Shown: piece by piece, positions 1 to 64,000 of the stretch
Layout: each line of letters starts with the position of its first letter
How positions within the stretch are numbered: position 1 is the stretch's first letter
Source: Streptomyces sp. NBC_01775
Lineage (GTDB): Bacteria > Actinomycetota > Actinomycetes > Streptomycetales > Streptomycetaceae
Assembly: GCF_035917675.1 (NCBI RefSeq)
Contig: NZ_CP109104.1
Coordinates: forward strand, 8,804,001-8,868,000
Reading direction: 5' to 3'
DNA: 64,000 nucleotides
The notes under the pieces: generated by a model
Seen by the model: the letters and a program-made list of their open reading frames with translations, nothing else
Told to the model about the DNA's origin: nothing
Database searches by the model: none
Translations under genes and position numbers: made by a program

Positions 1-340
1 AGTTGATGACCAGCGAGGAGACCATCAGTTTCCGGTCGCCGGTGACGGTGTCGAGCTTGTTGTAGCGGACCTTGGCCAGCACCGGATACATCATGATCAG
101 CAGGCCGAGCGCGATCGGCAGCGAGACCCCGCCGATCTCGACCTTGGACAGGACGTCGTTCAGCCCGGGAATCATCCGGCCGAGACCGAGGCCGACGGCC
201 ATCGCCGCCAGAATCCATACGGCGAGGTAGCGGTCGAGGGTGGAGAGCTGCTTCGAGACGCTGGACCCTTCGCCGGATCCAGCAGCCGGGCTGCGGGTCG
301 TGCCGGCACTGGTATCCGTGGTGGGTTCCGTCTGACTCAC
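1..340 (-). CDS. acr3: Acr3-type arsenite efflux permease (5' part, runs off the left edge)
   Basis: The first 113 codons are present. They start at a GTG (340-338) that overlaps the arsR stop as GTGA, so the two genes are translationally coupled. After a Ser/Thr/Gly-rich N-terminus of about 35 residues comes a first membrane helix (LAVWILAAMAVGLGLG), then the segment LPIALGLLIMMYPVLAKVRY, which is characteristic of the Acr3/BASS family. Acr3 exports arsenite across the cytoplasmic membrane. Context agrees: arsR is directly upstream and arsC diverges. The rest of the protein lies outside the window. Family call is confident; whether the gene is intact cannot be judged. Confidence 0.88.
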   Translation of the reverse strand, partial: MSQTEPTTDTSAGTTRSPAAGSGEGSSVSKQLSTLDRYLAVWILAAMAVGLGLGRMIPGLNDVLSKVEIGGVSLPIALGLLIMMYPVLAKVRYNKLDTVTGDRKLMVSSLVIN

Positions 341-678
341 GGGCAGGGCCTCTTCCTGTCGGTGGCGACAGTGATGCGCGCGGTCTCTGCCAGCTCCGTG
401 AAGGCTCCGGCGAGCGAGGTCAGCACCTCGGGGCGGAGCTTGTAGTACGTGAACCGGCCGCACGGCTCGGTATCCACGACGCCCGCCTCGCGCAGCACCC
501 GCAGGTGGTTGGAGAGGTTGGTCTGCCGGGCGCCGGTCTCCTCCACCAGGTGGGTGGTGCAGAGGGTCTCGCGGGCGAGCAGGGTCACGATCTCGTACCG
601 CAGCGGGTCCGCGACCACCCGGATCAGGTCCGCGCCCTCGGGTGCCGGACTTACATCAGTCTTGGCTGACATCATCAT
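337..678 (-). CDS. arsR: ArsR-family arsenic-responsive repressor
   Basis: A 113-residue winged-helix repressor. It has an ArsR fold with the DNA-reading region at about residues 45-75 (TNLSNHLRVLREAGVV) and a cysteine just before it (TLC at about 39). Further cysteines lie at about 78 (EPCGR) and at the C-terminus (RPCP), and these could bind As(III). Three ATG codons in a row (678-670) can serve as start; I take the first. It is the first gene of the arsR-acr3 pair and diverges from arsC. A candidate operator lies at 683-698. Such repressors release DNA when As(III) or Sb(III) binds. Confidence 0.9.
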   Translation of the reverse strand: MMMSAKTDVSPAPEGADLIRVVADPLRYEIVTLLARETLCTTHLVEETGARQTNLSNHLRVLREAGVVDTEPCGRFTYYKLRPEVLTSLAGAFTELAETARITVATDRKRPCP

Positions 679-682
679 GCAC

Positions 683-698
683 TGATATTCTCACATCA
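683..698. promoter_or_regulatory. Candidate ArsR operator between arsR and arsC
   Basis: The 16-bp sequence TGATATTCTCACATCA is an imperfect inverted repeat (12 of 16 positions symmetrical). It sits immediately upstream of the arsR ATG run and about 75 bp before arsC, where a shared divergent operator is expected. The symmetry is seen directly; its function is inferred. Confidence 0.45.
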
Positions 699-774
699 CC
701 AAGGAATGATGCCAGCGGGTGCTGATGTCAGCGTCAGTGCGTGGTCCGCAGGTATCCATAGCGAAAGAGACGCC

Positions 775-1197
775 ATGCCCGACAAGCCCTCCGTCCTGTT
801 CGTCTGTGTCCACAACGCCGGCCGCTCCCAGATGGCCGCCGCCTGGCTTACCCACCTCGCGGGGGACCGCGTCGAGGTCCGCTCGGCGGGCTCGGCTCCG
901 GCGGACACGGTCAACCGCGCCGTGGTCGAGGCGATGCGCGAGGTCGGCATCGACATCGCCACCGAGACCCCCAAGGTGCTGACCGCCGACACGGTCCGGG
1001 CGTCCGACGTCGTGATCACCATGGGTTGCGGAGACGCCTGCCCCGTCTTCCCCGGCAAGCGCTACCTGGACTGGAAGCTCGACGACCCGGCCGGGGAGGG
1101 AGTCGAAGCAGTACGGCCCATCCGCGACGAGATCAAGACCCTCATCGAGACGCTGATCAGCGAGATCGCCCCCGAAGCCTCGGGGGCCACGAAGTGA
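775..1197 (+). CDS. arsC: Arsenate reductase, low-molecular-weight phosphatase fold
   Basis: A 140-residue protein starting at ATG 775, preceded by GAAAGAGA. Residues 9-19 read CVHNAGRSQMA, the CX5R phosphate-binding loop with the nucleophilic cysteine. Two further cysteines follow in MGCGDACPVFPGK (about residues 83-95), the redox pair of thioredoxin-linked ArsC enzymes. It reduces arsenate to arsenite for export by Acr3. The reading frame is also open upstream to 706, but that extension lacks family similarity. It is divergent from arsR and convergent with the arsO-like gene. Confidence 0.92.
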   Translation: MPDKPSVLFVCVHNAGRSQMAAAWLTHLAGDRVEVRSAGSAPADTVNRAVVEAMREVGIDIATETPKVLTADTVRASDVVITMGCGDACPVFPGKRYLDWKLDDPAGEGVEAVRPIRDEIKTLIETLISEIAPEASGATK

Positions 1198-1246
1198 CCG
1201 CCCCAGGCCGGTGCTCTGGTGTCCGCGATGCCTTCTCCCGTAGTGC

Positions 1247-2302
1247 TCAACGGCCTTGCCGGTGCAGTTTCCTCACGACGTACGCTGCGTCGCGCCCCAC
1301 TCCCCGCACCGACGCGGAGGCGTTGGTGCGCTGATATTCGAGTCCCACATAGCCGAGCCCCCGTACGGCCGTGGAGATCCCGGCCCGCTGCAACGGGAAG
1401 CCCTCGGTGTCCAGTGCGCCCGCCCCGGCCAGGTAGCGCATGTCGGGTCGGTAGCCGGTGGCCAGGACGACCGTGTCGAGGTTCTCGCGCATCCCGTCCT
1501 GCCACTCGACGCTGTCCTCGTGGAGCCGGGTGAAGATCTTGCGGTGGTCGGGGTTTCCGGACTCCAGCGCCGCGCGATACCGCCCGTCGTCAATGATCGG
1601 CATCGACTTGCCGCCCAGCCACCGCCCGATCGGCGCGGAGTCGATCCCCGTCCGTGTCAGCCACCAGTGCAGATCCTGCCCCGCGATCCGTTGTGCCTGC
1701 CACCGCAGCGGCGCCCGGCTGGCCAGAGTCACCCGCGCCACCCCGGCGAGATCGGCGGCGATCTGCATCGCGGAGTTCCCGCCCCCGACCACCACCACGC
1801 GCTGCCCCTGGAACGCTCCCGGCGCCCGGTACTCGCATGCGTGCAGCACGGTGCCCGCGAACTCCCCGAGTCCGGGCAGCTCGGGCCGGTAGGGGTTCCC
1901 GAAGTACCCATTCGCCGCGATCACCGCCGACGCTTCGTACTCTGTGCCGTCCTCTGTCCGCGCTGCGAACCCGCCGTCGGGTGCCATCGCCACCGCCTCC
2001 ACCCGCTGTCCGTAGCGCACAACGGCATCGAAGCGTTGCGCGTACGACCGCAGGTAGTCCACCACCTCGTCCCGCCGCGGATACTGCTCCCCGTTCCCCG
2101 GGAACCGTGCTCCGGGCAGCGTGGAGAACCGTGCTGGTGAGAAGAGGGCCAGGCTGTCGTAGTAGTGCGGCCAGGAGCCCACAGCCTCCTCGGAGGCTTC
2201 CAGGACGAGGAATGGCAGGTGCGCCGTGCGCAGCGCGTGGGCGGTGGCCAGGCCGGATTGGCCACCACCGATGACGATCACTGGGCGTTGCGTATTCAGC
2301 AT
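1247..2302 (-). CDS. arsO: ArsO-like flavin-dependent monooxygenase
   Basis: A 351-residue flavoprotein starting at the ATG of MLNTQRPVIVIGGG (2302). It has an N-terminal FAD-binding motif GGGQSGLATA (about residues 12-21). A second nucleotide-binding motif, VVVGGGNSAMQIA, lies near the middle, and ATGYRPD near the C-terminus is typical of FMO/YhhA-like oxidoreductases. ArsO-like monooxygenases occur in Streptomyces arsenic operons next to arsR, acr3 and arsC, but their exact substrate is not settled. The gene is divergent from the second arsR and convergent with arsC. An upstream open extension to 2410 crosses the regulatory region and is rejected. Confidence 0.8.
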   Translation of the reverse strand: MLNTQRPVIVIGGGQSGLATAHALRTAHLPFLVLEASEEAVGSWPHYYDSLALFSPARFSTLPGARFPGNGEQYPRRDEVVDYLRSYAQRFDAVVRYGQRVEAVAMAPDGGFAARTEDGTEYEASAVIAANGYFGNPYRPELPGLGEFAGTVLHACEYRAPGAFQGQRVVVVGGGNSAMQIAADLAGVARVTLASRAPLRWQAQRIAGQDLHWWLTRTGIDSAPIGRWLGGKSMPIIDDGRYRAALESGNPDHRKIFTRLHEDSVEWQDGMRENLDTVVLATGYRPDMRYLAGAGALDTEGFPLQRAGISTAVRGLGYVGLEYQRTNASASVRGVGRDAAYVVRKLHRQGR

Positions 2303-2321
2303 GACCTCAGTGTATGCACGT

Positions 2322-2339
2322 ATATCGAAATAGCAATAT
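2322..2339. promoter_or_regulatory. Candidate operator between arsO and the second arsR
   Basis: ATATCGAAATAGCAATAT is an AT-rich imperfect inverted repeat with ATAT at both ends. It lies in the 91-bp gap between the divergent arsO-like gene and the second ArsR gene. ArsR/SmtB operators are usually AT-rich dyads of this kind. Function is inferred. Confidence 0.4.
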
Positions 2340-2393
2340 GAAGGCGTGAGGCTAGGCTCGGACCAGAGGAGAGCGGAGAGACGGGAGCGGAAG

Positions 2394-2720
2394 ATGGCGG
2401 CAGAAGGCACTCGGCCCGACAGCGCTGATCAGGTACCGGAGCTGCGCACGGCCACCCACGACTTCCTCAAGGCTCTCGCCAACCCGACCCGTCAGCGGGT
2501 GATGCTCCTGTTCGCCCGGGGGGCCGAACTCTCCGTCAACGAGGTCGCCGAGCGGGCCGGCATCGGTCAGCCCACCGCCTCTCAGCAACTCGCTGTCCTC
2601 CGCCGGGGCGGCATCCTCACCTCCCGGCGTATCGGCAAAGTCGTCCTCTACCGCAGCGACAAGGAAGGTGTCTCCGCCGCCCTCACCGACCTCCAGGACT
2701 ATCTCCGGGTCTGTTGCTGA
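2394..2720 (+). CDS. ArsR-family transcriptional regulator (second copy)
   Basis: A 108-residue winged-helix regulator. The start at ATG 2394 is preferred because GGAGCGGAAG precedes it; a GTG at 2346 is an alternative. The core is FLKALANPTRQRVMLLFARG, followed by the recognition helix region QPTASQQLAVLRRGGI. The C-terminus ends RVCC, a Cys pair that could sense thiophilic metalloids. It is unlike the first ArsR in sequence and probably governs the divergent arsO-like gene. The sensed ligand cannot be read from the sequence. Confidence 0.8.
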   Translation: MAAEGTRPDSADQVPELRTATHDFLKALANPTRQRVMLLFARGAELSVNEVAERAGIGQPTASQQLAVLRRGGILTSRRIGKVVLYRSDKEGVSAALTDLQDYLRVCC

Positions 2721-2750
2721 CCGAGGCTGTCGCGAGGGCTGGGGCGGTGA

Positions 2751-3170
2751 TCAGTGTGCGTCGAGCAGGTGGTTGGCGAGTCGGAGTGCGTCCTTCGCCA
2801 GTGACATCGCCGCGTGAAGGCCAAGGACTTCGTGCAGGGTGGGATGGACGACGCGTATCCAGTCGCCGCGCAGGTTCGGCCAGAGGGCCAGCGTGACCTC
2901 ACCGTTGGCGAGGCCGAGTTGGGCCGAGGTGTCCGTAGCGCCGTTGGATGTCGAGTGCCAGCTCAGCAGTACGACGCCATCAGGAACCTTGGCTCCGTGC
3001 CGGGACCAGGAAACCGGGACAGACGCCCCCACATCGGCGGGGACGTGCGTCACAAGAGCGCCCCGCGCCCATGCGGGCATGGGGCGCGGGACAGTGTCGG
3101 CAAGGGTGGTGCAGTCCTCTGTGGGCGGGTTTGGGCGCGGCGTATGCGACGGCCGGGCAGGGCACGTCAT
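2751..3170 (-). CDS. Hypothetical protein, last gene of the element operon
   Basis: A 139-residue protein I do not recognise. The start at ATG 3170 is set by a GGAG six bases upstream and by the ATGA overlap with the preceding 66-aa gene. The first 35 residues are Pro/Arg/Thr-rich. The rest looks folded, with a beta-rich middle (VTHVPADVGASVPVSWSRHG, VTLALWPNLRGDWIRVVHP) and a helical end (LGLHAAMSLAKDALRLANHL). It is convergent with the second arsR. The reading frame stays open to 3446, but that part overlaps the upstream gene and looks like composition bias. Confidence 0.6.
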   Translation of the reverse strand: MTCPARPSHTPRPNPPTEDCTTLADTVPRPMPAWARGALVTHVPADVGASVPVSWSRHGAKVPDGVVLLSWHSTSNGATDTSAQLGLANGEVTLALWPNLRGDWIRVVHPTLHEVLGLHAAMSLAKDALRLANHLLDAH

Positions 3171-3367
3171 GCGTGCTCCGGAACGACGAATTCGGCTCGC
3201 CAGGAGCGTTGTTCGCGGCGGCGGGCGATGCGTCGCCTGCGCTTCTGTTCGGCGGAGCGCGTACGGGTGCCGTTCTCGTCCGGGTAGTAGTAGCAGGTGC
3301 AGCCTTGGCCTGCGCGGACGCAGGGGCCCGCATGGCCGGGGACGGTCTTGCCGAGCATGGCGCTCAC
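3167..3367 (-). CDS. Small basic Cys-containing protein
   Basis: 66 residues from a GTG start at 3367 with AAGGAGG five bases upstream. The N-terminal half contains HAGPCVRAGQGCTCYYYPDE. Three cysteines in a short span suggest a small metal site or disulfide. The second half is very basic (QKRRRRIARRREQRSWR) and helical. It overlaps the next gene by ATGA. Its family is unknown to me, though such peptides are common in Streptomyces integrative elements. DNA or RNA binding is possible but only inferred from charge. Confidence 0.6.
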   Translation of the reverse strand: MSAMLGKTVPGHAGPCVRAGQGCTCYYYPDENGTRTRSAEQKRRRRIARRREQRSWRAEFVVPEHA

Positions 3368-3418
3368 GGGACCTCCTTGTCCGTTGACGAGTTGACGGTG
3401 CCCCCCCCAAGTGCCCGC

Positions 3419-3444
3419 GACGCGGCGGGAAGGTCAGCCGCGTC
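3419..3444. terminator. Hairpin between two operon genes
   Basis: GACGCGGC and GCCGCGTC form a perfect 8-bp stem around a 10-nt loop in the gap between the 73-aa gene and the 66-aa gene. There is no U-tract, as is usual in Streptomyces. It could attenuate transcription of the last two genes. Confidence 0.4.
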
Positions 3445-3462
3445 ACGGACGCCGGAGAAGAT

Positions 3463-3684
3463 TCAGGACCAGTCCAGTTCGGTGTGGACCGCCGGGGGGA
3501 GATAGCCCTCCTGGCCGTTCTCCGCGATGTAGACGACGGTGGCGGGCCCGTCGGGCACGGTGATGACCTGGCTGATGCGGTGGGCGAAGGGCCAGTCGGG
3601 GTTGATGGCGAGGAAGACCGGCTGGTCGTGGTCGAGGGTCTGCAACTGGTGGATCAGTTGTCCGACCGTGAGCGTGCGGGACAC
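3463..3684 (-). CDS. Small hypothetical protein (73 aa)
   Basis: The start is GTG 3684, with GGAGG just upstream (GGAGGTCTC-GTG). The sequence opens SRTLTVGQLIHQLQTLDHDQ, then beta-like stretches (PVFLAINPDWPFAH, ISQVITVPDGPATVVYIAEN). The N-terminal pattern, 'TVGQLI..L..LD.D.PV.LAINPDWP', is that of small proteins repeatedly found on Streptomyces plasmids and integrated elements. I have no function for it. It belongs to the leftward operon, 49 nt downstream of the DUF317 gene. Confidence 0.65.
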   Translation of the reverse strand: MSRTLTVGQLIHQLQTLDHDQPVFLAINPDWPFAHRISQVITVPDGPATVVYIAENGQEGYLPPAVHTELDWS

Positions 3685-3733
3685 GAGACCTCCGTGGTGT
3701 GGGAGTAAGCGCGGGCTGGCCGTGCCGTGAGTG

Positions 3734-4087
3734 TCAGATGCAGTCGCAGTACCGGCCGGGGTAGGCGATGAGCGCGGCGAGGAATCCGGCGATGGCGTGG
3801 GCGGGGACATCGTGGTCGAAGGTGGTGCTCCAGGCGCGGCGGCCGTCGGGGCCGTGGACGCTGATGTGCCACAGCTCGCCGAAGGCGGCCTCGGGGCTCT
3901 CGGGCAGGAACCCGACGAAGACGCGGCGGTCCGGGCTGGCACAGTAGACGTTGGCCTCGGGGTCGTCGACCGTGGTCCAGCCGCAGTTGTCCAGCAGCCG
4001 CAGGACGGGGTCCGCGCAGTGGCATTCGAGCAGCCACTCGCGATCGGCGGAGTCGGGTCGAGCCGGTGTAAGTGCGTTGGACGTCAC
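3734..4087 (-). CDS. DUF317 domain protein, single-domain form
   Basis: 117 residues from GTG 4087, with AAGGGA upstream. The pattern PVLRLLDNCGWTTVDDPEAN, then SPDRRVFVGFLPE, then WSTTFDHDVPAHAIAGFLAALI is the DUF317 signature: a 'GW' turn, 'SPD.RV..GFLPE', W and a closing helix. The other DUF317 proteins here carry two such units; this one carries one. The domain is common in Streptomyces mobile elements and its function is unknown. The ORF remains open upstream to 4621, but the extension is low-complexity and overlaps a plus-strand gene. Confidence 0.75.
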   Translation of the reverse strand: MTSNALTPARPDSADREWLLECHCADPVLRLLDNCGWTTVDDPEANVYCASPDRRVFVGFLPESPEAAFGELWHISVHGPDGRRAWSTTFDHDVPAHAIAGFLAALIAYPGRYCDCI

Positions 4088-4296
4088 GAGGAATCCCTTC
4101 GTTGACCTGCCGGTTTTCGAGCCGTCCGTACGTTGACTTGGAATCGGGCCGTCATTCCAGTCCGTGGGCCGGGCTGGTGTCTGCCGCAGGCGAACTCGGC
4201 CCAGGAAGGTGCGGATGGACTCCTCGTTCAGGAATGAATCGGTCGCCCCCGCAGGCTGACTGGGGGCGACCTGAAGAAGAAAGAGGGGGAAGGCGC

Positions 4297-4479
4297 GTGG
4301 ACGCGGAAGAACAGCGTCGGTTCGACGAGAGCCTCGATGATGCCGAGGCGGCCTCGGTGGGGCGGGCTCGGGCGGCGCGCGGCGGACGGATCGAGGTGAC
4401 GGTCGAGGAACTGGCCGAGGCCCTCGGTCGTCCCCGGCCGCCAGACCCGTCGGCGGGCAACCCTCCCGGAGAGGGGTGA
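4297..4479 (+). CDS. Small hypothetical protein on the opposite strand
   Basis: A 60-residue acidic/helical protein starting at GTG 4297 behind GAGGGGGAAGG. It reads DAEEQRRFDESLDDAEAASV, then RIEVTVEELAEALGRPRPP. It is one of very few plus-strand genes inside the leftward operon. It ends in a hairpin (4462-4492) convergent with the next DUF317 gene. The size and the helix-then-'VEELAEALGR' form are reminiscent of small antitoxin-like or regulatory peptides, but nothing more can be claimed. Confidence 0.5.
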   Translation: MDAEEQRRFDESLDDAEAASVGRARAARGGRIEVTVEELAEALGRPRPPDPSAGNPPGEG

Positions 4480-4492
4480 CCTGTCCGGGAGG
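4462..4492. terminator. Bidirectional hairpin terminator
   Basis: CCTCCCGGA and TCCGGGAGG form a perfect 9-bp stem with a 13-nt loop that includes the stop codon of the 60-aa gene. It lies just 3' of the convergent DUF317 gene and could end transcripts from both sides. Confidence 0.55.
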
Positions 4493-4502
4493 CGCGGGGG
4501 CG

Positions 4503-5324
4503 TCACCTTCGGCGTTGCGGCCGGGCGTTGGCGGCCTGAGCCTGGGGAGTTGGCATCGCGCTCGGCTGGGGCCGCGAGTCCCCTGCGGTGGCGCGAGTTC
4601 GGCTGCGGGCGGCCGAGGCACGAGGGGTATCGGTGGGCGCGGACGAGGGTGAGGCGCCGTGGGTGACGGTGGCCTCGGGGTGCAGGGTTTCGGTGTTGGT
4701 GCGCGGGGCCGGGTCGGGGCTGCTCAGCCGTGTGGCGACGGCGGTGACGAGGCGGGTCGGAGTGTGGGTGGTGAAGGCGCCGTACCAGTCGTGGCCGTGG
4801 CCGAGGTTGCGTGCCCCGGAGATGAGCCAGGGCTCGTAGCCGGGATCGAGGGGGTGGCCGGGTGTGGTGTCGTAGCTGACCGTTGCCAGGTGGTCAGGGG
4901 AGGTGAAGTCGATCTCCCACTCGGTCTCTCGGCGGCGCCAGCCGGCATCGGCCAGGGGCCGGAGCACGTCATCTGCCCGGGGCCGTCGCCCGCCCGGCCA
5001 CGGGCTCTCGTTCTGGGTGAGGGCCGTGGTGAAGGCCGCGACGACCTCGGGCGGCGTGTTGTCGGTGAACGTGGCCTGCCAGGTGGGTGGGGTGTAGCGG
5101 TCGGGCCCTTCGCTGATTCGCCACTTCACCTGTGTGAGCCCGCGCGGCATGTAGTCGACCCGGTGGCGTTCCGTGGGAGAGGTGAGACGGGCGTTGCCTT
5201 GCGCGTCGTACTCGTGGCGGAAGCCCGCCTCCAGGAGAGGGCGGAGCGCGGGCTCGGCGGAGCCCTCCCCGGCGAGGTAGACAGGCGAGACGAGCACGGT
5301 GGTGTCCGGGCCGGATTCGGGCAT
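4503..5324 (-). CDS. DUF317 domain protein, tandem form with basic tail
   Basis: 273 residues from ATG 5324, with GGAG seven bases upstream. Residues 10-95 are the first DUF317 unit (VSPVYLAGEGS..., WQATFTDNTPPEVVAAFTTA). Residues 105-205 are the second (DVLRPLADAGWRRRET..., WYGAFTTHTPTRLVTAVATR). The last 65 residues are a disordered Ala/Pro/Arg/Thr tail containing SAARSRTRATA, similar to tails on neighbouring proteins. DUF317 has no known activity; its clustering with conjugation genes suggests a role in element transfer or maintenance. Confidence 0.78.
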   Translation of the reverse strand: MPESGPDTTVLVSPVYLAGEGSAEPALRPLLEAGFRHEYDAQGNARLTSPTERHRVDYMPRGLTQVKWRISEGPDRYTPPTWQATFTDNTPPEVVAAFTTALTQNESPWPGGRRPRADDVLRPLADAGWRRRETEWEIDFTSPDHLATVSYDTTPGHPLDPGYEPWLISGARNLGHGHDWYGAFTTHTPTRLVTAVATRLSSPDPAPRTNTETLHPEATVTHGASPSSAPTDTPRASAARSRTRATAGDSRPQPSAMPTPQAQAANARPQRRR

Positions 5325-5357
5325 GGCATAACTCCTGTTCAGGGCGGGGGGTCTCTC

Positions 5358-6269
5358 TCAGCGCGTTCGGGCTGATCGCGAGGGTGTGGGCGCGGCCGAG
5401 GGCGGCGGAGGACTTTCACGGGTGGGTTGCGTGGCTGCGGAGAAGCGGCTACGTACCTGGGCAGCCGCTGCGCGTGCGGCGTGCGCTGCGGGCCGCAGGC
5501 CGACGAGATCGCGATGGCCCTCGGGGATGCGGTGCGCCGGGCGGGCAACGGGCTCGGGGTCGGCCACGGCCAGGGCGACGGCGGTCATCAGAGGTTGTGG
5601 GGTGTGGCCGGTGAAGTGCGCTGCCCAGGTCGGCCGGGAGACCGGGTCGGGGCCGGCGGTGATCTTCCAGGTGGCGGCGCCCCGGTGACGCAACTCGTCG
5701 GAGTCGTCGGCGTGGCTGGTGCGGATGTGGAAGGCCGCGTGCTCGTCGGGGGCGAGGGTGCGCGAGGGCCGGGTGCCGCGCAGAGGTTCCCAGCCGTGCT
5801 CGGCGAAGATGCTGGCGGGGGTCTGTCCGGTGTGGAGCGGCCCGCCGGACAGGTGGTCGGCGAAGTAGGTGTCCATGCCGTCGATGAGCCGCTCGGTGAA
5901 GGGGGCGAGGACTTCGTCGGGGGTGGTGCGGTCGAAGTGCGCGGACCAGTCCGGCATGCCGAGCGGATCGGCGGCGTAGGTGAAGGTCCACTCGCTGTCC
6001 CGCCGGGCTGCGCGGAGGCGCTGGCAGGAGCTGGCGTAGTACGGATCGGGACCGACGAGTGCGCGGCTCCACCCTGGGGCGGCGTTCAGGAGGGGCGCGA
6101 CGGGGTCAGTGCCGGTGGTCCCGGCGAGGTAGCGGGGTGCGACGAGCACGTCCTCGCTGGCGGTGGTGCGGTGCGGCATCGGTGCATCCGGTGGGGCACG
6201 GGCGCCCGCGCCCGGCCGCGACGGGCCGGGGCGGGCGCCGTTGCGAGCAGGTCTTCTGTGGCTGGTCAT
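5358..6269 (-). CDS. DUF317 domain protein, tandem form
   Basis: 303 residues if started at ATG 6269, six bases after the previous stop, which suggests re-initiation. An ATG at 6179 would remove a low-complexity N-terminus. Two DUF317 units are visible: VAPRYLAGTTGTDP... ending WSAHFDRTTPDEVLAPFTER, then ASIFAEHGWEPL... ending WAAHFTGHTPQPLMTAVALA. The C-terminus carries the basic Ala-rich tag AAAAQVRSRFSAATQ followed by a Pro/Ser tail. It is paralogous to the 4503 and 7083 genes. No function is known. Confidence 0.76.
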   Translation of the reverse strand: MTSHRRPARNGARPGPSRPGAGARAPPDAPMPHRTTASEDVLVAPRYLAGTTGTDPVAPLLNAAPGWSRALVGPDPYYASSCQRLRAARRDSEWTFTYAADPLGMPDWSAHFDRTTPDEVLAPFTERLIDGMDTYFADHLSGGPLHTGQTPASIFAEHGWEPLRGTRPSRTLAPDEHAAFHIRTSHADDSDELRHRGAATWKITAGPDPVSRPTWAAHFTGHTPQPLMTAVALAVADPEPVARPAHRIPEGHRDLVGLRPAAHAARAAAAQVRSRFSAATQPTRESPPPPSAAPTPSRSARTR

Positions 6270-6274
6270 GGGAG

Positions 6275-7063
6275 TCACCGCGTGCGGGAGGGATGGGAGA
6301 GCGCGGTGACGTAGGCCGGCACGTGCGGCGGTGGCTGGTCCGGATGCGAGAACAGTCCGGTCGCCCTGGGTGCGGCGGGAGAGTGCTGGCGGGCCGCGCG
6401 TGCCCGACTCGCCACGGCGGAGCGCTCGTTGGCCCGCCCGGCTGCAGCGGTGGCCTGGCTGCGGCGACCGAAGTCGTGCAGCTCCACGAACACCGGCGCG
6501 AGCTGCCGTGCGGCGGGAGCCAGGGAGTAGGCGAAGTGTTGGTCGGAGCCGAGGCGTGTGACGAGGCCGTCGCCCAGGAGCTGCTGGGTGAGGTAGTGAA
6601 AGGACCCGGTCGCCAGCCCGGTGGCTTCGCGCAGCGCGCCCGGCCGCAGCGGTCCGTGCTCTTCCAGCGCGGTGAGCACGTCGACGATTCCCTTTCCGCG
6701 CAGCCGGGCCAGCGCGTCCTCGATCCGGTCGGGCTGCCTCCAGGCGGTGGCACTCACCTCGAAGTGCCGCGCGTGCCAGGAGGCCAGGGCGCGGTGGAGG
6801 GGACCTGCGTCCTTGCCCAGAGCCGAGGCCGCGTAGTAGCCGCGTTCGGGCTTGGCGAGCAGGTTGCTGGAGCGCATGCGCAGCAGGACCTGGTGAAGCG
6901 TGGCCGTGTTCAGCCAGGGCATGGCGGACCTGAGCTGAGGGACGCGCAGCGGCCCGCGTTCGCGGAGGGTCGCCAGCGTCCAGGAGGTCCACAACGGCGC
7001 GAACACGCCGACGGCGTGATGGATCCGGTTCGCGTGGGCGGTGTCGCGAGTGGGGGTGTGCAT
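6275..7063 (-). CDS. Winged-helix DNA-binding protein, two-unit
   Basis: 262 residues from ATG 7063, with GGAG seven bases upstream. Residues about 12-95 read as a winged helix of HxlR/PadR style (FAPLWTSWTLATLRERGPL, NTATLHQVLLRMRSSNLL, GYYAAS). Residues about 115-185 repeat the same plan (DRIEDALARLRGKGIVDVLT, LATGSFHYLTQQLLGDGLVT, HFAYSLAP). It is therefore probably two fused winged helices. The tail has RSAVASRARAARQHS. It is a likely regulator of the element; the target is unknown. Confidence 0.65.
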   Translation of the reverse strand: MHTPTRDTAHANRIHHAVGVFAPLWTSWTLATLRERGPLRVPQLRSAMPWLNTATLHQVLLRMRSSNLLAKPERGYYAASALGKDAGPLHRALASWHARHFEVSATAWRQPDRIEDALARLRGKGIVDVLTALEEHGPLRPGALREATGLATGSFHYLTQQLLGDGLVTRLGSDQHFAYSLAPAARQLAPVFVELHDFGRRSQATAAAGRANERSAVASRARAARQHSPAAPRATGLFSHPDQPPPHVPAYVTALSHPSRTR

Positions 7064-7082
7064 GGTGGTTCTCCAGGAGGGT

Positions 7083-8003
7083 TCAGCGCCGCGGGCGGGT
7101 AGCCGTCCGCGCGGCGGAGGCGTCGACGCGGGCCGAGGAAGCGGGTGCCGCGCTCGGCCGGGGCCGGGGGTGCGTCGTGCGGATACGGGCGGCCTGGGCA
7201 CGCCTGGCGCCGGGCTCGCTGTGCGCGGCGCGGTGGAGGGCGGCGGTGACGGCCGCGTGCTTGGCATCCAGCGGGGTGGGAGCGCCCGTTCGCGGCTGGG
7301 CTCGGGCGGTGACCGGTTCGAGGCGGACGAGGTGCTCGACGTCCCGGTGGATCATGTGGCGCTCGCGCACGATGGGAGTGGGGTCGTTCAGCGCGGTGGC
7401 GGTGGCGGCGATGAGGTGGCTGGGGGTGTCGGAGCTGAAGGTCGCCTCGGCCCGGGTGAGGTACCCCTCCGGCCCGGCCCACAGCACCACGGTTTCGTCC
7501 TCGCGGCCGTAGCTGCGGGTGTCGATCCAGGCCCCGGCCTGCCCATCGGGCGCCTGCAGTTCCACCGTGCCGGGCTCGGAGGTTTCCAGCCTCTCCCACC
7601 CCGCGTCGAGCAGGGGGGCGACGTTGTCGTCCCAGTAGATCGACGGCCGTGCCAGGAAGTGTTCCGCGTCCGGTTCCCAGTCCCGCGCCAGCGCACTGGT
7701 GAAACCGGCGGTGATCTCCGGTGGAAAGTTCTGGTTGAAGAGGGCCGTCCAGCGGACGGGGCCGACGGCGTCCTCGGCTGCGGTGACTTTGACGGGGTCG
7801 TAGTCGTCGCCGAACCAGCCGATCCTGATCCGGCCGTCAGGGCTGGTGTGCAGAAGTTGGCAGAGATTGTCGTCGTCGGGGTCGTGGCGGGGCCAATGGC
7901 TGACCGGGGTGAAAGCAGGATCACCGGAGAAGCCCATTCCGGCGAGGTAGCGCGGGGTGACTCGGTACTCGCGCCAGCGCTCGTCCTCTGGCTGATCAGA
8001 CAT
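7083..8003 (-). CDS. DUF317 domain protein, tandem form
   Basis: 306 residues from ATG 8003 (GGAA upstream). DUF317 unit 1 covers about residues 12-110 (VTPRYLAGMGFSGDP, SPDGRIRIGWFGDD, WTALFNQNFPPEITAGFTSA). Unit 2 covers about 120-215 (NVAPLLDAGWERLE, APDGQAGAWID, AEATFSSDTPSHLIAATATA). The C-terminal 80 residues are a basic disordered tail with RRAQAARIRTTHPRP. Read-through of the frame upstream into the next gene is a high-GC artefact. Confidence 0.78.
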   Translation of the reverse strand: MSDQPEDERWREYRVTPRYLAGMGFSGDPAFTPVSHWPRHDPDDDNLCQLLHTSPDGRIRIGWFGDDYDPVKVTAAEDAVGPVRWTALFNQNFPPEITAGFTSALARDWEPDAEHFLARPSIYWDDNVAPLLDAGWERLETSEPGTVELQAPDGQAGAWIDTRSYGREDETVVLWAGPEGYLTRAEATFSSDTPSHLIAATATALNDPTPIVRERHMIHRDVEHLVRLEPVTARAQPRTGAPTPLDAKHAAVTAALHRAAHSEPGARRAQAARIRTTHPRPRPSAAPASSARVDASAARTATRPRR

Positions 8004-8031
8004 GAAAGGCGTTCCGTTTCGAAGAAGCCGG

Positions 8032-8496
8032 TCACCGCACGCGCCGCGGACGCTGTTGCGGCGCGGAGGCGTCCGGGGCCGGTGCGGCAGGTTCGGTACG
8101 GCGGTCGAAGGCGTGGGCGGAGCGGGAACGGGCGGCGTGGGCCCGGCGCACGTGCGGGTCGCCATCCGTGTGCTGGTGTTCGCGTTGCAGGCGCCGGGCT
8201 GCGGCGTTGTAGGCGGCGTGGTCCTGCCGTTCGCCGACGGACAGCAGGTAGATCTCCCGCTTGTGCTGGGAGGAGGCGGGGGCGTCGCGGTACTGGATGA
8301 CCATCCGCCACCTGGTCTGCGGGTCGACGTAGACCTTGTGGCAGCCCGCCAGCTCCCGCTGGAGCGCGGCTCCGCGTTCGTTGCCGTGCACCAGGTGCTG
8401 CAGCTCCAGCAGCGCCAGGTCCCGGATCTTCTCCGGCACATCGCGCAGATCGGCGAGAGCTTCGGGGTGCGCGGCGAAGGCGTAGCGGGCGCTCAC
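8032..8496 (-). CDS. RelE/ParE-like toxin-fold protein with C-terminal extension
   Basis: 154 residues from GTG 8496, overlapping the upstream stop as GTGA. Residues 1-95 resemble actinobacterial RelE/ParE proteins: a helical N-terminus (AFAAHPEALADLRDVPEKIR), then strands with RWRMVIQYRD and IYLLSVGERQDHAAYNAAAR. The last motif matches the 'AVGRRxxxxVYxxAxRR' end of RelE-type toxins. About 55 further residues form a basic tail with RRAHAARSRSAHAF. No partner antitoxin is evident directly next to it. If it is a toxin relative, it may have been recruited as a structural or regulatory subunit of the element. Confidence 0.55.
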   Translation of the reverse strand: MSARYAFAAHPEALADLRDVPEKIRDLALLELQHLVHGNERGAALQRELAGCHKVYVDPQTRWRMVIQYRDAPASSQHKREIYLLSVGERQDHAAYNAAARRLQREHQHTDGDPHVRRAHAARSRSAHAFDRRTEPAAPAPDASAPQQRPRRVR

Positions 8497-9290
8497 GAGA
8501 GCCCCCTGGAACGGGCAAGACCCGTATCGGGCGCCGCAGTGACCCCCGGCAAGGGCAGCTGGGTGCTGGCCGTGGCGCTGGTAGTGGTCCGGATGAGGGC
8601 TGCGGCGGCCCGACGGTCGACGGTGTTGCTCGCGGGCGCGGGCGCGGGCGCGGGCGTGGGGGCCAGGGGCAGCGGCGTGTCCCGGTCCCGCAGCCATGCG
8701 TCGGCCGCCTCCGCGCCGGCGAACGCCCCCTCGCGCACCGTGTACGTGGCGAGGGACGGGGAGGTCTCTTCCAGGAAGAGCCGGTAGGGCCGCTCGGCCG
8801 AGTCGGGATGGCCGTCGTGGACGAGGGCACTGACCTCGACGCCCTCGTTGAAGCTGCAGGGGTTGTGCGTGTAGTGGTCCAGCAGCGTGTACCGGCCGCC
8901 CAGATTGGCGCGCAGCATGTCCTCCAGCCGGGAGGTGAGCCCATCGGTCGGGCGCGGGCCGGGCGCGGCGCCCAGCTCGATCGCATCGGGCGGACAGCCA
9001 CGGGAGATGAGCCAGTTCTGCGTGATCGGCACGGTGGGCTGCCGGATGTGTTCGAAGGCGAAGGTGCCCTCGAACAGATCACGCTGCACGCGCATCCCGA
9101 CGTACTCGGCCGTACCGGGAACGCCCCAGACGGCAGTGCTGTCGTAGAGCAGCAGAAAGGTATTGCCCTTGGTGTGGTGCGAGGCCAGCTCGGTGTACAT
9201 GTCGTCGGAGAGCGTCGCGGTGTGGAAGTCCTCCTCGACGAGGTCGGAGGCCGGTTCCAAGCCGTCGATCCGGTAGTCCGGGCCCGTCAC
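8493..9290 (-). CDS. Hypothetical protein of the element operon
   Basis: 265 residues from GTG 9290, overlapping the preceding stop (GTGA). The first 200 residues look globular (DYRIDGLEPASDLVEEDFHT, NTFLLLYDSTAVWGVPGTAE, LEDMLRANLGGRYTLLDHYT). They are followed by a Pro/Ala linker of PAPAPAPA type and the tail RRAAAALIRTTTSATAS. I do not recognise the fold. Both flanking genes overlap it by 4 bp, so it is translated as part of a coupled block with the DUF4913 gene and the RelE-like gene. Confidence 0.65.
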   Translation of the reverse strand: MTGPDYRIDGLEPASDLVEEDFHTATLSDDMYTELASHHTKGNTFLLLYDSTAVWGVPGTAEYVGMRVQRDLFEGTFAFEHIRQPTVPITQNWLISRGCPPDAIELGAAPGPRPTDGLTSRLEDMLRANLGGRYTLLDHYTHNPCSFNEGVEVSALVHDGHPDSAERPYRLFLEETSPSLATYTVREGAFAGAEAADAWLRDRDTPLPLAPTPAPAPAPASNTVDRRAAAALIRTTTSATASTQLPLPGVTAAPDTGLARSRGLS

Positions 9291-9886
9291 GCCGCCACCT
9301 CGTACTCCGCCGGATCCGGGGCAGCCAGCAGCCGGTGGTTCGGGCGAGACGGGCTGGTGGTGCACGCGCTGAACGGTCCGTCCGGTGCACGCAGTTGCAT
9401 CAGCCCGGGGTCGAGGTGGTCGCGGTGCCACAGGGAGGGCCCGGCGAGCCCGGCCTCGGCATCGGTGAACTGCTGCCAGGCCAGCCACAGCGCATGCAGC
9501 CGGGCAACCGCCTCGGGGTGCTCGGTCCACTGCTGACACCAGGGGCGGGTGGAGGTGATCTCGCGGCCGTAGACCGGCAGCAGCAGGTCCTCCACCCACA
9601 CCTTCAGCGCCGCCAGCTCCTCGCCATACGCCTGGCCGGCCATCGCCAGAATGAACACGGAAGACGCCTCGCCCGGGCCAGCCTCGCTGCTTGGAGTTGT
9701 AACGGCTCCCCGGCCGGGCCCTCCCGCCTCGTCGGCGGGCGGCGACGGCTGCTCGTCGGTGAGACGGGCGAGGGTCTCGCCCTGCTTGCGGGTCTCGGCG
9801 ACCAGGCCACTGACCGTGGAGACGAGGTCGTCCAGGTTGTGGTCCGGTATCCGCACCGGCTCGTTCTCGTGGGCGGACTCCAACAT
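9287..9886 (-). CDS. DUF4913 domain protein
   Basis: 199 residues from ATG 9886 with AAGGGG upstream. The N-terminal 70 residues include a short helix (LDDLVSTVSGLVAETRKQGE) and a Pro/Ala linker. Residues about 95-175 have the DUF4913 pattern: WVEDLLLPVYGRE, then RPWCQQWTEHPEAVARLHAL, then LWHRDHLDPGLMQL. The family is confined to actinobacterial plasmids and integrated elements and its function is unknown. It overlaps the next gene by GTGA. Confidence 0.82.
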   Translation of the reverse strand: MLESAHENEPVRIPDHNLDDLVSTVSGLVAETRKQGETLARLTDEQPSPPADEAGGPGRGAVTTPSSEAGPGEASSVFILAMAGQAYGEELAALKVWVEDLLLPVYGREITSTRPWCQQWTEHPEAVARLHALWLAWQQFTDAEAGLAGPSLWHRDHLDPGLMQLRAPDGPFSACTTSPSRPNHRLLAAPDPAEYEVAA

Positions 9887-9980
9887 CGAAATCCCCTTCG
9901 TCGCTCGGGTGTTGGAGCGTCGAGGATCCGCAGAACGACCGGTTTGGCCCGGCCGGGAAACCAGGTGTAGAAGGGGCGGC

Positions 9981-11160
9981 TCACCCACCCGCGCGATGAC
10001 GGCAGACGGTCGCGGGCGGTGTGAGGAGCCGCACCCCCTTGAGGGCCTGCTGCGGCACGACACCGTTGCCCAGCGCCGTGAGTTGGGCGGGACGCCCCAG
10101 CCCGGGAGTGGCGGTCACCCAGCCGTCCTCCAGGCCCTGCATCCACTCCACGAACCGTGGCGAGAGGCGCCCCGCGTCGTCGGTCGGCGCCGGTGCCGGT
10201 CGGGTGAGGCTCTCCCACCGGGCGATGGCGTCGCTGTACCGCCCCCACTCCTGCGGGCCTTCTTCGTTAGTGCCGAGGTATCGAAGAGGGCGGGGGCCGG
10301 GTTCGCCGGAAGACGGGCTGCGGTCGCTCGGCTGCTCAGTTGCGCTGCCGCCGAGGGGAGCGTCAGGTCGCCGTTGCCGTGGCGTTGGCGGGGCGAGCCC
10401 TTGATGCCGTCGGATGCCTTCGGGGTCGGCAGCAGCCACTCGACCTCGTCCGCGAGGTTCGGACCGTGCCCCCCTTCCTTCCGTTTCGCCGGGTGCTGGC
10501 TGCCGCCGTTGGAAGCGATGTTGCTGGTCGGCGTCTTCAGCAACGGCCCCTCGTCGCCAGGCGACCAGGAAAAGCCGCTCCCTTCGGTGCGGGGCGCCGA
10601 CGTCGGAGGCGCGTAGCACGCACCAGCGCGCATCACGCCCGAGGTCGGCCAGGGTTCCGAGTACGGCACCGAGTGCCCGCACAGCAGGCCGGCCTGTGCC
10701 GTCTCCCAGACACCACGGGCACAGTTCCAGGTCGCCAGCGGCAGCGGCGGGTGAGGTGAGGAGTCCTCGTACGTTTTCGATCACCACCAGGCAGGGGTCG
10801 AGGGAGTCGATGGCGCGCACGACGTGGTGCCACAGCCCTGAGCGGTTTCCTTCCAGCAGGCCGGCACGGCGCCCGGCGACCGAGACGTCTTTGACAGGGG
10901 AAACCCGCCGTCAGGACGCACACCTCCGGCGCGTCCGCCCAGTCGACGGTGGTGATGTCGCCGAGGTTGGGCACGCGGGGCCAGTGCCGGGCCAGGACGC
11001 GGCAGGCGCCGGGGTCGGTCTCGGTGTGCCAGGCGAGGGTGCCGCCCAGGGCGGCCTGGACTCCCAGGTCCAGGCCGCCGTAGCCGGAACACAAACTCCC
11101 GATCAGCAGACCGGAGTTGCCGGACGCCGGGTCATCGCCCACGTATGGGCCCGGGTACAT
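9981..11160 (-). pseudogene. C5-cytosine DNA methyltransferase, frameshifted
   Basis: Two frames together give one C5 methyltransferase of about 390 residues. The first part (from ATG 11160) has motif I (GSLCSGYGGLDLG) and the catalytic GFPCQ of motif IV. Right after that glutamine the frame must move +1 at an A-run (10892-10890) to continue as DVSVAGRRAGLLEGNRSGLW. Motif VI (ENVRGLL), motif VIII (RRERLFLVAW) and the C-terminal TALGNGVVPQQA follow in the second frame. The gene is truncated if the extra A is real. No restriction partner is adjacent, so an orphan, anti-restriction role for the element is likely. It overlaps the 206-aa gene by 29 bp. Confidence 0.85.
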
Positions 11161-11752
11161 GCGAGGGCTGCTGGGCGGAAGCCTCGGCAGGTGCTTCCGC
11201 TTCGGCCGACGCCTGGTCGCGAGCGTGGTCGGCTTGCGCGGACCGGGCGCGGGCTGCCCGGGAGACGGACGATGCTTCCGCGCCTTCCAGGAGGGCGGCG
11301 CCGTTCGTCATGGACGCGTGCGCGGAGGAGAGGCCGTCGCGGGTGTCGGCGATGTGCTGCCGGGCGAGAGCGAACGCCGCCTGCCGCCCGTCGCGCAGGG
11401 CCGCGTGCTCGGGGGTGGTGCGGGAGTGGGCGTGCAGGAAGCCGAGCTGGCGGTAGGCGGCTCCGTAATGGCCCACGGCTTCGCTGAGGTGTCCGGCTGC
11501 CCTGGCCCAGGTGCCGACGACGGCGTCGAGGCCGGGGTCGGGCTGGCCGTCTGAGGAGCGGACGCGCACTTCCGCCGAGAGGTCCTGCACGAGGGAGGCG
11601 AGGTCGGCCAGAAGAATGGAGGCGTTGGTCAGTTCGGGGAGGTCCTCCGGAGCGCGGGGAAGGGGGAACTCGTCGCGCTTGCGGCTCAGTTCCTCGGCCT
11701 GACGCAGCATGTGCTGCCGCTCGGTCTCCGCCTGATGATCGTGGTCGTTCAT
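11132..11752 (-). CDS. Helical hypothetical protein
   Basis: 206 residues from ATG 11752 with GGAG upstream. It is mainly helical: QAETERQHMLRQAEELSRKR, then LTNASILLADLASLVQDLSA and WARAAGHLSEAVGHYGAAYR. The Ala/Glu-rich tail contains SVSRAARARSAQADHARDQ. It may be a coiled-coil or bundle protein. No family is recognised. It belongs to the leftward operon between the DnaB-N-like gene and the methyltransferase. Confidence 0.6.
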   Translation of the reverse strand: MNDHDHQAETERQHMLRQAEELSRKRDEFPLPRAPEDLPELTNASILLADLASLVQDLSAEVRVRSSDGQPDPGLDAVVGTWARAAGHLSEAVGHYGAAYRQLGFLHAHSRTTPEHAALRDGRQAAFALARQHIADTRDGLSSAHASMTNGAALLEGAEASSVSRAARARSAQADHARDQASAEAEAPAEASAQQPSHVPGPIRGR

Positions 11753-11893
11753 GGAGCAACTCCTGCGGGTGTGTTGAAGGTGTGGACGGGGCGGCGGCGG
11801 ATCTGGGCTTGAGCGCGTTCGGGCGGAGATGCGCCGGGGTCATGGCGTCCGCGCGATGGGACTGCTCGGGTTCAGTGCGCGCGGCTGCGTCGG

Positions 11894-13081
11894 TCATAGG
11901 GGGCTCCTGCGGGGATGGTGGGCAGCGGGGGAAGTAGAGGGCGTGGCCGCGCTCGGAGGCGCCTTGTTCTCGGCGCGGGGCCCGGTGCTGCGAGCCCGCG
12001 CGGCGGCGGCACGAGCCGCGGGCGGCAGGCGCGACGGGGCAGTTGCGGCCTGCTCGGGCTCGGGGCCGGCACCGGCTACCGCCCGGCGTCGGAGGACCTC
12101 GTCGAGCGGGACGAGGGCATGGAGGGCGTGGCTGATGAGCTGGCCTGGCGCGAGGGAGGTGTCGTCGGTCAGGGCAGCGACCTGCCGTGCGGAGGTGGTG
12201 GCGGTACGCAGGAGCGAGGAGTCGAGGACCTGCTCTCCGAAGTGTTCGGCCGAGCCTGCGACGGGAACGTGGCAGATGCGGCGTACGCGCTCGGCATCGA
12301 GTGAGCCATCCGTGAGGGCCCCTCGGCGCTGGCACTCCCACAGCACCGTCAGCTCGTCCACCGGCTCGTCCCGGTGCCGCAGCGCCCCCAGCGCCCGGTA
12401 GACCTGCCCGTGGCCAGGGCCGGCGAAGTCACCGGGGCGGAGCCAGTCGGTCATCCGGGAGAGCTGCTCGGGGTGGGCGGTGAGCGCGCCGAGCAGGAAC
12501 TCCTCCTCGGCCAGGACCCGCTCGGCAACCTGCCCCGCCGGAGCCGTGGCTGTCGGTCCGGCGACGGCGGTGTTCGGCTCCACGGGCCGGGGTTCGAAGC
12601 CCCAGCGTCGGCCGAGGTCGTCGAGTACGTCGTGCAGGACCTGGGCGTGGTGCAGGGTCTCGGCGGCGCCGTTGCCGCGGGCGGTGTCGGCGCGGGCGGC
12701 CTGGTGCAGGCGGATCGCGTGCTGGGCGACGCTGCGGTGGATAGCCCCTTCCAGCACCATCCGCCCGTAGACCGGCGCGTGCGCGGGGCGCGGACAGGCG
12801 GAGGCCAGCGAGTGGACGTAGGCGGTGGTGACGCCACGCGTACGGGTACTTGCCTCCTCGCGGATGTCGTTGGGCCAGGCAAGGGGGACCTGTGCGTCGG
12901 GCGGGAGCTTCGTCGCCGGGTGGCCGCCTTCGCGGAGGGTGAGCATCGCGGCGTAGAGCGCGGAGTGCGCGGGCCGGTAGAAGTGCTCGGGGCGCAGCCA
13001 GCCGGAGATGCGGCCGAGCTGGCGCGGCTCCAGCAGCACCGCGCCCAGGACGGCCTGCTCGGCCTGCATCAGCGGCGTCAC
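11894..13081 (-). CDS. Tandem DnaB N-terminal-domain protein without helicase domain
   Basis: 395 residues from GTG 13081 (GTGA overlap with the upstream gene). Residues 5-165 match the DnaB N-terminal helical domain (QAEQAVLGAVLLEPRQLGRI, LRPEHFYRPAHSALYAAMLT). Residues about 190-330 repeat it (AEEEFLLGALTAHPEQLSRM, LRPGDFAGPGHGQVYRALGA). There is no RecA-like ATPase domain. The last 60 residues are a disordered tail with RAAAARARSTGPR. DnaB-N domains bind primase and drive hexamer formation. A double copy without a motor suggests an adaptor or inhibitor of host replisome loading, but that is inference. Confidence 0.75.
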   Translation of the reverse strand: MTPLMQAEQAVLGAVLLEPRQLGRISGWLRPEHFYRPAHSALYAAMLTLREGGHPATKLPPDAQVPLAWPNDIREEASTRTRGVTTAYVHSLASACPRPAHAPVYGRMVLEGAIHRSVAQHAIRLHQAARADTARGNGAAETLHHAQVLHDVLDDLGRRWGFEPRPVEPNTAVAGPTATAPAGQVAERVLAEEEFLLGALTAHPEQLSRMTDWLRPGDFAGPGHGQVYRALGALRHRDEPVDELTVLWECQRRGALTDGSLDAERVRRICHVPVAGSAEHFGEQVLDSSLLRTATTSARQVAALTDDTSLAPGQLISHALHALVPLDEVLRRRAVAGAGPEPEQAATAPSRLPPAARAAAARARSTGPRAENKAPPSAATPSTSPAAHHPRRSPL

Positions 13082-13308
13082 CCCAGCCCCCGGTCGGACT
13101 CATCGCGCCCGAGCTGGGCGACGGCGCGGTTCGCGGCATCCATGTCGGCCGCCAGCAGGTCCAGCTCCCGGGCGAGTGAGGGCTCGTCGGCGGGGACGGC
13201 GCCGCTGGGGGTGACCAGCCACCAGCGCTCGTTACGGCGTACGGCGGGGGTGTCGGCCAGCCGCTCGGCGGGACGGAGGGTGGCCCAGGTGGGTTCGGGG
13301 CGGTTCAT
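13078..13308 (-). CDS. Small hypothetical protein (76 aa)
   Basis: Start ATG 13308 behind GAGGTG. The reading is RPEPTWATLRPAERLADTPA followed by NERWWLVTPSGAVPA and a helix LARELDLLAADMDAANRAVA. It overlaps the DnaB-N-like gene by GTGA, so the two are probably co-translated. No family is recognised. The segment 13309-13395 upstream holds only a short overlapping open frame I do not support. Confidence 0.6.
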   Translation of the reverse strand: MNRPEPTWATLRPAERLADTPAVRRNERWWLVTPSGAVPADEPSLARELDLLAADMDAANRAVAQLGRDESDRGLG

Positions 13309-13395
13309 CGGGCACCTCGACGGGCGGAGAGGGCGTACGGAAGGGCGTGGTGAGGCCCACCCGTCTCGTCGGGGTGCTGCTGCGCGGTACGGCGC

Positions 13396-15192
13396 TCATG
13401 CGGCCGGCCCGTACTGGTCGCGGCCGGGCCGGCCTTTGGCCAGGGCGCGCGTGGTGATGGCGGCGGTGGCCTGCTTCGAGGCGGCGCCGAGTCGGTCGGC
13501 GTCCGGCTCGCGGTACCAGGGCTTGAGGTCCAGCAACGCCGGGCGGATCCCGGTCGCCAGCAACAGCGCACTGCCCTTGGGCAGGGCGCGGATCGCGTCG
13601 GGCGGGAGCACGCGTTCTTGCCGCATGGAGACGGAGGAGGAGTGGCCGGAGTCGCTGCTGGAGACGGAGAGGGTCTGCACGTCGTGGTCGCCCGCGAGGC
13701 GGGAGAGCTTGTCGGCGAAGTCCGCGTCATCGATGCCGGAGCCGATGAGCTTGATCGTCGCCGCCGACCACAGGGCGTCCATCCCCACCTCGCCCCACAC
13801 CCGCTGGCCCTGCCGGTAGGACTGCAGGATCGTGATCGGGATGACCCCACGGCTGCCCAGGTGGGAGTACAGGTCGGGCAGATCCTGGATCTTGCACACG
13901 TTCGCCGCCTCATCCAGGATCGCCAGCAGGGGCGGGTCGAGGCGTCCGCCGTCGCGTTCGGCCTGGATGACGGCCGCCCGCATCACCGCATCAGCAGCGG
14001 CGGCGATGATCGCCGACGCGGAGGCGCCGCCGTCCTTGGAGAGCAGGTAGAGCGTGTCGCGGCTGGAGGAGAACTCCTCCGGCTTGAACTCCCGCAGCTT
14101 CGAGGCGTGCCGGGGCGGGGTGACCCAGGCGGCAATGCGCGGGTCGAGCAGGCAGCTCGCGTACTGCCGCGCGTTCTCGAAGATGCCATCGCGCGTCTCC
14201 ACGGCTCCGGCGACGGTGCCCTGGAGCTGGGCGGCAACGGCGTCCATGCCGGCATCGGTGAGCAGGTCGATCGGGGTCCGGTCGGCGGGCGAGGCGAGCC
14301 AGGCGGTCACCTCGGTCACCGGCCGCCTGCCCCGCGCCGCCGCGAGGAAGAGCGCGGTGAGGGTGTTTGCGGCGGCCGTCGACCAGAAGTCCCCAGCGCT
14401 GGACTCATCGATCGAGGCGGTGACGAAGTGCTGCGCCAGACGGCGAGCCCCGGTCAGGTCGTGGGCGTCGGAGAGGATGTCCCACCACATCGTCTGCTCG
14501 GCGTGCGCGATCTGCTGCGGATCCAGCGTCCACACTGTTCCCACCTGGGCGCGCTCGTCGAGCGTCGTGGTGAACGCATCGCTCGCCGCCTTGTTGGACG
14601 TCAACAGCACCGCGCCCGGTGCGCGCAGGATCGCGGGTATCGCGAGGCCGGAGGTCTTGCCCGAGCGGGGCGCCATGATGGCCAGGAGGACGTCCTCCCA
14701 GGAGGAGCGGACCTCCGCCGAGCCGGGCTTCAGCGAGCCGAGCAGCACCCCGCGATCATCGGGAGCGATGTCCGCCGGCTTGGTGCCGGTGAGGCTGGGG
14801 CGCAGGCCACTCGCCTTGGTGGCGGCCTTCTTCGCCAGGAGGTCACCCAGATCGCGATGGTCAGCGAGACCCTGCTTGTTGGGGCGGAAGCGCAGCCACA
14901 GCTTCGCGCCGACGACAGAGACCGTGAGCAGGAGTACGGCGGGGATGGCGTAACAGCCAGTGAGCAGGGCGGGCCGGTCGAGATGCGGCCACAGGGTCTC
15001 GGGGTGGAAGAGGGCCTGGATGGGTTCGAGCGGGGCCCACGGGCCGGAGCCGAAGGCGGAGTTGGTGAGGTTGCCGAACAGCCAGGTCAGGCTGCCGCCG
15101 CCGATACCGAGGGCGGCGACGCCGAGCAGGAGATAGAGCAGGACGTCCGTACCGGTGGTGGTCGAGGGCGTCCTGGTACGCGCATCAGACAA
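13396..15192 (-). CDS. VirD4/TraG-type coupling ATPase of the transfer system
   Basis: 598 residues, probably starting at TTG 15192 (GGAT upstream). Two membrane helices lie in the first 105 residues (VLLYLLLGVAALGIGGGSLT and ALLTGCYAIPAVLLLTVSVV). The motor domain follows: Walker A-like APRSGKTSGL at about residue 175, Walker B-like LLAILDEAANV at about 425, and QSYRQGQRVWG in the sensor region. T4CP proteins recruit DNA-protein substrates to the secretion channel. There is no FtsK-like gamma domain, so it is not a TraB-type dsDNA translocase. It is surrounded by VirB4-, VirB6- and VirB8-like genes. Confidence 0.88.
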   Translation of the reverse strand: MSDARTRTPSTTTGTDVLLYLLLGVAALGIGGGSLTWLFGNLTNSAFGSGPWAPLEPIQALFHPETLWPHLDRPALLTGCYAIPAVLLLTVSVVGAKLWLRFRPNKQGLADHRDLGDLLAKKAATKASGLRPSLTGTKPADIAPDDRGVLLGSLKPGSAEVRSSWEDVLLAIMAPRSGKTSGLAIPAILRAPGAVLLTSNKAASDAFTTTLDERAQVGTVWTLDPQQIAHAEQTMWWDILSDAHDLTGARRLAQHFVTASIDESSAGDFWSTAAANTLTALFLAAARGRRPVTEVTAWLASPADRTPIDLLTDAGMDAVAAQLQGTVAGAVETRDGIFENARQYASCLLDPRIAAWVTPPRHASKLREFKPEEFSSSRDTLYLLSKDGGASASAIIAAAADAVMRAAVIQAERDGGRLDPPLLAILDEAANVCKIQDLPDLYSHLGSRGVIPITILQSYRQGQRVWGEVGMDALWSAATIKLIGSGIDDADFADKLSRLAGDHDVQTLSVSSSDSGHSSSVSMRQERVLPPDAIRALPKGSALLLATGIRPALLDLKPWYREPDADRLGAASKQATAAITTRALAKGRPGRDQYGPAA

Positions 15193-15275
15193 GACGAGAT
15201 CCAGGAGCGTGCGGGAACGGTGAGGGAGGCGCGGAGGGGGAGGAAGGCTCTGGAGGTGGTCACGGGGGTGGGCTC

Positions 15276-15755
15276 CTAGCAGTGGTGGCGGGGCTGCGGG
15301 GCGTGCTCGGGACGGACCTGCGCGGCGGGCGGCCCCGGTACGGCGGAGGTGGGGCTCGCGGGGCCGGGACGTTGCGGGGCCGTGGCGTAGTAGCGGGCGA
15401 CCTGGGCCTGCCAGCGCGGCTCCGGGGGCGGGCCGAGCGCCCGCATCTGGTCACTGGCGCCGTGCAGCTCGTCGCTGAGATCGGTGAGCGTGGCGGCGGC
15501 GTCCTCGAACCGGCAGGCGAGCTCGAACCCCTCGTCGACCCCGGAGGACCGAGCTTCTTCGGCGGCGGCTTCGAAGAACTGGCCGAGCCTGGCGAGCACG
15601 CCGTCGGATTCGTCCAGCACGTGCTCGGTCTCCTCGGCGGCCTGGTCGTAGGTCTCGGCGCCGGTGAGCCGGTCGGTGAGATGGAGGATCTGGTGGCCGT
15701 AGGTGTGCTTGCCTTCCGGGTCGGTGGGCGTACGCGTCGGGGGGTTGAGTGGCAC
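15276..15755 (-). CDS. Hypothetical helical protein
   Basis: 159 residues from GTG 15755 with AGGGAA upstream. The centre is acidic and helical (AETYDQAAEETEHVLDESDG, FEDAAATLTDLSDELHGASD). The end is a Pro/Ala tail preceded by RWQAQVARYYATAPQR. It lies between the coupling ATPase gene and a frameshifted gene. No known family. The similar coiled, acidic composition suggests it could be a chaperone or partner of an operon protein; this is unproven. Confidence 0.55.
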   Translation of the reverse strand: MPLNPPTRTPTDPEGKHTYGHQILHLTDRLTGAETYDQAAEETEHVLDESDGVLARLGQFFEAAAEEARSSGVDEGFELACRFEDAAATLTDLSDELHGASDQMRALGPPPEPRWQAQVARYYATAPQRPGPASPTSAVPGPPAAQVRPEHAPQPRHHC

Positions 15756-15770
15756 GGGGGTTCCCTGGGG

Positions 15771-16266
15771 TCAGAAGTGGGGGTTCTCGCTGGGGCGGTC
15801 GGCCTCGTCGGCGGCCTCCAGCAGTTCGGGTAGGTCCGACGGGTCGGCGTCGCGGTTGTCGATCCACCACCCGGCCCGGGTCAGCGGCCGTACGGCTTCC
15901 TTGATGGCCTGCCACTCGGCCTCGTCCATCTCGCCTTCGGCGACCAGCGCGGTGTAGGCGGCGGTCACGAGCTGGTGGCGGCAGCGGGAGGCCCAGCCGA
16001 CCGCGCGCTCGCTGCCATCCAGCGGCGGCATCCGGTACTTCGGCCCAGGTCCCGGCCTCGGCTGCCTCCTCGGCGCGCTTGTTCGCCAGCCACTCGGCCT
16101 TGGACTCCGAGTCCTGGCCCTTGGAGGCACGCCAGCACTCGGAGCAGTCACGGGAGGCGAGCCAGCGGGCGTACCCGGCACGCCGGTCGGCGGGATGCTC
16201 GGACAGGTCGACATCGCAGGTGTGGCCGCAGGCGTGGTCGATGGGCCAGACGGTCTTCACGGGCAT
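15771..16266 (-). pseudogene. Cys-rich hypothetical protein, frameshifted
   Basis: From ATG 16266 (AAGGAG upstream) the frame gives VWPIDHACGHTCDVDLSEHP and SRDCSECWRASKGQD, a likely zinc-binding cluster with CxxxC and CxxC pairs. It then reaches TWAE. At about 16038-16042 the sensible continuation (YRMPPLDGSERAVGWASRCR, RAGWWIDNRDADPSDLPELL) lies in another frame and ends at 15771. Two missing bases in a GA-repeat would explain it. Rejoined, the product is about 165 residues. I recall similar intact proteins in Streptomyces elements, but not their function. Confidence 0.6.
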
Positions 16267-16328
16267 GGAGCAGGCTCCTTACAGATCGATGGGTGTGTTC
16301 AGCGGGTGTGGCGGCTGCCGGGCCCCGG

Positions 16329-17051
16329 CTAGGCCGGAGGAGGCGACGGGGAGAGCGCCGATTCCGGTGTGGGGCCGGGGCGTTGAGGTGAGGAGGCGGT
16401 GGCGGCGCGGGAACGGACAGCATGGGGCTCCGGCGGCTTCTGCCGCGGTTCCGGAAGCGCTGTGTCGGCTGGGTCGGACGCGTTCTTGAACACGCCCCGG
16501 CTCATGTCCTCCAGCTCCATCACGGCGATCATGACGTGGGCGTTGAGGGAGGTGACCAGGCGCTTCATGCTGCGCAGACGCAGGGTCATTTCTCGGCCCT
16601 GGTCGGAGTCGAGGCGGTCGCACCATTGCGTGGCGGTGTCGACGAGGTCGTCCAGCTCTTCGACAGCGCCGATGCCCTCGTCCATCGCGCCCCGGATGAC
16701 TTCCGAGATCCCAGCGGCCTCGCGCAGCCCGCGGGACTCGTCCCCCAGCACGACCGGCGACTGGACCGGACGGGAAGCGGGCTTCCCGTCCGCTGGCACC
16801 ACGGCGCGGGGATCGGCGGCGACCGACAGTCCCGCCTCTTGGACCTCACGCGTGGCGGCGGCCACGTTCTGCACCGCCGTGTGGTGCGGGGTGCCATCCG
16901 GCAGCAGATACACATCCAGCCGCGCGTTGTACTCGAAGTGGTGCTTGCACAGGACCTCGTCGAGGAAGGGGCGGTCATCGGCGACGGCAGCGGCGATACC
17001 GAATTCGGGGGTGGCGCCGAATGCGACGTCGGGCTCAAGCTCCAGGGGCAC
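16329..17051 (-). CDS. Hypothetical protein, paralogous to the next upstream gene
   Basis: 240 residues from GTG 17051. Residues about 15-80 (FGIAAAVADDRPFLDEVLCK, LDVYLLPDGTPHHTAVQNVA) share a pattern with the neighbour at 17065-17517. The shared plan is an 'AV..DDR...D..L...F', then a beta hairpin, then a helix. The middle is helical (EVIRGAMDEGIGAVEELDDL). The tail has PHAVRSRAATASSPQR. No known function. It is part of the leftward operon. Confidence 0.6.
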   Translation of the reverse strand: MPLELEPDVAFGATPEFGIAAAVADDRPFLDEVLCKHHFEYNARLDVYLLPDGTPHHTAVQNVAAATREVQEAGLSVAADPRAVVPADGKPASRPVQSPVVLGDESRGLREAAGISEVIRGAMDEGIGAVEELDDLVDTATQWCDRLDSDQGREMTLRLRSMKRLVTSLNAHVMIAVMELEDMSRGVFKNASDPADTALPEPRQKPPEPHAVRSRAATASSPQRPGPTPESALSPSPPPA

Positions 17052-17064
17052 AGGAACGTTTCTC

Positions 17065-17517
17065 CTAGCGGCGGTGCGTGGACTGCCGGGACACGGCCGG
17101 GCCGGGTCGGTACGTGCTCTCGCTCAGCGGGCCGACCTGCGCGGTGGCGGTGCCCGTGCGGGCGGGCGAGACAGCGGTTGCCGCCTGGGCCCGCCGCTGC
17201 TGGGCGAAAGCCACCGCCAGGGGCGGCTCTTTCGGCGGCCCGCCGGACTGCGGCGGAGGCTCACCTGGGTGAAGGTCGTAGGCGGCATCGGCATGAACGT
17301 TCTGGCGCGCGGCCCGCAGCGACTGCACCGCGAGCTGGGTGCGGCGTACCGGATCGCGACCGGGCTCGGTCAGCGCGTAGAGGCGGCTGTCGGGGAGGGG
17401 CTCGAAGCCGACCCTGCGCAGCAGGTGGTCGGTGACGTGGCGATCGTGGGAGGGGACGGCCACGACGCCGGCATCGGGGTGGTGGCCGATGATGATGTGC
17501 GGAGCTGCTTCCGCCAC
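17065..17517 (-). CDS. Hypothetical protein, paralogue of the 240-aa neighbour
   Basis: 150 residues from GTG 17517. The N-terminal domain (residues 5-80) reads IIIGHHPDAGVVAVPSHDRH, then VTDHLLRRVGFEPLPDSRLY and RTQLAVQSLRAARQNVHADA. It matches the plan of the downstream neighbour. The remainder is a disordered tail with FAQQRRAQAATAVSPAR. It is the last leftward gene before the cargo nuclease gene, which diverges from it, so a promoter must lie in 17518-17753. Confidence 0.55.
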   Translation of the reverse strand: MAEAAPHIIIGHHPDAGVVAVPSHDRHVTDHLLRRVGFEPLPDSRLYALTEPGRDPVRRTQLAVQSLRAARQNVHADAAYDLHPGEPPPQSGGPPKEPPLAVAFAQQRRAQAATAVSPARTGTATAQVGPLSESTYRPGPAVSRQSTHRR

Positions 17518-17753
17518 GGGAGCTGCACCTCGCAGGGTCGGGGACGTGCGGGTGGCGAGGATCTCTTGGGAGGCGGGATTTGGCGGTGCCGGAGATTTCC
17601 GCTAGTGCGTCCACTCGGGTCCGCACGCCGTCGCACCATGGCGGTCCAAGAGCGGATGATGCAGTGTCGGCAAGGTCCTCGGTGTTGGACTGCGTGTGTA
17701 GTCCGGTGGCCGGCGCCTCCCCGTTGTCGGCGACGGCTGCCACAATTCCGTAC

Positions 17754-18551
17754 GTGAGTGATGAGTTGCTGCCACCTGACATGTCCGTAGCCTTGGACGC
17801 CCCGCAGAACAGCGCGATCGTCGGCGAGTGGCTGCTGGGTTCCAGCGCCCTGCTCATGCAGCATCAAGGAGATTCCCGCACTGCAGAGCTGATCGCAGAT
17901 GTGACCTCGCTGGAGATACAGCTCTGGAACACGGACTTCGACGAGGAGGGCTACCGAGTTGATCTCGTGGTGGAGCCCAGCCTGTATCTCCGCTATGACG
18001 AGGCGGTTCTGAGAAGAATTTCCAGCGCCATGAGCTTGGTTCTCGGGCAAGCAGGCAAGGATGTGGATGAGATACATGTGCGTCCGGAGATTCCACGGCT
18101 CGCCGTTGGTTGGCGGGAGCAGGTGAAGGCGGTCAACGGTCCGAAGCCCAGCAACCAAGGCCGTAAGCCCCGTCTTGAGCCCCGTCACCCGATTGAGGAT
18201 CAGCTCCACTTCACAAATCAATGGGAGCGCGACGTTTACCGGGTGCTCAAGAAGCGCCAAGCGGCCCTGCCGGATAGCGAAACTATCGGGATCATGCCCC
18301 TTGGCGGCATACGAGTTCGCCTCCGTACCCTCGAACCCGACCTCCTGATCACGTATCGCGGTTACGCCGGTGTCATTGAGATCGACGGCCCGCAGCACAG
18401 AGGCCACGCAGGTATTGACCACAGCCGCACCCGGCAGCTCCTACATGCTGGGGTGAAGGTGGTCGACCGGCTGAACGTGGAGGAAGTGAACAGCTTGGCA
18501 GAGGTCGAAAAATTCGTGGAGGACTTCCTGACTCAACTCGGACGTCGGTAG
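17754..18551 (+). CDS. Putative PD-(D/E)XK nuclease, cargo gene
   Basis: 265 residues if started at GTG 17754; the open frame extends to 17580 without supporting similarity. The N-terminal 130 residues are unrecognised (SAIVGEWLLGSSALLMQHQG, WNTDFDEEGYRVDLVVEPSL). The C-terminal third has EPDLLITYRGYAGVIEIDG followed by a helix SRTRQLLHAGVKVVDRL. The D-x(n)-E-x-D arrangement and the closing helix are the layout of Vsr/DUF559-type PD-(D/E)XK nucleases. It runs against the whole operon, has its own promoter region, and looks lower in GC than its neighbours. A defence or anti-plasmid role is plausible but inferred. Confidence 0.6.
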   Translation: MSDELLPPDMSVALDAPQNSAIVGEWLLGSSALLMQHQGDSRTAELIADVTSLEIQLWNTDFDEEGYRVDLVVEPSLYLRYDEAVLRRISSAMSLVLGQAGKDVDEIHVRPEIPRLAVGWREQVKAVNGPKPSNQGRKPRLEPRHPIEDQLHFTNQWERDVYRVLKKRQAALPDSETIGIMPLGGIRVRLRTLEPDLLITYRGYAGVIEIDGPQHRGHAGIDHSRTRQLLHAGVKVVDRLNVEEVNSLAEVEKFVEDFLTQLGRR

Positions 18552-18615
18552 ATCGACCGAAGTCCCGTTGCTGTGGCTGTCCGGCCCGGCTCCTTTTGCC
18601 TGGCGTTTTGGCTGG

Positions 18616-20124
18616 TCAGCCGTGCATTCGGGCGTCCGTATCGAACAGTTCGCGCTCTCGTGGATGGAGAAGGTGTTGGGTGATGAAGGAACGGCCAGCG
18701 ACCTTCCACAGACCGCGTCCCTTGGTGAGCGCGGCTACCGCCTGGGCCTCGACCCCGGTCAGGCCGAGAAGCGATGAGGCGGCGGCCAGCTGGTCGGCTT
18801 CCTGGCGGTAGATGATGCGGGTGGAGCAGTCGGTGAGCAGGCCCTCGGCCAGAGCGCGGCCCCGGGAGCCGGCGTCGCCTGCGGTGAGCAGGTCGCTCAA
18901 CCGGTGGATAACCATCAAGTTCGCGATGCCGAGCCCCCGGGAGAGCTTCCACTGGGACTGCATGCGCTCCAGGAGGGCGACGTGCCGCATGACGCGCCAG
19001 GCTTCGTCATAGATCACCCACCGCCGCCCGGCATCGGGATCGGCGAGTGCGGATTCCATCCACGCGGACGCGCAGGTCATCGCCAACACGAGTGCGGTGT
19101 CGTCGCCCGCGCCGCCCAGACGGGAGAGGTCGATGGACAGCATCGGGGCGCTCGGGTCGAAGGCGACGGTCGACTCGGCGTCGAACATCCCGGCCAGGTC
19201 TCCGTGCACCATGCGTCGCAGGGCGTGGGCGAGGTCCTCGGCGGCGACCCCGAGGCGGCCGGAGGGCTCGCCCAGTGCGGTGTCGAGCTGTTCCGGCGAG
19301 CCGAGGACGTGCGCGATCTGCCCCAGCAGCGGCGTGCTCCCGCCGGCCTCGGCGTGCGCGACGACCTCGTCGAGGGCGACATCGAGCGCGGTGTGTTCCA
19401 TCGGGTGCAGTTCGCGCCGTAGCACCGTCTTGGCGAGGGATCCGAGGAGGAGAAGGCGGCGCTTGCGGACCTCGCCGCGCCAGTCCTCCTCGCTGACCCC
19501 GCTCGGTCGCGCGGGGGCGTCCAGCGGGTTGAGACGACCAGGCAGCCCAGGGCCCAGCGCGATGGTCTGGCCGCCCAGTTCCCGGGCGACGACGGTCCAC
19601 ACGCCCTTCGGATCGCAGGGGACGTAGATGCGGTAGCCGAAGGCGACGGCGCGGACCGCGAGGGACTTGGCCACGGCGGACTTGCCCATCCCGATGACCC
19701 CGGCGAGCAGGATGTTGGGGTTGGTGAACCCGTCGAGGCGCCCGTAGAGCGAGAACGGGTCGTAGCAGAACGCCGCCTCCGCGTGGACGTCGCGACCAAT
19801 GTAGATGCCTTGGGCGCCGAGGCCGCCTTCGGCCAGGAACGGGTAGGCACCCGAGGCCGTCGCGGTCGTCATCCGGTGGGCGGGAAGTTTCAGCCTGCCG
19901 CCGCGGGCGGAGGCGGCACCGGGGCGTCCGGCCGCCGGGTAGGTGGCCCGCAGCTCGGGGCCAAGACCGGAGGCGGCGGCGCGGGCCTCGGGACGGTTGG
20001 CGTCCCGGGCCTGGTCGCGGGCGGTGGCCAGATGAGCCCGCGCGGCACGCGAGGTAGCGCGGTCGCTCTTGGCCGGGACGAACAGCGGGCTCGCGGTGAC
20101 GCGCTTGCGTATCGAGGGGGACAT
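18616..20124 (-). CDS. VirB4-type ATPase of the transfer system
   Basis: 502 residues from ATG 20124. The first 80 residues are basic and disordered (SRAARAHLATARDQAR). The motor domain contains Walker A GVIGMGKSAVAKS at about residue 142 and Walker B RRWVIYDEAWRVM at about 370. These are followed by SRGLGIANLMVIHRLSDLL, the usual VirB4/TraC arrangement. The classical VirB4 N-terminal domain is absent and is probably supplied by the SCO6880-type membrane protein encoded upstream. It powers assembly and substrate transfer of the secretion channel at the inner face of the membrane. Confidence 0.85.
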   Translation of the reverse strand: MSPSIRKRVTASPLFVPAKSDRATSRAARAHLATARDQARDANRPEARAAASGLGPELRATYPAAGRPGAASARGGRLKLPAHRMTTATASGAYPFLAEGGLGAQGIYIGRDVHAEAAFCYDPFSLYGRLDGFTNPNILLAGVIGMGKSAVAKSLAVRAVAFGYRIYVPCDPKGVWTVVARELGGQTIALGPGLPGRLNPLDAPARPSGVSEEDWRGEVRKRRLLLLGSLAKTVLRRELHPMEHTALDVALDEVVAHAEAGGSTPLLGQIAHVLGSPEQLDTALGEPSGRLGVAAEDLAHALRRMVHGDLAGMFDAESTVAFDPSAPMLSIDLSRLGGAGDDTALVLAMTCASAWMESALADPDAGRRWVIYDEAWRVMRHVALLERMQSQWKLSRGLGIANLMVIHRLSDLLTAGDAGSRGRALAEGLLTDCSTRIIYRQEADQLAAASSLLGLTGVEAQAVAALTKGRGLWKVAGRSFITQHLLHPRERELFDTDARMHG

Positions 20125-20145
20125 GCTCGGTGGTGCTCCTGGTGG

Positions 20146-20601
20146 TCAGTGGCGGGTGAGGCCGGTGAAGGGATCGCGCAGATCGGCCGGTGTGTGATCC
20201 CGCCGCACCCGCGCTGAGGCGGCCAGATGGCGTTGGCACACGGTGAGTGCGGGAGCGCCCTCGGGAAGCCGGGCCCGGCACGCCTCCCGGGCAGGCAGGC
20301 GCCCGGTGTCCGCATGGGGTGCCGCGTGGAAGGCGGCGTGGAGGTGGTCGGCGGCCTGCCACAGCCGGATGCGGCACGCGCGCAGGTGGTCGCCTTCGGC
20401 GCCGGCCACGGGGGAGGTACTGCTGGTGTGCGCATCGAGAAGCCCGTAGAGAGCGACCAGGTGCGCGTGCAGCGAGTCCAGTTCCGCACGGGAGGCGGCG
20501 ATGGGGGCATCGGGGAGGTTGATCGCCCGGTGGAAGTCGAGCGCGGCGGTGGCGAAAGGCACGAAGTCCGAGGCCAGGTCGGGCAGAGGTGCAGTCGGCA
20601 T
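20146..20601 (-). CDS. Hypothetical protein between the VirB4 and SCO6880 genes
   Basis: 151 residues from ATG 20601 (GAAGG upstream). It is helical, with FVPFATAALDFHRAINLPDA and RAELDSLHAHLVALYGLLDA. It contains cysteines at about 76, 110 and 123 and ends in RHLAASARVRRDHTPAD. Its place between two core channel genes suggests a role in the apparatus, for example as a VirB4 partner, though nothing in the sequence proves this. Confidence 0.6.
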   Translation of the reverse strand: MPTAPLPDLASDFVPFATAALDFHRAINLPDAPIAASRAELDSLHAHLVALYGLLDAHTSSTSPVAGAEGDHLRACRIRLWQAADHLHAAFHAAPHADTGRLPAREACRARLPEGAPALTVCQRHLAASARVRRDHTPADLRDPFTGLTRH

Positions 20602-20649
20602 GGGAAGGGGCCTTCGGTCGAGCGCGGAGAGAGGAGTCGGCGGGGCCGG

Positions 20650-22122
20650 TTATGCCGCGAGGGCAAGAGGGAGGGCCGAACGGGTGAAGGCTTCGGCCTG
20701 CTGCCAGGTCAGCCGCCGCAGGTCGGTCATGGCCGACACGGCGGCGGTCTCGATCGCCGCGCTCGCGGAGTTGAGCGCGTCCTCGCTCTCGGCGCTGACG
20801 GTGAGCAGCCCGGTGACAGCGACATCGGCGTGCCCGGCGATGAGCTGGCGTTCACGCTCCTTGACGTCGGCGTACTCCACCGCGTCCTCCTCCGAGTCGA
20901 CCTGGCCCTTGCGCTGGCGTTCGGCGGCGTCCGCTATCACGCTGGCCTTCTTGCGCTGCACGTCCTTAAGGGCGGAGTCCAGCCCCTTGGGGGTGTAGGT
21001 GATCGAGAGGGTGCGGCGGGCCCCGGAGGTGAACAGGAGCTGGTGCAGGAAGCCGGGACTGGTTTCGGTCCGGGGCCAGTTCTCGATCCAGAAGGTGGCG
21101 TGGTGGGCGGTGTCGGTCTGGACGCGGTCGCCCTTCTCCACCAGGACGACGGGTCCGGCGGCGGCGGGGTCGGCCTGCGGGCGTCCGGTCTGGGACGACT
21201 GGTCGAGGGCGGCGGAGGAGGTCGGGTCGTAGGCGGTCCGGATCACCGCTGCGACCTCGTGGGCGGACAGCCAGCCGCCCGGGGCGAGCCCCGCGTTGCG
21301 GGCGGCTTGGTCGAAGGTGGAGGTGAGCTGGGCCAGCACGGAGAAGGCCCCGGTGAGCCCGCCCCCGCCCTGGTTGATCAACCGTCGGGCGGCCTTCATG
21401 TCGAGGGCGAGTGCGACGTACGCCTCGTGCGGCGCGGCTGCCGGTCCGGCGGCCTCCAGCAGGTCGCGGTAGACGGCCCCGGCCAGCGGGGTGTCCGCGT
21501 CGCCGTGCTCGGTCCAGTACCGGTTGAGCGCGTCCCCGCTGTCGGGGACGGTGCGCTCCAGGACCTGGACGCGGGCGACGTGGCCGGTGCGGGCGAGCGC
21601 GGCCAGCGTGCGGCCCCAGCCGGTCACGTTGGCGGACTGGGCGGCCGGGTCGAGCAGCGCGAAGGCGCGGGCTGAGACGCGGACCACGGCGGTCAGGGTG
21701 CCCGCGTGCGGGTCGTGGACTGCACCGAAGTGCCCGTTCGGCGCCGTGGCGACGCGGAGCGAGGCGGCCGTACCGGGCAAGTGCAGGAGTCCCTCCCGGT
21801 GGGGCCGGGTGGCGGGCCGGGCCAGCCACACCAACTGGCCCTTCGCACGGCGCAGCGTGTAGCGGGCGGCGATGGGTGCCCAGTCGGCCAGCGGCCGGCC
21901 CCGGTGCCGGACGAAGACGCCCGCCAGCAGCAGGGCCCACAGCGGGATGAGCTTCAGCGCGCCGAGGACTCCGGAGGTGAGCAGGACCGCGAGCAGCAGC
22001 AGACCGGTGGTCGCGACACCCAGCAACTGCGGGATGGACAGGCCCATCAGCACGCCCCGGCGGGTGCGGTGGGGGAACTTCACGGTGGCCGGGCCGTCGG
22101 AAGAAGAGGTCTCGGAGAACAT
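20650..22122 (-). CDS. SCO6880-family membrane protein of the transfer system
   Basis: 490 residues from ATG 22122. Two membrane helices follow a short N-terminus (LLGVATTGLLLLAVLLTSGV and LIPLWALLLAGVFV), a PrgI-like arrangement. The large soluble part then resembles the N-terminal domain of VirB4 proteins (LRVATAPNGHFGAVHDPHAG, ERERQLIAGHADVAVTGLLT). In actinobacterial conjugation clusters this family is paired with a shortened VirB4 ATPase, exactly as here. Confidence 0.8.
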   Translation of the reverse strand: MFSETSSSDGPATVKFPHRTRRGVLMGLSIPQLLGVATTGLLLLAVLLTSGVLGALKLIPLWALLLAGVFVRHRGRPLADWAPIAARYTLRRAKGQLVWLARPATRPHREGLLHLPGTAASLRVATAPNGHFGAVHDPHAGTLTAVVRVSARAFALLDPAAQSANVTGWGRTLAALARTGHVARVQVLERTVPDSGDALNRYWTEHGDADTPLAGAVYRDLLEAAGPAAAPHEAYVALALDMKAARRLINQGGGGLTGAFSVLAQLTSTFDQAARNAGLAPGGWLSAHEVAAVIRTAYDPTSSAALDQSSQTGRPQADPAAAGPVVLVEKGDRVQTDTAHHATFWIENWPRTETSPGFLHQLLFTSGARRTLSITYTPKGLDSALKDVQRKKASVIADAAERQRKGQVDSEEDAVEYADVKERERQLIAGHADVAVTGLLTVSAESEDALNSASAAIETAAVSAMTDLRRLTWQQAEAFTRSALPLALAA

Positions 22123-22178
22123 GGCAGAGCCGTCCTTGAAAGCAGAGGAAGAGAGAGGGGGGACGGGGGCGGGCGGCC

Positions 22179-22199
22179 GGGCGGGGCCTGGGCCCGCCC
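22179..22199. terminator. GC-rich hairpin in the VirB6/SCO6880 gap
   Basis: GGGCGGG and CCCGCCC form a 7-bp stem with a 7-nt loop in the 93-bp space between the VirB6-like and SCO6880-like genes. It could set the ratio of the two messages. Confidence 0.35.
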
Positions 22200-22215
22200 C
22201 CGTCAGGTGAGGGCT

Positions 22216-23586
22216 CTAGGAGCCGGAATCACCGGGTGGGCCGGGGTAGACCCACCGCTGCGGTGTGGCACCGCCCTGCGGAGGCGGACCGCTCGATGGC
22301 GGCGGTCCGCCGGCCGAAGACGGCTGGCGCATCGCCCCCGCCGACCGGTCCGAGGAGCCCTGGCCACCACTGCTGGAGCGTGCACCGGATTCCTGACCGG
22401 GGCGGCGGACGAGAGGCTGGCCCTGATCGCCGTCGGTCGGAGGGCGGCGGATGAGCGCGCGGCCCTTGTCGCCTCCAGCGTCCGGGTCCTCGCCGAAGCG
22501 GAAGTGGGTCTGCTTCGGCCTGCCCTGGCCCCCGCTCCCGGAGCCGCCGCTCGGGTCGATGCCCGAGGCGACACCGCCGGCGCCCTGGCCCGGGATCTTC
22601 GAGGGCCCTTGCGGAGCCATGCCCCCGGTCTTGGCCTGCATCGCCAACTGGCCCGCGGTCTTCGCCGCCCCGGCCGCCGTACCGACCCCGGCGACGCCAG
22701 AGCGGTGCAGGTCGTCGTGCCCGCCGCCGTCGGCGGCCCAGTGCACGAACTTGTAGGTCGCGTACGGGCAGAGCAGGACGAGGACCATCACGACCATGCC
22801 CGACATGGCGTCCGAGAGCGCCGCCATGCCGCCGTCGGAATCGGACTTGCCCATCGCGGAGACGCCGAGGAGGAAGACGATCGTCATCAGCAGCTTGGAG
22901 ACGATGAGCGTGGAGGTGGCCTCGATCCACCCCCGCCGCCAGCGCTTGGCGATCTCCCAGCCCCCGCCCGCGCCCGCGAAGACCGCGAGCGTGACGAGCA
23001 CCAGGATGCCGACCTTGCGGGCGACCATCACGGCCCAGTACAAGAACGCCCCGATCGCGCAGCCCAGCGCGATGATCGCGGGCACGCCCCAGCCCAGGCC
23101 GTACATCGCCCCCAGCTCGTTCACCTTGATCACGCGGCGGATCGCATCGTCGACCGAGGAGTTCGCCGCCTTGAACAGCCCGGCGGACAGCGCGTCGACC
23201 ACGGTGAGAGCGACGGTGGTGCAGGCGATGGCGGCGAAGGCGAAGAAGACGCCGATCATCGTCCCGAACGCGGCCTGGGCCAGGGCGCGCTCGTCGCGGC
23301 GCCAGGCGGCGCGGGTCAGCTGGAGACAGAACGTCCCCACGGTGAGCACGAGCCCGATGGGGAGGATCAGCTCGTAGTTGTGCCGGAACCACTCGGCGTT
23401 CAGGTCGACCGCGGTGGTCTTGTCCACCGCGCGGGTGGCCAGGTCGGCGGCGGACTGGGCGACCTCGCCCATGGACTTGGCGATCCAGGCCCCGATGCCG
23501 TCCGTGATCGCCTCGCCGGTCTTCCCGGCCACACCGCCCACGGCGCCGCACACCGAGTTCATCAGCGGCAGATCACACGCCTTCAC
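22216..23586 (-). CDS. VirB6/TrbL-like polytopic membrane protein
   Basis: 456 residues from GTG 23586; a TTG one codon earlier is also possible, and AGGAGG precedes both. About seven hydrophobic helices lie between residues 70 and 290 (YELILPIGLVLTVGTFC, MIGVFFAFAAIACTTVALTV, VGILVLVTLAVFAGAGGGW, VVMVLVLLCPYATYKFVHWA). A long Gly/Ser/Pro/Gln-rich cytoplasmic tail follows (residues 320-456). This is the layout of VirB6/TrbL proteins that line the membrane channel. The neighbouring VirB4- and VirB8-like genes support the call. Confidence 0.8.
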   Translation of the reverse strand: MKACDLPLMNSVCGAVGGVAGKTGEAITDGIGAWIAKSMGEVAQSAADLATRAVDKTTAVDLNAEWFRHNYELILPIGLVLTVGTFCLQLTRAAWRRDERALAQAAFGTMIGVFFAFAAIACTTVALTVVDALSAGLFKAANSSVDDAIRRVIKVNELGAMYGLGWGVPAIIALGCAIGAFLYWAVMVARKVGILVLVTLAVFAGAGGGWEIAKRWRRGWIEATSTLIVSKLLMTIVFLLGVSAMGKSDSDGGMAALSDAMSGMVVMVLVLLCPYATYKFVHWAADGGGHDDLHRSGVAGVGTAAGAAKTAGQLAMQAKTGGMAPQGPSKIPGQGAGGVASGIDPSGGSGSGGQGRPKQTHFRFGEDPDAGGDKGRALIRRPPTDGDQGQPLVRRPGQESGARSSSGGQGSSDRSAGAMRQPSSAGGPPPSSGPPPQGGATPQRWVYPGPPGDSGS

Positions 23587-23617
23587 CAAGGCACCTCCTT
23601 CGTCGTCGCGGCGCGGG

Positions 23618-24304
23618 TCATGGGGCGACCTCCGGCAGCACGCCGGACAGCGCGCACTCGTGATCGGGCCGGCACTGGAGGGCGAGCGTCATGGAGCGGG
23701 GCTCGGCCCCGGCGCCCGAGCCCTTCCAGGCCAGAGACTGCTTGCCGGTCACGGTCACCGCGTAGACGTAGGACTGCGTGATGGCGCCGGGGTCCTGGGA
23801 GAGGACGGTCTTGAACGCGGCGGGGTAGTGGCCCTCGTTCACCTCGGCGGTGGCGTGCTGGTGGTTGTCGTGCATCCGCGACCACAGCGCCTTGCCCGGC
23901 ACTTGGCCGGTCACGGACTTCCAGTCGGCGTACTTCGCCTCGCCGGTCATCCACCGCTTGAGCCCGGCCAGATGCCCGGCCCGGGAGAAGCGCCGGGCGT
24001 CATACGTCCACAGCGCCTCGGTCGCCGCCTTCGCGAACGTCACCGGATCACCCGTGCGCGGCGGCGCGGCGACGGCCTGGTCCGAACCCGCACGCGGCGC
24101 GGGGGAGGGGGGCGAAGCGGTGGGCTTGGGGTGGGCGTCCGCTCGCGGTTGAGGAGCCTCGGACCGGGTCAGGTAGGAGATGAGGCCGGCGAGGGCCAGC
24201 AGTACGGCCAGGATGATGCCGATCATCGCCGAGCGCCGGAGCACCGACGAAGGCGCGACGGAGGAGTCCTGGGAGGCGGCGGATCGTTTCTTCAAGGTCG
24301 GCAT
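23618..24304 (-). CDS. VirB8-like bitopic transfer protein
   Basis: 228 residues from ATG 24304, sharing one base with the preceding stop (TGATG). One membrane helix lies at residues 25-45 (SAMIGIILAVLLALAGLISY). A Pro/Ala linker follows, then an extracellular domain (TFAKAATEALWTYDARRF, HATAEVNEGHYPAAFKTVLS, AITQSYVYAVTVTGKQSLAW) that looks like the NTF2-like fold of VirB8/TcpC. Two cysteines near the end (LQCRPDHECAL) may form a disulfide. Confidence 0.7.
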   Translation of the reverse strand: MPTLKKRSAASQDSSVAPSSVLRRSAMIGIILAVLLALAGLISYLTRSEAPQPRADAHPKPTASPPSPAPRAGSDQAVAAPPRTGDPVTFAKAATEALWTYDARRFSRAGHLAGLKRWMTGEAKYADWKSVTGQVPGKALWSRMHDNHQHATAEVNEGHYPAAFKTVLSQDPGAITQSYVYAVTVTGKQSLAWKGSGAGAEPRSMTLALQCRPDHECALSGVLPEVAP

Positions 24305-24612
24305 CAGTGGACCTGCGTCCCCATCGCGGAGAAGAACGCGACGATCCCGTTCGCCGCCCCAAGGAGCAGGGCGACGCCCGCGGCGATCGTGGTGCCCTTC
24401 TTGCCGTTCTGCTCGGCCTGGTGACCGCCGCTGTGGTGGCCCCAGGCCCAGATCACCGCCGAGAGGGCCAAGGCCCCGACCGTGGCAATGATCCCGAAGA
24501 GGTTGATCGACCCGATCACCTTCTTCAGCACGTCGAGACCGGGCAGGCCGCCACCCTTGGGCGAGACGCCTGGGTCGTAGGCCAGGTACTGGAGATGCTG
24601 CGCGAGCTTCAA
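24304..24612 (-). CDS. Small two-helix membrane protein (DUF6112-like)
   Basis: 102 residues from TTG 24612 with GGAG five bases upstream. Two hydrophobic helices are present (LFGIIATVGALALSAVIWAW and GTTIAAGVALLLGAANGIVA), separated by a short His/Lys-rich loop. Size and topology match the DUF6112 family in actinobacterial conjugation clusters and are pilin-like (VirB2/TrbC). It is translationally linked to the VirB8-like gene. Confidence 0.72.
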   Translation of the reverse strand: MKLAQHLQYLAYDPGVSPKGGGLPGLDVLKKVIGSINLFGIIATVGALALSAVIWAWGHHSGGHQAEQNGKKGTTIAAGVALLLGAANGIVAFFSAMGTQVH

Positions 24613-24628
24613 GGGGACTCCTGTTCAC

Positions 24629-24653
24629 CTCCGGGCGTGCGAAAGCCCCGGAG
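24629..24653. terminator. Hairpin downstream of the NlpC/P60 gene
   Basis: CTCCGGG and CCCGGAG form a 7-bp stem with an 11-nt loop just 3' of the hydrolase gene and before the DUF6112-like start. It may be a partial terminator or an mRNA-stabilising hairpin. Confidence 0.35.
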
Positions 24654-24698
24654 ATCGTGCGAGAGGGAGAAGGGCGAGAGGAGGGGAGGGGCGCCGCG

Positions 24699-25896
24699 TC
24701 AGGCGACGCGACGCGCGGCGAGGATGCTGGAGCGCCACTCTGCAAGCCGGGTGATCTTGGTGACGTCACCGGTGCGCGGGGCCTGGAGGATCAGGCCCTG
24801 CCCGATGTACATGCCGACGTGCTCCGGGCGGGCGGCGGTGCCGCGGGTGAAGAGCAGATCTCCGGCCTTCAGCCGCTTCGGGCTGACCGCCTTGCCCTCG
24901 GTGACCTGCGTGTACGTGGTCCGGGAGAGCTTGATGCCGCCGGCCTTGTACGACGCCTGCATCAGACTGGAGCAGTCGCACCGGTCCATCGGGTCCTTGC
25001 CGTGCGCGTCCGCGCAGGAGCCGCCCCACTGGTACGGCGTCCCGAGCTGCCCCAGACCCCACCGGATCGCCTTACGAACTGGCTTGGGCGCCGCCGCCGG
25101 GATCTTGTAGCCCTTCGGGACGGACCCCTTCGGGATCGGACCGAACGACGAGCCGTCCTCGTCGCCGCACTCACCCCCGGCGCGGGCGTCCACCTGGTCG
25201 CCGTCGCCTTTGTCGGTGTCCTTGCCGGATCCGCCGCCGTCCTTGATGGCCTTGGCGAGGGCCTTCTGCAGCGCAGTGGCCAGCGGCTCCCACTTCGCGT
25301 ACGCGTCGGGGAACCCGCTCGCCTGGACCGCCTGAGCGGCTTGGGCGACGGTCATGGACTGCCAGCCCGCAATCTTCTTCAGGTGCGTGTAGAACGAGGT
25401 CGAAGCGTGCACCGGATCGCGGACCTGCGCTGCGGTGCCCCAGCCCTGGCTCGGCCGTTGCTGGAACAGACCCAGCGAGTCCCGGTCTCCGTTGTTGAGG
25501 TTCCGGAGGCCCGACTCCTGTAGAGCTGTGGCCAGTGCGACCACCTGCCCGCGGGGCGGGATCTTCAGCGCGACGCCGGTGGCCTGGATCTTCTTGGCGT
25601 TCTGGACCTGCTCGGTGGGAGCGTCGAGCCCGGACACGTGGACGGAGCCGGCTTTGCCGCCGTCGAGGATCGAGTGGACCTGCTTGCTGACCGCCGCAGC
25701 GTCAACGTCGCCACCAGCGTCGTCTTTTGCAGGCCGCTTCGGCGCCGTGGGCGCCGGCCATCGCCATCGCCAGCGGAGCGATGAGCAGCATCGGCGCGGT
25801 CACCACCGCACCGACGGCCATCACGGTCTTGTTCACGAGCGCGGCCCGGTCACGAGAGGGAGAGCGAGCCGACTGTCCTGCCATGGCGGCGCGCAT
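24699..25896 (-). pseudogene. NlpC/P60 peptidoglycan hydrolase with lytic-transglycosylase-like domain, frameshifted
   Basis: The first frame (ATG 25896, or 25884) gives a membrane or signal segment (VNKTVMAVGAVVTAPMLLIA). It then breaks at TGC-AAA-AGA (about 25725-25733). Removing one A continues in the second frame as DDAGGDVDAAAVSKQ. Then come an SLT-like domain (LATALQESGLRNLNNGDRDS, LGLFQQRPSQGWG) and an NlpC/P60 domain with the catalytic cysteine in RCDCSSLMQASY and a histidine in PEHVGMYIGQG. Such bifunctional enzymes open the cell wall for conjugation. The second frame alone (from GTG 25637) lacks a secretion signal. It is the first gene of the leftward operon. Confidence 0.85.
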
Positions 25897-25913
25897 TTCA
25901 GGGGATGCCGCAT

Positions 25914-26458
25914 GAGTAACTCCTCGGGCGTAGGTGGCGCGGTGCGGGTGCTCTCGTCGAAAAGGCCACCAACACCACGCCGGTCAAGAATCCGAAATCC
26001 CCGTGCCGGGGTGGCGGCCCGGTGGCCGGGATCTGCTAACCCCGGCCACCGGGCCGCTTTAGCGAAGAGCGGCAGCAAGCCGCGCTGGTAATCTCACGCG
26101 CCACATTCCCAAGACGCCCTTTCTCCGATCAGGAGACGTTCGACAGCACGCTGAAGCGAAGCGCCCGTTGGACGGCGCAATACGCATCAGCACAGCTCAA
26201 CAAGGACGGAACCGTGTCCTTCCCGGTGAGCTTGCCGAGACTGTAGAGACGAATTCCGGCCGCACCAAACGAGCGTTCTCGGGCGCCGATCCAGGCCCGC
26301 TTCTGGCTTGGTGCGGCCGGAAACCCGCACTACTCTTCAGCGCGTACCGGCCCCAGCCCCCGAAACCCGAGGGGTAATTCGCCGGGCATTCCCTGGCACG
26401 CACCCGCCCCCTGCGGGGTCGGGCATGCGTGCACCAGTCCCTGAGAGAGAACCCCGTC
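25914..26458. promoter_or_regulatory. 545-bp divergent leader between the transfer operon and a methyltransferase
   Basis: No gene is supported here. The stretch separates the head of the leftward transfer operon from the rightward methyltransferase gene, so it must contain promoters for both. Its main structure is the 15-bp inverted repeat at 26254-26322. It looks less GC-rich than the flanking genes. An origin of transfer could lie here, but I can point to no relaxase site. Confidence 0.45.
26254..26322. repeat. Perfect 15-bp inverted repeat with 39-bp spacer
   Basis: TTCCGGCCGCACCAA (26254-26268) is repeated in reverse complement at 26308-26322. The arms are perfect and stop abruptly at both sides. 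The element lies 137 bp before the methyltransferase start, within the divergent leader. It may be a regulator site, a leader hairpin, or part of an origin of transfer. Confidence 0.7.
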
Positions 26459-27208
26459 ATGCCCCACACCCTGCACCGAGGCGATGCGCTGAGCGTGCTG
26501 TCCGAACTCCCGGACGCCAGCGTGGACGCCCTGATCACCGACCCGCCCTACAACTCCGGCGGACGCACCAGCTCCGAGCGCACAGGGCGGACCGCGAAGT
26601 CGAAGTACACCGCCGTGGACGCCGAGCACCAGCTCGCCAACTTCCCCGGCGAGAACCGCGACCAGCGCTCCTACGGGTACTGGCTCTCACTGCTGCTGAC
26701 CGAGGCATACCGGGCCACCGTCGAATCCGGCACCGCGCTGGTCTTCACCGACTGGCGCCAACTGCCCACCACTACCGACGCGTTGCAGGCCGCGGGGTGG
26801 ACGTGGCGGGGGATCGCCTCCTGGCACAAGCCGGTCTCCCGCCCGCAGAAGGGACGGCTCAAGCAGTCCTGTGAGTACATCGTCTGGGGCACCAAGGGCC
26901 CCGTTGACCCGGCCCGCAACCCCGTCTACCTCCCCGGCCTCTATCAGGCCAGCCAGCCCCGCAAGGGCCGGGTCCACATCACGCAGAAGCCGGTCGAGGT
27001 GATGCAGGAACTGGTGAAGATCTGCCCCGAAGCCGGCACCGTCCTTGATCCCTTCACCGGCTCCGGCTCCACCGGCGTCGCCGCCCTGCGCGAAGGGCGG
27101 CAGTTCGTCGGTGTAGAGCTGTCCGACCACTACGCCGACATCGCCGAACAGCGCATGGCGGCCGAGCTGACCCAGGACGACTTCGGCCTCGCCGGACCCG
27201 AAGAGTGA
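26459..27208 (+). CDS. Beta-class DNA methyltransferase (N6-adenine or N4-cytosine)
   Basis: 249 residues from ATG 26459 (GAGAGAA upstream). The catalytic motif DPPYNSGG lies at about residue 28. The SAM-binding motif DPFTGSGSTGVAALREG follows near residue 200, in the motif order of the beta class. It also has KPVEVMQELVKICP, typical of the region before motif I. No endonuclease gene is adjacent. Orphan enzymes of this type on mobile elements usually protect DNA from host restriction. It diverges from the transfer operon and ends at a strong shared terminator. Confidence 0.9.
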   Translation: MPHTLHRGDALSVLSELPDASVDALITDPPYNSGGRTSSERTGRTAKSKYTAVDAEHQLANFPGENRDQRSYGYWLSLLLTEAYRATVESGTALVFTDWRQLPTTTDALQAAGWTWRGIASWHKPVSRPQKGRLKQSCEYIVWGTKGPVDPARNPVYLPGLYQASQPRKGRVHITQKPVEVMQELVKICPEAGTVLDPFTGSGSTGVAALREGRQFVGVELSDHYADIAEQRMAAELTQDDFGLAGPEE

Positions 27209-27241
27209 CCCCCGGGCGAGAGACCGGGGAGGAAGGCAGAA

Positions 27242-27296
27242 CGCACGAAGGGGCGGTCGCACACCCGATGCGGGTACGCGACCGTCCCTTCGTGCG
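27242..27296. terminator. Strong bidirectional terminator
   Basis: A 19-bp stem (GCACGAAGGGGCGGTCGC and its complement, with one G-U pair, plus one flanking pair) with a loop of about 17 nt. It sits between the convergent methyltransferase and split nuclease genes, where transcripts from both sides should end. Confidence 0.75.
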
Positions 27297-27302
27297 GCGT
27301 GG

Positions 27303-27980
27303 TCAGGAGGCCGCGATGCTCCGCAGGATCAAGTCCTCGGCGCGCTCCAGATCGGCCTGGGAACGCAGGCTCACCTCGACGCCCGAGATCCCGAGGCAGC
27401 CGATCTCGGTCACGTCCCGGGTGAAGCCCTCCTCCAGCTCCACCGTCGCGGGATCGAGCTTCAAGTTCACCGCGACGACCTCCTTGCGCGGCAGCACCCG
27501 CAGAGAGGCGAACTTCTTCAACCGCCGATAGGTCAGGTAGTGCTGCTGCGGCTCCATCCACGCCCCCTCCGGCAGCAGCAGCCGCTCATCGACCGCGCCG
27601 AACAACTCCTTCACCTTCGCCGGAGCCCCCTCCAGCCGATGCTGCTGCACGCTCACCGCCGGCACCTGCTCCGTCGCGATCGAAGCGGTCGGTGCCTTGG
27701 CGCGAGAGGAAGGCCATCCGGCTCCGGCGACCGAGGCGACCAGCCGCAGCGTGAGCACGTCGTCGAAGACCCGGTAAGAGACCAGGTCGATCCGACGGTC
27801 GATCTCCTCGACCGCCACCGTGTCGTGGTACGTGAACTCCCCCGCCACGCACACCACCCGCGGGTTGCTCCAGTCCACCGCCCCGGCCGCCTCCGCACCG
27901 AGCCGGTCGGCCACCAGCCGCTCGAACTCATGGTGGTGATCCCGCAGCCACACCAGATACGACAGCGCCTGGTTGATGAC
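27303..27980 (-). pseudogene. 3' part of a PD-(D/E)XK nuclease-like gene (DUF5655 type), split by a mobile element
   Basis: Codons 83-307 of a gene whose first 82 codons lie at 32731-32486. The reading begins VINQALSYLVWLRDHHHEFE directly at the element junction. It continues IDWSNPRVVCVAGEFTYHDT and ends in a DUF5655-like domain (LLLPEGAWMEPQQHYLTYRR, ISGVEVSLRSQADLERAEDL). Directly upstream of VINQ the frame meets a TAG that belongs to the element, so this part cannot be translated with the first. It is probably inactive unless the element excises. Confidence 0.88.
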
Positions 27981-27981
27981 C

Positions 27982-27999
27982 TGTTGACTGAACTACTGG
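27982..27999. repeat. Left inverted end of the recombinase element
   Basis: TGTTGACTGAACTACTGG. It matches the right end (32467-32484, read inward) at 15 of 18 positions, including CTGAACTAC. It begins two bases inside the point where the interrupted gene stops matching. No target duplication is evident. Confidence 0.8.
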
Positions 28000-28051
28000 C
28001 GGAGTTTCTGCAGGTCAGTGACCTTGTGGTGGGGGCGTCGTTGAGTCGGCC

Positions 28052-29263
28052 GTGGAGGCATCGAGAGATCTGGCAGCCCTGTCCGTACCGCTGGTCGGGG
28101 AGCTGGTGGCCATGGATGATCCGTGGGATCCGTACCGGCTCATCGACCCGACCGGGGAATCGGTCGAGGGGGCTGGCGCCTTCCTGCGGGATCTGCAGGG
28201 AGCCGGTCGTTCGGCGGCGACGGCCCGTTCCTACGGGATGGATCTGCTGCGCTGGTTCCGCTTCTTGTGGGCTGTCGAGGTGTCGTGGGACCGGGCAAGT
28301 CGGATCGAGGCGAGGGACTTCTCCCGCTGGCTTCAGATCGCCGGCCAGCCGAGGCGTCCGCACTGGCGGTGCCCGAATGAGGCGGGCCGGTGGGCCGCGG
28401 GCGGGAAGCCGTACGCAGCGTCTGTGCGAGCGCACAGCGAGACGGTGCTGCGGAGCTTCTACGACTTCCACCGCGATATCGGCACCGGGCCGCTCCTCAA
28501 CCCGTTCCCACTGGACCGATCACGTCATGGCAGACGAGCGCATGCCCATCGCAACCCGATGGACCCGCCGCGCAACGAACGCAGTGGGCTCTACCGGCCA
28601 AGAGTGCCCAAGCGGGTGCCCCGCAGTGTCCCTGATGAGGAGTTCAACGAGATCTTCGCCCGGCTCCCGTCGCACCGAGACCGGGCCCTCGTCGCCTTCT
28701 ACATCTCCACCGGTGCCCGGGCCAGCGAGCTGCTCAGTACATGGCAGGCTGGCGTGGATCCGGGGCGCCAGCTGATCTCGGTGGTCCGCAAGGGCACCCG
28801 GGAAGTCCAGGAACTCCCGGCCTCGACCGACGCGTTCGTCTGGCTGCGGCTCTACCAGGTGGAGATGGACGATGCGGTCCCGCGCGGGCGGCACCTTCCG
28901 CTGTGGTGGACCCTGCGCTCGCCGTCGAGACCGCTGACCTATCACGCGGTTCACCGCATGTTCGAGCGGGCGAACACCAAGGCGGGGACCTCTGCGACGC
29001 TGCATGCGCTGCGGCACACCGCCGCCTACCGCATGGCCGAGGATCCCAGCCTGCCCCTCACCGATGTCCAATTCGTCCTCGGTCACGCCCAGTTGACCAC
29101 GACACAGCTTTACCTCACGCCCCGCAAGGAGGTGGTGATCCGGCGGCTGCTGGCCCACCATGCCGAACAGACACGGCAGGCAGCAGCCCGCATCGCGCCC
29201 CCTCCCGCAGCCGACTACCGGCCGGAGAGTCTCGATGTGCTGTTCGGGACCGGTACCCGGTGA
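28052..29263 (+). CDS. Tyrosine recombinase A of the 4.5-kb element
   Basis: 403 residues from GTG 28052; ATG 28112, behind GGGGAG, is a good alternative. The N-terminal SAM-like core-binding domain covers about residues 30-160 (FLRDLQGAGRSAATARSYGM, ASVRAHSETVLRSFYDFHRD). The catalytic domain has Arg in ISTGARASELL, the HxxR box in LHALRHTAAYRM, His in LGHAQLTTTQ, and the Tyr nucleophile in TQLYL. All expected catalytic residues are visible, so it should be active. Its stop overlaps the start of recombinase B. Confidence 0.9.
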   Translation: MEASRDLAALSVPLVGELVAMDDPWDPYRLIDPTGESVEGAGAFLRDLQGAGRSAATARSYGMDLLRWFRFLWAVEVSWDRASRIEARDFSRWLQIAGQPRRPHWRCPNEAGRWAAGGKPYAASVRAHSETVLRSFYDFHRDIGTGPLLNPFPLDRSRHGRRAHAHRNPMDPPRNERSGLYRPRVPKRVPRSVPDEEFNEIFARLPSHRDRALVAFYISTGARASELLSTWQAGVDPGRQLISVVRKGTREVQELPASTDAFVWLRLYQVEMDDAVPRGRHLPLWWTLRSPSRPLTYHAVHRMFERANTKAGTSATLHALRHTAAYRMAEDPSLPLTDVQFVLGHAQLTTTQLYLTPRKEVVIRRLLAHHAEQTRQAAARIAPPPAADYRPESLDVLFGTGTR

Positions 29264-31740
29264 CCGCCACCTTGTCGGCACGTGCCGACCGCGCACCGGC
29301 CCCCGGAGTTTCGCCTGGGCGCACTCGCGCACTGGCCGCCCAGCAGCGCTTCCCCGCCCGCACCGTTCCTGCCAGCTGGCCCGGCACCGAGCGCTCGCGC
29401 GCCGAGACGGCCCGGTTGCTGTCCCGTCCGCCCTACACGCTGGAGAACGCTGGTAGCGAACTGCACCACAAGCACGGCATCGTCATGGTGCTGGACTGGC
29501 TGGAAGACCAGCCCGGACAGACCTGGCAGGAACGGTGGCAGGCCAGCGGCATCGAGCAGGCCGGCGCCGCCTGGCGGCCGGTGATCAAGCAGTGGCTGCA
29601 CGAGCGCGGCCTGAAGGCAGCCTGGCGCATGCCGGTGGTGGGCAGGGCCCTGACCACGGTGATCAGCGCTGAGCTGCTGCGGCCGTCGGTGGATTGGCTG
29701 GCCGCCGGAGCCAGCCGCCAAGGTGTGCTGGTCCGCTCCATGGCGCACAGCCGTGATCCGCGCGGATTTGAGCGCCTTCGTGAGCTGGGCTCTCAAGCCC
29801 AGGGCGTGCGGCCGGGCGCTGTCAGCACGACGCTCTGCCGCAGCGCCCTCATCCTCGCGGCGAAGGGCGGCACGTTGGCCGACATCACCATCGGGGACGT
29901 CCTGGAGCTCCTCGATATCCAAGCCGTGGTGCTCAAGCGGGCGATGGCGGGGACCGAGGTGTTCTACCGTCTGCTGCACCAGTTCGGAGCCTTCGGAGAG
30001 GGCGCCCCGCCGAATCTGCGCGCGGTCCGCAACCTGGGACAGCGCACCCCGGAGGAGCTGATCGACCGCTACGGACTGATCTGTCGTCCCGTCCGGGATC
30101 TGCTGGTGGACTATTTGCGGGAACGCCAGCCCGCGCTGGACCACAACAGCCTGAAGTCCCTCTCCTACCACCTCGGCAAATGCTTCTGGCAGGACATCGA
30201 GCACCATCATCCCGGCGCCGACAGCCTCCGTCTCGCCCCGGACGTCATCGGGCAGTGGAAGCAGAGGATTCGCACCAAGGACAAGACCGTCACCGACCCG
30301 GACGGCCGGCGCACGAGCACCAAGGTCGAGAGGCTCAATCACCGTGACACGCTCACCCAGGTGCGGGCCTTCTACCTCGATATCGCCCAGTGGGCACTGG
30401 AAGACCCCGGTCGTTGGGGCCCGTGGGTGGCACCGAGCCCCGTGAGGGCTGACGAGTTGGAGAACCGCAAACACCAACGACGACGCAAGGCGCGGATGGA
30501 CGCCCGCACTCGCGAGCGCCTCCCGGTCCTGCCAGTCCTCGTCCGCTCGGTCGACCAGCGTCGCAGGGACGCGGCCGCGGTACTGGAAGCCGCCCGACAC
30601 ACCCGCCCTGGCGAGGTGTTCACCGCAGCCGGTCAGCAACTCGTACGCGCGGTGGTTCCGCACGGAACGGCCGGCCGGATCTGGGCCGAGGACCCGGACA
30701 CCGGCAAACGCCGCGATCTGGGGCTTGAGGACGAGCGGGCCTTCTGGACCTGGGCCGCGGTCGAGGTCCTGCGGAGCACCGGCATCCGCATCGAAGAACT
30801 ACTCGAACTCAGCCACCACAGCCTGATCCAATACCGGCTGCCCACCACCGGTGAGCTCGTCCCCCTCCTGCAGATCGTGCCGTCCAAGACCGATACCGAG
30901 CGGCTGCTGCTGGTCAGCCCCGAGCTCGCCGACGTCCTGAGCGCGATCATCTGCCGAGCCCGGGACAGCACCGGCGCGGTTCCCCTGGTCCGTTCCTGGG
31001 ACCGGCGCGAATGCGAGTGGCAGGCACCAGCCCCGTTGCTGTTCCAACGACGCATCTCCGGCGAGGCCCGCGCGTTCACCGACGAAACCGTCCGCACGAT
31101 GCTGGACCAGGCCCTCATCGCCACGGGCCTAACCGACGCTACTGGCGGCCCGCTGCGCTACACACCGCACGACTTCCGCCGCCTGTTCATTACCGATGCC
31201 ATCCTGAACGGACTGCCGCCGCACATCGCCCAGGTGGTCGCTGGCCATCAGGACATCAACGCGACTCTCGGTTACAAGGCTGTCTATCCCGAAGAGGCAA
31301 TCCAGGCACACGTGGCTTTCCTCGCCCGCCGCAGGTCCCTCCGCCCGAGCGAGGAATACCGCGTCCCCACCGACGAGGAATGGCAGGAGTTCCTCGGCCA
31401 CTTCGAACGACGCAAAGTCTCCATCGGCGCATGCGGCCGCGCGTTCGGTGCTCCGTGCATCCACGAACACGCCTGCGTCCGCTGCCCGATGCTCTGGCCC
31501 GACCCCGCCCAGCGCGACCGGCTTGTCGAGATCCGGGACAACCTCCTTGCCCGCATTGCCGAGGCCGAACGCGAAGGATGGCTCGGCGAGGTGGAAGGGC
31601 TTCAGGTGAGCCTTGCCGGAGCGGAGGAGAAGCTCGCCCAACTTGACGCACGACAAAGGCGCCAAAGGTCCACGGTCTTCCTGGGCATCCCCACACTGGA
31701 TCAGATCGTCGCCCGCACCAGCGATGTGAGCGAGCCTTGA
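29260..31740 (+). CDS. Large tyrosine recombinase B of the 4.5-kb element
   Basis: 826 residues from GTG 29260 (GTGA overlap). A long N-terminal region of about 450 residues has no motif I know. The catalytic domain lies in the last 350: Arg in RSTGIRIEELLEL, HDFRR, VVAGHQDINATLGY with the Tyr, and AVYPEEAIQAHVAF. A Cys/His cluster (CGRAFGAPCIHEHACVRCPM) near residue 735 suggests zinc binding. Size and layout are like the larger recombinase of Tn554-type pairs. It is presumably required together with recombinase A. Confidence 0.88.
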   Translation: MTATLSARADRAPAPGVSPGRTRALAAQQRFPARTVPASWPGTERSRAETARLLSRPPYTLENAGSELHHKHGIVMVLDWLEDQPGQTWQERWQASGIEQAGAAWRPVIKQWLHERGLKAAWRMPVVGRALTTVISAELLRPSVDWLAAGASRQGVLVRSMAHSRDPRGFERLRELGSQAQGVRPGAVSTTLCRSALILAAKGGTLADITIGDVLELLDIQAVVLKRAMAGTEVFYRLLHQFGAFGEGAPPNLRAVRNLGQRTPEELIDRYGLICRPVRDLLVDYLRERQPALDHNSLKSLSYHLGKCFWQDIEHHHPGADSLRLAPDVIGQWKQRIRTKDKTVTDPDGRRTSTKVERLNHRDTLTQVRAFYLDIAQWALEDPGRWGPWVAPSPVRADELENRKHQRRRKARMDARTRERLPVLPVLVRSVDQRRRDAAAVLEAARHTRPGEVFTAAGQQLVRAVVPHGTAGRIWAEDPDTGKRRDLGLEDERAFWTWAAVEVLRSTGIRIEELLELSHHSLIQYRLPTTGELVPLLQIVPSKTDTERLLLVSPELADVLSAIICRARDSTGAVPLVRSWDRRECEWQAPAPLLFQRRISGEARAFTDETVRTMLDQALIATGLTDATGGPLRYTPHDFRRLFITDAILNGLPPHIAQVVAGHQDINATLGYKAVYPEEAIQAHVAFLARRRSLRPSEEYRVPTDEEWQEFLGHFERRKVSIGACGRAFGAPCIHEHACVRCPMLWPDPAQRDRLVEIRDNLLARIAEAEREGWLGEVEGLQVSLAGAEEKLAQLDARQRRQRSTVFLGIPTLDQIVARTSDVSEP

Positions 31741-31822
31741 GCCGGTCCATGAAGCGTCCCTCAAGCCCGCCTGCTGTCTCATTACATACCGCCCATCGTG
31801 ATCACGGACTACCGTGCCGGTC

Positions 31823-32461
31823 ATGACCACGGACGACTGGCTGGCCGACACCCGAACCTCTTACGACACGGTCGCGGTCAGCTATGCCGTCCAAGTGCGC
31901 GATGCCATCGCCGGACACCAGTACCTTCGCGCGGCTCTGGCGTTGTTCGCCGACAACGTGCGGGCCGCGAGCGGTGGGCCGGTAGCCGATGTCGGCTGCG
32001 GGCCCGGACACGTCACCGCCCACCTGCACGAGCTCGGTGTTGACGCCTTCGGGATCGATCTCTCCCCAGGGATGATCGACGCGGCCCGGCGTGACCACCC
32101 CGGCCTGCGGTTCGAGGTGGACTCAATGACGGACCTGCACCTCCCGACCGCCGCAGTGGCTGGCCTGATCGCCTGGCAGTCATTGATCCACATACCTGAC
32201 CACGAGGTGCCGACCGTGTTCAGGCACTTCCACCGAGCATTGCGCCCAGGCGGACCACTGCAGCTCCTGTTTCACGTCGGCGACGAGTCCCAGTTGAAGA
32301 CTCAGGGCTACGGCGGTCACCCGATGAAGGTCCATGTCCACCGCCGTCAACCGGACCAAGTGGCAACCTGGCTGCGTGACGCCGGATTCGCGGTCGAGGC
32401 GCAGATGCTGCTCAACCGGGACGAGAAAGTTTCACACGCGTTTCTCTTCGCACGCCGATAG
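31823..32461 (+). CDS. Class I SAM-dependent methyltransferase carried by the element
   Basis: 212 residues from ATG 31823; GTG 31814 is possible. There is no Shine-Dalgarno sequence, so the mRNA may be leaderless. Motif I is VADVGCGPGHVTAHL, followed by FGIDLSPGMIDAARRDHPGL and the acidic post-motif DSMTDLHLP. The end is AEAQMLLNRDEKVSHAFLFA in style, typical of small-molecule methyltransferases. The stop lies only 5 bp from the right inverted end, so the gene is within the element and is its cargo or accessory gene. The substrate is unknown. Confidence 0.82.
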   Translation: MTTDDWLADTRTSYDTVAVSYAVQVRDAIAGHQYLRAALALFADNVRAASGGPVADVGCGPGHVTAHLHELGVDAFGIDLSPGMIDAARRDHPGLRFEVDSMTDLHLPTAAVAGLIAWQSLIHIPDHEVPTVFRHFHRALRPGGPLQLLFHVGDESQLKTQGYGGHPMKVHVHRRQPDQVATWLRDAGFAVEAQMLLNRDEKVSHAFLFARR

Positions 32462-32466
32462 CCCTA

Positions 32467-32484
32467 CCGGTAGTTCAGAGAACA
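32467..32484. repeat. Right inverted end of the recombinase element
   Basis: CCGGTAGTTCAGAGAACA on the plus strand, inverted relative to 27982-27999. The flank from 32486 resumes the coding sequence of the interrupted gene. Confidence 0.8.
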
Positions 32485-32485
32485 C

Positions 32486-32731
32486 GTTCTGATCCCGTGA
32501 GCGCTTGTACTCGATGACCACCGGAGTGCCGCTCTCGTCCAACCCGAGCGAATCCACCCGGCCCCGGTGCCGTCGCCCGGTCCGGTACTCCGAGGCCAGG
32601 AAACGAATGCCGAGCATCGCCTCCATATTGGCCTCGATCAGCGACTGCAGCTCCCGCTCCACCGCCACCGACGCACCCGAAATCTCCGTCGCCCGGCCAC
32701 CTCTGACCCGGAAGACCTTCAGGTCACCCAT
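32486..32731 (-). pseudogene. 5' part of the split PD-(D/E)XK nuclease-like gene
   Basis: Codons 1-82 from ATG 32731, with GGAGGAG just upstream, so expression signals are intact. It includes VERELQSLIEANMEAMLGIR and the nuclease core RGRVDSLGLDESGTPVVIEY-K. That core is a D-x14-E-x-K arrangement as in NucS/DUF91-type PD-(D/E)XK nucleases. After DQN the frame enters the element and ends at 32432 with about 17 foreign codons. The truncated product would keep the catalytic residues but lack most of the protein. Confidence 0.88.
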
Positions 32732-32850
32732 GCGCTCCTCCCCGCTCCCGCACAATCACTACCGGGCGAGAATCGTCACGGCCGCCCGTGTATTCCCCGA
32801 GGCGCGGCGGAAATGAGCTGGTTGCACGGCGGGCGGGTCAGCGTAGGGGT

Positions 32851-33063
32851 TCATCGGTCGCAGAGAGGGCACCGGCCCGTCGATCTGCCTCGGGTCTCCA
32901 CCGACAGGCCACGCTCCCGAAGACGTTGCAGGTGGTAGGCCACTGTCGACGCGCTCGACAGACCCACGGCATCCGCCAGCTCCCGCATCGTCGGCGGCTC
33001 GCCACGTTCGACAATGATCTTGCGCGCCGCGCGGAGGATGCGTTCCTGCTGCTCGTGCGTCAC
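32851..33063 (-). CDS. LexA-type winged-helix DNA-binding protein, short
   Basis: 70 residues from GTG 33063, overlapping the preceding stop (GTGA). It matches the LexA DNA-binding domain: QERILRAARKIIVERGEPPT, then MRELADAVGLSSASTVAYHL and QRLRERGLSVETRG. There is no LexA protease domain. The end carries GRCPLCDR, a CxxC pair. It probably regulates its own cluster, including the split nuclease gene 120 bp downstream. Confidence 0.8.
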   Translation of the reverse strand: MTHEQQERILRAARKIIVERGEPPTMRELADAVGLSSASTVAYHLQRLRERGLSVETRGRSTGRCPLCDR

Positions 33064-33305
33064 GTCCTCCCCTCCTGGAGCTGATCAGCGGCCTTCCGTG
33101 CTTGCCTGCCCAGCTCTACTCGGGCGGCGGGAGATCCCCCCGCTGCGGGGTCGAAGAGCGGGTGCCAGAACAACCGGGCCGACAGCCACAACAGCCGACG
33201 GCGTACAGCCGTCGCATCGACCGGGCCGCTGGCCAGTTCGTGGTAGGCGCGGTTCCGGGCGTGCTGCAGCGCGACGAGGTCCTGGGGGAAGAGGTCGGAC
33301 ACCAT
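33060..33305 (-). CDS. Small hypothetical protein (81 aa)
   Basis: Helical, with DLFPQDLVALQHARNRAYHE, TAVRRRLLWLSARLFWHPLF and a closing helix RVELGRQARKAADQLQEG. Start ATG 33305 without an obvious ribosome site. It is coupled to the LexA-type gene by GTGA. Family unknown. The gap 33306-33447 upstream has no gene. Confidence 0.6.
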   Translation of the reverse strand: MVSDLFPQDLVALQHARNRAYHELASGPVDATAVRRRLLWLSARLFWHPLFDPAAGGSPAARVELGRQARKAADQLQEGRT

Positions 33306-33447
33306 GGCGCAAATTCAATCACGTGTTCGATTATGTGGTCATGCTCCGGCTACCCGACCACAACGCCGTATGGCTGAGCGCGTGCCACTTGGCCGCTGTG
33401 CGTGAAAGTCGCTGGTGGTATCCCGCGAGCGTATTGGATGGCGAACT

Positions 33448-34368
33448 CTAGGTGCGGCCTCCGGGGGCGTAGCCCTGCAGAAAGGCGGGCGAGACCATGC
33501 GCTGCCTCATCAGCAGCTCAGCCAGCTCGTGCGCGAGCACCGGGTGAGTACGGGGCCACTCCGGTGCGTGTGCCACGAACTCCCGGCTGTTGAAGACCGT
33601 GAAGCGGTTGAAATCTGCGACGCGGAGCCGGGATGCGTCCTGGGGGTCACGGGAGATGATCACTCCTAGACGGCTACCGAGAGGCACGGTCAGGCGTCGG
33701 AAGTTGTGGAAACCCGTTCCGATGCCGTGATCGAAGAAGGCGACGGGTATCTCTGGGGGCGGTGTCCCCACGACGCCCGAGAAGCAGACCGGGTTGTCGC
33801 TGACCAGCAGGCCGCCGCCGCGAGGTCGGTAGCAGGACCAGTGCATGTCGCTGGCCAGCAGTGTGGAGACGAGGTGGTTCCACTGGTCCTTGTAGTACGC
33901 GTCGTCATCGTTGCGCAGGCGCCAAGGCTCGATCACCGTCCGGTCGATCATTGCCATCATCATGGTCTGGATCTCTTCGTCGAGCAGGCCGCTGTCCTCG
34001 GCGCCGATCTCCTTGGTCACCACATGCCGCAGAAAGCGGCTTCGCTGCCACTGCAGGGCAAGCAGCCAGGCCAGAGCGTGACGGGCATACGTGGGGACGG
34101 CGCGCTCACGACTCTGGACCAGTTCCCTGACGGCAGTGGCAGCCTCCCCCTCTATGTCACCCATGGCGGCCTCCATCGAGGCGTGATCGGGCTCCTGCCC
34201 GTGCCGGTAGATCGAGTGGCCGAGATTGCGATGGCCCACGTCGCGAACCGACGCGTTGAACCGCCGCTCACTCGTTACCTGGTGGATGACCAATTTGCCG
34301 CGCTGGCCGGCGAAATGCTGGAGCAGGAACTGCGGAATGAAGTGATGCTTCTTGGCATGCGGCGGCAT
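33448..34368 (-). CDS. DUF4238 family protein
   Basis: 306 residues from ATG 34368 with AAGG upstream. The signature HHFIPQFLLQHFAG opens the protein. Later it has YARHALAWLLALQWQRSRF, the central segment SDMHWSCYRPRGGGLLVSDN and the closing VVGTPPPEIPVAFF. This is the DUF4238 plan, with a conserved 'SDNP' turn. The biochemical role is unknown. Its position beside a nuclease-like gene and a LexA-type regulator suggests a defence-type island, which is inference. Confidence 0.78.
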   Translation of the reverse strand: MPPHAKKHHFIPQFLLQHFAGQRGKLVIHQVTSERRFNASVRDVGHRNLGHSIYRHGQEPDHASMEAAMGDIEGEAATAVRELVQSRERAVPTYARHALAWLLALQWQRSRFLRHVVTKEIGAEDSGLLDEEIQTMMMAMIDRTVIEPWRLRNDDDAYYKDQWNHLVSTLLASDMHWSCYRPRGGGLLVSDNPVCFSGVVGTPPPEIPVAFFDHGIGTGFHNFRRLTVPLGSRLGVIISRDPQDASRLRVADFNRFTVFNSREFVAHAPEWPRTHPVLAHELAELLMRQRMVSPAFLQGYAPGGRT

Positions 34369-34488
34369 GGGGCGACCTTAGCGAGGTCGGCTCCACCTCC
34401 GGCCCGCCGCGACAGCACGCCCACGGCCGACGGCAGCTTTAGCCCGGCAAGCCGGACCCGCCAGTGCCACCCGGCCCGGAGGGGCCGC

Positions 34489-36021
34489 TCAGTGGCTGCC
34501 GGTGAGTTCGCCGGTGAGCTGTTCGTGGATCTGGGCGCTTGGCCGGTTGAGGCCGATGATCTCTACGGTCTTGCCGCGCTGCGTGTACTTGTCCTCGATG
34601 GCGTCCAACGCGGCCACGGAGGAGGCGTCCCAGATGTGAGCTGCGGTCAGGTCGATGACGACCTTGTCGGGATCGCCCGCGTAGTCGAACCGGCCCACGA
34701 GGTCGTTGGAGGAGGCGAAGAACAGTTCGCCGGTGACGGAGTAGACGACGCTTCCGCCCTCGGGGTCGGTGACTGCGGTGACCTCGGCGAGGTGCGCGAC
34801 GCGGCGGGCGAAGATGACCATGGCGGTGAGGGTGCCGACGACGACGCCGATGGCGAGGTTGTGGGTAGCCACGACGCAGGCGACGGTGACGAGCATGACC
34901 GTGATCTCACCGGCCGGCATGCGCTTGAGCGTCTTGGGCGCGATGGAGTGCCAGTCGAAGGTCGCGAAGGCCACCATCACCATGACGGCGACGAGGGCGG
35001 CCATGGGGATGTCGGAGACCATCGGCCCGAACAGGACGCACAGCACCATCAGGAAGGAGCCCGCCAGGAAGGTGGACAGGCGGGTGCGGGCACCGGACAC
35101 CCGTACGTTGATCATGGTTTGGCCGATCATGGCGCAGCCACCCATGCCGCCGAAGAAGCCGGTGACGATGTTGGCGATGCCCTGGCCGACCGACTCCCGC
35201 GTTTTGGAGGAGCGGGTGTCGGTGATCTCGTCGACGAGCTTGGCCGTCATCAGCGACTCCATCAGCCCGACCAGCGCCATCGCGAGCGCGTAGGGAGCGA
35301 TGGTGGTCAGCGTGTCCACCGTGAACGGCACGTCCGGCAGGCCGGGGACGGGAAGAGAGGAGGGCAGCTCGCCCTTGTCGCCGACGGTCGGTACCGCAAT
35401 CCCGGCGGCGACCGTGATCACGGTGAGGATGGCGATGGAGACGAGCGGTGCCGGGATCACCCTGGTGACCTTCGGGAAGAACACCATGAGCGCGAGCCCA
35501 CCGATGATCAACGGGTAGACAGCCCAGGGAACGTCGTGCATCTCGGGGACCTGGGCCATGAAGATCAGGACGGCCAGCGAGTTGACGAAGCCGACCATCA
35601 CGCTGCGCGGCACGAAGCGCATCAGCTTGGCCACCCCGAGAGCGCCCAGGACGACCTGGAAGATTCCGGCCAGGATGACGGCGGCGACGAGGTAGCCGAG
35701 GCCGTGTTCGCGGTTGAGCGGGGCGATGACCAAGGCGACGGCGCCGGTCGCGGCGGAGATCATCGCGCGGCGTCCGCCCACGACCGAGATCACCACGGCC
35801 ATGGTGAAGGACGCGAACAGGCCGATGGCCGGATCGACCCCGGCGATGATCGAGAACGAGATCGCCTCGGGGATCAGCGCGAGCGCGACGACGAGGCCGG
35901 CCAGGATCTCTGTGCGCCAGACCTTCGGGCTGTTCAGCCAGTCGGGCTTGAGGCCGCGCAGCCGTGCGGCCGGGGACAGGACGGAGGTGGACAAGAGCGG
36001 ATACCTGTCGTGCTCGGGCAC
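34489..36021 (-). CDS. SulP-family anion transporter with STAS domain
   Basis: 510 residues; start uncertain (GTG 36021, or the in-frame TTG near codon 10). About 10-12 membrane helices span residues 40-400 (ILAGLVVALALIPEAISFSI, LGYLVAAVILAGIFQVVLGA, AMVIFARRVAHLA). The SulP signature region PEAISFSIIAGVDP is present. The C-terminal STAS domain is at about residues 415-500 (FASSNDLVGRFDYAGDPDKV, AHIWDASSVAALDAIEDKY). It imports sulfate, bicarbonate or related anions; the substrate cannot be told. It is divergent from a MerR gene with a strong operator. Confidence 0.9.
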   Translation of the reverse strand: MPEHDRYPLLSTSVLSPAARLRGLKPDWLNSPKVWRTEILAGLVVALALIPEAISFSIIAGVDPAIGLFASFTMAVVISVVGGRRAMISAATGAVALVIAPLNREHGLGYLVAAVILAGIFQVVLGALGVAKLMRFVPRSVMVGFVNSLAVLIFMAQVPEMHDVPWAVYPLIIGGLALMVFFPKVTRVIPAPLVSIAILTVITVAAGIAVPTVGDKGELPSSLPVPGLPDVPFTVDTLTTIAPYALAMALVGLMESLMTAKLVDEITDTRSSKTRESVGQGIANIVTGFFGGMGGCAMIGQTMINVRVSGARTRLSTFLAGSFLMVLCVLFGPMVSDIPMAALVAVMVMVAFATFDWHSIAPKTLKRMPAGEITVMLVTVACVVATHNLAIGVVVGTLTAMVIFARRVAHLAEVTAVTDPEGGSVVYSVTGELFFASSNDLVGRFDYAGDPDKVVIDLTAAHIWDASSVAALDAIEDKYTQRGKTVEIIGLNRPSAQIHEQLTGELTGSH

Positions 36022-36323
36022 ACCCGCCCGTGGCGGAGCGTGCGGGAAGACGCGGAGAGCCGGGACGGCGCTTCGCGGAGCCCGCGTACAGCGGGGCTGA
36101 AGTGCGGGGGCAGCAGGCGCGGGCGGAGGGCTCCGGGCCTGTTCAGGGGCGAAGGGTCACGGCGGGCAGGGGGCGGCGCTGGGCATCATGGGTATGCGCA
36201 CGCTCTCTCCTGCATTTCGGTCTTCGCCGGGGGCGTCGTCGGCCCCGACACGGCTGACGGGCGCGGGCGTGATCCCGCACCATGGGAGTGGGACGGCGCG
36301 GAGCCGACCCCGTTGATCGGAAA
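36022..36323. other. 302-bp leader upstream of the SulP gene
   Basis: No gene is supported. It is the 5' region of the SulP gene up to the MerR operator; a long leader or a second promoter is possible. I see no riboswitch-like structure. Confidence 0.4.
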
Positions 36324-36347
36324 CTCTACCCTAACGTTACGGTAGAG
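36324..36347. promoter_or_regulatory. MerR-type operator (24-bp palindrome)
   Basis: A near-perfect palindrome centred on TAACGTTA, with outer arms CTCTACC and GGTAGAG; 22 of 24 positions are symmetrical. It lies 54 bp before the MerR start and upstream of the divergent SulP gene, where MerR-family activators bind the spacer of their target promoter. Confidence 0.75.
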
Positions 36348-36400
36348 ATCGACGTCGGCCGACTGTGGCCTTGGTGACACAAGAAGGAAGGGCCGCCCGC

Positions 36401-36805
36401 GTGACCAGCGAGCACATGCAGATCGGCGAGGTCGCCGCACGGACCGAGCTGTCGCTGCGCACGATCCGGCACTACGAGGAGACCGGCCTGGTCATCCCCT
36501 CGGCACGTTCTCAGGGCGGCTTCCGTCTCTACACCGAGGCGGATGTCGCCCGTCTGATGGTGATCCGCCGGATGAAGCCGCTCGGTTTCACGCTGGATCA
36601 GATGCGCGACCTGCTGGAGGCGACCGACCGTCTCGACTCCGGTGAGGAACTGATGGCGGACGAGCGTGGTGCCCTGCTGGAGCGCATCCGCGACTACGAG
36701 CAGGACGCGGCCGAGCAGGTGGAGAAGCTGCGTACCCAACTGGCGCGAGCTGAGGAGTTCGGCGCCACTCTCCGTGAACGCCTCACTCGCGTCCCCACCC
36801 CCTGA
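36401..36805 (+). CDS. MerR-family transcriptional regulator
   Basis: 134 residues. I choose GTG 36401 because AAGGAAGGG precedes it; ATG 36416 (MQIGEVA) is close and possible. The N-terminal MerR domain is clear: QIGEVAARTELSLRTIRHYE, GGFRLYTEADVARLMVIRRM, LGFTLDQMRDLLEATDRL. A coiled-coil dimerisation helix follows (ALLERIRDYEQDAAEQVEKL). There is no Cys-based metal site, so a non-metal signal is likely. It pairs with the divergent SulP transporter. Confidence 0.88.
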   Translation: MTSEHMQIGEVAARTELSLRTIRHYEETGLVIPSARSQGGFRLYTEADVARLMVIRRMKPLGFTLDQMRDLLEATDRLDSGEELMADERGALLERIRDYEQDAAEQVEKLRTQLARAEEFGATLRERLTRVPTP

Positions 36806-36833
36806 CCGCCTCCATGCGGTGCTGGTCTGCCGG

Positions 36834-37478
36834 TCATCCGTCCTGACCGGCTGCGGGTTCCGGGCGGTCCGGCGCCGGGTGCGCGAACAGCCGATCCAGG
36901 TGGGCGCGCAGGATCTCCACGGCCGCGTTGGCGGAGCGCTGGCCGACCAGGACGCTGGTGCCCAGGCCGTGGCTGAGTGAGAGCAGAAGAGCGGCCTCGG
37001 TCGCCGTATCCCGGCGCCGGTCCAACGCGCCCTCCTGCTGGGCCGACTTCAGCGCGTCGGCCAACTGCTGCTCCAGGCGGTCGGGGCCGGCGATGAAGGG
37101 CTGTGCGGCCAGTTCGGGATCGGTCATCGCGAGGACCGCGTAGGAGGTCCACACCAGGTGGAAGGCGCGGCTGTCCGCGTCGGTGGGCAATGCCTCGGCC
37201 AGGAACGCGTCGATGAAGGCGCGTGCGCTCACCGGCTGCGGCAGGCCGTCCAGGCGGGCTGTCCACCGCGTGTGGCTCTGCTGCTCCAGGCGCTTCAGGG
37301 CGGCGTGCAGCAGTTGACCCTTGGTCTCGAAGTAGTACTGCACCAGGTTCAGCGACATCCCCGCCTCCCCGGCCACCGTGCGCAGCGTGACCGTGTGCAG
37401 GCCCTCGGCCGCAGCCACGCGCACCAGAGCGTCGATGATGTGCGCCCGGCGCTGGGCGTGGTCCACCCGTTTCGGCAC
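36834..37478 (-). CDS. TetR-family repressor of the adjacent DHA2 exporter
   Basis: 214 residues from GTG 37478. The N-terminal HTH reads RRAHIIDALVRVAAAEGLHT, LRTVAGEAGMSLNLVQYYFE and TKGQLLHAALKRLEQ. A C-terminal ligand domain covers about residues 85-200. It diverges from the MFS exporter and shares a 28-bp palindrome with it. It presumably represses the exporter until a drug-like ligand binds. Confidence 0.88.
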   Translation of the reverse strand: MPKRVDHAQRRAHIIDALVRVAAAEGLHTVTLRTVAGEAGMSLNLVQYYFETKGQLLHAALKRLEQQSHTRWTARLDGLPQPVSARAFIDAFLAEALPTDADSRAFHLVWTSYAVLAMTDPELAAQPFIAGPDRLEQQLADALKSAQQEGALDRRRDTATEAALLLSLSHGLGTSVLVGQRSANAAVEILRAHLDRLFAHPAPDRPEPAAGQDG

Positions 37479-37508
37479 CCCGGCCCCTTCCCTCCTGTGG
37501 TCAATCCG

Positions 37509-37536
37509 TTTTCATGGTACCGCTGTACGATGAAAA
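37509..37536. promoter_or_regulatory. TetR operator (28-bp palindrome)
   Basis: The arms TTTTCAT and ATGAAAA enclose inner GTAC-type half sites; 24 of 28 positions are symmetrical. It lies in the 84-bp gap between the divergent tetR and MFS genes, overlapping their expected promoters. Confidence 0.75.
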
Positions 37537-37562
37537 ATCTGCGGGCGACAGCGGGGAGGACC

Positions 37563-38993
37563 ATGGGATTCCGTGGAACGCACGACGGCAGCGGCCACGC
37601 GGACGCGCGAGCGGCGAACCAAGGCAGAGGGCAGGCGGCGGTGCTGTGGCTGGCGTGCGTGGCCCAGTTCATGGTGGTGCTCGACGTCTCGGTGGTGAAC
37701 GTCGCGCTGCCGTCGATCCAGTCCGCGCTGGGCTTCGGCGCCGCCGGCTTGCAGTGGGTCGTGGGCGGCTATGCGCTGGTCTTCGCCGGATTCCTGCTGC
37801 TCGGAGGCCGCCTGGCCGACCTCTACGGACGGCGACGGGTCTTCCTGTGGGGACTGGTGCTCTTCGCCGCCTCAAGCCTGATAGGCGGCCTGGCCACCAC
37901 GCCCGGCGTGTTGATTGGGATGCGGGCCGTGCAGGGTCTGGGCGCCGCGGTGCTGGCGCCGGCCACGCTGACGATCCTGACCACCACCTTCACCGAAGGG
38001 ACGGCCCGTACGTGGGCGTTGGCGATCTGGACGGCCGTCAGCTCGGCGGGCGGGGCCGCGGGCAACCTGATCGGCGGGGTACTCACCCAGTCGCTGTCCT
38101 GGCGGTGGATCCTGTTGATCAACGTCCCCCTCGGCGTCGTCGCCGTCCTCGCAGCCCTGCGCCTGCTGCCCGCCGACCGCTCCCGTGCGTCGGCCGGGAA
38201 GCTCGACCTGCCCGGGGCGGTGCTCGCCACCCTCGGCGTCACCGCCCTCGTTCACGGCGTCACACACGCCCAGGACCACGGCTGGAGCGGCCCAACTGCC
38301 CTGACGGGCCTGGCTGTCGGCGTCCTCGCGCTGGCCGCGTTCGCAGTGACCGAGGCCCGGTATGCGGCGGCGCCGCTGGTGCCACCGCGCCTGGTGCGGA
38401 TGCGGCCGATCTGGGCGGGCAACGCGGTGATGCTGCTGGCCGGAGCCTGCTTCATCCCCATGTGGTACTTCCTCTCCCTCTACATGCAAGACGTCCTGCA
38501 CTACGGGGCCTTGGCCACCGGCATCGCCTTCCTCCCGCACACCCTGGTCGGCGTCGTCGGCGCTCGCCTTGCCCCGGCCGTCATGCGCCGCACCGGCCCC
38601 CGGGCCCTGATCGTGCTGGCCGCGCTGCTCGCCGCAGCCGGGTTCGTGTGGCAGAGCCGGATCGGCGCCGACAGCACCTACTGGGAGGGCCTGTTGGGGC
38701 CCGCGATCGTGATGTCGGCCGGGATGGGCCTGCTGATCACCCCGATCACCACCACCGTCACCTCCGGCATCGCGGAGCAGGACGCGGGCGCGGCCTCGGG
38801 GCTGATGAACGCAACCCGCCAGATCGGCGGCGCCGTCGGTCTGGCTGCCCTGGTCACCCTCGCCGCCACGGCCGACTCCTACCGCGCGGTGTTCCTGGCC
38901 ATCGCGGCCGTGTGCACGGCTGTGGCTGCCCTAGCCTTCGCACTGCCCGCCCCCCACCGCCGGGACCAGGCCGCCGGTGTGCCCAAGCAGTGA
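37563..38993 (+). CDS. DHA2-family (14-helix) MFS multidrug exporter
   Basis: 476 residues from ATG 37563, chosen for GGGGAGGA five bases upstream; ATG 37530 lies inside the operator. The motif LDVSVVNVALPSIQSALGF in helix 1 and GGRLADLYGRRRVF are diagnostic of EmrB/QacA proteins. About 14 helices follow, including LLGPAIVMSAGMGLLITPIT late in the protein. It exports hydrophobic compounds using the proton gradient. It is controlled by the divergent TetR gene. Confidence 0.9.
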   Translation: MGFRGTHDGSGHADARAANQGRGQAAVLWLACVAQFMVVLDVSVVNVALPSIQSALGFGAAGLQWVVGGYALVFAGFLLLGGRLADLYGRRRVFLWGLVLFAASSLIGGLATTPGVLIGMRAVQGLGAAVLAPATLTILTTTFTEGTARTWALAIWTAVSSAGGAAGNLIGGVLTQSLSWRWILLINVPLGVVAVLAALRLLPADRSRASAGKLDLPGAVLATLGVTALVHGVTHAQDHGWSGPTALTGLAVGVLALAAFAVTEARYAAAPLVPPRLVRMRPIWAGNAVMLLAGACFIPMWYFLSLYMQDVLHYGALATGIAFLPHTLVGVVGARLAPAVMRRTGPRALIVLAALLAAAGFVWQSRIGADSTYWEGLLGPAIVMSAGMGLLITPITTTVTSGIAEQDAGAASGLMNATRQIGGAVGLAALVTLAATADSYRAVFLAIAAVCTAVAALAFALPAPHRRDQAAGVPKQ

Positions 38994-39031
38994 GCCCGGA
39001 TCGGCACCGCCCGCTCGGGGTACCGCATTGC

Positions 39032-40315
39032 TCAGCCACGGGGCCCCGGCTGTCCACCGACCGGGGCCCCGCCGGAGTCGCCTTCGGCCGTCGCCGTGTC
39101 GTCGCTCAGCGGGGCGGGTTCATGCAAACGGAACAGCGCGGCCAGGATGCCCACGGTGCAGGTCGCGGCGACCAGAGCACCGGTGGCGATCGAGGTGGCG
39201 TCGATCAGCGGCCCGAACACCAAGGGAGAGCCGAACTGCCCGCCGAAAAGCGCTGTGGCCTGCAACGAGGTCGCAGTGCCGCGCTGCTTGGCGGGGGCGG
39301 CCCGGTCCACCAGCACGGTCAGCGTGGGCATCATGATCCCGCTGCCGACCCCGGTGAGCACCGGCACCAGAAGCAAAGGCCCCCAGTGCCCGGCGACGGA
39401 GAACAACAGGAGCCCCGCCGTCCACGCACCGACCGCCAGGCGCATCAACACCGGATATCCGAAGCGGGCGGTGAGCTTGGCGTAGGTCAAGCCGATCAGG
39501 CTCGCGGCTCCGGACGACAGCACGATGGCGTACAGCGCGACCACCAGCGTGTCGTGGATCCCGAGCTGGTCCAGGCGGCGCGGCAGGGAGATCGCCAGCA
39601 CCATCATCAGCCCGGTGCTGGCCACCCACAGTCCGCACAGCCCCACGACCAGCGGGTGCTCGCGCAGCAACCGCGCCGCTCCGCCCCCGCTGCCCTCCGC
39701 CTGCGCGCCCTTCGTGCTGGTGCCGCTGATCGACGCGGACTTGGGCAGCGAGAAGAGAGTGGCGATACCGAGCGGCAGCCCGACGAGATAGATGGCGAAC
39801 GGCGCGTGCCAGGAGTGATTGCCCAGCGCACCAGCCGCCAGGGGATAGGCGAAGCCACCAGTGGTGGTGGCGGCAGTACGCCAGCCCATCACCTTGTCGC
39901 GCATCTCGCCCCGGTACAGGCCCAGGAGCGCGGCGGTGCTGCAGGTGAACACCGCCGCAGTGCCCACGCCGAGGATGAGGCGGGAGGCGAACAGCACCGG
40001 GTAGGACTCGATGAACAGGCCCGCGCTTCCACCCAGCCCGTAGACCACCAGCCCGGCAGCGAGCGGGAATCGGACGCCGAAGCGGTCAGTGGCCCGGCCT
40101 ACCAGCGGACTGACCAGGGCGATCGCCAGGCTGTGGGACGTCAGCACAAGACCTGCCTCCGTACCGCCCACATCCAGGGCCTGACGGATCACCTCGATAA
40201 TCGGGGCGATGGTGGCACCACCCATCACTCCCAGCGTGGAAGCCAGCAGCAGTACGGTCAGCGCACCCCGCCCCACGTCCGGAGCACTCGCTGGCGCCGG
40301 GGTGTCAGCAGCCAT
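39032..40315 (-). CDS. MFS transporter (12-helix)
   Basis: 427 residues from ATG 40315, which overlaps the upstream stop by 11 bp. It shows about 12 helices: ALTVLLLASTLGVMGGATIA, SLAIALVSPLVGRATDRFGV with the loop motif GRATDRFG, LGVGTAAVFTCSTAALLGLY and others. A Ser/Gly-rich loop near residue 205 separates the halves. The substrate is unknown. It is co-transcribed with the ABM-domain gene and convergent with the DHA2 exporter. Confidence 0.85.
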   Translation of the reverse strand: MAADTPAPASAPDVGRGALTVLLLASTLGVMGGATIAPIIEVIRQALDVGGTEAGLVLTSHSLAIALVSPLVGRATDRFGVRFPLAAGLVVYGLGGSAGLFIESYPVLFASRLILGVGTAAVFTCSTAALLGLYRGEMRDKVMGWRTAATTTGGFAYPLAAGALGNHSWHAPFAIYLVGLPLGIATLFSLPKSASISGTSTKGAQAEGSGGGAARLLREHPLVVGLCGLWVASTGLMMVLAISLPRRLDQLGIHDTLVVALYAIVLSSGAASLIGLTYAKLTARFGYPVLMRLAVGAWTAGLLLFSVAGHWGPLLLVPVLTGVGSGIMMPTLTVLVDRAAPAKQRGTATSLQATALFGGQFGSPLVFGPLIDATSIATGALVAATCTVGILAALFRLHEPAPLSDDTATAEGDSGGAPVGGQPGPRG

Positions 40316-41000
40316 CGCCGCGCCCAGCTGGGGTAAGGCCAGCGTGCAGGTGCCAGCGACGGTAGCCGCACGGCCGCACACCCGGGATCTCGCCGGTGAC
40401 GCGGCGCCGCACTCCCTGCGGATCGTCGGCGGTGAGCATGTCGAGGTGGGCCTGCTCCTCGGTCCATTCCGCGTAGTTGAACACGCGGGTGCCATCGGTG
40501 CTGGTGTGGAAGTGCGCGGCGATCGACCCCGGCATCGGCGGCACGTCCCTGGTCATCGCGAACACCTCGTCGATGAAGTGCCGCTGACGCTCCGGTCCGT
40601 CCACATCGAACACCGGCGTGACCACACACCCCACTCCGACCATTACCGACTCGCTCACATGGGAGCGGTGCAGCCGGTAGCGGACCGGGACGGACGGCTC
40701 CGTGCCCGGAATCCCGGGCACATACGGCGCCGTTGCGGCCAAGGCCGCATCGAGGACCTCGTCACCGGTCCACTGCTCGTACGCCATCAGCGCCTGCCCG
40801 TCGGTGCACGCGAACAGCGACCAGCTCAACAGCCCATCCGGCCACGGCCCTTGCTCGCGGTCGGCTACCGCCGCCGCTGCCAAGGACTGCTGAGCGACGA
40901 CATCGCCGACATGCCGGACGCTGATCACAATCGTGCGGGCGTCGACCCGCATGACCTCCGGCGGAGTTTCGGTACGGCGGATCACGGCGGCTCCCCACAT
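40305..41000 (-). CDS. ABM-domain (dimeric alpha/beta barrel) protein
   Basis: 231 residues from ATG 41000. It holds two ferredoxin-like ABM units. The first (about 15-100) has TIVISVRHVGDVVAQQSLAA, LLSWSLFACTDGQALMAYEQ. The second (about 125-205) has CVVTPVFDVDGPERQRHFID, AAHFHTSTDGTRVFNYAEWT and EEQAHLDML. ABM proteins are small oxygenases or modifiers in polyketide-type pathways. With an MFS gene downstream and a divergent TetR gene it looks like a small modification/export unit. Confidence 0.75.
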   Translation of the reverse strand: MWGAAVIRRTETPPEVMRVDARTIVISVRHVGDVVAQQSLAAAAVADREQGPWPDGLLSWSLFACTDGQALMAYEQWTGDEVLDAALAATAPYVPGIPGTEPSVPVRYRLHRSHVSESVMVGVGCVVTPVFDVDGPERQRHFIDEVFAMTRDVPPMPGSIAAHFHTSTDGTRVFNYAEWTEEQAHLDMLTADDPQGVRRRVTGEIPGVRPCGYRRWHLHAGLTPAGRGDGC

Positions 41001-41124
41001 ATCAGGGCAGGGGCAAGCCCGGCCCACCCAGTCAAGAAAATGAGACTGAGTCCAAGACTGCCATGAGTGCCGAAATAGCTCTAGTGCCATATTGGCTCGG
41101 ATTCCGTTTCGATACACTGGCCCC

Positions 41125-41814
41125 GTGGCCACCGACACCCAAGACCCCGACGACGACAGCGCCCTGCCGCTGCGCGAACGCAAGAAACAGCGCACCCGCC
41201 GCGCACTTGCCGACACCGCACTGACGCTGTTCAGTGAACGCGGCTTCGACCGCGTCACCCTTGACGAACTCACCGCCCACGTCGAGATCGGCCGCAGTAC
41301 CTTCTTCCGCTACTACGGCACCAAAGAAGATGTCGCCATGGCCGCCGAGGGCGAACTCTGGGACGCCTACACCACCCGCTTCGACCAACACGCCACCCCG
41401 GGCCCGGCGCTCGACGCGCTGCGTACCTCGCTCACCGCAGCCGTCCTGTCCATGCCCGACGGCTGGGACCAGCGCTTCCTGCGCACGCGCCGCCTCGCCG
41501 CCGGCACCCCCGTCCTGCACAACCACAGCCTCGTGTCCTCCATGAAGGTGCAACAGCGCCTGGTGGAAACCCTCGAAACCCGCCTCGACGCCGACAGCCG
41601 CGAAGACGTACGGCTGCGCCTGCTCGGCGAATTCGCCCTGAGCGCCTGGCGATGCGGCGCCCGCAACTGGGTCGCCGGGCGTGCCCCTGACGGCCCCACA
41701 GGGCCCATCGGCCACGGCGGCCCCCCAGCCCTGGCCCGCCGCGTCGAAGAAGCCTTCGACGCCATCCCCGCAAGCCTCACACTCGACCTGCCCGCCAGCG
41801 AGAAGCCGAAGTGA
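41125..41814 (+). CDS. TetR-family transcriptional regulator
   Basis: 229 residues from GTG 41125. The start has no ribosome site and TACACT lies just upstream, so the message is probably leaderless. HTH region: RTRRALADTALTLFSERGFD, VTLDELTAHVEIGRSTFFRY, YGTKEDVAMAAEGEL. The C-terminal domain resembles TetR regulators of the AcrR_C/mycofactocin type. It diverges from the ABM-MFS pair and probably represses it. Confidence 0.86.
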   Translation: MATDTQDPDDDSALPLRERKKQRTRRALADTALTLFSERGFDRVTLDELTAHVEIGRSTFFRYYGTKEDVAMAAEGELWDAYTTRFDQHATPGPALDALRTSLTAAVLSMPDGWDQRFLRTRRLAAGTPVLHNHSLVSSMKVQQRLVETLETRLDADSREDVRLRLLGEFALSAWRCGARNWVAGRAPDGPTGPIGHGGPPALARRVEEAFDAIPASLTLDLPASEKPK

Positions 41815-42397
41815 ACACTCCACTGGGGCATCCGCCCCACGGTCGACGCTTTTCTTCTACGCAACGAGGGGGTCCCCTCCTGGTCGCGTTGACCGCCGGA
41901 GGAGGGGCATTCGTTGCCGCGATGATGCTGGCTGTCGGTGTGCTGTCGCTGTTGCTCCAGTAGCCCTACCCGAGCCACTGACGTCGGGCGAGGCCGGCCA
42001 CCGGGTAGGTTTTGTGCAGCCCTTACAAGGTAGCTCTCCGGGCGACCAGCGGGTTACAGTCCGGCCCTCAACGACGACCCTCCGCTCATAGGGGAGCGCA
42101 AGGGGAGCGCGGACGCCTTTGGACGGGGCAACACGGTGCACGAACAGCGGGACCGTGATACGTGCTCTGATCTTGGGAAACAGCATCCGGGGTCACCCCG
42201 CAGCACACGGCAGTATGAGCCCTAACGTGCTCGTAATGCGTAGGTCAGGGGCTTTCCGTTTAGCGGGTGCTTGGTCGCCAGTCTCCGGGCAGCTTGAAAT
42301 GTGCCGACCACGTCCCGACGGTGGAGCAGAGGGGACTCACCAAGCGCCGCTTGCCCCGCTAGCGTCCAGGTCACCGACCGTCCGCCAGGGGCATCCC

Positions 42398-42450
42398 AGG
42401 GACTTTTCAGGGGCTTTCAGCTCTGTCACAGGGACTTCTGAGGGACTTTC
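42398..42450. repeat. Two 21-bp direct repeats, possible integrase arm sites
   Basis: AGGGACTTTTCAGGGGCTTTC (first 20 of 21 bases shown by AGGGACTTTTCAGGGGCTTT) at 42398 and a similar copy at 42430 agree at 18 of 21 positions. Each has an internal GGGxxTTT spacing of about 11 bp, one helical turn. Short repeated boxes like this next to xis/int genes are often arm-type binding sites. Confidence 0.5.
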
Positions 42451-42488
42451 CGCCGTACAGAAGGGCAAGCCCGTGACAGAGCTGAAAG
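42414..42488. repeat. Perfect 16-bp inverted repeat with 43-bp spacer
   Basis: CTTTCAGCTCTGTCAC (42414-42429) recurs in reverse complement at 42473-42488. One arm overlaps the first direct repeat box. It lies 31 bp from the sdaA remnant. Confidence 0.75.
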
Positions 42489-42518
42489 ACGCACATCACC
42501 TGGTCAGAGGCAGTGCGC

Positions 42519-42590
42519 TCAGCACTCGACAACGTTCACCGCGAGCCCGCCCCGCGCGGTCTCCTTGTACTTGAACTTCATGTCGGCCGT
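42519..42590 (-). pseudogene. sdaA: 3'-end remnant of L-serine ammonia-lyase gene
   Basis: Read on the minus strand, the segment encodes [21 protein letters not shown] followed by TGA. This matches the highly conserved C-terminus of bacterial L-serine ammonia-lyases ('…YKETxxGGLAVNxxEC'). Upstream of about codon 24 from the end the similarity stops and a stop codon appears in frame. Only the last ~70 bp of the gene are present. Such 3' fragments are left where an integrase uses a gene's 3' end as attachment site. Confidence 0.7.
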
Positions 42591-42754
42591 CAGCGAACCC
42601 GTGACGGTCCTGCGCGTTCATGGAGGGTCGGCGCGGACTCCGTTGAGTGGCAGTATGTGATGCGAGCCCACCTATCACATGATCGCGGCAGAGCCTAATT
42701 CCCTCTTTCGTGCTCTCTTGTCTGCGTAACCAACTTGCAGTCAGGAGGGCTGAA

Positions 42755-43024
42755 ATGTTTGACGCCACTGTGCCTGTCGTCGCTTTCCTCAATGTGAAGA
42801 GGGCAGCTTCTTACCTCGGTATCTCGGAGAACACCTTGTACGTATGGCGACACAGGCGAGTAGGGCCGCCGAGCTTCCGCATGGGAGGTCGCGTCATGTA
42901 CCGGGTCACGGCGCTGGACGAGTGGATAGCGCGTCAGGAAGATGCCGACTCACGGTCGAACCCACTGCTGGACCCGCTACGTCGCGGGCCCGGACCTCGG
43001 GCGGGAGACGTTGCTCGACGGTAG
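42755..43024 (+). CDS. xis: Excisionase-like MerR/HTH_17 protein
   Basis: 89 residues from ATG 42755 with a perfect AGGAGG. The core is FLNVKRAASYLGISENTLYV, WRHRRVGPPSFRMGGRVMYR, VTALDEWIARQEDA. This is the winged-helix fold of Xis/RDF proteins and helix-turn-helix-17 domains. It lies 135 bp before the integrase gene on the same strand, the usual xis-int order in Streptomyces elements. It probably directs excision and may regulate int. Confidence 0.82.
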   Translation: MFDATVPVVAFLNVKRAASYLGISENTLYVWRHRRVGPPSFRMGGRVMYRVTALDEWIARQEDADSRSNPLLDPLRRGPGPRAGDVARR

Positions 43025-43159
43025 AGGCGGGCATGGCACGCCAGCGTCGTCCAGCCGTCTGCAGTTGTTTTCTAGAGGGGGAACTTCCGCAGACGAGCGT
43101 GGGTTGGTGTGGCTTGCAGGGAAGACCCACGAACTGCAGCAGGAAGAGGAACAGCGCGA

Positions 43160-44629
43160 GTGCAGGGATACATTGAGGACAGGTGGCTCAAGAAGCGCAA
43201 GGACCCGATAACGGGGAAGCGAGAGCGGACCTCGCGCTACGGCAAGGGGCAGCGCTATCGAGTCGCTGGCATTCCCGGTGTTCGGGATCGGTCTTTCGAG
43301 ATATTGGAGGATGCCAAGGCTTGGCTGCACCAGTCCTCCACTGATGAGAAGCGAGGCGAGTTCGTTGACCCTCGCGACGGCTCGATCACGCTCGCCGACT
43401 ACATCAAGCAGTACTGGGTGCCGGGAAGGACTGGGGCTCCGAAGACCCGGGATGGCACGGAGCGGAGGGTTCGGCTTCACATCCTTCCCTATTTGGGGCA
43501 CTTGCCGCTTCGGCAGGTGACAGCGGCCGAACTCCGCGGGTATCTCGTCCAGCTGGAGAACACGGTTACGTCCGTCGACTATCGGCGGAGCATCCTCGGG
43601 GAGCTGTCCGGGATTCTGGAGACGGCCGTGGATGACCGGCGCATCTCCAGCAATCCGGTGCGCTCGAAGTCGGTTCGCTGGCCGAAGGCGTCCAAGGGGC
43701 ATCGTGAGGCGTGGCCGCTGGAGACGGCGCTTCACGTCCGGGACGTGATCAGCGAGCGGCACCGCATAGCGGTGGTACTCGGCCTGGGGTGCGGTTTGCG
43801 GCAAGGTGAGGTGTTCGGCCTCAGCGTGGACGACATCGACTGGGGGCGTGGTGTCGTGTACGTCCGGCAGCAGGTGCAGGCGCTGAAAGGGAAGCTGTAC
43901 TACGCCCTGCCGAAGGGCGGGAAGGCGCGTACGGCTGACTTGCCCGCTTCAGTCGCCGTGGAGCTGAAACAGCACATCGAGCGCTTTCCGCCGGTCGAGG
44001 TCGAGCTTCCTTGGGGAGACACGGGAGCCGATCGACCGCGTAAGAGGTTCGCTCTCCTGCTCACGACCCGCTACGGCAACGCCATCGCCGTGAACACATG
44101 GAACACGTATACGTGGAAGCCTGCTCTGGCCAAGGCCGGGATCATTCCGGCCAAGACACCGGGTACGAAGCCCTGGCAGTGGGCGGCCGCGCCCCAGGAC
44201 GGCTTCCACGTGCTGCGGCACACCTATGCCTCGACGATGTTGGAAGCCGGAGAATCAGTGGTCACGCTCGCCCGGTGGCTGGGGCACTCGTCGCCGACCA
44301 TCACGCTCGACCATTACGCGCACTTCATGCCGGAGGCCGGTGACAGGGGTCGCAGTGCCATCGACGCGCTGCTCGACGGCGCGGAGACGGGGGCGGCGGA
44401 GGGAGACGCGGCCGACGGCCGAAACTCCCCAGAAACTCCCCAGCGCCGATCAGGGTTGATCGTCGAGATCGGGCCGCAAAAGCCTGCCGTGGATCTTAAG
44501 GCCATGCCGCCGTATAGCCTGGCGGAATGCTTCCAGAAGTCACAGCCACCCGCTATGTCACACCCTTGCGGGAGGGTGGCTCACTCCCCGGGCTCGTCGA
44601 AGCGGACGACCTGGGTACTTACGTCATGA
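43160..44629 (+). CDS. int: Tyrosine integrase
   Basis: 489 residues from GTG 43160 (GAGGA upstream). An N-terminal arm-binding region (GYIEDRWLKKRKDPITGKRE) leads to a core-binding domain (ITLADYIKQYWVPG, LPLRQVTAAELRGYLVQLEN). The catalytic domain has Arg in LGCGLRQGEVFGL, HVLRHTYAS, LGHSSPTITLDHYAH with Tyr. The last ~60 residues after the end of the catalytic domain are unrelated in style. They overlap the next gene by 103 bp in another frame, as if the original tail was replaced at an integration junction. Confidence 0.88.
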   Translation: MQGYIEDRWLKKRKDPITGKRERTSRYGKGQRYRVAGIPGVRDRSFEILEDAKAWLHQSSTDEKRGEFVDPRDGSITLADYIKQYWVPGRTGAPKTRDGTERRVRLHILPYLGHLPLRQVTAAELRGYLVQLENTVTSVDYRRSILGELSGILETAVDDRRISSNPVRSKSVRWPKASKGHREAWPLETALHVRDVISERHRIAVVLGLGCGLRQGEVFGLSVDDIDWGRGVVYVRQQVQALKGKLYYALPKGGKARTADLPASVAVELKQHIERFPPVEVELPWGDTGADRPRKRFALLLTTRYGNAIAVNTWNTYTWKPALAKAGIIPAKTPGTKPWQWAAAPQDGFHVLRHTYASTMLEAGESVVTLARWLGHSSPTITLDHYAHFMPEAGDRGRSAIDALLDGAETGAAEGDAADGRNSPETPQRRSGLIVEIGPQKPAVDLKAMPPYSLAECFQKSQPPAMSHPCGRVAHSPGSSKRTTWVLTS

Positions 44630-45345
44630 AGTTCACCGGGGCCGGCCAGGGCCGCAAGTCGCTGATCGCCGAGGTTCTGTGCGGGCAGCTCGCCCGGCGG
44701 CTCGGCCTGCGGGCGCCCGAACTGGTGGGCATGTGGCTCGATCCCGTCATCGGGCTGTCCGAGCCGGACGAGGAGGTGCAGGAGTTGCTCAAGGCCAGTG
44801 GCGGCCTCAACCTGGGCATGGACTTCCTGCCCGGTTCACTCGGCTTCGACCCGCTCGCCTACGAGGTGAGCCCCCAGGAGGCGGGGCGCGTGGTGTGGTT
44901 CGACGCGCTCGTCAACAACGTCGACCGCTCCTGGCGCAACCCCAACATGGTGGTGTGGCACGGAGACCTGTGGCTGATCGACCACGGTGCGACGCTGATC
45001 TTCCAGCACAACTGGGCCACCGCGCAGAAGGCCGCCGACCGGCCCTACGACGCCTCCGAGCACGCCCTGGCGCCGTTCGCGCCGGACATCGCGAGCGCCG
45101 CCGCCGACCTTGCGGCCGAGGTCACCGAGGAACTGCTCGCCCGGTGCGCGGCGGACATCCCCGACGAATGGCTGACGGACGAGCCGGGCTTCGCCGGCCC
45201 GGACGAGGTACGCGCCGCGTACACCCGGGCGCTGGCACCCCGCGCCCGTACGATCCATGAGCGGATCACGCTCGGCGAGCCGGCCAAGGACCGGCCCTCG
45301 CAGGCACCGGGCTGGCTCACCGGGAAGGGCGGCGATGCCAAGTGA
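44527..45345 (+). CDS. HipA-like kinase-fold protein
   Basis: 272 residues from ATG 44527. It has TYVMKFTGAGQGRKSLIAEV near the start (ATP-binding Lys region), VVWFDALVNNVDRSWRNPN at about 130 (catalytic loop style) and LWLIDHGATLIFQ (metal-binding D). This is the compact HipA-like form seen in actinobacteria next to DUF3037, rather than the longer E. coli toxin. The start overlaps the integrase tail, so the promoter lies inside the integrase 3' end. No HipB partner is present. Confidence 0.78.
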   Translation: MLPEVTATRYVTPLREGGSLPGLVEADDLGTYVMKFTGAGQGRKSLIAEVLCGQLARRLGLRAPELVGMWLDPVIGLSEPDEEVQELLKASGGLNLGMDFLPGSLGFDPLAYEVSPQEAGRVVWFDALVNNVDRSWRNPNMVVWHGDLWLIDHGATLIFQHNWATAQKAADRPYDASEHALAPFAPDIASAAADLAAEVTEELLARCAADIPDEWLTDEPGFAGPDEVRAAYTRALAPRARTIHERITLGEPAKDRPSQAPGWLTGKGGDAK

Positions 45346-45755
45346 CGCGAAGCCGAGTGGCGCCGGGGGCGCGCAGCGACCTCGACGTGTTCGAGTACGC
45401 GCTGTTGCGTGTCGTTCCCCACATCGAGCGCGGGGAGCTGATCAACGCGGGAGTCCTCGTCTACTGCCGCGCGCGCACCTTCCTCGCCGCGCGCACCCAC
45501 CTCGACGAGGACCGGCTCTTCGCCCTGGACCCGTGTGCCGACGTGCGGGGCGTGCGGGCGGCGCTCCAGGCCGTCGAGGGCCTGTGCACCGGGGGAGCGC
45601 AGGCCGGGCAGGCCGCGGGGGAAGGGCCCGGCAGCCGTTTCAGGTGGCTGGTCGCGCCGCGCAGCACAATCGTTCAGCCGGGGCCCGTGCACACGGGCCT
45701 CACCGCAGACCCGGAGGCGGAGAGCGAACGCCTGCTCGACCTGCTGGTGCGCTGA
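45342..45755 (+). CDS. DUF3037 family protein
   Basis: 137 residues from GTG 45342, overlapping the kinase stop (GTGA). The start DVFEYALLRVVPHIERGELI, then NAGVLVYCRARTFLAARTHL and SRFRWLVAPRSTIVQPGPVH are the DUF3037 signature. It is consistently paired with HipA-like genes in actinobacteria, so the two probably act together. No activity is known. Confidence 0.85.
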   Translation: MTRSRVAPGARSDLDVFEYALLRVVPHIERGELINAGVLVYCRARTFLAARTHLDEDRLFALDPCADVRGVRAALQAVEGLCTGGAQAGQAAGEGPGSRFRWLVAPRSTIVQPGPVHTGLTADPEAESERLLDLLVR

Positions 45756-45893
45756 TCCAGGGCCGGGGCCGGCCCCGGCGCACAGCAACCGGCCCCGGCC
45801 ACCGTTGACAGGGCGTTGCCCGCCTCATAGCGTCACGACTGCCGTAGGTACTAAGCGGTTGCTCACCCATCTTCAGGCCGAGGAGAGACCAGC

Positions 45894-46655
45894 ATGTCCA
45901 GCACCGAGCAGCGAGTCGCGATCGTCACGGGGGCAGCCCGAGGGATCGGCGCGGCCACGGCCGTACGCCTGGCGGCGGAGGGCCACGCCGTCGCCGTCCT
46001 GGACCTCGACGAGGCCGCCTGCGCGCAGACCGTCGACACGATCACGGAGCAGGGCGGCAAGGCGCTCGCCGTCGGCTGCGACGTATCCGACTCGGCGCAG
46101 GTCGAGGCCGCTGTCGCCCGGATCGCCGCGGAGCTCGGGGCTCCCCTCATCCTGGTGAACAACGCCGGTGTCCTGCGCGACAACCTGCTGTTCAAGATGA
46201 GCGACTCCGACTGGGACACCGTCATGAACGTGCACCTGCGCGGCGCCTTCCTGATGTCGCGCGCCTGCCAGAAGCACATGGTCGACGCCGGTTTCGGCCG
46301 GGTCGTCAACCTCTCCTCCTCCTCGGCGCTCGGCAACCGCGGTCAGGTCAACTACGCGGCGGCCAAGGCCGGAATGCAGGGCTTCACCAAGACGCTCGCC
46401 AAGGAGCTGGGCAAGTTCGGCATCACCGCGAACGCCGTGGCGCCGGGCTTCATCGCCACCGACATGACGGCGGCGACCGCCGAACGCGTCGGCATGGGCT
46501 TCGACGACTTCAAGACCGCAGCCGCCACCCAGATCCCCGTCCAGCGCGTGGGCGAGCCCGAGGACATCGCCAACGCCGTGGCCTTCTTCGCCGGCGAGCA
46601 GGCCGGATTCGTCTCGGGTCAGGTGCTGTACGTCGCCGGCGGACCCCTCAACTGA
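45894..46655 (+). CDS. fabG: 3-oxoacyl-ACP reductase-like SDR
   Basis: 253 residues from ATG 45894 with GGAGAG upstream. Rossmann motif TGAARGIGAATAVRLA, NNAGV at about 87, catalytic Ser in VNLSSSSALG and YAAAKAG (YxxxK). VAPGFIATDM is typical of FabG. It reduces a beta-keto acyl substrate with NAD(P)H. The neighbour SDR and the genomic setting suggest secondary rather than essential fatty acid synthesis. Confidence 0.85.
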   Translation: MSSTEQRVAIVTGAARGIGAATAVRLAAEGHAVAVLDLDEAACAQTVDTITEQGGKALAVGCDVSDSAQVEAAVARIAAELGAPLILVNNAGVLRDNLLFKMSDSDWDTVMNVHLRGAFLMSRACQKHMVDAGFGRVVNLSSSSALGNRGQVNYAAAKAGMQGFTKTLAKELGKFGITANAVAPGFIATDMTAATAERVGMGFDDFKTAAATQIPVQRVGEPEDIANAVAFFAGEQAGFVSGQVLYVAGGPLN

Positions 46656-46678
46656 CGGCCGACGGGGAGCGAACGAAG

Positions 46679-47452
46679 ATGACTGAGCAGACGGCGCACG
46701 ACAGGCCGGACACCGGCCAGGTCGCGCTCATCACCGGCGCCAGCCGCGGCATCGGCTACAGCATCGCCGAGGCGCTGGTGGCACGCGGTGACCGGGTGTG
46801 CATCACGGGCCGCAACGAGGACACGCTCAAGGACGCCGTCGAGCGACTCGGCCCCGACCGGGCCATGGGCGTCGCGGGCAAGGCGCACGACCTGGAACAC
46901 CAGGCCGCCGTCGTCGAGCGCGTGATGGAGGCGTACGGGCGCGTCGATCACCTGGTCAACAACGCCGGTACCAACCCGGTGTTCGGGCCGATGGCCGAGC
47001 TCGACCTCGCCGTCGCGCGCAAGGTGTTCGAGACCAATGTGATCTCGGCCCTCGGCTTTGCCCAGCGCACCTGGGCGGCCTGGCAGAAGGACAACGGCGG
47101 CTCAATCGTCAACGTCGCCTCCATCGCGGGAGTCTCGGCCTCACCGTTCATCGGTGCCTACGGCATGAGCAAGGCGGCGATGGTCAACCTCACCCTCCAG
47201 CTCGCGCACGAGTTCGCCCCCAAGGTGCGGGTCAACGCGCTCGCGCCCGCGGTGGTGAAGACCAAGTTCGCCACCGCGCTGTACGAGGGACGCGAGGAGG
47301 AGGCCGCGGCCCGCTATCCGATGGGCCGGCTCGGTGCCCCCGAGGACATCGGTGGCGCCGCGCGGTTCCTCGCCTCCGACGAGGCGCGCTGGATCACCGG
47401 CCAGACGCTCGTCGTCGACGGCGGGCTGTTCCTCAACGTGGGCGTCGAATAG
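46679..47452 (+). CDS. Short-chain dehydrogenase/reductase
   Basis: 257 residues from ATG 46679 (GGGGAG upstream), 23 bp after the fabG stop and probably co-transcribed. Motifs: TGASRGIGYSIAEALVARG, NNAGTNPVFGP, VNVASIAGVSASPFIGAYGM with YGMSK, and LAPAVVKTKFATALYEG. Substrate unknown; an oxidoreductase step paired with the upstream enzyme is likely. Confidence 0.85.
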   Translation: MTEQTAHDRPDTGQVALITGASRGIGYSIAEALVARGDRVCITGRNEDTLKDAVERLGPDRAMGVAGKAHDLEHQAAVVERVMEAYGRVDHLVNNAGTNPVFGPMAELDLAVARKVFETNVISALGFAQRTWAAWQKDNGGSIVNVASIAGVSASPFIGAYGMSKAAMVNLTLQLAHEFAPKVRVNALAPAVVKTKFATALYEGREEEAAARYPMGRLGAPEDIGGAARFLASDEARWITGQTLVVDGGLFLNVGVE

Positions 47453-47537
47453 CGAAAGCGGGCGTCGGCCGGCGGACGCGTACGCGGGCCTCGGGCCGTG
47501 CCTGCTCCGGCCGCCGGCAGTCCCGTGCGAGTGGAGG

Positions 47538-47573
47538 TGGGGGTGGGGTGCCGAATTCGGCACCCCACCCCCA
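47538..47573. terminator. 36-bp perfect palindrome, terminator of the SDR pair
   Basis: A perfect palindrome centred on GAATTC with arms of G/T-rich then C/A-rich sequence (GGGGGTGGGGTGCCG arm). It lies about 85 bp after the SDR stop and would form a very stable stem. No T-tract follows. Confidence 0.7.
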
Positions 47574-47699
47574 TGCCCGCGCTCCCGCTTCCTTCATGCC
47601 CGCGCTCCCGTTCCTTCCGCGGTGGCAGGCGTCGCCGGGCCTTGAACTGTGCATGACCCCTTGGTGTGTGCTGCGGTAATGTCTGGTCCTATCCCCCGC

Positions 47700-47753
47700 T
47701 TGAACACCGCACCAGACTTGAGCACCGCACCAGACTTGAGCACCGCACCAGCA
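47700..47753. repeat. Three tandem 18-bp repeats before the lipoprotein gene
   Basis: The unit TTGAGCACCGCACCAGAC occurs three times head to tail; the first copy has one change and the last differs in its final two bases. The array ends 31 bp before the start of the substrate-binding lipoprotein gene, in the promoter/leader region. Confidence 0.75.
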
Positions 47754-47784
47754 GTACGGGCATCGCCTACTGAGGAGCGCGCAC

Positions 47785-49371
47785 GTGTTCGATTGGAACG
47801 GGCCGTCGAGAGTCGTAGCGATCATCTTGCCCCTCGCACTTCTCGCGGGGTGCAGCTCACTGTCGGGGGATGACGCCGGCGAGGAGACACGCCTCGTCGT
47901 CGGCACCACCAGCGCCCCCACTTCCCTCGACCCGGCCGCTGCCTGGGACGGCTCCTGGGAGCTGTACCGGAACATCTACCAGACCCTCATGACTGTCCCG
48001 AACGCCGGGAGTCCGCCCGAACCGGACGCCGCCACCACCTGCGGCTTCGCCGATTCCGGCAGAAAGGTCTACCGCTGTGTCCTGCGCAAGGGGCTGAAGT
48101 TCTCCAGTGGCAACCCCCTGAACGCCCGGGCGGTCAAGCATTCCTTCGACCGCACCCGCTCGCTGAAGGCGAAGCCGGGCCCGGCGCCGCTGCTCTCCAG
48201 CCTCAAGAGCGTCGAGGCCCAGGGCTCGCGCACCGTGATCTTCCGGCTGCGGAAGCCGGACGCCACCTTCCCGTTCGTCCTGTCGACCCCCGCCGCCTCC
48301 CTCGTCGACCCGGCCGACTACCCGTCCTCCAGCCTGCGCCGGGGGAAGCGGGCCACCGGCTCCGGTCCGTACATCCTGGAGGACTACGTACCGGACGAGA
48401 AGGCCGTCCTCGCCAAGAACCCTCAGTACAAGGGCGCCGCGAAGATCAAGAACGATGCTGTCACCATCCGGTACTACGGGCACTCCTCCCGGATGGTGCG
48501 CGATCTCAAGTCCGGCCGGATAGACCTCACCTACCGGGGACTCACCCCGCGCCAGATCACCGCGCTCCAGGACGCCGGCACAGCGGGCGAGGACGCCGTC
48601 GAGCTGACGGAGATGACGGGCACCGAGATCCACTACCTGGTCTTCAACTCCAAGGATCCCCAGGCCCGCCGGCCCGCCGTGCGCGCGGCGGTGGCCCAGC
48701 TCATCGACCGCAAGACGCTCGTGCGCAACGTCTACAAGCGGACCGCCGACCCTCTCTACTCCATGGTCCCGACAGGCGTCGCGGGCCACACCAACGCCTA
48801 CCTGGACAGGTACGGCGACCCCAGCGGGAGCAAGGCACGCCGGACCCTCACCGCCGCGGGTATCCACGAGAAGGTGCGGTTCACCCTCTGGTACTCCGAC
48901 GACCGCTACGGAGAGGCCTCGGCCCGGGAGTTCGACGAGATCAAACGGCAGCTGAACGACTCCGGGCTCTTCGAGGTCACCGTCAAGGGGCGCCCCTGGA
49001 GCGCGTTCCAGAAGGGCTATCTCAAGGGCGAGTATCCGGTGTTCGGGCGGGGGTGGTCGGCCGACTTCCCCGACGCGGACAACTACATCACGCCCTTCGT
49101 CGGCAAGGAGAACGCGATGGGCGCCCCCTACCCGAACCGCAGGCTCACCGAGGAACTGCTGCCCCGCTCCCGCAGACAGAGCGACCGGGGCGCGGCGGGG
49201 CGGTCGTTCGCCGCCGCGCAGCGCCAGATGGCCAAGGACGCCCAACTGCTGCCGCTGTGGCAGGGCAAGGTCTACATCGCCTCCCAGAAGGACGTCGCGG
49301 GCGTGGAGTGGGCGGTCGACGCCTCGGTCATCATGCGTATGTGGGAGCTGTACAAGAAGTCGAGCTGGTAG
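47785..49371 (+). CDS. ABC-transporter peptide-binding lipoprotein (family 5)
   Basis: 528 residues from GTG 47785 with GAGGAG upstream. A lipoprotein signal ends in LLAGCSS (Cys at about 23). The mature part shows the SBP family 5 plan: VVGTTSAPTSLDPAAAWDGS, YQTLMTVPN, GLKFSSGNPLNARAVKHSFD, TGSGPYILEDYVPDEKAVLA and EIHYLVFNSKDPQARRPAVR. It should bind peptides or similar solutes outside the membrane. No permease genes are adjacent, so it works alone or with transporters elsewhere. Confidence 0.9.
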   Translation: MFDWNGPSRVVAIILPLALLAGCSSLSGDDAGEETRLVVGTTSAPTSLDPAAAWDGSWELYRNIYQTLMTVPNAGSPPEPDAATTCGFADSGRKVYRCVLRKGLKFSSGNPLNARAVKHSFDRTRSLKAKPGPAPLLSSLKSVEAQGSRTVIFRLRKPDATFPFVLSTPAASLVDPADYPSSSLRRGKRATGSGPYILEDYVPDEKAVLAKNPQYKGAAKIKNDAVTIRYYGHSSRMVRDLKSGRIDLTYRGLTPRQITALQDAGTAGEDAVELTEMTGTEIHYLVFNSKDPQARRPAVRAAVAQLIDRKTLVRNVYKRTADPLYSMVPTGVAGHTNAYLDRYGDPSGSKARRTLTAAGIHEKVRFTLWYSDDRYGEASAREFDEIKRQLNDSGLFEVTVKGRPWSAFQKGYLKGEYPVFGRGWSADFPDADNYITPFVGKENAMGAPYPNRRLTEELLPRSRRQSDRGAAGRSFAAAQRQMAKDAQLLPLWQGKVYIASQKDVAGVEWAVDASVIMRMWELYKKSSW

Positions 49372-49472
49372 CGGGCGGGACTCCCTGAAGGCGCTGTCGG
49401 TGCCTGGCGGTACCTTCGAACACAGCAGTTGAGCACAGCTGTAGGAGCATCACCGCACCGGAGGTAGAGCGC

Positions 49473-50150
49473 GTGAAGGAAATGCTGCCCCAGTCCTGGC
49501 AGGGCGTCCTCGGCGAGGAGACCGAGAAGCCCTACTTCAAGGAACTGGCGGAGTTCGTCGAGGAGGAGCGGGAGAAGGCGCCCGTCTACCCGCCCCGTGA
49601 CGAGGTGTTCGCCGCCCTCGACGCCACGCCCTACGACCAGGTCAAGGTGCTGATCCTCGGCCAGGACCCGTACCACGGCGAGGGCCAGGGGCACGGCCTG
49701 TGCTTCTCGGTGCGCCCCGGCGTGAAGACCCCGCCGTCGCTGCGCAACATCTACAAGGAGATGCGCGAGGAGCTGGGGCACCCGGTTCCGGACAACGGTT
49801 ATTTGATGCCGTGGGCGAAGCAGGGCGTGCTGCTGCTCAACGCCGTGCTGACGGTGCGCGGCGGCGAGGCCAACTCGCACAAGGGGCGCGGCTGGGAGAA
49901 ATTCACCGACGCCGTGATCCGCGCCGTCGCCGACCGTCCCGACCCGGCCGTCTTCGTGCTGTGGGGGAACTACGCGAAGAAGAAGCTGCCGCTCATCGAC
50001 ACCACCAGACACGCCGTGGTGCAGGGCGCGCACCCCTCGCCGCTGTCCGCGAAGAAGTTCTTCGGCTCGCACCCCTTCACCCAGATCGACCAGGCGGTGG
50101 CCGCCCAGGGCCACACCCCCGTCGACTGGCGCGTCCCCGACCTGGGCTGA
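49473..50150 (+). CDS. ung: Uracil-DNA glycosylase
   Basis: 225 residues from GTG 49473 with GGAGG upstream. It has the active-site motif LILGQDPYHGEGQGHGLCFS (catalytic Asp), VLLLNAVLTVRGGEANSHKG and the DNA-clamp HPSPLSAKKFFGS. It removes uracil from DNA to start base-excision repair. It is a full-length family 1 enzyme. Confidence 0.95.
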   Translation: MKEMLPQSWQGVLGEETEKPYFKELAEFVEEEREKAPVYPPRDEVFAALDATPYDQVKVLILGQDPYHGEGQGHGLCFSVRPGVKTPPSLRNIYKEMREELGHPVPDNGYLMPWAKQGVLLLNAVLTVRGGEANSHKGRGWEKFTDAVIRAVADRPDPAVFVLWGNYAKKKLPLIDTTRHAVVQGAHPSPLSAKKFFGSHPFTQIDQAVAAQGHTPVDWRVPDLG

Positions 50151-50255
50151 GGCGCGCGAGGCGGCGCGCGGGGTGAGCCCGATTGTCACAGGTGGCCGTT
50201 AGCGTCATATCCACGACGCGGCACACGGCGAAACGGCGAACGGGAGGAGCCCCCG

Positions 50256-50747
50256 GTGGCGGAGCCCCAGCGAGAAGCGCCCGAGGGCGCTGAGGACGCG
50301 ACGATGGTCAGGATCGGCCAGGCGATCATGCTGCACCGCGGAGGCGACCGGGAGGAGGCCCGGAACCGCTTCGCCGCGCTGTGGGAGGAGTCCGAGGAGA
50401 GCGGTCACCTCTTCCACCGCTGCACGATCGCGCACTACATGGCCGACACCCAGGACGATCCGGCCGATGAGCTGCGGTGGGACCTGCGCGCCCTCTCCGC
50501 GGCCGACGCGCTGAGCCAGGAGCGGGTCCGCTGGGGGGAGCACCTCCTGGCGGTGCGCTCGCTGTATCCCTCGCTGTATCTCAACCTCGCGGCCGACCAC
50601 GCCAAGCTCGGCAACGGGCTGGCCGCCCGGCGCGAGCTGGGGCGCGCCAGAGACAGACTCGGCGCGCTGGGGGACGACACGTACGGCGAGGGCGTCCGGA
50701 GCGCGATCAACCGCCTGGAGATGCAGCTGGCGGACGACACCCTCTGA
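50256..50747 (+). CDS. TPR-like hypothetical protein
   Basis: 163 residues from GTG 50256 (GGAGGAG upstream). Helical repeat structure: VRIGQAIMLHRGGDREEARN, FHRCTIAHYMADTQDDPADE, LYPSLYLNLAADHAKLGNGL, AARRELGRARDRLGALGDD. It is likely a small tetratricopeptide protein. It follows ung and may be co-transcribed. No known partner. Confidence 0.75.
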   Translation: MAEPQREAPEGAEDATMVRIGQAIMLHRGGDREEARNRFAALWEESEESGHLFHRCTIAHYMADTQDDPADELRWDLRALSAADALSQERVRWGEHLLAVRSLYPSLYLNLAADHAKLGNGLAARRELGRARDRLGALGDDTYGEGVRSAINRLEMQLADDTL

Positions 50748-50835
50748 CGGCCCGGAGGCGTACGAGGGCAGGCGGCGACGGAAGCCGCACCGGGCGGCGT
50801 GGGCCGGCGCGCCCAGGACAGTGCCGGCCCGGGAG

Positions 50836-51414
50836 TCACTTCCCGTAGGCGGCCCGGCAGATGCGGGCCTGCCGGCTGCCCGGGTCCCACCGGCCGTACG
50901 CCTCGCCCAGCTCGCAGACGTGCGTGCCGCCCCGGCCTCCGGAGCCGCCGCTTCCGTGGGAGTTGCCGCTGCCACCGCTGCCACCGCCGGCCGGCTGGTG
51001 GCCCGCGCTCTCCCGCGCGGGGCCGGGAGCCTCGGGGCGCCGGGCGGGCATGGGGGAGGGGTGCTCCCCGGTGCGCGCCCCCGGAGCCGACCGGTTCTCC
51101 CGCGCTCCGGGGGAGGGAGCGCGCACCGGGAGGGCCGCGCTGCCCGACTCCCCGTTGCCCGCCCCGGCGCTCGTGTCGGGATGCTGGGAGAGCTGGGAGA
51201 GCGCTTCCCGCACGGGGGCCTCCACCTCGCGGGGCGGCGCGTCCTTGTCCCAGGGGCCAGGCGCCTCGGCCGGGGGCACCAACGGCGAGGGGGCACGCCG
51301 GGGCGCCGGTTCGGAGCCGGAAGGCCCGGGACCCGTGCCCGGCACGGTCACACACCCCGCCGCGGCCGAGAGCGCCATCCCCGCGAGCACCATGGCTTTT
51401 GTCATACGTGACAT
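50836..51414 (-). CDS. Putative lipoprotein, Pro/Gly-rich
   Basis: 192 residues from ATG 51414. Signal peptide MTKAMVLAGMALSAAAGC ends in a lipobox-like AAAGC. The middle (residues 30-150) is Pro/Ser/Gly-rich and disordered. The last 30 residues (THVCELGEAYGRWDPGSRQA, RICRAAYGK) form a conserved-looking Cys-containing end. It is probably an exported surface protein; function unknown. Confidence 0.7.
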   Translation of the reverse strand: MSRMTKAMVLAGMALSAAAGCVTVPGTGPGPSGSEPAPRRAPSPLVPPAEAPGPWDKDAPPREVEAPVREALSQLSQHPDTSAGAGNGESGSAALPVRAPSPGARENRSAPGARTGEHPSPMPARRPEAPGPARESAGHQPAGGGSGGSGNSHGSGGSGGRGGTHVCELGEAYGRWDPGSRQARICRAAYGK

Positions 51415-51543
51415 TCGGGCAACTCTTCACAGCCGCACGCGCGCCCGGAAGCCCCCGCAGGGGTGAGACGGGGGCGTGCGACTGCCGGTACCGCGTGCGC
51501 GGATCCCGGCGGCGCACCGCGCCGACGGTGCGCCCCGCGGACG

Positions 51544-52083
51544 TCAGACGCCGGTCGCGCCGTCGATGCGCTCGCGCAGCAGGTCAGCGTGGCCGTTGTG
51601 CCGCGCGTACTCCTCGATCATGTGGAGGTAGATCCAGCGCAGCGAGGTGACCGTGCCGCGCCCGGGACGGGTGCCCAGCTCCTCCAGGGAGCGGTCCCCT
51701 GCGGACTTCCGCGCTTTGGCGACCTCCTGGCGCCACACGGCGAGCGTCCCGGGGCCCGTGTCACCCTCGCCGACCACGAAGTCGTCGTCCGGCGCCTCCG
51801 CCGTGAAGTAGAGCGGCTCGGCGTCCTCCTCGTCGAACACCCGCCGGAACCAGTAGCGTTCGACATCGGTCAGGTGCCGCACCAGCCCCAGCAGCGTCAG
51901 CTCCGACGGCGGGGCCGAGGCCCTGCGCAGCCCGTCGTCGTCCAGTCCCTCGCACTTGGCCTCAAGTGTCGCCCGGTGGAAGTCCAGCCACCGCTCCAGC
52001 AGTTCCCGCTCGGTGCCGGTGCCGCCTGGTATGTCCCGGGAAGCGGTGGCGCGCTGCCCTTCGTGTCCCTCGTCAGCAGTCAT
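51544..52083 (-). CDS. DinB-superfamily (DUF664-like) protein
   Basis: 179 residues from ATG 52083; ATG 52110 is less likely. Four-helix pattern: RELLERWLDFHRATLEAKCE, LTLLGLVRHLTDVERYWFRR, and HMIEEYARHNGHADLLRERI. The histidines typical of the DinB metal site are present. Members act as thiol-dependent (mycothiol) transferases in actinobacteria. It overlaps the end of a tetR remnant by 11 bp. Confidence 0.82.
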   Translation of the reverse strand: MTADEGHEGQRATASRDIPGGTGTERELLERWLDFHRATLEAKCEGLDDDGLRRASAPPSELTLLGLVRHLTDVERYWFRRVFDEEDAEPLYFTAEAPDDDFVVGEGDTGPGTLAVWRQEVAKARKSAGDRSLEELGTRPGRGTVTSLRWIYLHMIEEYARHNGHADLLRERIDGATGV

Positions 52084-52345
52084 GCCCATCATCCTGGGCG
52101 CTGTGCTCACCGGGCGCGACGGTATTTCCCGCAGGGCCCGGCATCCCGCTGAGGATCTCGCGCACGCTGGTGCGCAGCTCCTCCCGGGTGGGTACGGCGG
52201 GGTGGAAGGTTCCCGCCGTGCACGGGAAGAGGATGCCGTCGCACCAGGCCAGCAACGCGAGCGTGTGCCGTTCCGGTGCCGTCGACCCGGCGGCCGTCAG
52301 CATCTCCCTGAGCGGTGCGGCGAAGTCGCTGAGCCCTGTCCGGCC
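52073..52345 (-). pseudogene. 3' remnant of a TetR-family regulator gene
   Basis: Only the C-terminal ~90 codons remain (GLSDFAAPLREMLTAAGSTA, RHTLALLAWCDGILFPCTAG, TREELRTSVREILSGM), a TetR ligand-domain end. The DNA-binding part is missing. At about 52345-52353 the sequence switches to the plus-strand monooxygenase remnant. It is a deletion scar. Confidence 0.7.
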
Positions 52346-52353
52346 AGGCGGGC

Positions 52354-52635
52354 GGGATTCCAGCCGCGCTCGCCGCCTACACCCGTGAGCGGCTGACCCG
52401 CACGGCGGACGTGGTACGCCGCTCGGCGCACGCCGGCCGGATGGCCGCGCTGGACGGCGCAGCCGCCCGTGCTCTGCGCGCCGTCGGCATGGCCGCCGTG
52501 AGCCGGATGGCACCCGGGGCCGCGCTGCGGGCTCTCGACGGGATCGCGGACCGGGGCCCGCCGCCGCGCACGTATGCTTCGCAGTCGCAGCCGTCCGCAC
52601 ACACGTCCGGACAGCCGCAGCCACCCCAGCAGTAG
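52354..52635 (+). pseudogene. 3' remnant of an FAD-dependent monooxygenase gene
   Basis: The frame to the TAG at 52633 reads GIPAALAAYTRERLTRTADV, VRRSAHAGRMAALDGAAARA, LRALDGIADRGPPP. This is the C-terminal helix region of PHBH/UbiH-type flavin monooxygenases. The FAD-binding domain is gone. It was probably once divergent from the tetR gene; both lost their 5' halves in one deletion. Confidence 0.7.
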
Positions 52636-52697
52636 ACGGCGCCCCTCCCAGTGGTGCGGGCCAGGGGCCGCCGCCGAGCAGCAGTCAGGGAGAATCC

Positions 52698-53603
52698 GTG
52701 AAGATCGGCGTGATCGGACTCGGCGACATCGCCAAGAAGGCATATCTGCCGGTGCTCACCGCCCAGCCAGGTCTGGAGCCGCACCTGGTCACCCGGAATG
52801 CCGCCACGCTCACCTCCGTGGGTGACGCCTACCGCGTCCCCGGCGAGCAGCGGCACACCAGTCTCGACGGGCTGCTCGCGGCGCGCCCCGACGCCGCGTT
52901 CGTCCACGCCGCGACCGCGGCGCACCCCGAATTGGTGCGCGGGCTGCTGGAGGCCGGTGTCCCCACCTACGTCGACAAGCCGCTCGCCTACGAACTCGCC
53001 GAGTCCCGTCGTCTCGTGGACCTCGCCGAGCGCGGCGACACCTCCCTCGCCGTGGGCTTCAACCGCCGCCACGCGCCCGGATACGCGCAGTGCCTGGAAC
53101 ACTCCCGGGACCTGATCCTCCTTCAGAAGCACCGGGTGGGGCTGCCCGAGGACCCGCGCCGGATGATCCTCGACGACTTCATCCACGTCGTGGACACCCT
53201 CCGCTTCCTCGCCCCCGGCGTGCCCGACCACGTCGGTGTCCAGGCCAGGACCAGTGGCGGGCTGCTGCACCACGTGGTGCTCCAGCTGGCGGGGGAGGGC
53301 TTCACGGCCCTCGGCGTGATGAACCGGCTCTCCGGCTCGGCCGAGGAGGTCTTGGAGGTGTCGGGACAGGACACCAAGCGCGAGGTGCGCAACCTCTCCG
53401 AGATCATCGACCACAAGGGCCAGCCCAGCGTCCGCCGCCGCGGCGACTGGGTGCCGGTGGCGCGCCAGCGCGGCATCGAGCAGGCGGTCCTGACCTTCCT
53501 GGACGCCGTACGGGCGGGCGCCACCCTCTCGGCCCAGGACGCGCTGCGCACCCACGAGTTGTGCGAGCGCGTGGTCGACGCGGTACGGGAGCAGGCGGCC
53601 TGA
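52698..53603 (+). CDS. Gfo/Idh/MocA-family oxidoreductase
   Basis: 301 residues from GTG 52698 (GGGAGA upstream). NAD(P)-binding motif IGVIGLGDIAKKAYLPVL, then VHAATAAHPELVRGLLEAGV and the catalytic-region VDKPLAYEL (Lys). The C-terminal half is the beta-sheet domain (LDDFIHVVDTLRFLAPGVPD). It acts on a sugar or a similar polyol; the substrate cannot be read. Confidence 0.87.
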   Translation: MKIGVIGLGDIAKKAYLPVLTAQPGLEPHLVTRNAATLTSVGDAYRVPGEQRHTSLDGLLAARPDAAFVHAATAAHPELVRGLLEAGVPTYVDKPLAYELAESRRLVDLAERGDTSLAVGFNRRHAPGYAQCLEHSRDLILLQKHRVGLPEDPRRMILDDFIHVVDTLRFLAPGVPDHVGVQARTSGGLLHHVVLQLAGEGFTALGVMNRLSGSAEEVLEVSGQDTKREVRNLSEIIDHKGQPSVRRRGDWVPVARQRGIEQAVLTFLDAVRAGATLSAQDALRTHELCERVVDAVREQAA

Positions 53604-53681
53604 GCGGGCAGAAGCGGGCGCGCGCGGGCAGGTGAACGGAGCCGGGGGAGCGGGGGCGCGCGGGAGCGGGCGGGCCGTGCG

Positions 53682-55208
53682 TCAGCGCCGTGCCGGAGCG
53701 GGGAGGGTGACCTCGTCGCGGGAGCGGCGCGAGCGCAGCGCCCGGGCGGCCTCCACCGCGGCGAACGCCACCAGCGCGGTCAGTGCCACGCGCACCACCC
53801 AGTCGCCGAAGCGCACATACAGCGTCTCGCCCGTCGCCAGCGGCACCTCGCTGACCGTCGCCGTGCTCCGCTCGGTGCCCAGCCGTTCCCCGACCCGCTC
53901 GCCGTCGGGACCGGCCAGCACGCTCACGCCCGTGAGCGTCGCGTGCACCACGGGGCGGCCCGTCTCGGCCGCCCGCAGCGCCGCCAGCGACGCGTGCTGT
54001 CCGGGCGCCCAACTGTGCTGGAACGACGAGGTCGAGGACTGCGCCACCAGCACCTGCGCCCCCTCGGCCACCAGGTGTCTGCTCATGTCGGGGAAGGCCG
54101 TCTCGAAGCAGATCAGCGGGCCGAAGCGCAGCCCGTTCGCCCGCATCATCACCGGCTTCGTGCCGCGCTGCCGGTCCTCGCTCGCGGCCCGGCCGACCGA
54201 GGTGGCCCAGCTGAGCGCCGAGCGCGCGGGGATGTACTCGCCGAACGGCACCAGCCGCATCTTGTCGTAGCGCTGACCGGTGAGTCCGTCCTCGTCCACG
54301 AGCACCGAACTCTTGTAGATCCCGGGACGGTCGCTGCGCTGCGCGTCCACGTTCACCAGCAGCGGGGCGCCCGTCAGCCGGGACAGCCCGGCCAGCCTGC
54401 GCACCAGATCCGGGCGGCTGTTCAGGTCGAAGCCGACGCTGCTCTCGCCCCACACCACCAGGTCGGCACCGCGCCCGGCCAGCTCGCGCGTCAGCTGCTC
54501 GCCCCCCGCGAACCGCTCCTGCCGTGAGGCGGTCTCCCCGATCTGGACGACGGCGATCCGTCTCCCGCCGTGGTGCTCGGGCCCGGGCGCCCACGCCCAT
54601 ACGGCCCCGGTGAGCACGCCCGTCACCAGCAGCGTCACCACGGCGCCCCGGCGGGCGCGGGGCGAGACGAGGAGCGCGGCCAGCGCGGTGTTCACCGCCA
54701 CCACCACGAAGCTCACCAGCCACACCCCGCCCACCGAAGCGAGCCGCAGCGCGGGGCGCACCTCCCACTGGCTGGCCCCCAGCAGCCCCCATGGGCCGCC
54801 CAAGTACTCCCAGGAGCGCACCAGTTCGGCCATCAGCCAGCCCGACGGGATCAGCACCACCGCCGCCGCGAGCCTGCCCCCTCCCGCGCCGTTGCCCAGC
54901 ATCCGGTGCACGAGCCAGCCCCACGGCGCCCACAGCAGGCCCAGCAGCGCGGCGAGGACGACGATGAAGACGGTCAGGCTCGGCATCAGCCAGTGGTGCA
55001 TGGCCAGCATGAAACCGGTGCCGCCCAGCCAGCCGGACACCGCCGCCGCCCTCCCCGTAGGCGCGGCGCGCAGCATCAGCAGCCACGGCACGAGCGCGGC
55101 GTACGCCAGCCACCACAGCGAGGGCGCCGGGAACGCCAGCGCGGGCAGGGCGCCGGCGAGCAGGGGGAGCGTCGGGCGCACCCAGCGCGACGCCGGCAAC
55201 GCACGCAT
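53682..55208 (-). CDS. lnt: Apolipoprotein N-acyltransferase
   Basis: 508 residues from ATG 55208 with AAGGAGG upstream. About six N-terminal helices (LWWLAYAALVPWLLMLRA, LTVFIVVLAALLGLLWAPWG) precede a nitrilase-like domain. The catalytic triad positions are visible: Glu in VVWGESSVGFD, Lys in RYDKMRLVPFGEYIP, Cys in LICFETAFPDMS. A final helix closes the protein. It adds the third acyl chain to lipoproteins. Streptomyces usually carry two Lnt genes. Confidence 0.92.
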   Translation of the reverse strand: MRALPASRWVRPTLPLLAGALPALAFPAPSLWWLAYAALVPWLLMLRAAPTGRAAAVSGWLGGTGFMLAMHHWLMPSLTVFIVVLAALLGLLWAPWGWLVHRMLGNGAGGGRLAAAVVLIPSGWLMAELVRSWEYLGGPWGLLGASQWEVRPALRLASVGGVWLVSFVVVAVNTALAALLVSPRARRGAVVTLLVTGVLTGAVWAWAPGPEHHGGRRIAVVQIGETASRQERFAGGEQLTRELAGRGADLVVWGESSVGFDLNSRPDLVRRLAGLSRLTGAPLLVNVDAQRSDRPGIYKSSVLVDEDGLTGQRYDKMRLVPFGEYIPARSALSWATSVGRAASEDRQRGTKPVMMRANGLRFGPLICFETAFPDMSRHLVAEGAQVLVAQSSTSSFQHSWAPGQHASLAALRAAETGRPVVHATLTGVSVLAGPDGERVGERLGTERSTATVSEVPLATGETLYVRFGDWVVRVALTALVAFAAVEAARALRSRRSRDEVTLPAPARR

Positions 55209-55470
55209 GCCCCGCCTCCTTCATCCGATGCTCCGATCACCAGTGTGCGGGAGGGGCTCGGCAGTGGCGAGGGCGCGTCCGACGACGGGCGTGGCGCATG
55301 GGGGTGCGGAAGGGAATCCAGGGAGGCCGGGGGCGAGTTCCGGAGGGGGCCGGGGGCGAGCCGAGGCGAGCGAACCACGCGGCCGGCTACGAGCGGGCCG
55401 CGTGCCGGATTCGAGCGACTACGCGACGACGGTGTCGATCGCGGCGCCTGCGGTATCGATCACGGGCGGT

Positions 55471-56478
55471 CTAAGGCGTGGGGACCGGACGGCGGGCCGC
55501 GGAGGTTCCGCTTCCCTGGCGGGGGATCACCACGGATCTCAACTGCGCGTCGGTCGACTCCTCGTCGCTCCCGGTCTTCCTGGCCCGGCCGGCGGGTCCC
55601 GAGCCCGGGCCTTCGGTACGCGCCTGGCGCGTGCTGTCGACGGTGAGCACCACCAGCCCCCAGGAAGCAGCGGCGCCGGCCGTCACCGCGAGGAGCGTCC
55701 CGAGCAGGCCGTAGCGGAAGCCCTCCTCCAGAAGGATGATGCCGGCGGATGCCGCGACGACCGGGTTGGCGACCGTCGTGGTCGCCAGCGGGGTCGCCAG
55801 ACCGCCGCCCCGGTAGGACGCCTGCGAGGTCGCGAGCCCGGTACACGCCAGCACGACGACCAGCGCCAGCAGCGGCACCGGGTTGCCGGACGGCGCCGAG
55901 CGCCAGCTCTCGGCGAGCGTCTTGATGAAGACCGAGGCGGCGCCGTACGCCACCCCGGCGGCGAGCGCCAGCGAGACGCTGCGCAGCGCGAGACGCTGGC
56001 TGCTGGGTGTCGGGGTGCCGCCGTGCCGCGCCGCCGTCGCGAGTCCGACGAGCAGGACGAGGGCGCCCAGCACGGCTGCCGCCAGGGCGAGTTGGCCCCG
56101 GCCGTTGAGCGAGTCGTCGCTGTGCGAGCCGGTGAGCAGCAAGATTCCGGCCAGCCCCACCGAGACCAGCACGATCCCCTGCCAGGCTGTCGTGGTCACC
56201 GGGCGCCTGACCAGGAGAGCGGCCATCGGCGCCGCCAGCACGAGGGTGAGCACGCCCAGCGGCTGCACCACCGTCAGCGGCCCGAGTCCGAGCGCGACCA
56301 CGTGCAGCAGCGCGCCCGAGCCCTGGAGCAGGGCCGCCGTCCACCACTTGCCCGTGCGCAGCAGACCCAGCCCGCTCGGCGCGGTCGTCGAGGCGAGGCG
56401 TTCCTGCACGATCGCGGCCAGCGCGTAGCTGACCGCCGAGACCAGTGACAGCAGCACCGCCAGGGCCAGCGGGCTCAT
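55471..56478 (-). CDS. EamA/DMT-type permease
   Basis: 335 residues from ATG 56478 with GGAG upstream. About nine or ten helices span residues 1-285 (LALAVLLSLVSAVSYALAAI, LLQGSGALLHVVALGLGPLT, VLTLVLAAPMAALLVRRPVT, LLALVVVLACTGLATSQASY), ending ASWGLVVLTVDSTRQ. A 50-residue hydrophilic tail follows. The substrate is unknown; members export metabolites. The 55209-55470 gap downstream has no gene. Confidence 0.82.
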   Translation of the reverse strand: MSPLALAVLLSLVSAVSYALAAIVQERLASTTAPSGLGLLRTGKWWTAALLQGSGALLHVVALGLGPLTVVQPLGVLTLVLAAPMAALLVRRPVTTTAWQGIVLVSVGLAGILLLTGSHSDDSLNGRGQLALAAAVLGALVLLVGLATAARHGGTPTPSSQRLALRSVSLALAAGVAYGAASVFIKTLAESWRSAPSGNPVPLLALVVVLACTGLATSQASYRGGGLATPLATTTVANPVVAASAGIILLEEGFRYGLLGTLLAVTAGAAASWGLVVLTVDSTRQARTEGPGSGPAGRARKTGSDEESTDAQLRSVVIPRQGSGTSAARRPVPTP

Positions 56479-56747
56479 ATCCCGCTCCCTCCGTGCTGTT
56501 CGGGCATCCCGTTCATACCTCCACGATGCTCCGAACGGGGCGTGATGTCGTCCCCTGCCAGGCTCGTCTTCGCGTACAGCTACTGGAGTACGGGATGGGG
56601 TGCGGCATCCACCTGCCAGTGGATGAGAGGGTCTGCCGATAGTGACAACGGGCGTACATCGGAGGTACCTCGGGCGTACGAGCACCAGACTCTCGTAGTC
56701 ACTCCACAGAGGGACGAGAGCGGTGCCGGTGCGCGGGCGGGCGTGGC

Positions 56748-57014
56748 CTACGCGGGGATCGGGCCCTCGCCCGCGACCTCGACGGGGCCGAAGCCGCTGC
56801 CCAGTACGGTGACTCGGCCCATGCGCCCGTCCGCGAGCCGCAGCCGGGCCGAGTCCCCCTCAAGTTCGACCCACAGCCGCCGCTCGCCCATCGGCCTGAC
56901 CGTGCCCGACCAGGCGGTCCCGGGTCCCGTGGTCTCCGTGAACAGCGCCGCGTCGACGGGGACCTCGGCCGCTCCGGTCAGCAGCGTCGCCGGGCCACGG
57001 TAGAAGTTCTCCAT
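56748..57014 (-). CDS. DUF4873 domain protein
   Basis: 88 residues from ATG 57014; no ribosome site, so it may be leaderless. The pattern ENFYRGPATLLTGAAEVPVD, AWSGTVRPMGERRLWVELEG is DUF4873, often a C-terminal domain of flavin enzymes but here standing alone. It is a small beta-rich protein of unknown role. The gap 56479-56747 has no gene. Confidence 0.75.
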   Translation of the reverse strand: MENFYRGPATLLTGAAEVPVDAALFTETTGPGTAWSGTVRPMGERRLWVELEGDSARLRLADGRMGRVTVLGSGFGPVEVAGEGPIPA

Positions 57015-57137
57015 GGGGCCAGTGTGGCAGCGCGGGCCTGCCACGGCGCGGCGGCGGACCCGGAGGGAGGACGGGGAAGAGGCGCCGCCGGGGCCGGAGA
57101 AGACCCGGAGAAGACGGAGCCCTGGGGACGACAGAGC

Positions 57138-57167
57138 CCCGGTGCCCGTAGGAAAGGGCACCGGGGT
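57138..57167. terminator. Terminator of the chaplin gene
   Basis: CCCCGGTGCCC and GGGCACCGGGG form a perfect 11-bp stem with an 8-nt loop. It lies 24 bp downstream of the chaplin stop codon. Confidence 0.75.
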
Positions 57168-57190
57168 CCGCCGCTGAGGGCCTTACCGCG

Positions 57191-57421
57191 TCACTTGTTG
57201 GTGCAGTGGTTGTGTGAAGTGGAGTTCAGCAGCCCGATGATGGTGTTGCCGCAGACATTCACCGGTATGTGCACCGGAACCTGGACGTTGTTCCCGGAAA
57301 GCACGCCCGGCGAGTGACCGGTGTGGGCCTTGGGGCCGTCGTCGGCGACAGCGGTGCCCGCGGTCGCGCCGAGCAGTGCGGCGCTCAGGGCGCCGGCAGC
57401 GATGGCGGTACGAATACGCAT
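57191..57421 (-). CDS. Short chaplin
   Basis: 76 residues from ATG 57421 with GGGAG upstream. A signal peptide (IRTAIAAGALSAALLGATAG, then TAVADD) precedes a chaplin domain: GNNVQVPVHIPVNVCGNTII, GLLNSTSHNHCTNK, with the two conserved cysteines. Chaplins self-assemble into amyloid-like fibrils that let aerial hyphae leave the water film. There is a single domain and no sortase signal, so it is the short, diffusible type. The end STSHNHC is unusual compared with the common PAFGNTC. Confidence 0.88.
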   Translation of the reverse strand: MRIRTAIAAGALSAALLGATAGTAVADDGPKAHTGHSPGVLSGNNVQVPVHIPVNVCGNTIIGLLNSTSHNHCTNK

Positions 57422-57584
57422 GTTTGCTCCCGTGAGGTAGCTGTTGTTCCACCCCCACCGTGTGCGGACGTACGTACGTGCCGCACGCCGGACTGGGCCG
57501 CTCGGGTGCACCTCGTTGGTACGGTGCGCGAGAGGCACACGGGGTGCGGGTGCAGAACGCGGAACGCGCGAGGGGGTCTGCGGG

Positions 57585-57815
57585 ATGGAGCGGACGGACG
57601 GGGACGAGGGCGAGGCGCCGCACGAGCCCGCGCTGCCGGGCAGCGAACTGGTGGAGGGACGCCGGGTGCTGTGCCGTATGTGCGGCCAGCCGCTGCGCGA
57701 CCGCGCCTCCCGTATCTGGGGGCTGGGCCCCGACTGCCGGCACAAGCTGGCCGTTCGCACCGCTCCCGCCCCTCCCGCACACGAGGTCGAACAGGACGCC
57801 TTGCCCGGCCTGTGA
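57585..57815 (+). CDS. DUF6011-like zinc-ribbon protein
   Basis: 76 residues from ATG 57585. The core is RVLCRMCGQPLRDRASRIWG followed by LGPDCRHKLAVR. The CxxC plus 'GLGPxC' pattern is a small zinc site typical of DUF6011. The N-terminus is acidic. Function unknown; likely cytoplasmic nucleic-acid or protein binding. Confidence 0.72.
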   Translation: MERTDGDEGEAPHEPALPGSELVEGRRVLCRMCGQPLRDRASRIWGLGPDCRHKLAVRTAPAPPAHEVEQDALPGL

Positions 57816-57899
57816 CCGGTGCCGGGCGCGTCCTCGTACCGACTGCGCCCGGGGTGGTGATCATGGAGAAGGGCCGCGCGGCCCCGGTTCGTCGACACT

Positions 57900-57935
57900 C
57901 CTGTCCACACCGGCGAACCTGTCCACACCGGCGAA
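57900..57935. repeat. Two tandem 18-bp repeats before a membrane-protein gene
   Basis: CCTGTCCACACCGGCGAA occurs twice without a gap, ending 9 bp before the GTG start at 57945 and abutting the ribosome site. It is a recent duplication or a regulator site. Confidence 0.7.
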
Positions 57936-57944
57936 AGGCAGCCC

Positions 57945-58319
57945 GTGACCCAGCCACCTCAGCCAGGGCCGCCCCGGGACGAGGGTCCCTGGCGCGATCG
58001 ACGCTCGGGCACCGAACCGCTCACCGCACGCAGCGATCTGTGGCTGCGCACCCTGCTGGCGGGCGTGGGCCTGCCCGTCTTCGCCGCGGCGACCGCGCTC
58101 TTCGCCTGGTGGGCGGCCTCCTCCGACGACCACAGCTCGCCCAGCGCGACGCTGCTCAGCGTGCTGGCCGCGCTGTGCGGAGCGCTGGCACTGGGAGCGG
58201 GGGTGGACCTGCTGGTCCTGCGCCGAAGGCGCGCCCAGGAGCGCGCGCGGGAGCGCGACGTCCAGGGCCTATCGGCTGGATCGTCGCGGACCCGCGAAGA
58301 TCCGGACGAGAGACCCTAG
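57945..58319 (+). CDS. Two-helix membrane protein (DUF6343-like)
   Basis: 124 residues from GTG 57945 (AGG upstream). The segment RSGTEPLTARSDLWLRTLLA resembles DUF6343 proteins. Two helices follow (LLAGVGLPVFAAATALFAWW, LLSVLAALCGALALGAGVDL), with a basic cytoplasmic tail. Its stop overlaps the convergent uppP stop by 4 bp. Function unknown. Confidence 0.7.
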   Translation: MTQPPQPGPPRDEGPWRDRRSGTEPLTARSDLWLRTLLAGVGLPVFAAATALFAWWAASSDDHSSPSATLLSVLAALCGALALGAGVDLLVLRRRRAQERARERDVQGLSAGSSRTREDPDERP

Positions 58320-59188
58320 CCCGCCGCCTCGCCCGCGTGCGGGCTGAGGACGTCGGCCCCGACCAGCGCGAACAGGGCGAGGCCCAGCAGGATGCGGTAG
58401 ATCACGAACGGCATGAAGCTGCGGGTGGAGATCCACTTCATGAACCATGCGATGACGGCGTAGGCCACCACGAAGGCCAGCACCGTGGCGAACACCGTGG
58501 GCCCCCAGGAGACATGGCCCTCGCCGATGTCCTTCAGCTCGAACAGGCCCGAGGCCAGCACGGCCGGGATGGCCAGCAGGAAGGAGTAGCGGGCCGCCGC
58601 CTCGCGCCGGTAGCCCATGAACAGGCCGCCGCTGATCGTCGCCCCCGAGCGGGAGACTCCGGGAATGAGGGCCAGCGCCTGCGCGCAGCCGAAGAGCAGA
58701 CCATCCTTCACGTTCAGCTGTTCGAGCGACTTGCGCTCGCGGCGGGCACGATGACGGCCGCCGGCGGCGTCCCGCGCGGCCATGCGGTCGGCGATGCCGA
58801 GGATCACCCCGAGCACCACGAGCGTCGTCGCGATCAGCCGCAGATCCCGGAACGGGCCCTCGATCTGGTCCTTGAAGATCAGCCCGAGCACACCGATCGG
58901 GACCGAGCCGACGATGACCAGCCAGCCCATCTGGGCATCGTGCTCGCGCCGCGCCTCCGAGCTGTAGAGAGAGCGGAACCACGCGGAGACGATCCGGCCG
59001 ATGTCCTTGCGGAAGTAGATCAGCACGGCCGCCTCGGTGCCGATCTGGGTGACGGCGGTGAACGCCGCGCCCGGGTCCTCCCAGCCGGCGAAGGCGGCGG
59101 CGAGCCGCAGGTGGGCACTGGAGGAGATCGGGAGGAACTCGGTCAGTCCCTGAACGAGTCCCAAAACGAAGGATTCAAACCAAGACAT
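58316..59188 (-). CDS. uppP: Undecaprenyl-diphosphatase
   Basis: 290 residues from ATG 59188. Signature GLVQGLTEFLPISSSAHLRL near the N-terminus and IPGVSRSGATISGGLFMG at about 175 are the two catalytic boxes of the BacA/UppP family. Eight helices are expected. It recycles undecaprenyl diphosphate for cell-wall synthesis and can give bacitracin tolerance. A hydrophilic loop of about 25 residues (AARDAAGGRHRARRERKSLE) is longer than in E. coli. Confidence 0.94.
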   Translation of the reverse strand: MSWFESFVLGLVQGLTEFLPISSSAHLRLAAAFAGWEDPGAAFTAVTQIGTEAAVLIYFRKDIGRIVSAWFRSLYSSEARREHDAQMGWLVIVGSVPIGVLGLIFKDQIEGPFRDLRLIATTLVVLGVILGIADRMAARDAAGGRHRARRERKSLEQLNVKDGLLFGCAQALALIPGVSRSGATISGGLFMGYRREAAARYSFLLAIPAVLASGLFELKDIGEGHVSWGPTVFATVLAFVVAYAVIAWFMKWISTRSFMPFVIYRILLGLALFALVGADVLSPHAGEAAG

Positions 59189-59294
59189 CTGCGACTGCGC
59201 TCGTCCCTGTGGTGGTCGGGGCGGGAGGGGGCGGGGAAGCCCGGTGGGGCCCTGTCGCCGGGAGCACGGGCCTCCGCACGACGGCGGGCGGCCG

Positions 59295-60005
59295 TCAGGG
59301 AGAGGCGGCGCCGCGCAGGTGCGCCCGCTTGCGCCAGGCCACCACGCCGCCCACCAGCGCGGACAGCGCGATGAAGCCGAACGAGGCGAGGAAGACCGGC
59401 GAGGTCGGCTTCGCGGCGCTGCTGCCCGCGATCACATACGCCGCCGTATTGGGCACCGAACCCAGCGCCGTCGCGCCCAGAAAGGCCACCCAGCGCATCC
59501 GGGAGACCGCGGCGCCGTAGTTGGAGGCCGCGAACGGCACCCCGGGGAGCAGCCTGATCACCAGCATCGAACGGAAGCCGTGCTTGCTCAGCAGGCGGTC
59601 GGCCGACGTCATCCAGCGGGCCCGCATCAGCGTGCGCAGCGCGTCCTGGCCCAGCATCCTGCCCAGTCCGAAGGCGATGCCCGCGCCGATCACCGTTCCC
59701 GCCGTCGCCGAGAACGTGCCGGCGCCGGCACCGAAGAGGGCGCCCGCCGCGATGTTGAGCACCGGCCGGGGCACGAAGGCCGCCGTGCACAGTCCGTAGG
59801 CCGCGCCGAACAGTGCGAGGGCCGTGCTGCCGCCCATGTGGGGAGGCCAGCCGTCGGCGAGGACACGTTGTGGCTCGTAGAGCACCATCGCCGTGGCCGC
59901 CGAGCACAGCAGCACAAGGAGCAGGGCGAGGCGGGACCATGGGGACAGCAGTGTCTGGGCGAGACGGCCGGGGAGTCCGTCTGACTGCGTGGCGGGGACG
60001 GGCAC
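59295..60005 (-). CDS. TVP38/TMEM64 (VTT-domain) membrane protein
   Basis: 236 residues from GTG 60005. Helices: RLALLLVLLCSAATAMVLYE, ALALFGAAYGLCTAAFVPRP, FSATAGTVIGAGIAFGLGRM. The VTT-domain centre is SMLVIRLLPGVPFAASNYGA and FLGATALGSVPNTAAYVIAG. Such proteins scramble or flip lipids in the membrane. It lies next to uppP, as is common for lipid-linked functions. Confidence 0.85.
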   Translation of the reverse strand: MPVPATQSDGLPGRLAQTLLSPWSRLALLLVLLCSAATAMVLYEPQRVLADGWPPHMGGSTALALFGAAYGLCTAAFVPRPVLNIAAGALFGAGAGTFSATAGTVIGAGIAFGLGRMLGQDALRTLMRARWMTSADRLLSKHGFRSMLVIRLLPGVPFAASNYGAAVSRMRWVAFLGATALGSVPNTAAYVIAGSSAAKPTSPVFLASFGFIALSALVGGVVAWRKRAHLRGAASP

Positions 60006-60191
60006 GTGGGGGAGCGTAACCGACGAAGCGGCCCTTCCGCCGTCCGGTGACGTACCGAACGTCCGGAAGGTGTGCATCCGCCGAGGTGTTCGTCTCCCGG
60101 TCACCCGCGCTTCCACCTGTGCGAAGACCGGCCGGGGCCGGGTGGCGGCGCGGCTGGGAAAACCGTTCGACGTGCGGCAGTCAAGCGGGAC

Positions 60192-60338
60192 ATGATCTGG
60201 GCGATGATCCGGCACCTGACTCCCACCGCATGGGCCGCCGCCGCGCCCGCGAGGGAGGCTGCCGTCTTCCGGACCCGGGGTGTGTGCGCCTGTCACGGCC
60301 TCTGCGGCACGTGTGCCGTCTGCGACTGCCGAAGCTGA
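60192..60338 (+). CDS. Cys-rich mini-protein (possible)
   Basis: 48 residues from ATG 60192, weak ribosome site (GCGGGA). The C-terminal third is CACHGLCGTCAVCDC, six cysteines and one histidine in 15 residues, as in metal-binding clusters. The N-terminal part (IWAMIRHLTPTAWAAAAPAR) is hydrophobic. It lies just upstream of the EF-Tu-like gene. Coding status is not certain. Confidence 0.45.
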   Translation: MIWAMIRHLTPTAWAAAAPAREAAVFRTRGVCACHGLCGTCAVCDCRS

Positions 60339-60441
60339 CCCTTCCCGGACTGACCGAGGACCCCACGGGGGGAGGGTCGGTCCTCCTCCGGGGTCCCACC
60401 TCTCCGCGCGGCGCGCATCCAGGTTCCAGGAAGGACCCGTC

Positions 60442-61593
60442 ATGTCCGGATATACCCACCCGCACATCAAGCCGCATCTGACCATCGGCACGCTGGGTCA
60501 CGCGGGTCACGGCAAGACCGCCCTCGCCGCGGCCTTCACCCGGGCCCTGGGCGGCCCCGGCACACCGCCCACACCGGGCGGCCACGCGCCCGTACAACCG
60601 GGACCCCGGCGGGTCGAGTACGAGACCGACACCCGCCGCTACACCCACCTGGAGATGCCCAGCGGCCCCGGGCTCGTCGCCACGGCGGGCGCGGGGGCCC
60701 TCGACGGCGCCGTCCTGGCCGTCTCCGTCCTCGAAGGGGTGCGCCCGCAGACCACCGAACACGTCCTGCTGGCACGACGGATGGGCGTCGAACACCTCGT
60801 CGTCGCCCTCACCAAGGCCGAACAGGGCGAGGACGAGCTGACCGAGCTGGTCGAACTCGACGTACGCGCGCTCCTGAACACCTACGGCTTCGCCGGTGAC
60901 ACCCTCCCCGTCCTGCGCGTCTCCGCCGAACGCGCGCTGGCGGACGACCCGCGCTGGACCGGCGCCATCGAAGCGCTGCTGGACGCCGTCGACACCTACG
61001 TCCCGCAGCCCGAGCGCGACACCACAGCCCCGCTGGTGCTGCCCGTCGCCTCGGCGGCACCGGCTCCCGGGGGCGGAACACGGGCCACCGGCACCGTGGA
61101 GCGCGGCACCGTCCGGACCGGCGACCGGCTGCGGGCCTACGCGCAGGAAGGTCCGGTGGACGTGCGGGTGGCCGAGGTCGCGACCGGCGGCGCCCCGGCC
61201 CCGTACGCGGCGGCGGGGGAGACCATCACCCTGCTGCTCACCGGGCCCGCCGCCGACCTGTGCGGCGCGGTGCTCGCCCCGGCGGGCGCACTCACCACCG
61301 GGCGATGTCTGGAGGCCGGGCTCCGGCTGCTGACGGCCGAGGAGGGCGGACGGGACGCCCCGCTGCGCTCGGGAGCGCGCGCCGGGTTCCACATCCGTAC
61401 CGCCGGGATTCCAGGCGTGATCATCCTCAGCGGGCGGAAGGGGGCGCTGCCCGGCACCGAGGTCGAGGCCAGGGTCAGGCTCGATACCGCCGTCCCGTTG
61501 GAGAACGGATTGCGCTTCGCCGTACGGGAGGGCGGCACAACGGTCGCCGCCGGCCGGGTCACCCGCGTCGCTCCGGAGGCCGAGGTGCTCTGA
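60442..61593 (+). CDS. tuf3: Divergent EF-Tu (EF-Tu3-like)
   Basis: 383 residues from ATG 60442 (AGGAAGG upstream). It follows the EF-Tu plan (GTLGHAGHGKTALAAAF, then RRVEYETDTRRYTHLEMPSG, AVLAVSVLEGVRPQTTEHVL, LARRMGVEHLVVALTKAE) with domains 2 and 3 after residue 195. But G1 reads GHAGHGKT instead of GHVDHGKT. The G3 DCPGH box is missing (EMPSGPG). The G4 NKxD box is TKAE. Streptomyces tuf3 genes are known to be divergent. Here the GTPase site looks strongly eroded, so normal delivery of aminoacyl-tRNA is doubtful. Confidence 0.85.
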   Translation: MSGYTHPHIKPHLTIGTLGHAGHGKTALAAAFTRALGGPGTPPTPGGHAPVQPGPRRVEYETDTRRYTHLEMPSGPGLVATAGAGALDGAVLAVSVLEGVRPQTTEHVLLARRMGVEHLVVALTKAEQGEDELTELVELDVRALLNTYGFAGDTLPVLRVSAERALADDPRWTGAIEALLDAVDTYVPQPERDTTAPLVLPVASAAPAPGGGTRATGTVERGTVRTGDRLRAYAQEGPVDVRVAEVATGGAPAPYAAAGETITLLLTGPAADLCGAVLAPAGALTTGRCLEAGLRLLTAEEGGRDAPLRSGARAGFHIRTAGIPGVIILSGRKGALPGTEVEARVRLDTAVPLENGLRFAVREGGTTVAAGRVTRVAPEAEVL

Positions 61594-61597
61594 GCGG

Positions 61598-62482
61598 ATG
61601 GGCCGCCCGCACAATGGGACGGTGGATGCTGACCCGGTCGAGGAGCCGATACCCGTTACCCGTGCCGTCGCGAGCGGCACCGCCAAGCTGATGCCGGACA
61701 TCGACCGGGCGCACGCCTGGCTGCTGACCGTCGACGGGGCGCCCCAGTCCTACGTCGATCTGGATGATCCCGCGCACCTGGAGTTCGAGTACGCGCGCCG
61801 CATCGGGCATCTGCTCGATGCGGCCCCGCCCCCCGGCGCGCCTCTGGACGTGCTGCACCTCGGCGGCGGGGCGCTCACCCTGCCCCGCTATGTCGCGGCG
61901 ACCCGCCCCGGCTCCCGGCAGCGGGTCGCCGACTCCGACGCCGGGCTGATGGAGCTGGTGGCCGACCATCTCCCGCTGCCCGCCGACAGTGGGATCGCGG
62001 TGGAGGCGGGCGACGGGCGGGCGGTGCTGGAGGGCGCCGCCGAGGACAGCGCCGATGTGCTGATCGCCGATGTCTACGGCGGCTCGCGGGTGCCCCCGCA
62101 TCTGACGACGCTGCCCTATGCGCGCGAGGCGGCACGTGTGCTGCGGCCCGGCGGCCGGTACGTGGCCAATCTCGCCGACGCCGTGCCCTTCCGCTTCCTC
62201 GCCTCCCAGCTGGCCACGTTCGCCGAGGTCTTCGCGCACCTCGCGCTCATGGCCGAGCCCGCCGTGCTGCGCGGGCGCCGCTTCGGGAACATCGTCCTGC
62301 TGGCCTCGCACGAGGAGCAGCCGCTGTCCGAGCTGGCCCGGCGCTGCTCGGGCGACCCGTTCCCCGCGCGCGTCGAGCACGGCCCGGCGCTGGCCCGCTT
62401 CACCCGGGGGGTGCGCCCGGTCCATGACGGGGACGCCGTACCGTCGCCCGAACCGCCGGACGGCGCCTTCAGCATCGGCTGA
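61598..62482 (+). CDS. Spermidine-synthase-like protein
   Basis: 294 residues from ATG 61598; GTG 61622 is also possible and may be leaderless (CACAAT upstream). Rossmann core: PLDVLHLGGGALTLPRYVAA, DSDAGLMELVADHLPLPADS, VEAGDGRAVLEGAAEDSADV, LIADVYGGSRVPPHLTTLPY. This is the PABS/'fused' actinobacterial type. Polyamine transfer is not proven. It directly follows the EF-Tu-like gene on the same strand. Confidence 0.82.
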   Translation: MGRPHNGTVDADPVEEPIPVTRAVASGTAKLMPDIDRAHAWLLTVDGAPQSYVDLDDPAHLEFEYARRIGHLLDAAPPPGAPLDVLHLGGGALTLPRYVAATRPGSRQRVADSDAGLMELVADHLPLPADSGIAVEAGDGRAVLEGAAEDSADVLIADVYGGSRVPPHLTTLPYAREAARVLRPGGRYVANLADAVPFRFLASQLATFAEVFAHLALMAEPAVLRGRRFGNIVLLASHEEQPLSELARRCSGDPFPARVEHGPALARFTRGVRPVHDGDAVPSPEPPDGAFSIG

Positions 62483-62567
62483 GGGCGCCGTCCTGGGCCG
62501 GAACACGCGGGCCCGCCGGGGCGGGTCACGCGGTCGCAGGGATGCGGCCGTCGAGGGGCCGCCCGGG

Positions 62568-63659
62568 TCAGCCGCGGGGTTCGTCCCCGCCGCCGGGTGT
62601 CTCGTAGTCGCGCAGGCTGGCCATCATCTTCTTGATGGTGGCGTCCGGGAGCTCGTCCTTGACACCGGCATCCGCGTAGAGGACCCAGATCGCCAGGTCA
62701 CCGTTGGTGTTGATCCAGGAGACCGTGCTGACCTTGGCGGCGCTCGAGGCGCACTTGTCCCCCTTCGGCGCCCCGGTGAGGGTCACCGAGGAGGAGTGGC
62801 CCTTGATGCCGTGCTTGTTTTTGAAGGGCTTCGTCTTCGCCGGGCTGAGGTGACCCTTCTGCTTTTGGTCGTAGCCCGCGATGGCGAAGTTCTCGGCCGC
62901 GATCTCGGCGGCCTCCTTGGTGTCCTTGGAGCCCTCCGCGCCCTTGGTGCCGACGCCGGCGCGGCTGCTCTCCTTGCACCAGTTGTCCTTGTAGTAGGCC
63001 GGCGCCGACATGGCGACCAGGACCTTCTTGGTCTTGTCGTCGCTGAAGCCGGTGATGACACCGGGCTTCGAGACCGTCCAGTCCTTGTTCTTGGGCACGT
63101 CGAAGGCGGAGTACCACTTGGGGTTGATGACGGTCTGCCAGCCGGCGACCACCGGCTTGGAGGGGTCGTCGGCCGCTCCGCCGCCACCGCCACTGCCGGT
63201 GCCGCCGCCCGTGGACTTCCCGCCCCCGGGCTTCTTCTCCTTCTGCTTCACGCTCGGAGAGGACGACTTGTCGGACGCCTCGTCCTTCTTGTCGTCGTCA
63301 CCCCCGAAGACCATGAAACCGGTCACCGCCGCCGCCACGACCGCGACCGCGGCGACGATCGAGATGATCACGGTCTTCTTGTTGCCGTCACCACCTCCGC
63401 CCTTGGGCGACTGCGGCCCGCCCGGCACGCTCGCCGGACCCCACTGGCCCGACTGGCCGGGCCCGCCCGGCTGCTGGGTGTAGGGGTTGGGCTGCCCGCC
63501 CGCGGGCTGGCCGTAGCCGGGCTGCTGCCCTGCTCCCGGCTGCTGCTGCCCGTAGCCGGGCTGTTGGTACGGATTCGGCTGCTGATATCCCGGCTGCTGG
63601 TACGGGTTGGGCTGCTGAGGGTTCTGCTCGCCCCCCGGCTGCTGCTGTCCTGGCCACAT
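62568..63659 (-). CDS. Gln/Pro/Tyr-rich single-pass membrane protein
   Basis: 363 residues from ATG 63659. Residues 1-90 are repetitive (NPYQQPGYQQPNPYQQPGYG type). A membrane helix follows at about 95-118 (TVIISIVAAVAVVAAAVTGF). After a Lys/Gly/Ser linker, an extracellular domain of about 190 residues contains WQTVINPKWYSAFDVPKNKD and one Cys pair (DNWCKESS, GDKCASS). Such proline-rich cytoplasmic tails often meet kinases or cell-wall machinery. Function unknown. Confidence 0.78.
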   Translation of the reverse strand: MWPGQQQPGGEQNPQQPNPYQQPGYQQPNPYQQPGYGQQQPGAGQQPGYGQPAGGQPNPYTQQPGGPGQSGQWGPASVPGGPQSPKGGGGDGNKKTVIISIVAAVAVVAAAVTGFMVFGGDDDKKDEASDKSSSPSVKQKEKKPGGGKSTGGGTGSGGGGGAADDPSKPVVAGWQTVINPKWYSAFDVPKNKDWTVSKPGVITGFSDDKTKKVLVAMSAPAYYKDNWCKESSRAGVGTKGAEGSKDTKEAAEIAAENFAIAGYDQKQKGHLSPAKTKPFKNKHGIKGHSSSVTLTGAPKGDKCASSAAKVSTVSWINTNGDLAIWVLYADAGVKDELPDATIKKMMASLRDYETPGGGDEPRG

Positions 63660-63796
63660 GGCCAACAACTTTATGGTGCGTGCCGAGCGCCGACTACGTC
63701 CGCCCTCCGATCGGTACTGACCCGCTACATGAGCGAGCGGGGAGCGGGTGTGCGAAGGCGCTGCCGCCGCGTATTACTCGGTGGTAACGTGCGGGC

Positions 63797-64000
63797 ATGT
63801 CAGCACAGTCGCACGAGCCTTCCATAGGCGAGTTGATGGCGGCCTCGGTCCCGATGGCCCGCACCTTGAACCTTCAGTACCTGGAGACCACTCCCGAGCG
63901 GGCCGTCGTCGCACTGCCCGACCAGAGCGAGTACCACAACCACGTCGGCGGCCCCCACGCCGGCGCGATGTTCACCCTCGCCGAGTCGGCCAGCGGCGCC
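63797..64000 (+). CDS. PaaI-like/DUF4442 thioesterase (5' part, runs off the right edge)
   Basis: 68 codons are present from ATG 63797. The message may be leaderless, since TAACGT lies six bases upstream. The reading contains LMAASVPMARTLNLQYLETT, VVALPDQSEYHNHVGGPHAG and AMFTLAESASGA, the hotdog-fold pattern with HNHVGGPHAGA at the active site. It hydrolyses an acyl thioester; substrate unknown. It diverges from the Gln/Pro-rich gene. Confidence 0.78.
   Translation, partial: MSAQSHEPSIGELMAASVPMARTLNLQYLETTPERAVVALPDQSEYHNHVGGPHAGAMFTLAESASGA

Follow-up and report, generated by a model that had tools for sequence, protein, structure and literature searches.

Introduction

Actinobacteria harbor Tn554-related transposons in which one long tyrosine recombinase (611-828 aa) is encoded adjacent to a shorter one of normal length and which are assigned to Famint36 and Famint41, e.g. 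on pRHL2 and SCP1 (PMC3414803). The section of that paper devoted to these transposons names neither ends nor cores nor target genes for them and treats shared attB sites as a supposition. Tn554 itself, according to the relevant part of PMC10214605, encodes TnpA, TnpB and TnpC, is site-specific, has imperfect inverted ends and inserts without target duplication. The same part describes strand-biased circularizing integrative elements (SEs), which carry IntA, Tfp, IntB and Srap and in which the 6 bp of the old left flank are found at the new right junction; a 6-bp footprint was also observed for Tn554-related elements. It further states that experimentally studied SEs leave no empty site, a property that by its account has not been evaluated for Tn554. 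In the passages of these papers that concern the Tn554-related class, its target and mechanism are left open.

Here we describe a member of this class in a window of 64,000 bp, the whole stretch of DNA that was analysed (positions 8,804,001-8,868,000 on a 9.06-Mb Streptomyces contig), which contains a split nuclease gene on its minus strand. It is very probable that a site-specific Tn554-related transposon inserted at codons 82-83 of a PDC-S18 nuclease gene and thereby inactivated this gene. While the element type is known, the interesting part is the repeated choice of target, for which no published description was found by title or abstract start, in a search that left most subscription literature beyond its reach.

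Results

A nuclease gene split by a 4505-bp element

The original prediction that two fragments in the window are halves of one gene is confirmed by sequence comparison: codons 1-82 and 83-307, when joined, give a single open frame of 307 aa for a NucS-like/DUF5655 gene, the interruption by a recombinase element is clean, and without the element the frame runs through the junction without a gap. A database search with the joined protein, as had been proposed, yielded 7998 scored candidates, of which 954 reached E <= 1e-20. Among the 120 listed homologues, 118 span residues 30-280, and hence the junction, uninterrupted, and the remaining two are half-length, one of them being the window's own second half. 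The best listed homologue (P0001) is 95% identical over all 307 residues (100% coverage), followed by proteins of S. iconiensis and S. diacarni with 93% and 92% identity; these 92-95% homologues, P0001 included, are represented by protein records only, and a sweep of 150 relatives yielded no intact gene closer than 67% identity.

The assignment to NucS/DUF5655-type proteins also held, with a sub-threshold Pfam match of the first half to NucS_C (18.8 bits, cut-off 24) and a match of the second half to DUF5655 (25 bits, cut-off 24). In PADLOC, both halves match one model, PDC-S18 (PDLC04946), consecutively, with the first half covering profile positions 18-99 (140.7 bits) and the second half positions 100-322 (252.5 bits). 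Because homologues cross the junction and the halves fall on one PADLOC model, neither a break in the homologue alignments nor a match of the halves to two different families, the results that would have spoken against the original prediction, was seen. As judged from these predictions only, the product would be a NucS-like PD-(D/E)XK nuclease and a candidate for a role in defence, in keeping with the use of PDC for candidate genes in the part of PMC11514479 that introduces the term. The predicted fold resembles that of NucS and, less clearly, those of the Shedu and Hachiman nucleases; a sequence search with the nuclease profile returned no solved relative. An assignment to EndoMS/NucS itself was rejected, since the scores of 29.2 and 18.5 bits lie far below the respective cut-offs of 216 and 252; moreover, the split gene differs in carrying DUF5655, and the window's genome contains an intact true nucS at another locus.

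Among 295 genomes of the genus, 123 contain a match to the nuclease gene, and in 83 of these, by hand count, one match covers nearly the whole query, indicating that intact-looking copies are common. In contrast, all three matches in the window's own genome are partial, so that no intact copy was found there.

Limits, ends and genes of the element

The split and the ends can be read from the sequence itself (Table 1). The original prediction had placed the element at 27981-32485; its length stands, but its position is probably 3 bp off when judged by the other insertions described below. This shift does not alter the joined protein, since the displaced codon encodes Val83 under either set of limits, as GTC on the left side and as GTG on the right. 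If codon 83 is counted on the first-half side, the first half occupies 32483-32731. The ends are imperfect inverted repeats; the limits of the 6-bp cores were placed by symmetry; the junctions fix one exchange point and not two cleavage sites.

Table 1. Coordinates of the split nuclease gene and of the inserted element in the window
Feature	Position	Strand	Basis
Inserted element, 4505 bp, no target duplication	27978..32482	.	Junctions compared with sister insertions and intact genes
Left core GACCTG, probably element-borne	27978..27983	+	NACCTG at 9/9 readable left junctions
Left 11-bp arm TTGACTGAACT	27984..27994	+	Inverted-repeat pair and junction comparison
Right 11-bp arm AGTTCAGAGAA	32472..32482	+	Inverted-repeat pair and junction comparison
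Target core CACGTT (codons 82-83; AACGTG on the gene strand)	32483..32488	+	Right junction; junction comparison
recA, short tyrosine recombinase, 403 aa	28052..29263	+	Phage_integrase 61.8 bits, Phage_int_SAM_1 27.6 bits
recB, long tyrosine recombinase, 826 aa, long N-terminal extension	29260..31740	+	Phage_integrase 44.5 bits, residues 494-677
Cargo, SAM-dependent methyltransferase, from first ATG	31823..32461	+	Methyltransf_25 69.6 bits on 31829-32458
Nuclease gene, first half, codons 1-82	32486..32731	-	Through E74-Y-K76; reading frame
Nuclease gene, second half, codons 83-307	27303..27980	-	Q86xxxY90 motif and DUF5655 domain

The two recombinase genes, for which the names recA and recB are local to the present analysis, overlap by 4 bp, and they as well as both nuclease halves are open frames. 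RecA matched XerC/XerD-like chains in PDB and contains R, HxxR and GH...Y, which we take to be the motifs of tyrosine recombinases; a sequence search with the long recombinase returned no solved relative. The stretch from recB to the right end contains the methyltransferase gene as its sole likely gene. The nearest DNA relative found for the element is 92% identical over 3890 aligned bases.

With recombinases of 826 and 403 aa, both scoring above the Phage_integrase cut-off, the gene pair has the arrangement and sizes of the actinobacterial class, and relative to the pRHL2 element recB is 63.2% identical over 96% of its length and recA 73.9% identical. A tblastn search of the element with the TnpC-like protein of a second lineage (see below) gave no match at E <= 10, as in the Famint41 branch, which is without TnpC. 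Based on gene pair, sizes, the lack of a TnpC match in that search and relatedness to pRHL2, the element is a member of the known Tn554-related class as far as its sequence tells; the window's lineage extends the account of this class in the section of PMC3414803 cited above by its ends, a rule for the cores and a target gene that is hit repeatedly. Other assignments were rejected: an SE, as the open reading frames comprise two recombinases and a methyltransferase with no Tfp or Srap recognised among them, and a RIT element, as RIT elements have three tyrosine recombinases of 315-410 aa and the window has two, one of them of 826 aa. Likewise, the element is not Tn554 proper, in view of the tblastn result and of its target, a PDC-S18 gene. 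The target of Tn554, att554, lies in radC.

Twelve insertions of the same lineage at one codon

Related insertions were collected in a scan of named genomes (27 loci) and in genus sweeps of 295, 392 and 392 genomes, the sweep for the recombinase using the short recombinase as query. In the named-genome scan, 8 of the 27 loci lie at fragments of this nuclease gene (L052, L053, L055, L056, L057, L064, L066 and L067), of which L066, for which no ends were found, was excluded from the counting of junctions. Altogether, a junction at codons 82/83 could be read on one side or both in 12 loci of the window's lineage. The element runs against the gene (orientation A) in the window, L032, L055, L057, L064, L109 and L038, and in the same direction as the gene (orientation B) in L052, L053, L056, L067 and L145. 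Where both ends were found (six loci), the elements measure 3813 to 5272 bp, and when they were removed by script the frame crossed the junction without a gap in every case, with one stop elsewhere in the frame in L064 and an alignment reaching only to codon 117 in L055. The left-end pattern, with at most one mismatch, gave 15 matches in 14 of 392 genomes, not all of them in this gene, and the reversed control pattern none in 392.

The cargo varies from the methyltransferase of the window to other open reading frames elsewhere and to none in L032, whose element of 3813 bp has no room for a methyltransferase. The 12 loci cannot all be counted as independent: L053 and L056 share orientation and 96% identity over 3599 bases, cargo included, and may thus represent one event, the other compared pairs being 84-93% alike in the recombinase region. 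Several copies are decayed: in L064 the gene contains the stop mentioned above, in L055 its second half is short and recB has a gap, L145 has recombinase fragments, and beside the gene in L038 no more than the left end was found.

Junction cores and order of exchange

All nine readable left junctions have NACCTG followed by TTGACTGAACT (first base G in seven, A and C in one each), and all nine readable right junctions have AGTTCAG, two variable bases and AA, followed by target-compatible sequence. In orientation A, codon 83 reads as Val or Ile on both sides (left 6/6, right 6/6; the left cores give GTC in four cases and GTT and GTG in one each), and this orientation therefore cannot discriminate the origin of the cores. 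In orientation B, the left core would place Asp at codon 82 in all three cases, a residue absent from this position in 29 intact genes at the codon level and in the 118 listed homologous proteins, whereas the right junctions have Gly codons there (3/3), as do 18 of the 29 intact genes. One of these three left junctions (L145) was found via a pattern containing ACCTG and is therefore not a free observation of these five bases. In addition, if the left core is assigned to the element, the empty core comes out as GGCGTG in both L032 and L053, which have similar targets and opposite orientations. This small comparison, in which the discrimination is based on the three orientation-B left junctions and the agreement of L032 and L053, supports the core rule: the left core is probably the element's and the right core the target's, which places the insert at 27978-32482. 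Cousin elements carry other left cores, e.g. CTTCTG and GACATG. The fixed outcome suggests an ordered, strand-biased exchange.

A second lineage in the same gene

Among the nuclease matches of the 295-genome sweep that were broken or partial, 20 regions were picked and examined. Two contain the window's lineage (L032 and L038), and 12 contain neither lineage (L035, L036, L040-L042 and L045-L051) and show frameshifts, truncations or other neighbours. The remaining six (L033, L034, L037, L039, L043 and L044) hold a second, TnpABC-type lineage or its remains, with TnpA-like matches in five, TnpB-like in five and TnpC-like in four, that of L039 being DUF6262 by Pfam. The ends of this lineage, TACCGACC...GGTCGGTA, lie at codons 74-75, inside the E-x-K motif of the same gene family and about 20 bp from the site of the window's element; their left junction is readable in L033, L034, L039 and L043, their right junction in L034 and L037, and L044 shows a variant. 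L039 is a second copy of the nuclease gene in the window's own genome, 91% identical over residues 1-75.

Cousin elements in transposase genes

Other members with the same arms sit in transposase genes, as found by searching the gene halves separately. By Pfam, Tn3 transposases are the targets of L113 and L152 (both halves) and of L119 and L146 (one half each), and by NCBIfam IS21 transposases are those of L110, L155 and L060; the targets of L061 and L062 were assigned by Mu-transpos_C_2 alone. The halves in L152 adjoin at positions 345 and 346 of the Tn3 profile, and those in L113 end at 346 and resume at 348.

A tree was built from 49 short recombinases, with targets labelled automatically for 19 and the other 30 (L061 and L153 included) unlabelled; loci with a recA match of less than about 300 residues (e.g. 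L055, L056, L057, L067 and L145) are outside it. Two changes suffice for the seven rows with nuclease targets, compared to a mean of 6.7 after shuffling, and none of 500 shuffles came down to this value. These rows fall into a supported clade (99/96) together with one plasmid element whose target is a Tn3 transposase. Next nearest (100/100) are two IS21-type insertions and one without target label. Differing targets of similar elements imply past movement. On this sequence evidence, the lineage seems to have changed from one conserved coding motif to another, and the known ones belong mostly to other mobile elements.

Discussion

The repeated target, like the class of the element, can be read from the sequences, and a probable working of the transposon is as follows. 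The two tyrosine recombinases would form a circle, whose joint, by symmetry of the arms, is expected to be AGTTCAGAGAA-GACCTG-TTGACTGAACT (11-6-11), and would recognise a 6-bp target core within conserved active-site codons. Strand exchange would then leave the element's core at the left junction and the target's core at the right one. With the insertion located between the E-x-K strand and the QxxxY helix, the function of the nuclease would be lost. Similar to SEs, as portrayed in the part of PMC10214605 on these elements, the window's lineage combines an ordinary with a large recombinase, a 6-bp core and a strongly ordered core placement. However, its host is actinobacterial, and with the recA side taken as the left end its cores would be placed in the opposite order to those of SEs: the left core is constant and the right one target-compatible at nine of nine junctions each, the exchange point being ambiguous. 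With Tn554 it shares two tyrosine recombinases, site specificity, imperfect inverted ends and the lack of a target duplication (PMC10214605, same part), but in Tn554 the core moves from left to right with each transposition, whereas that of the window's lineage seems to stay at the left.

Such an order of exchange would be spurious if the element were cut out and pasted in like an ordinary ICE, with random resolution of the core heteroduplex, the constancy of the left core then being a sampling accident. The 11-6-11 arrangement fits Xer-like exchange, the junctions are few and orientation A is non-discriminating, but the nine concordant junctions on either side make this reading rather improbable. 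An assembly artefact, or a chance juxtaposition of unrelated fragments, would have nothing beyond general caution in its favour and can be given practically no weight, as the same junction recurs in 12 loci from separate assemblies and the left-end pattern, unlike its reversed control, was found repeatedly. Programmed interruption, of which the skin and heterocyst elements are examples, would imply that excision in a developmental or stress state switches the nuclease on. The clean junction, the open halves and the intact recombinases agree with this, and a precise attL x attR exchange would restore the gene, as the original prediction expected of excision, including Val83 whichever core stayed behind. 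Yet the same site holds elements in both orientations with unrelated cargos or none, sister elements sit in transposase genes, and the decayed sister copies L064, L055, L145 and L038 argue against regular restoration of the gene, which together leave programmed interruption very unlikely.

A further question is what the transposon inferred here would gain from its target. Probably it gains a landing site that is conserved, non-essential and widely available; the disarming of a defence gene is a possible gain. Under the latter reading, the site would be preferred since inactivation of a defence nuclease helps transposons or other mobile DNA to establish. It would account for two lineages striking active-site codons of one candidate defence gene, for both gene copies found in the window's genome being broken and for the fold resembling that of NucS and, less clearly, those of the Shedu and Hachiman nucleases. 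On the other hand, the codons picked by sister lineages are conserved ones in transposases of the Tn3 and IS21 types, suggesting a choice by sequence conservation, intact-looking nuclease copies are common in the genus, and a literature search, with subscription titles mostly outside its reach, found no paper naming PDC-S18; we therefore regard selection for disarming as doubtful. A wider scenario is offered tentatively, as a conjecture that we expect to fail more readily than to hold: two Tn554-type lineages would independently have come to specialise in active-site codons of a single candidate anti-phage nuclease, each landing thereby disarming a host defence gene, and in one of these lineages specificity would switch between nuclease and IS21/Tn3 transposase codons by a fixed-core, strand-ordered integration unlike the moving core of SEs and Tn554.

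Regardless of the gain, insertion at a conserved landing site would mean that a candidate phage-defence gene is repeatedly lost when elements insert site-specifically into its active-site codons, as happened two times in the window's genome, a pattern of target use that we did not find in print for this otherwise known class. The insertions provide natural replicates in both orientations together with a defined target and defined ends for this class of transposons, and circle formation, strand bias and target choice are thus testable in ordinary Streptomyces. For annotation, such pairs of gene fragments are better read as one interrupted gene. Long recombinases of the recB type occurred in no record of the phage collection searched and in 193 plasmid records.

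Loci with nuclease homologues and related elements

In one locus (L035), which carries neither element lineage, the nuclease homologue contains a +1 frameshift precisely at core codon 83, and sequence comparison of this region gave GGGGTTGATG in L035 and GGGGTGATG in the paralogues. This frameshift could be an excision scar or else a sequencing error.

A cousin element, with a recA identity of 61-63%, interrupts a Tn3 transposase gene in L113, and the two halves of this transposase cover positions 1-346 and 348-389 of the matched profile. Homologues of the cargo methyltransferase (30-44% identity, some of them partial) were found close to cousin elements in L112, L116, L117, L128 and L155, and they possibly represent a recurrent cargo class. 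In the second, TnpABC-type lineage, the TnpB-like gene of L039, this genome's other copy of the nuclease gene, reads as two overlapping frames, and a similar split was also seen in L033 and L037; possible readings are a frameshift, a programmed arrangement or a real pair of genes.

The interrupted nuclease gene is convergent with an N6/N4 methyltransferase gene. Defence-type genes were observed a few kilobases from partial nuclease homologues at two single loci, encoding an AIPR protein in L045 and a DndB-like protein in L040.

Positions of the features described
Feature	Position	Strand	Description
DNA N6/N4 methyltransferase	window 26429-27208	+	N6_N4_Mtase 103 bits; PADLOC type II MTase
L035 locus with nuclease homologue	G115:C28:18500-23000		frameshifted
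L039 TnpB-like gene	L039:9334-11954		341 and 570 aa
L113 locus with cousin element	G000:C2:219000-234000		own 275-kb contig
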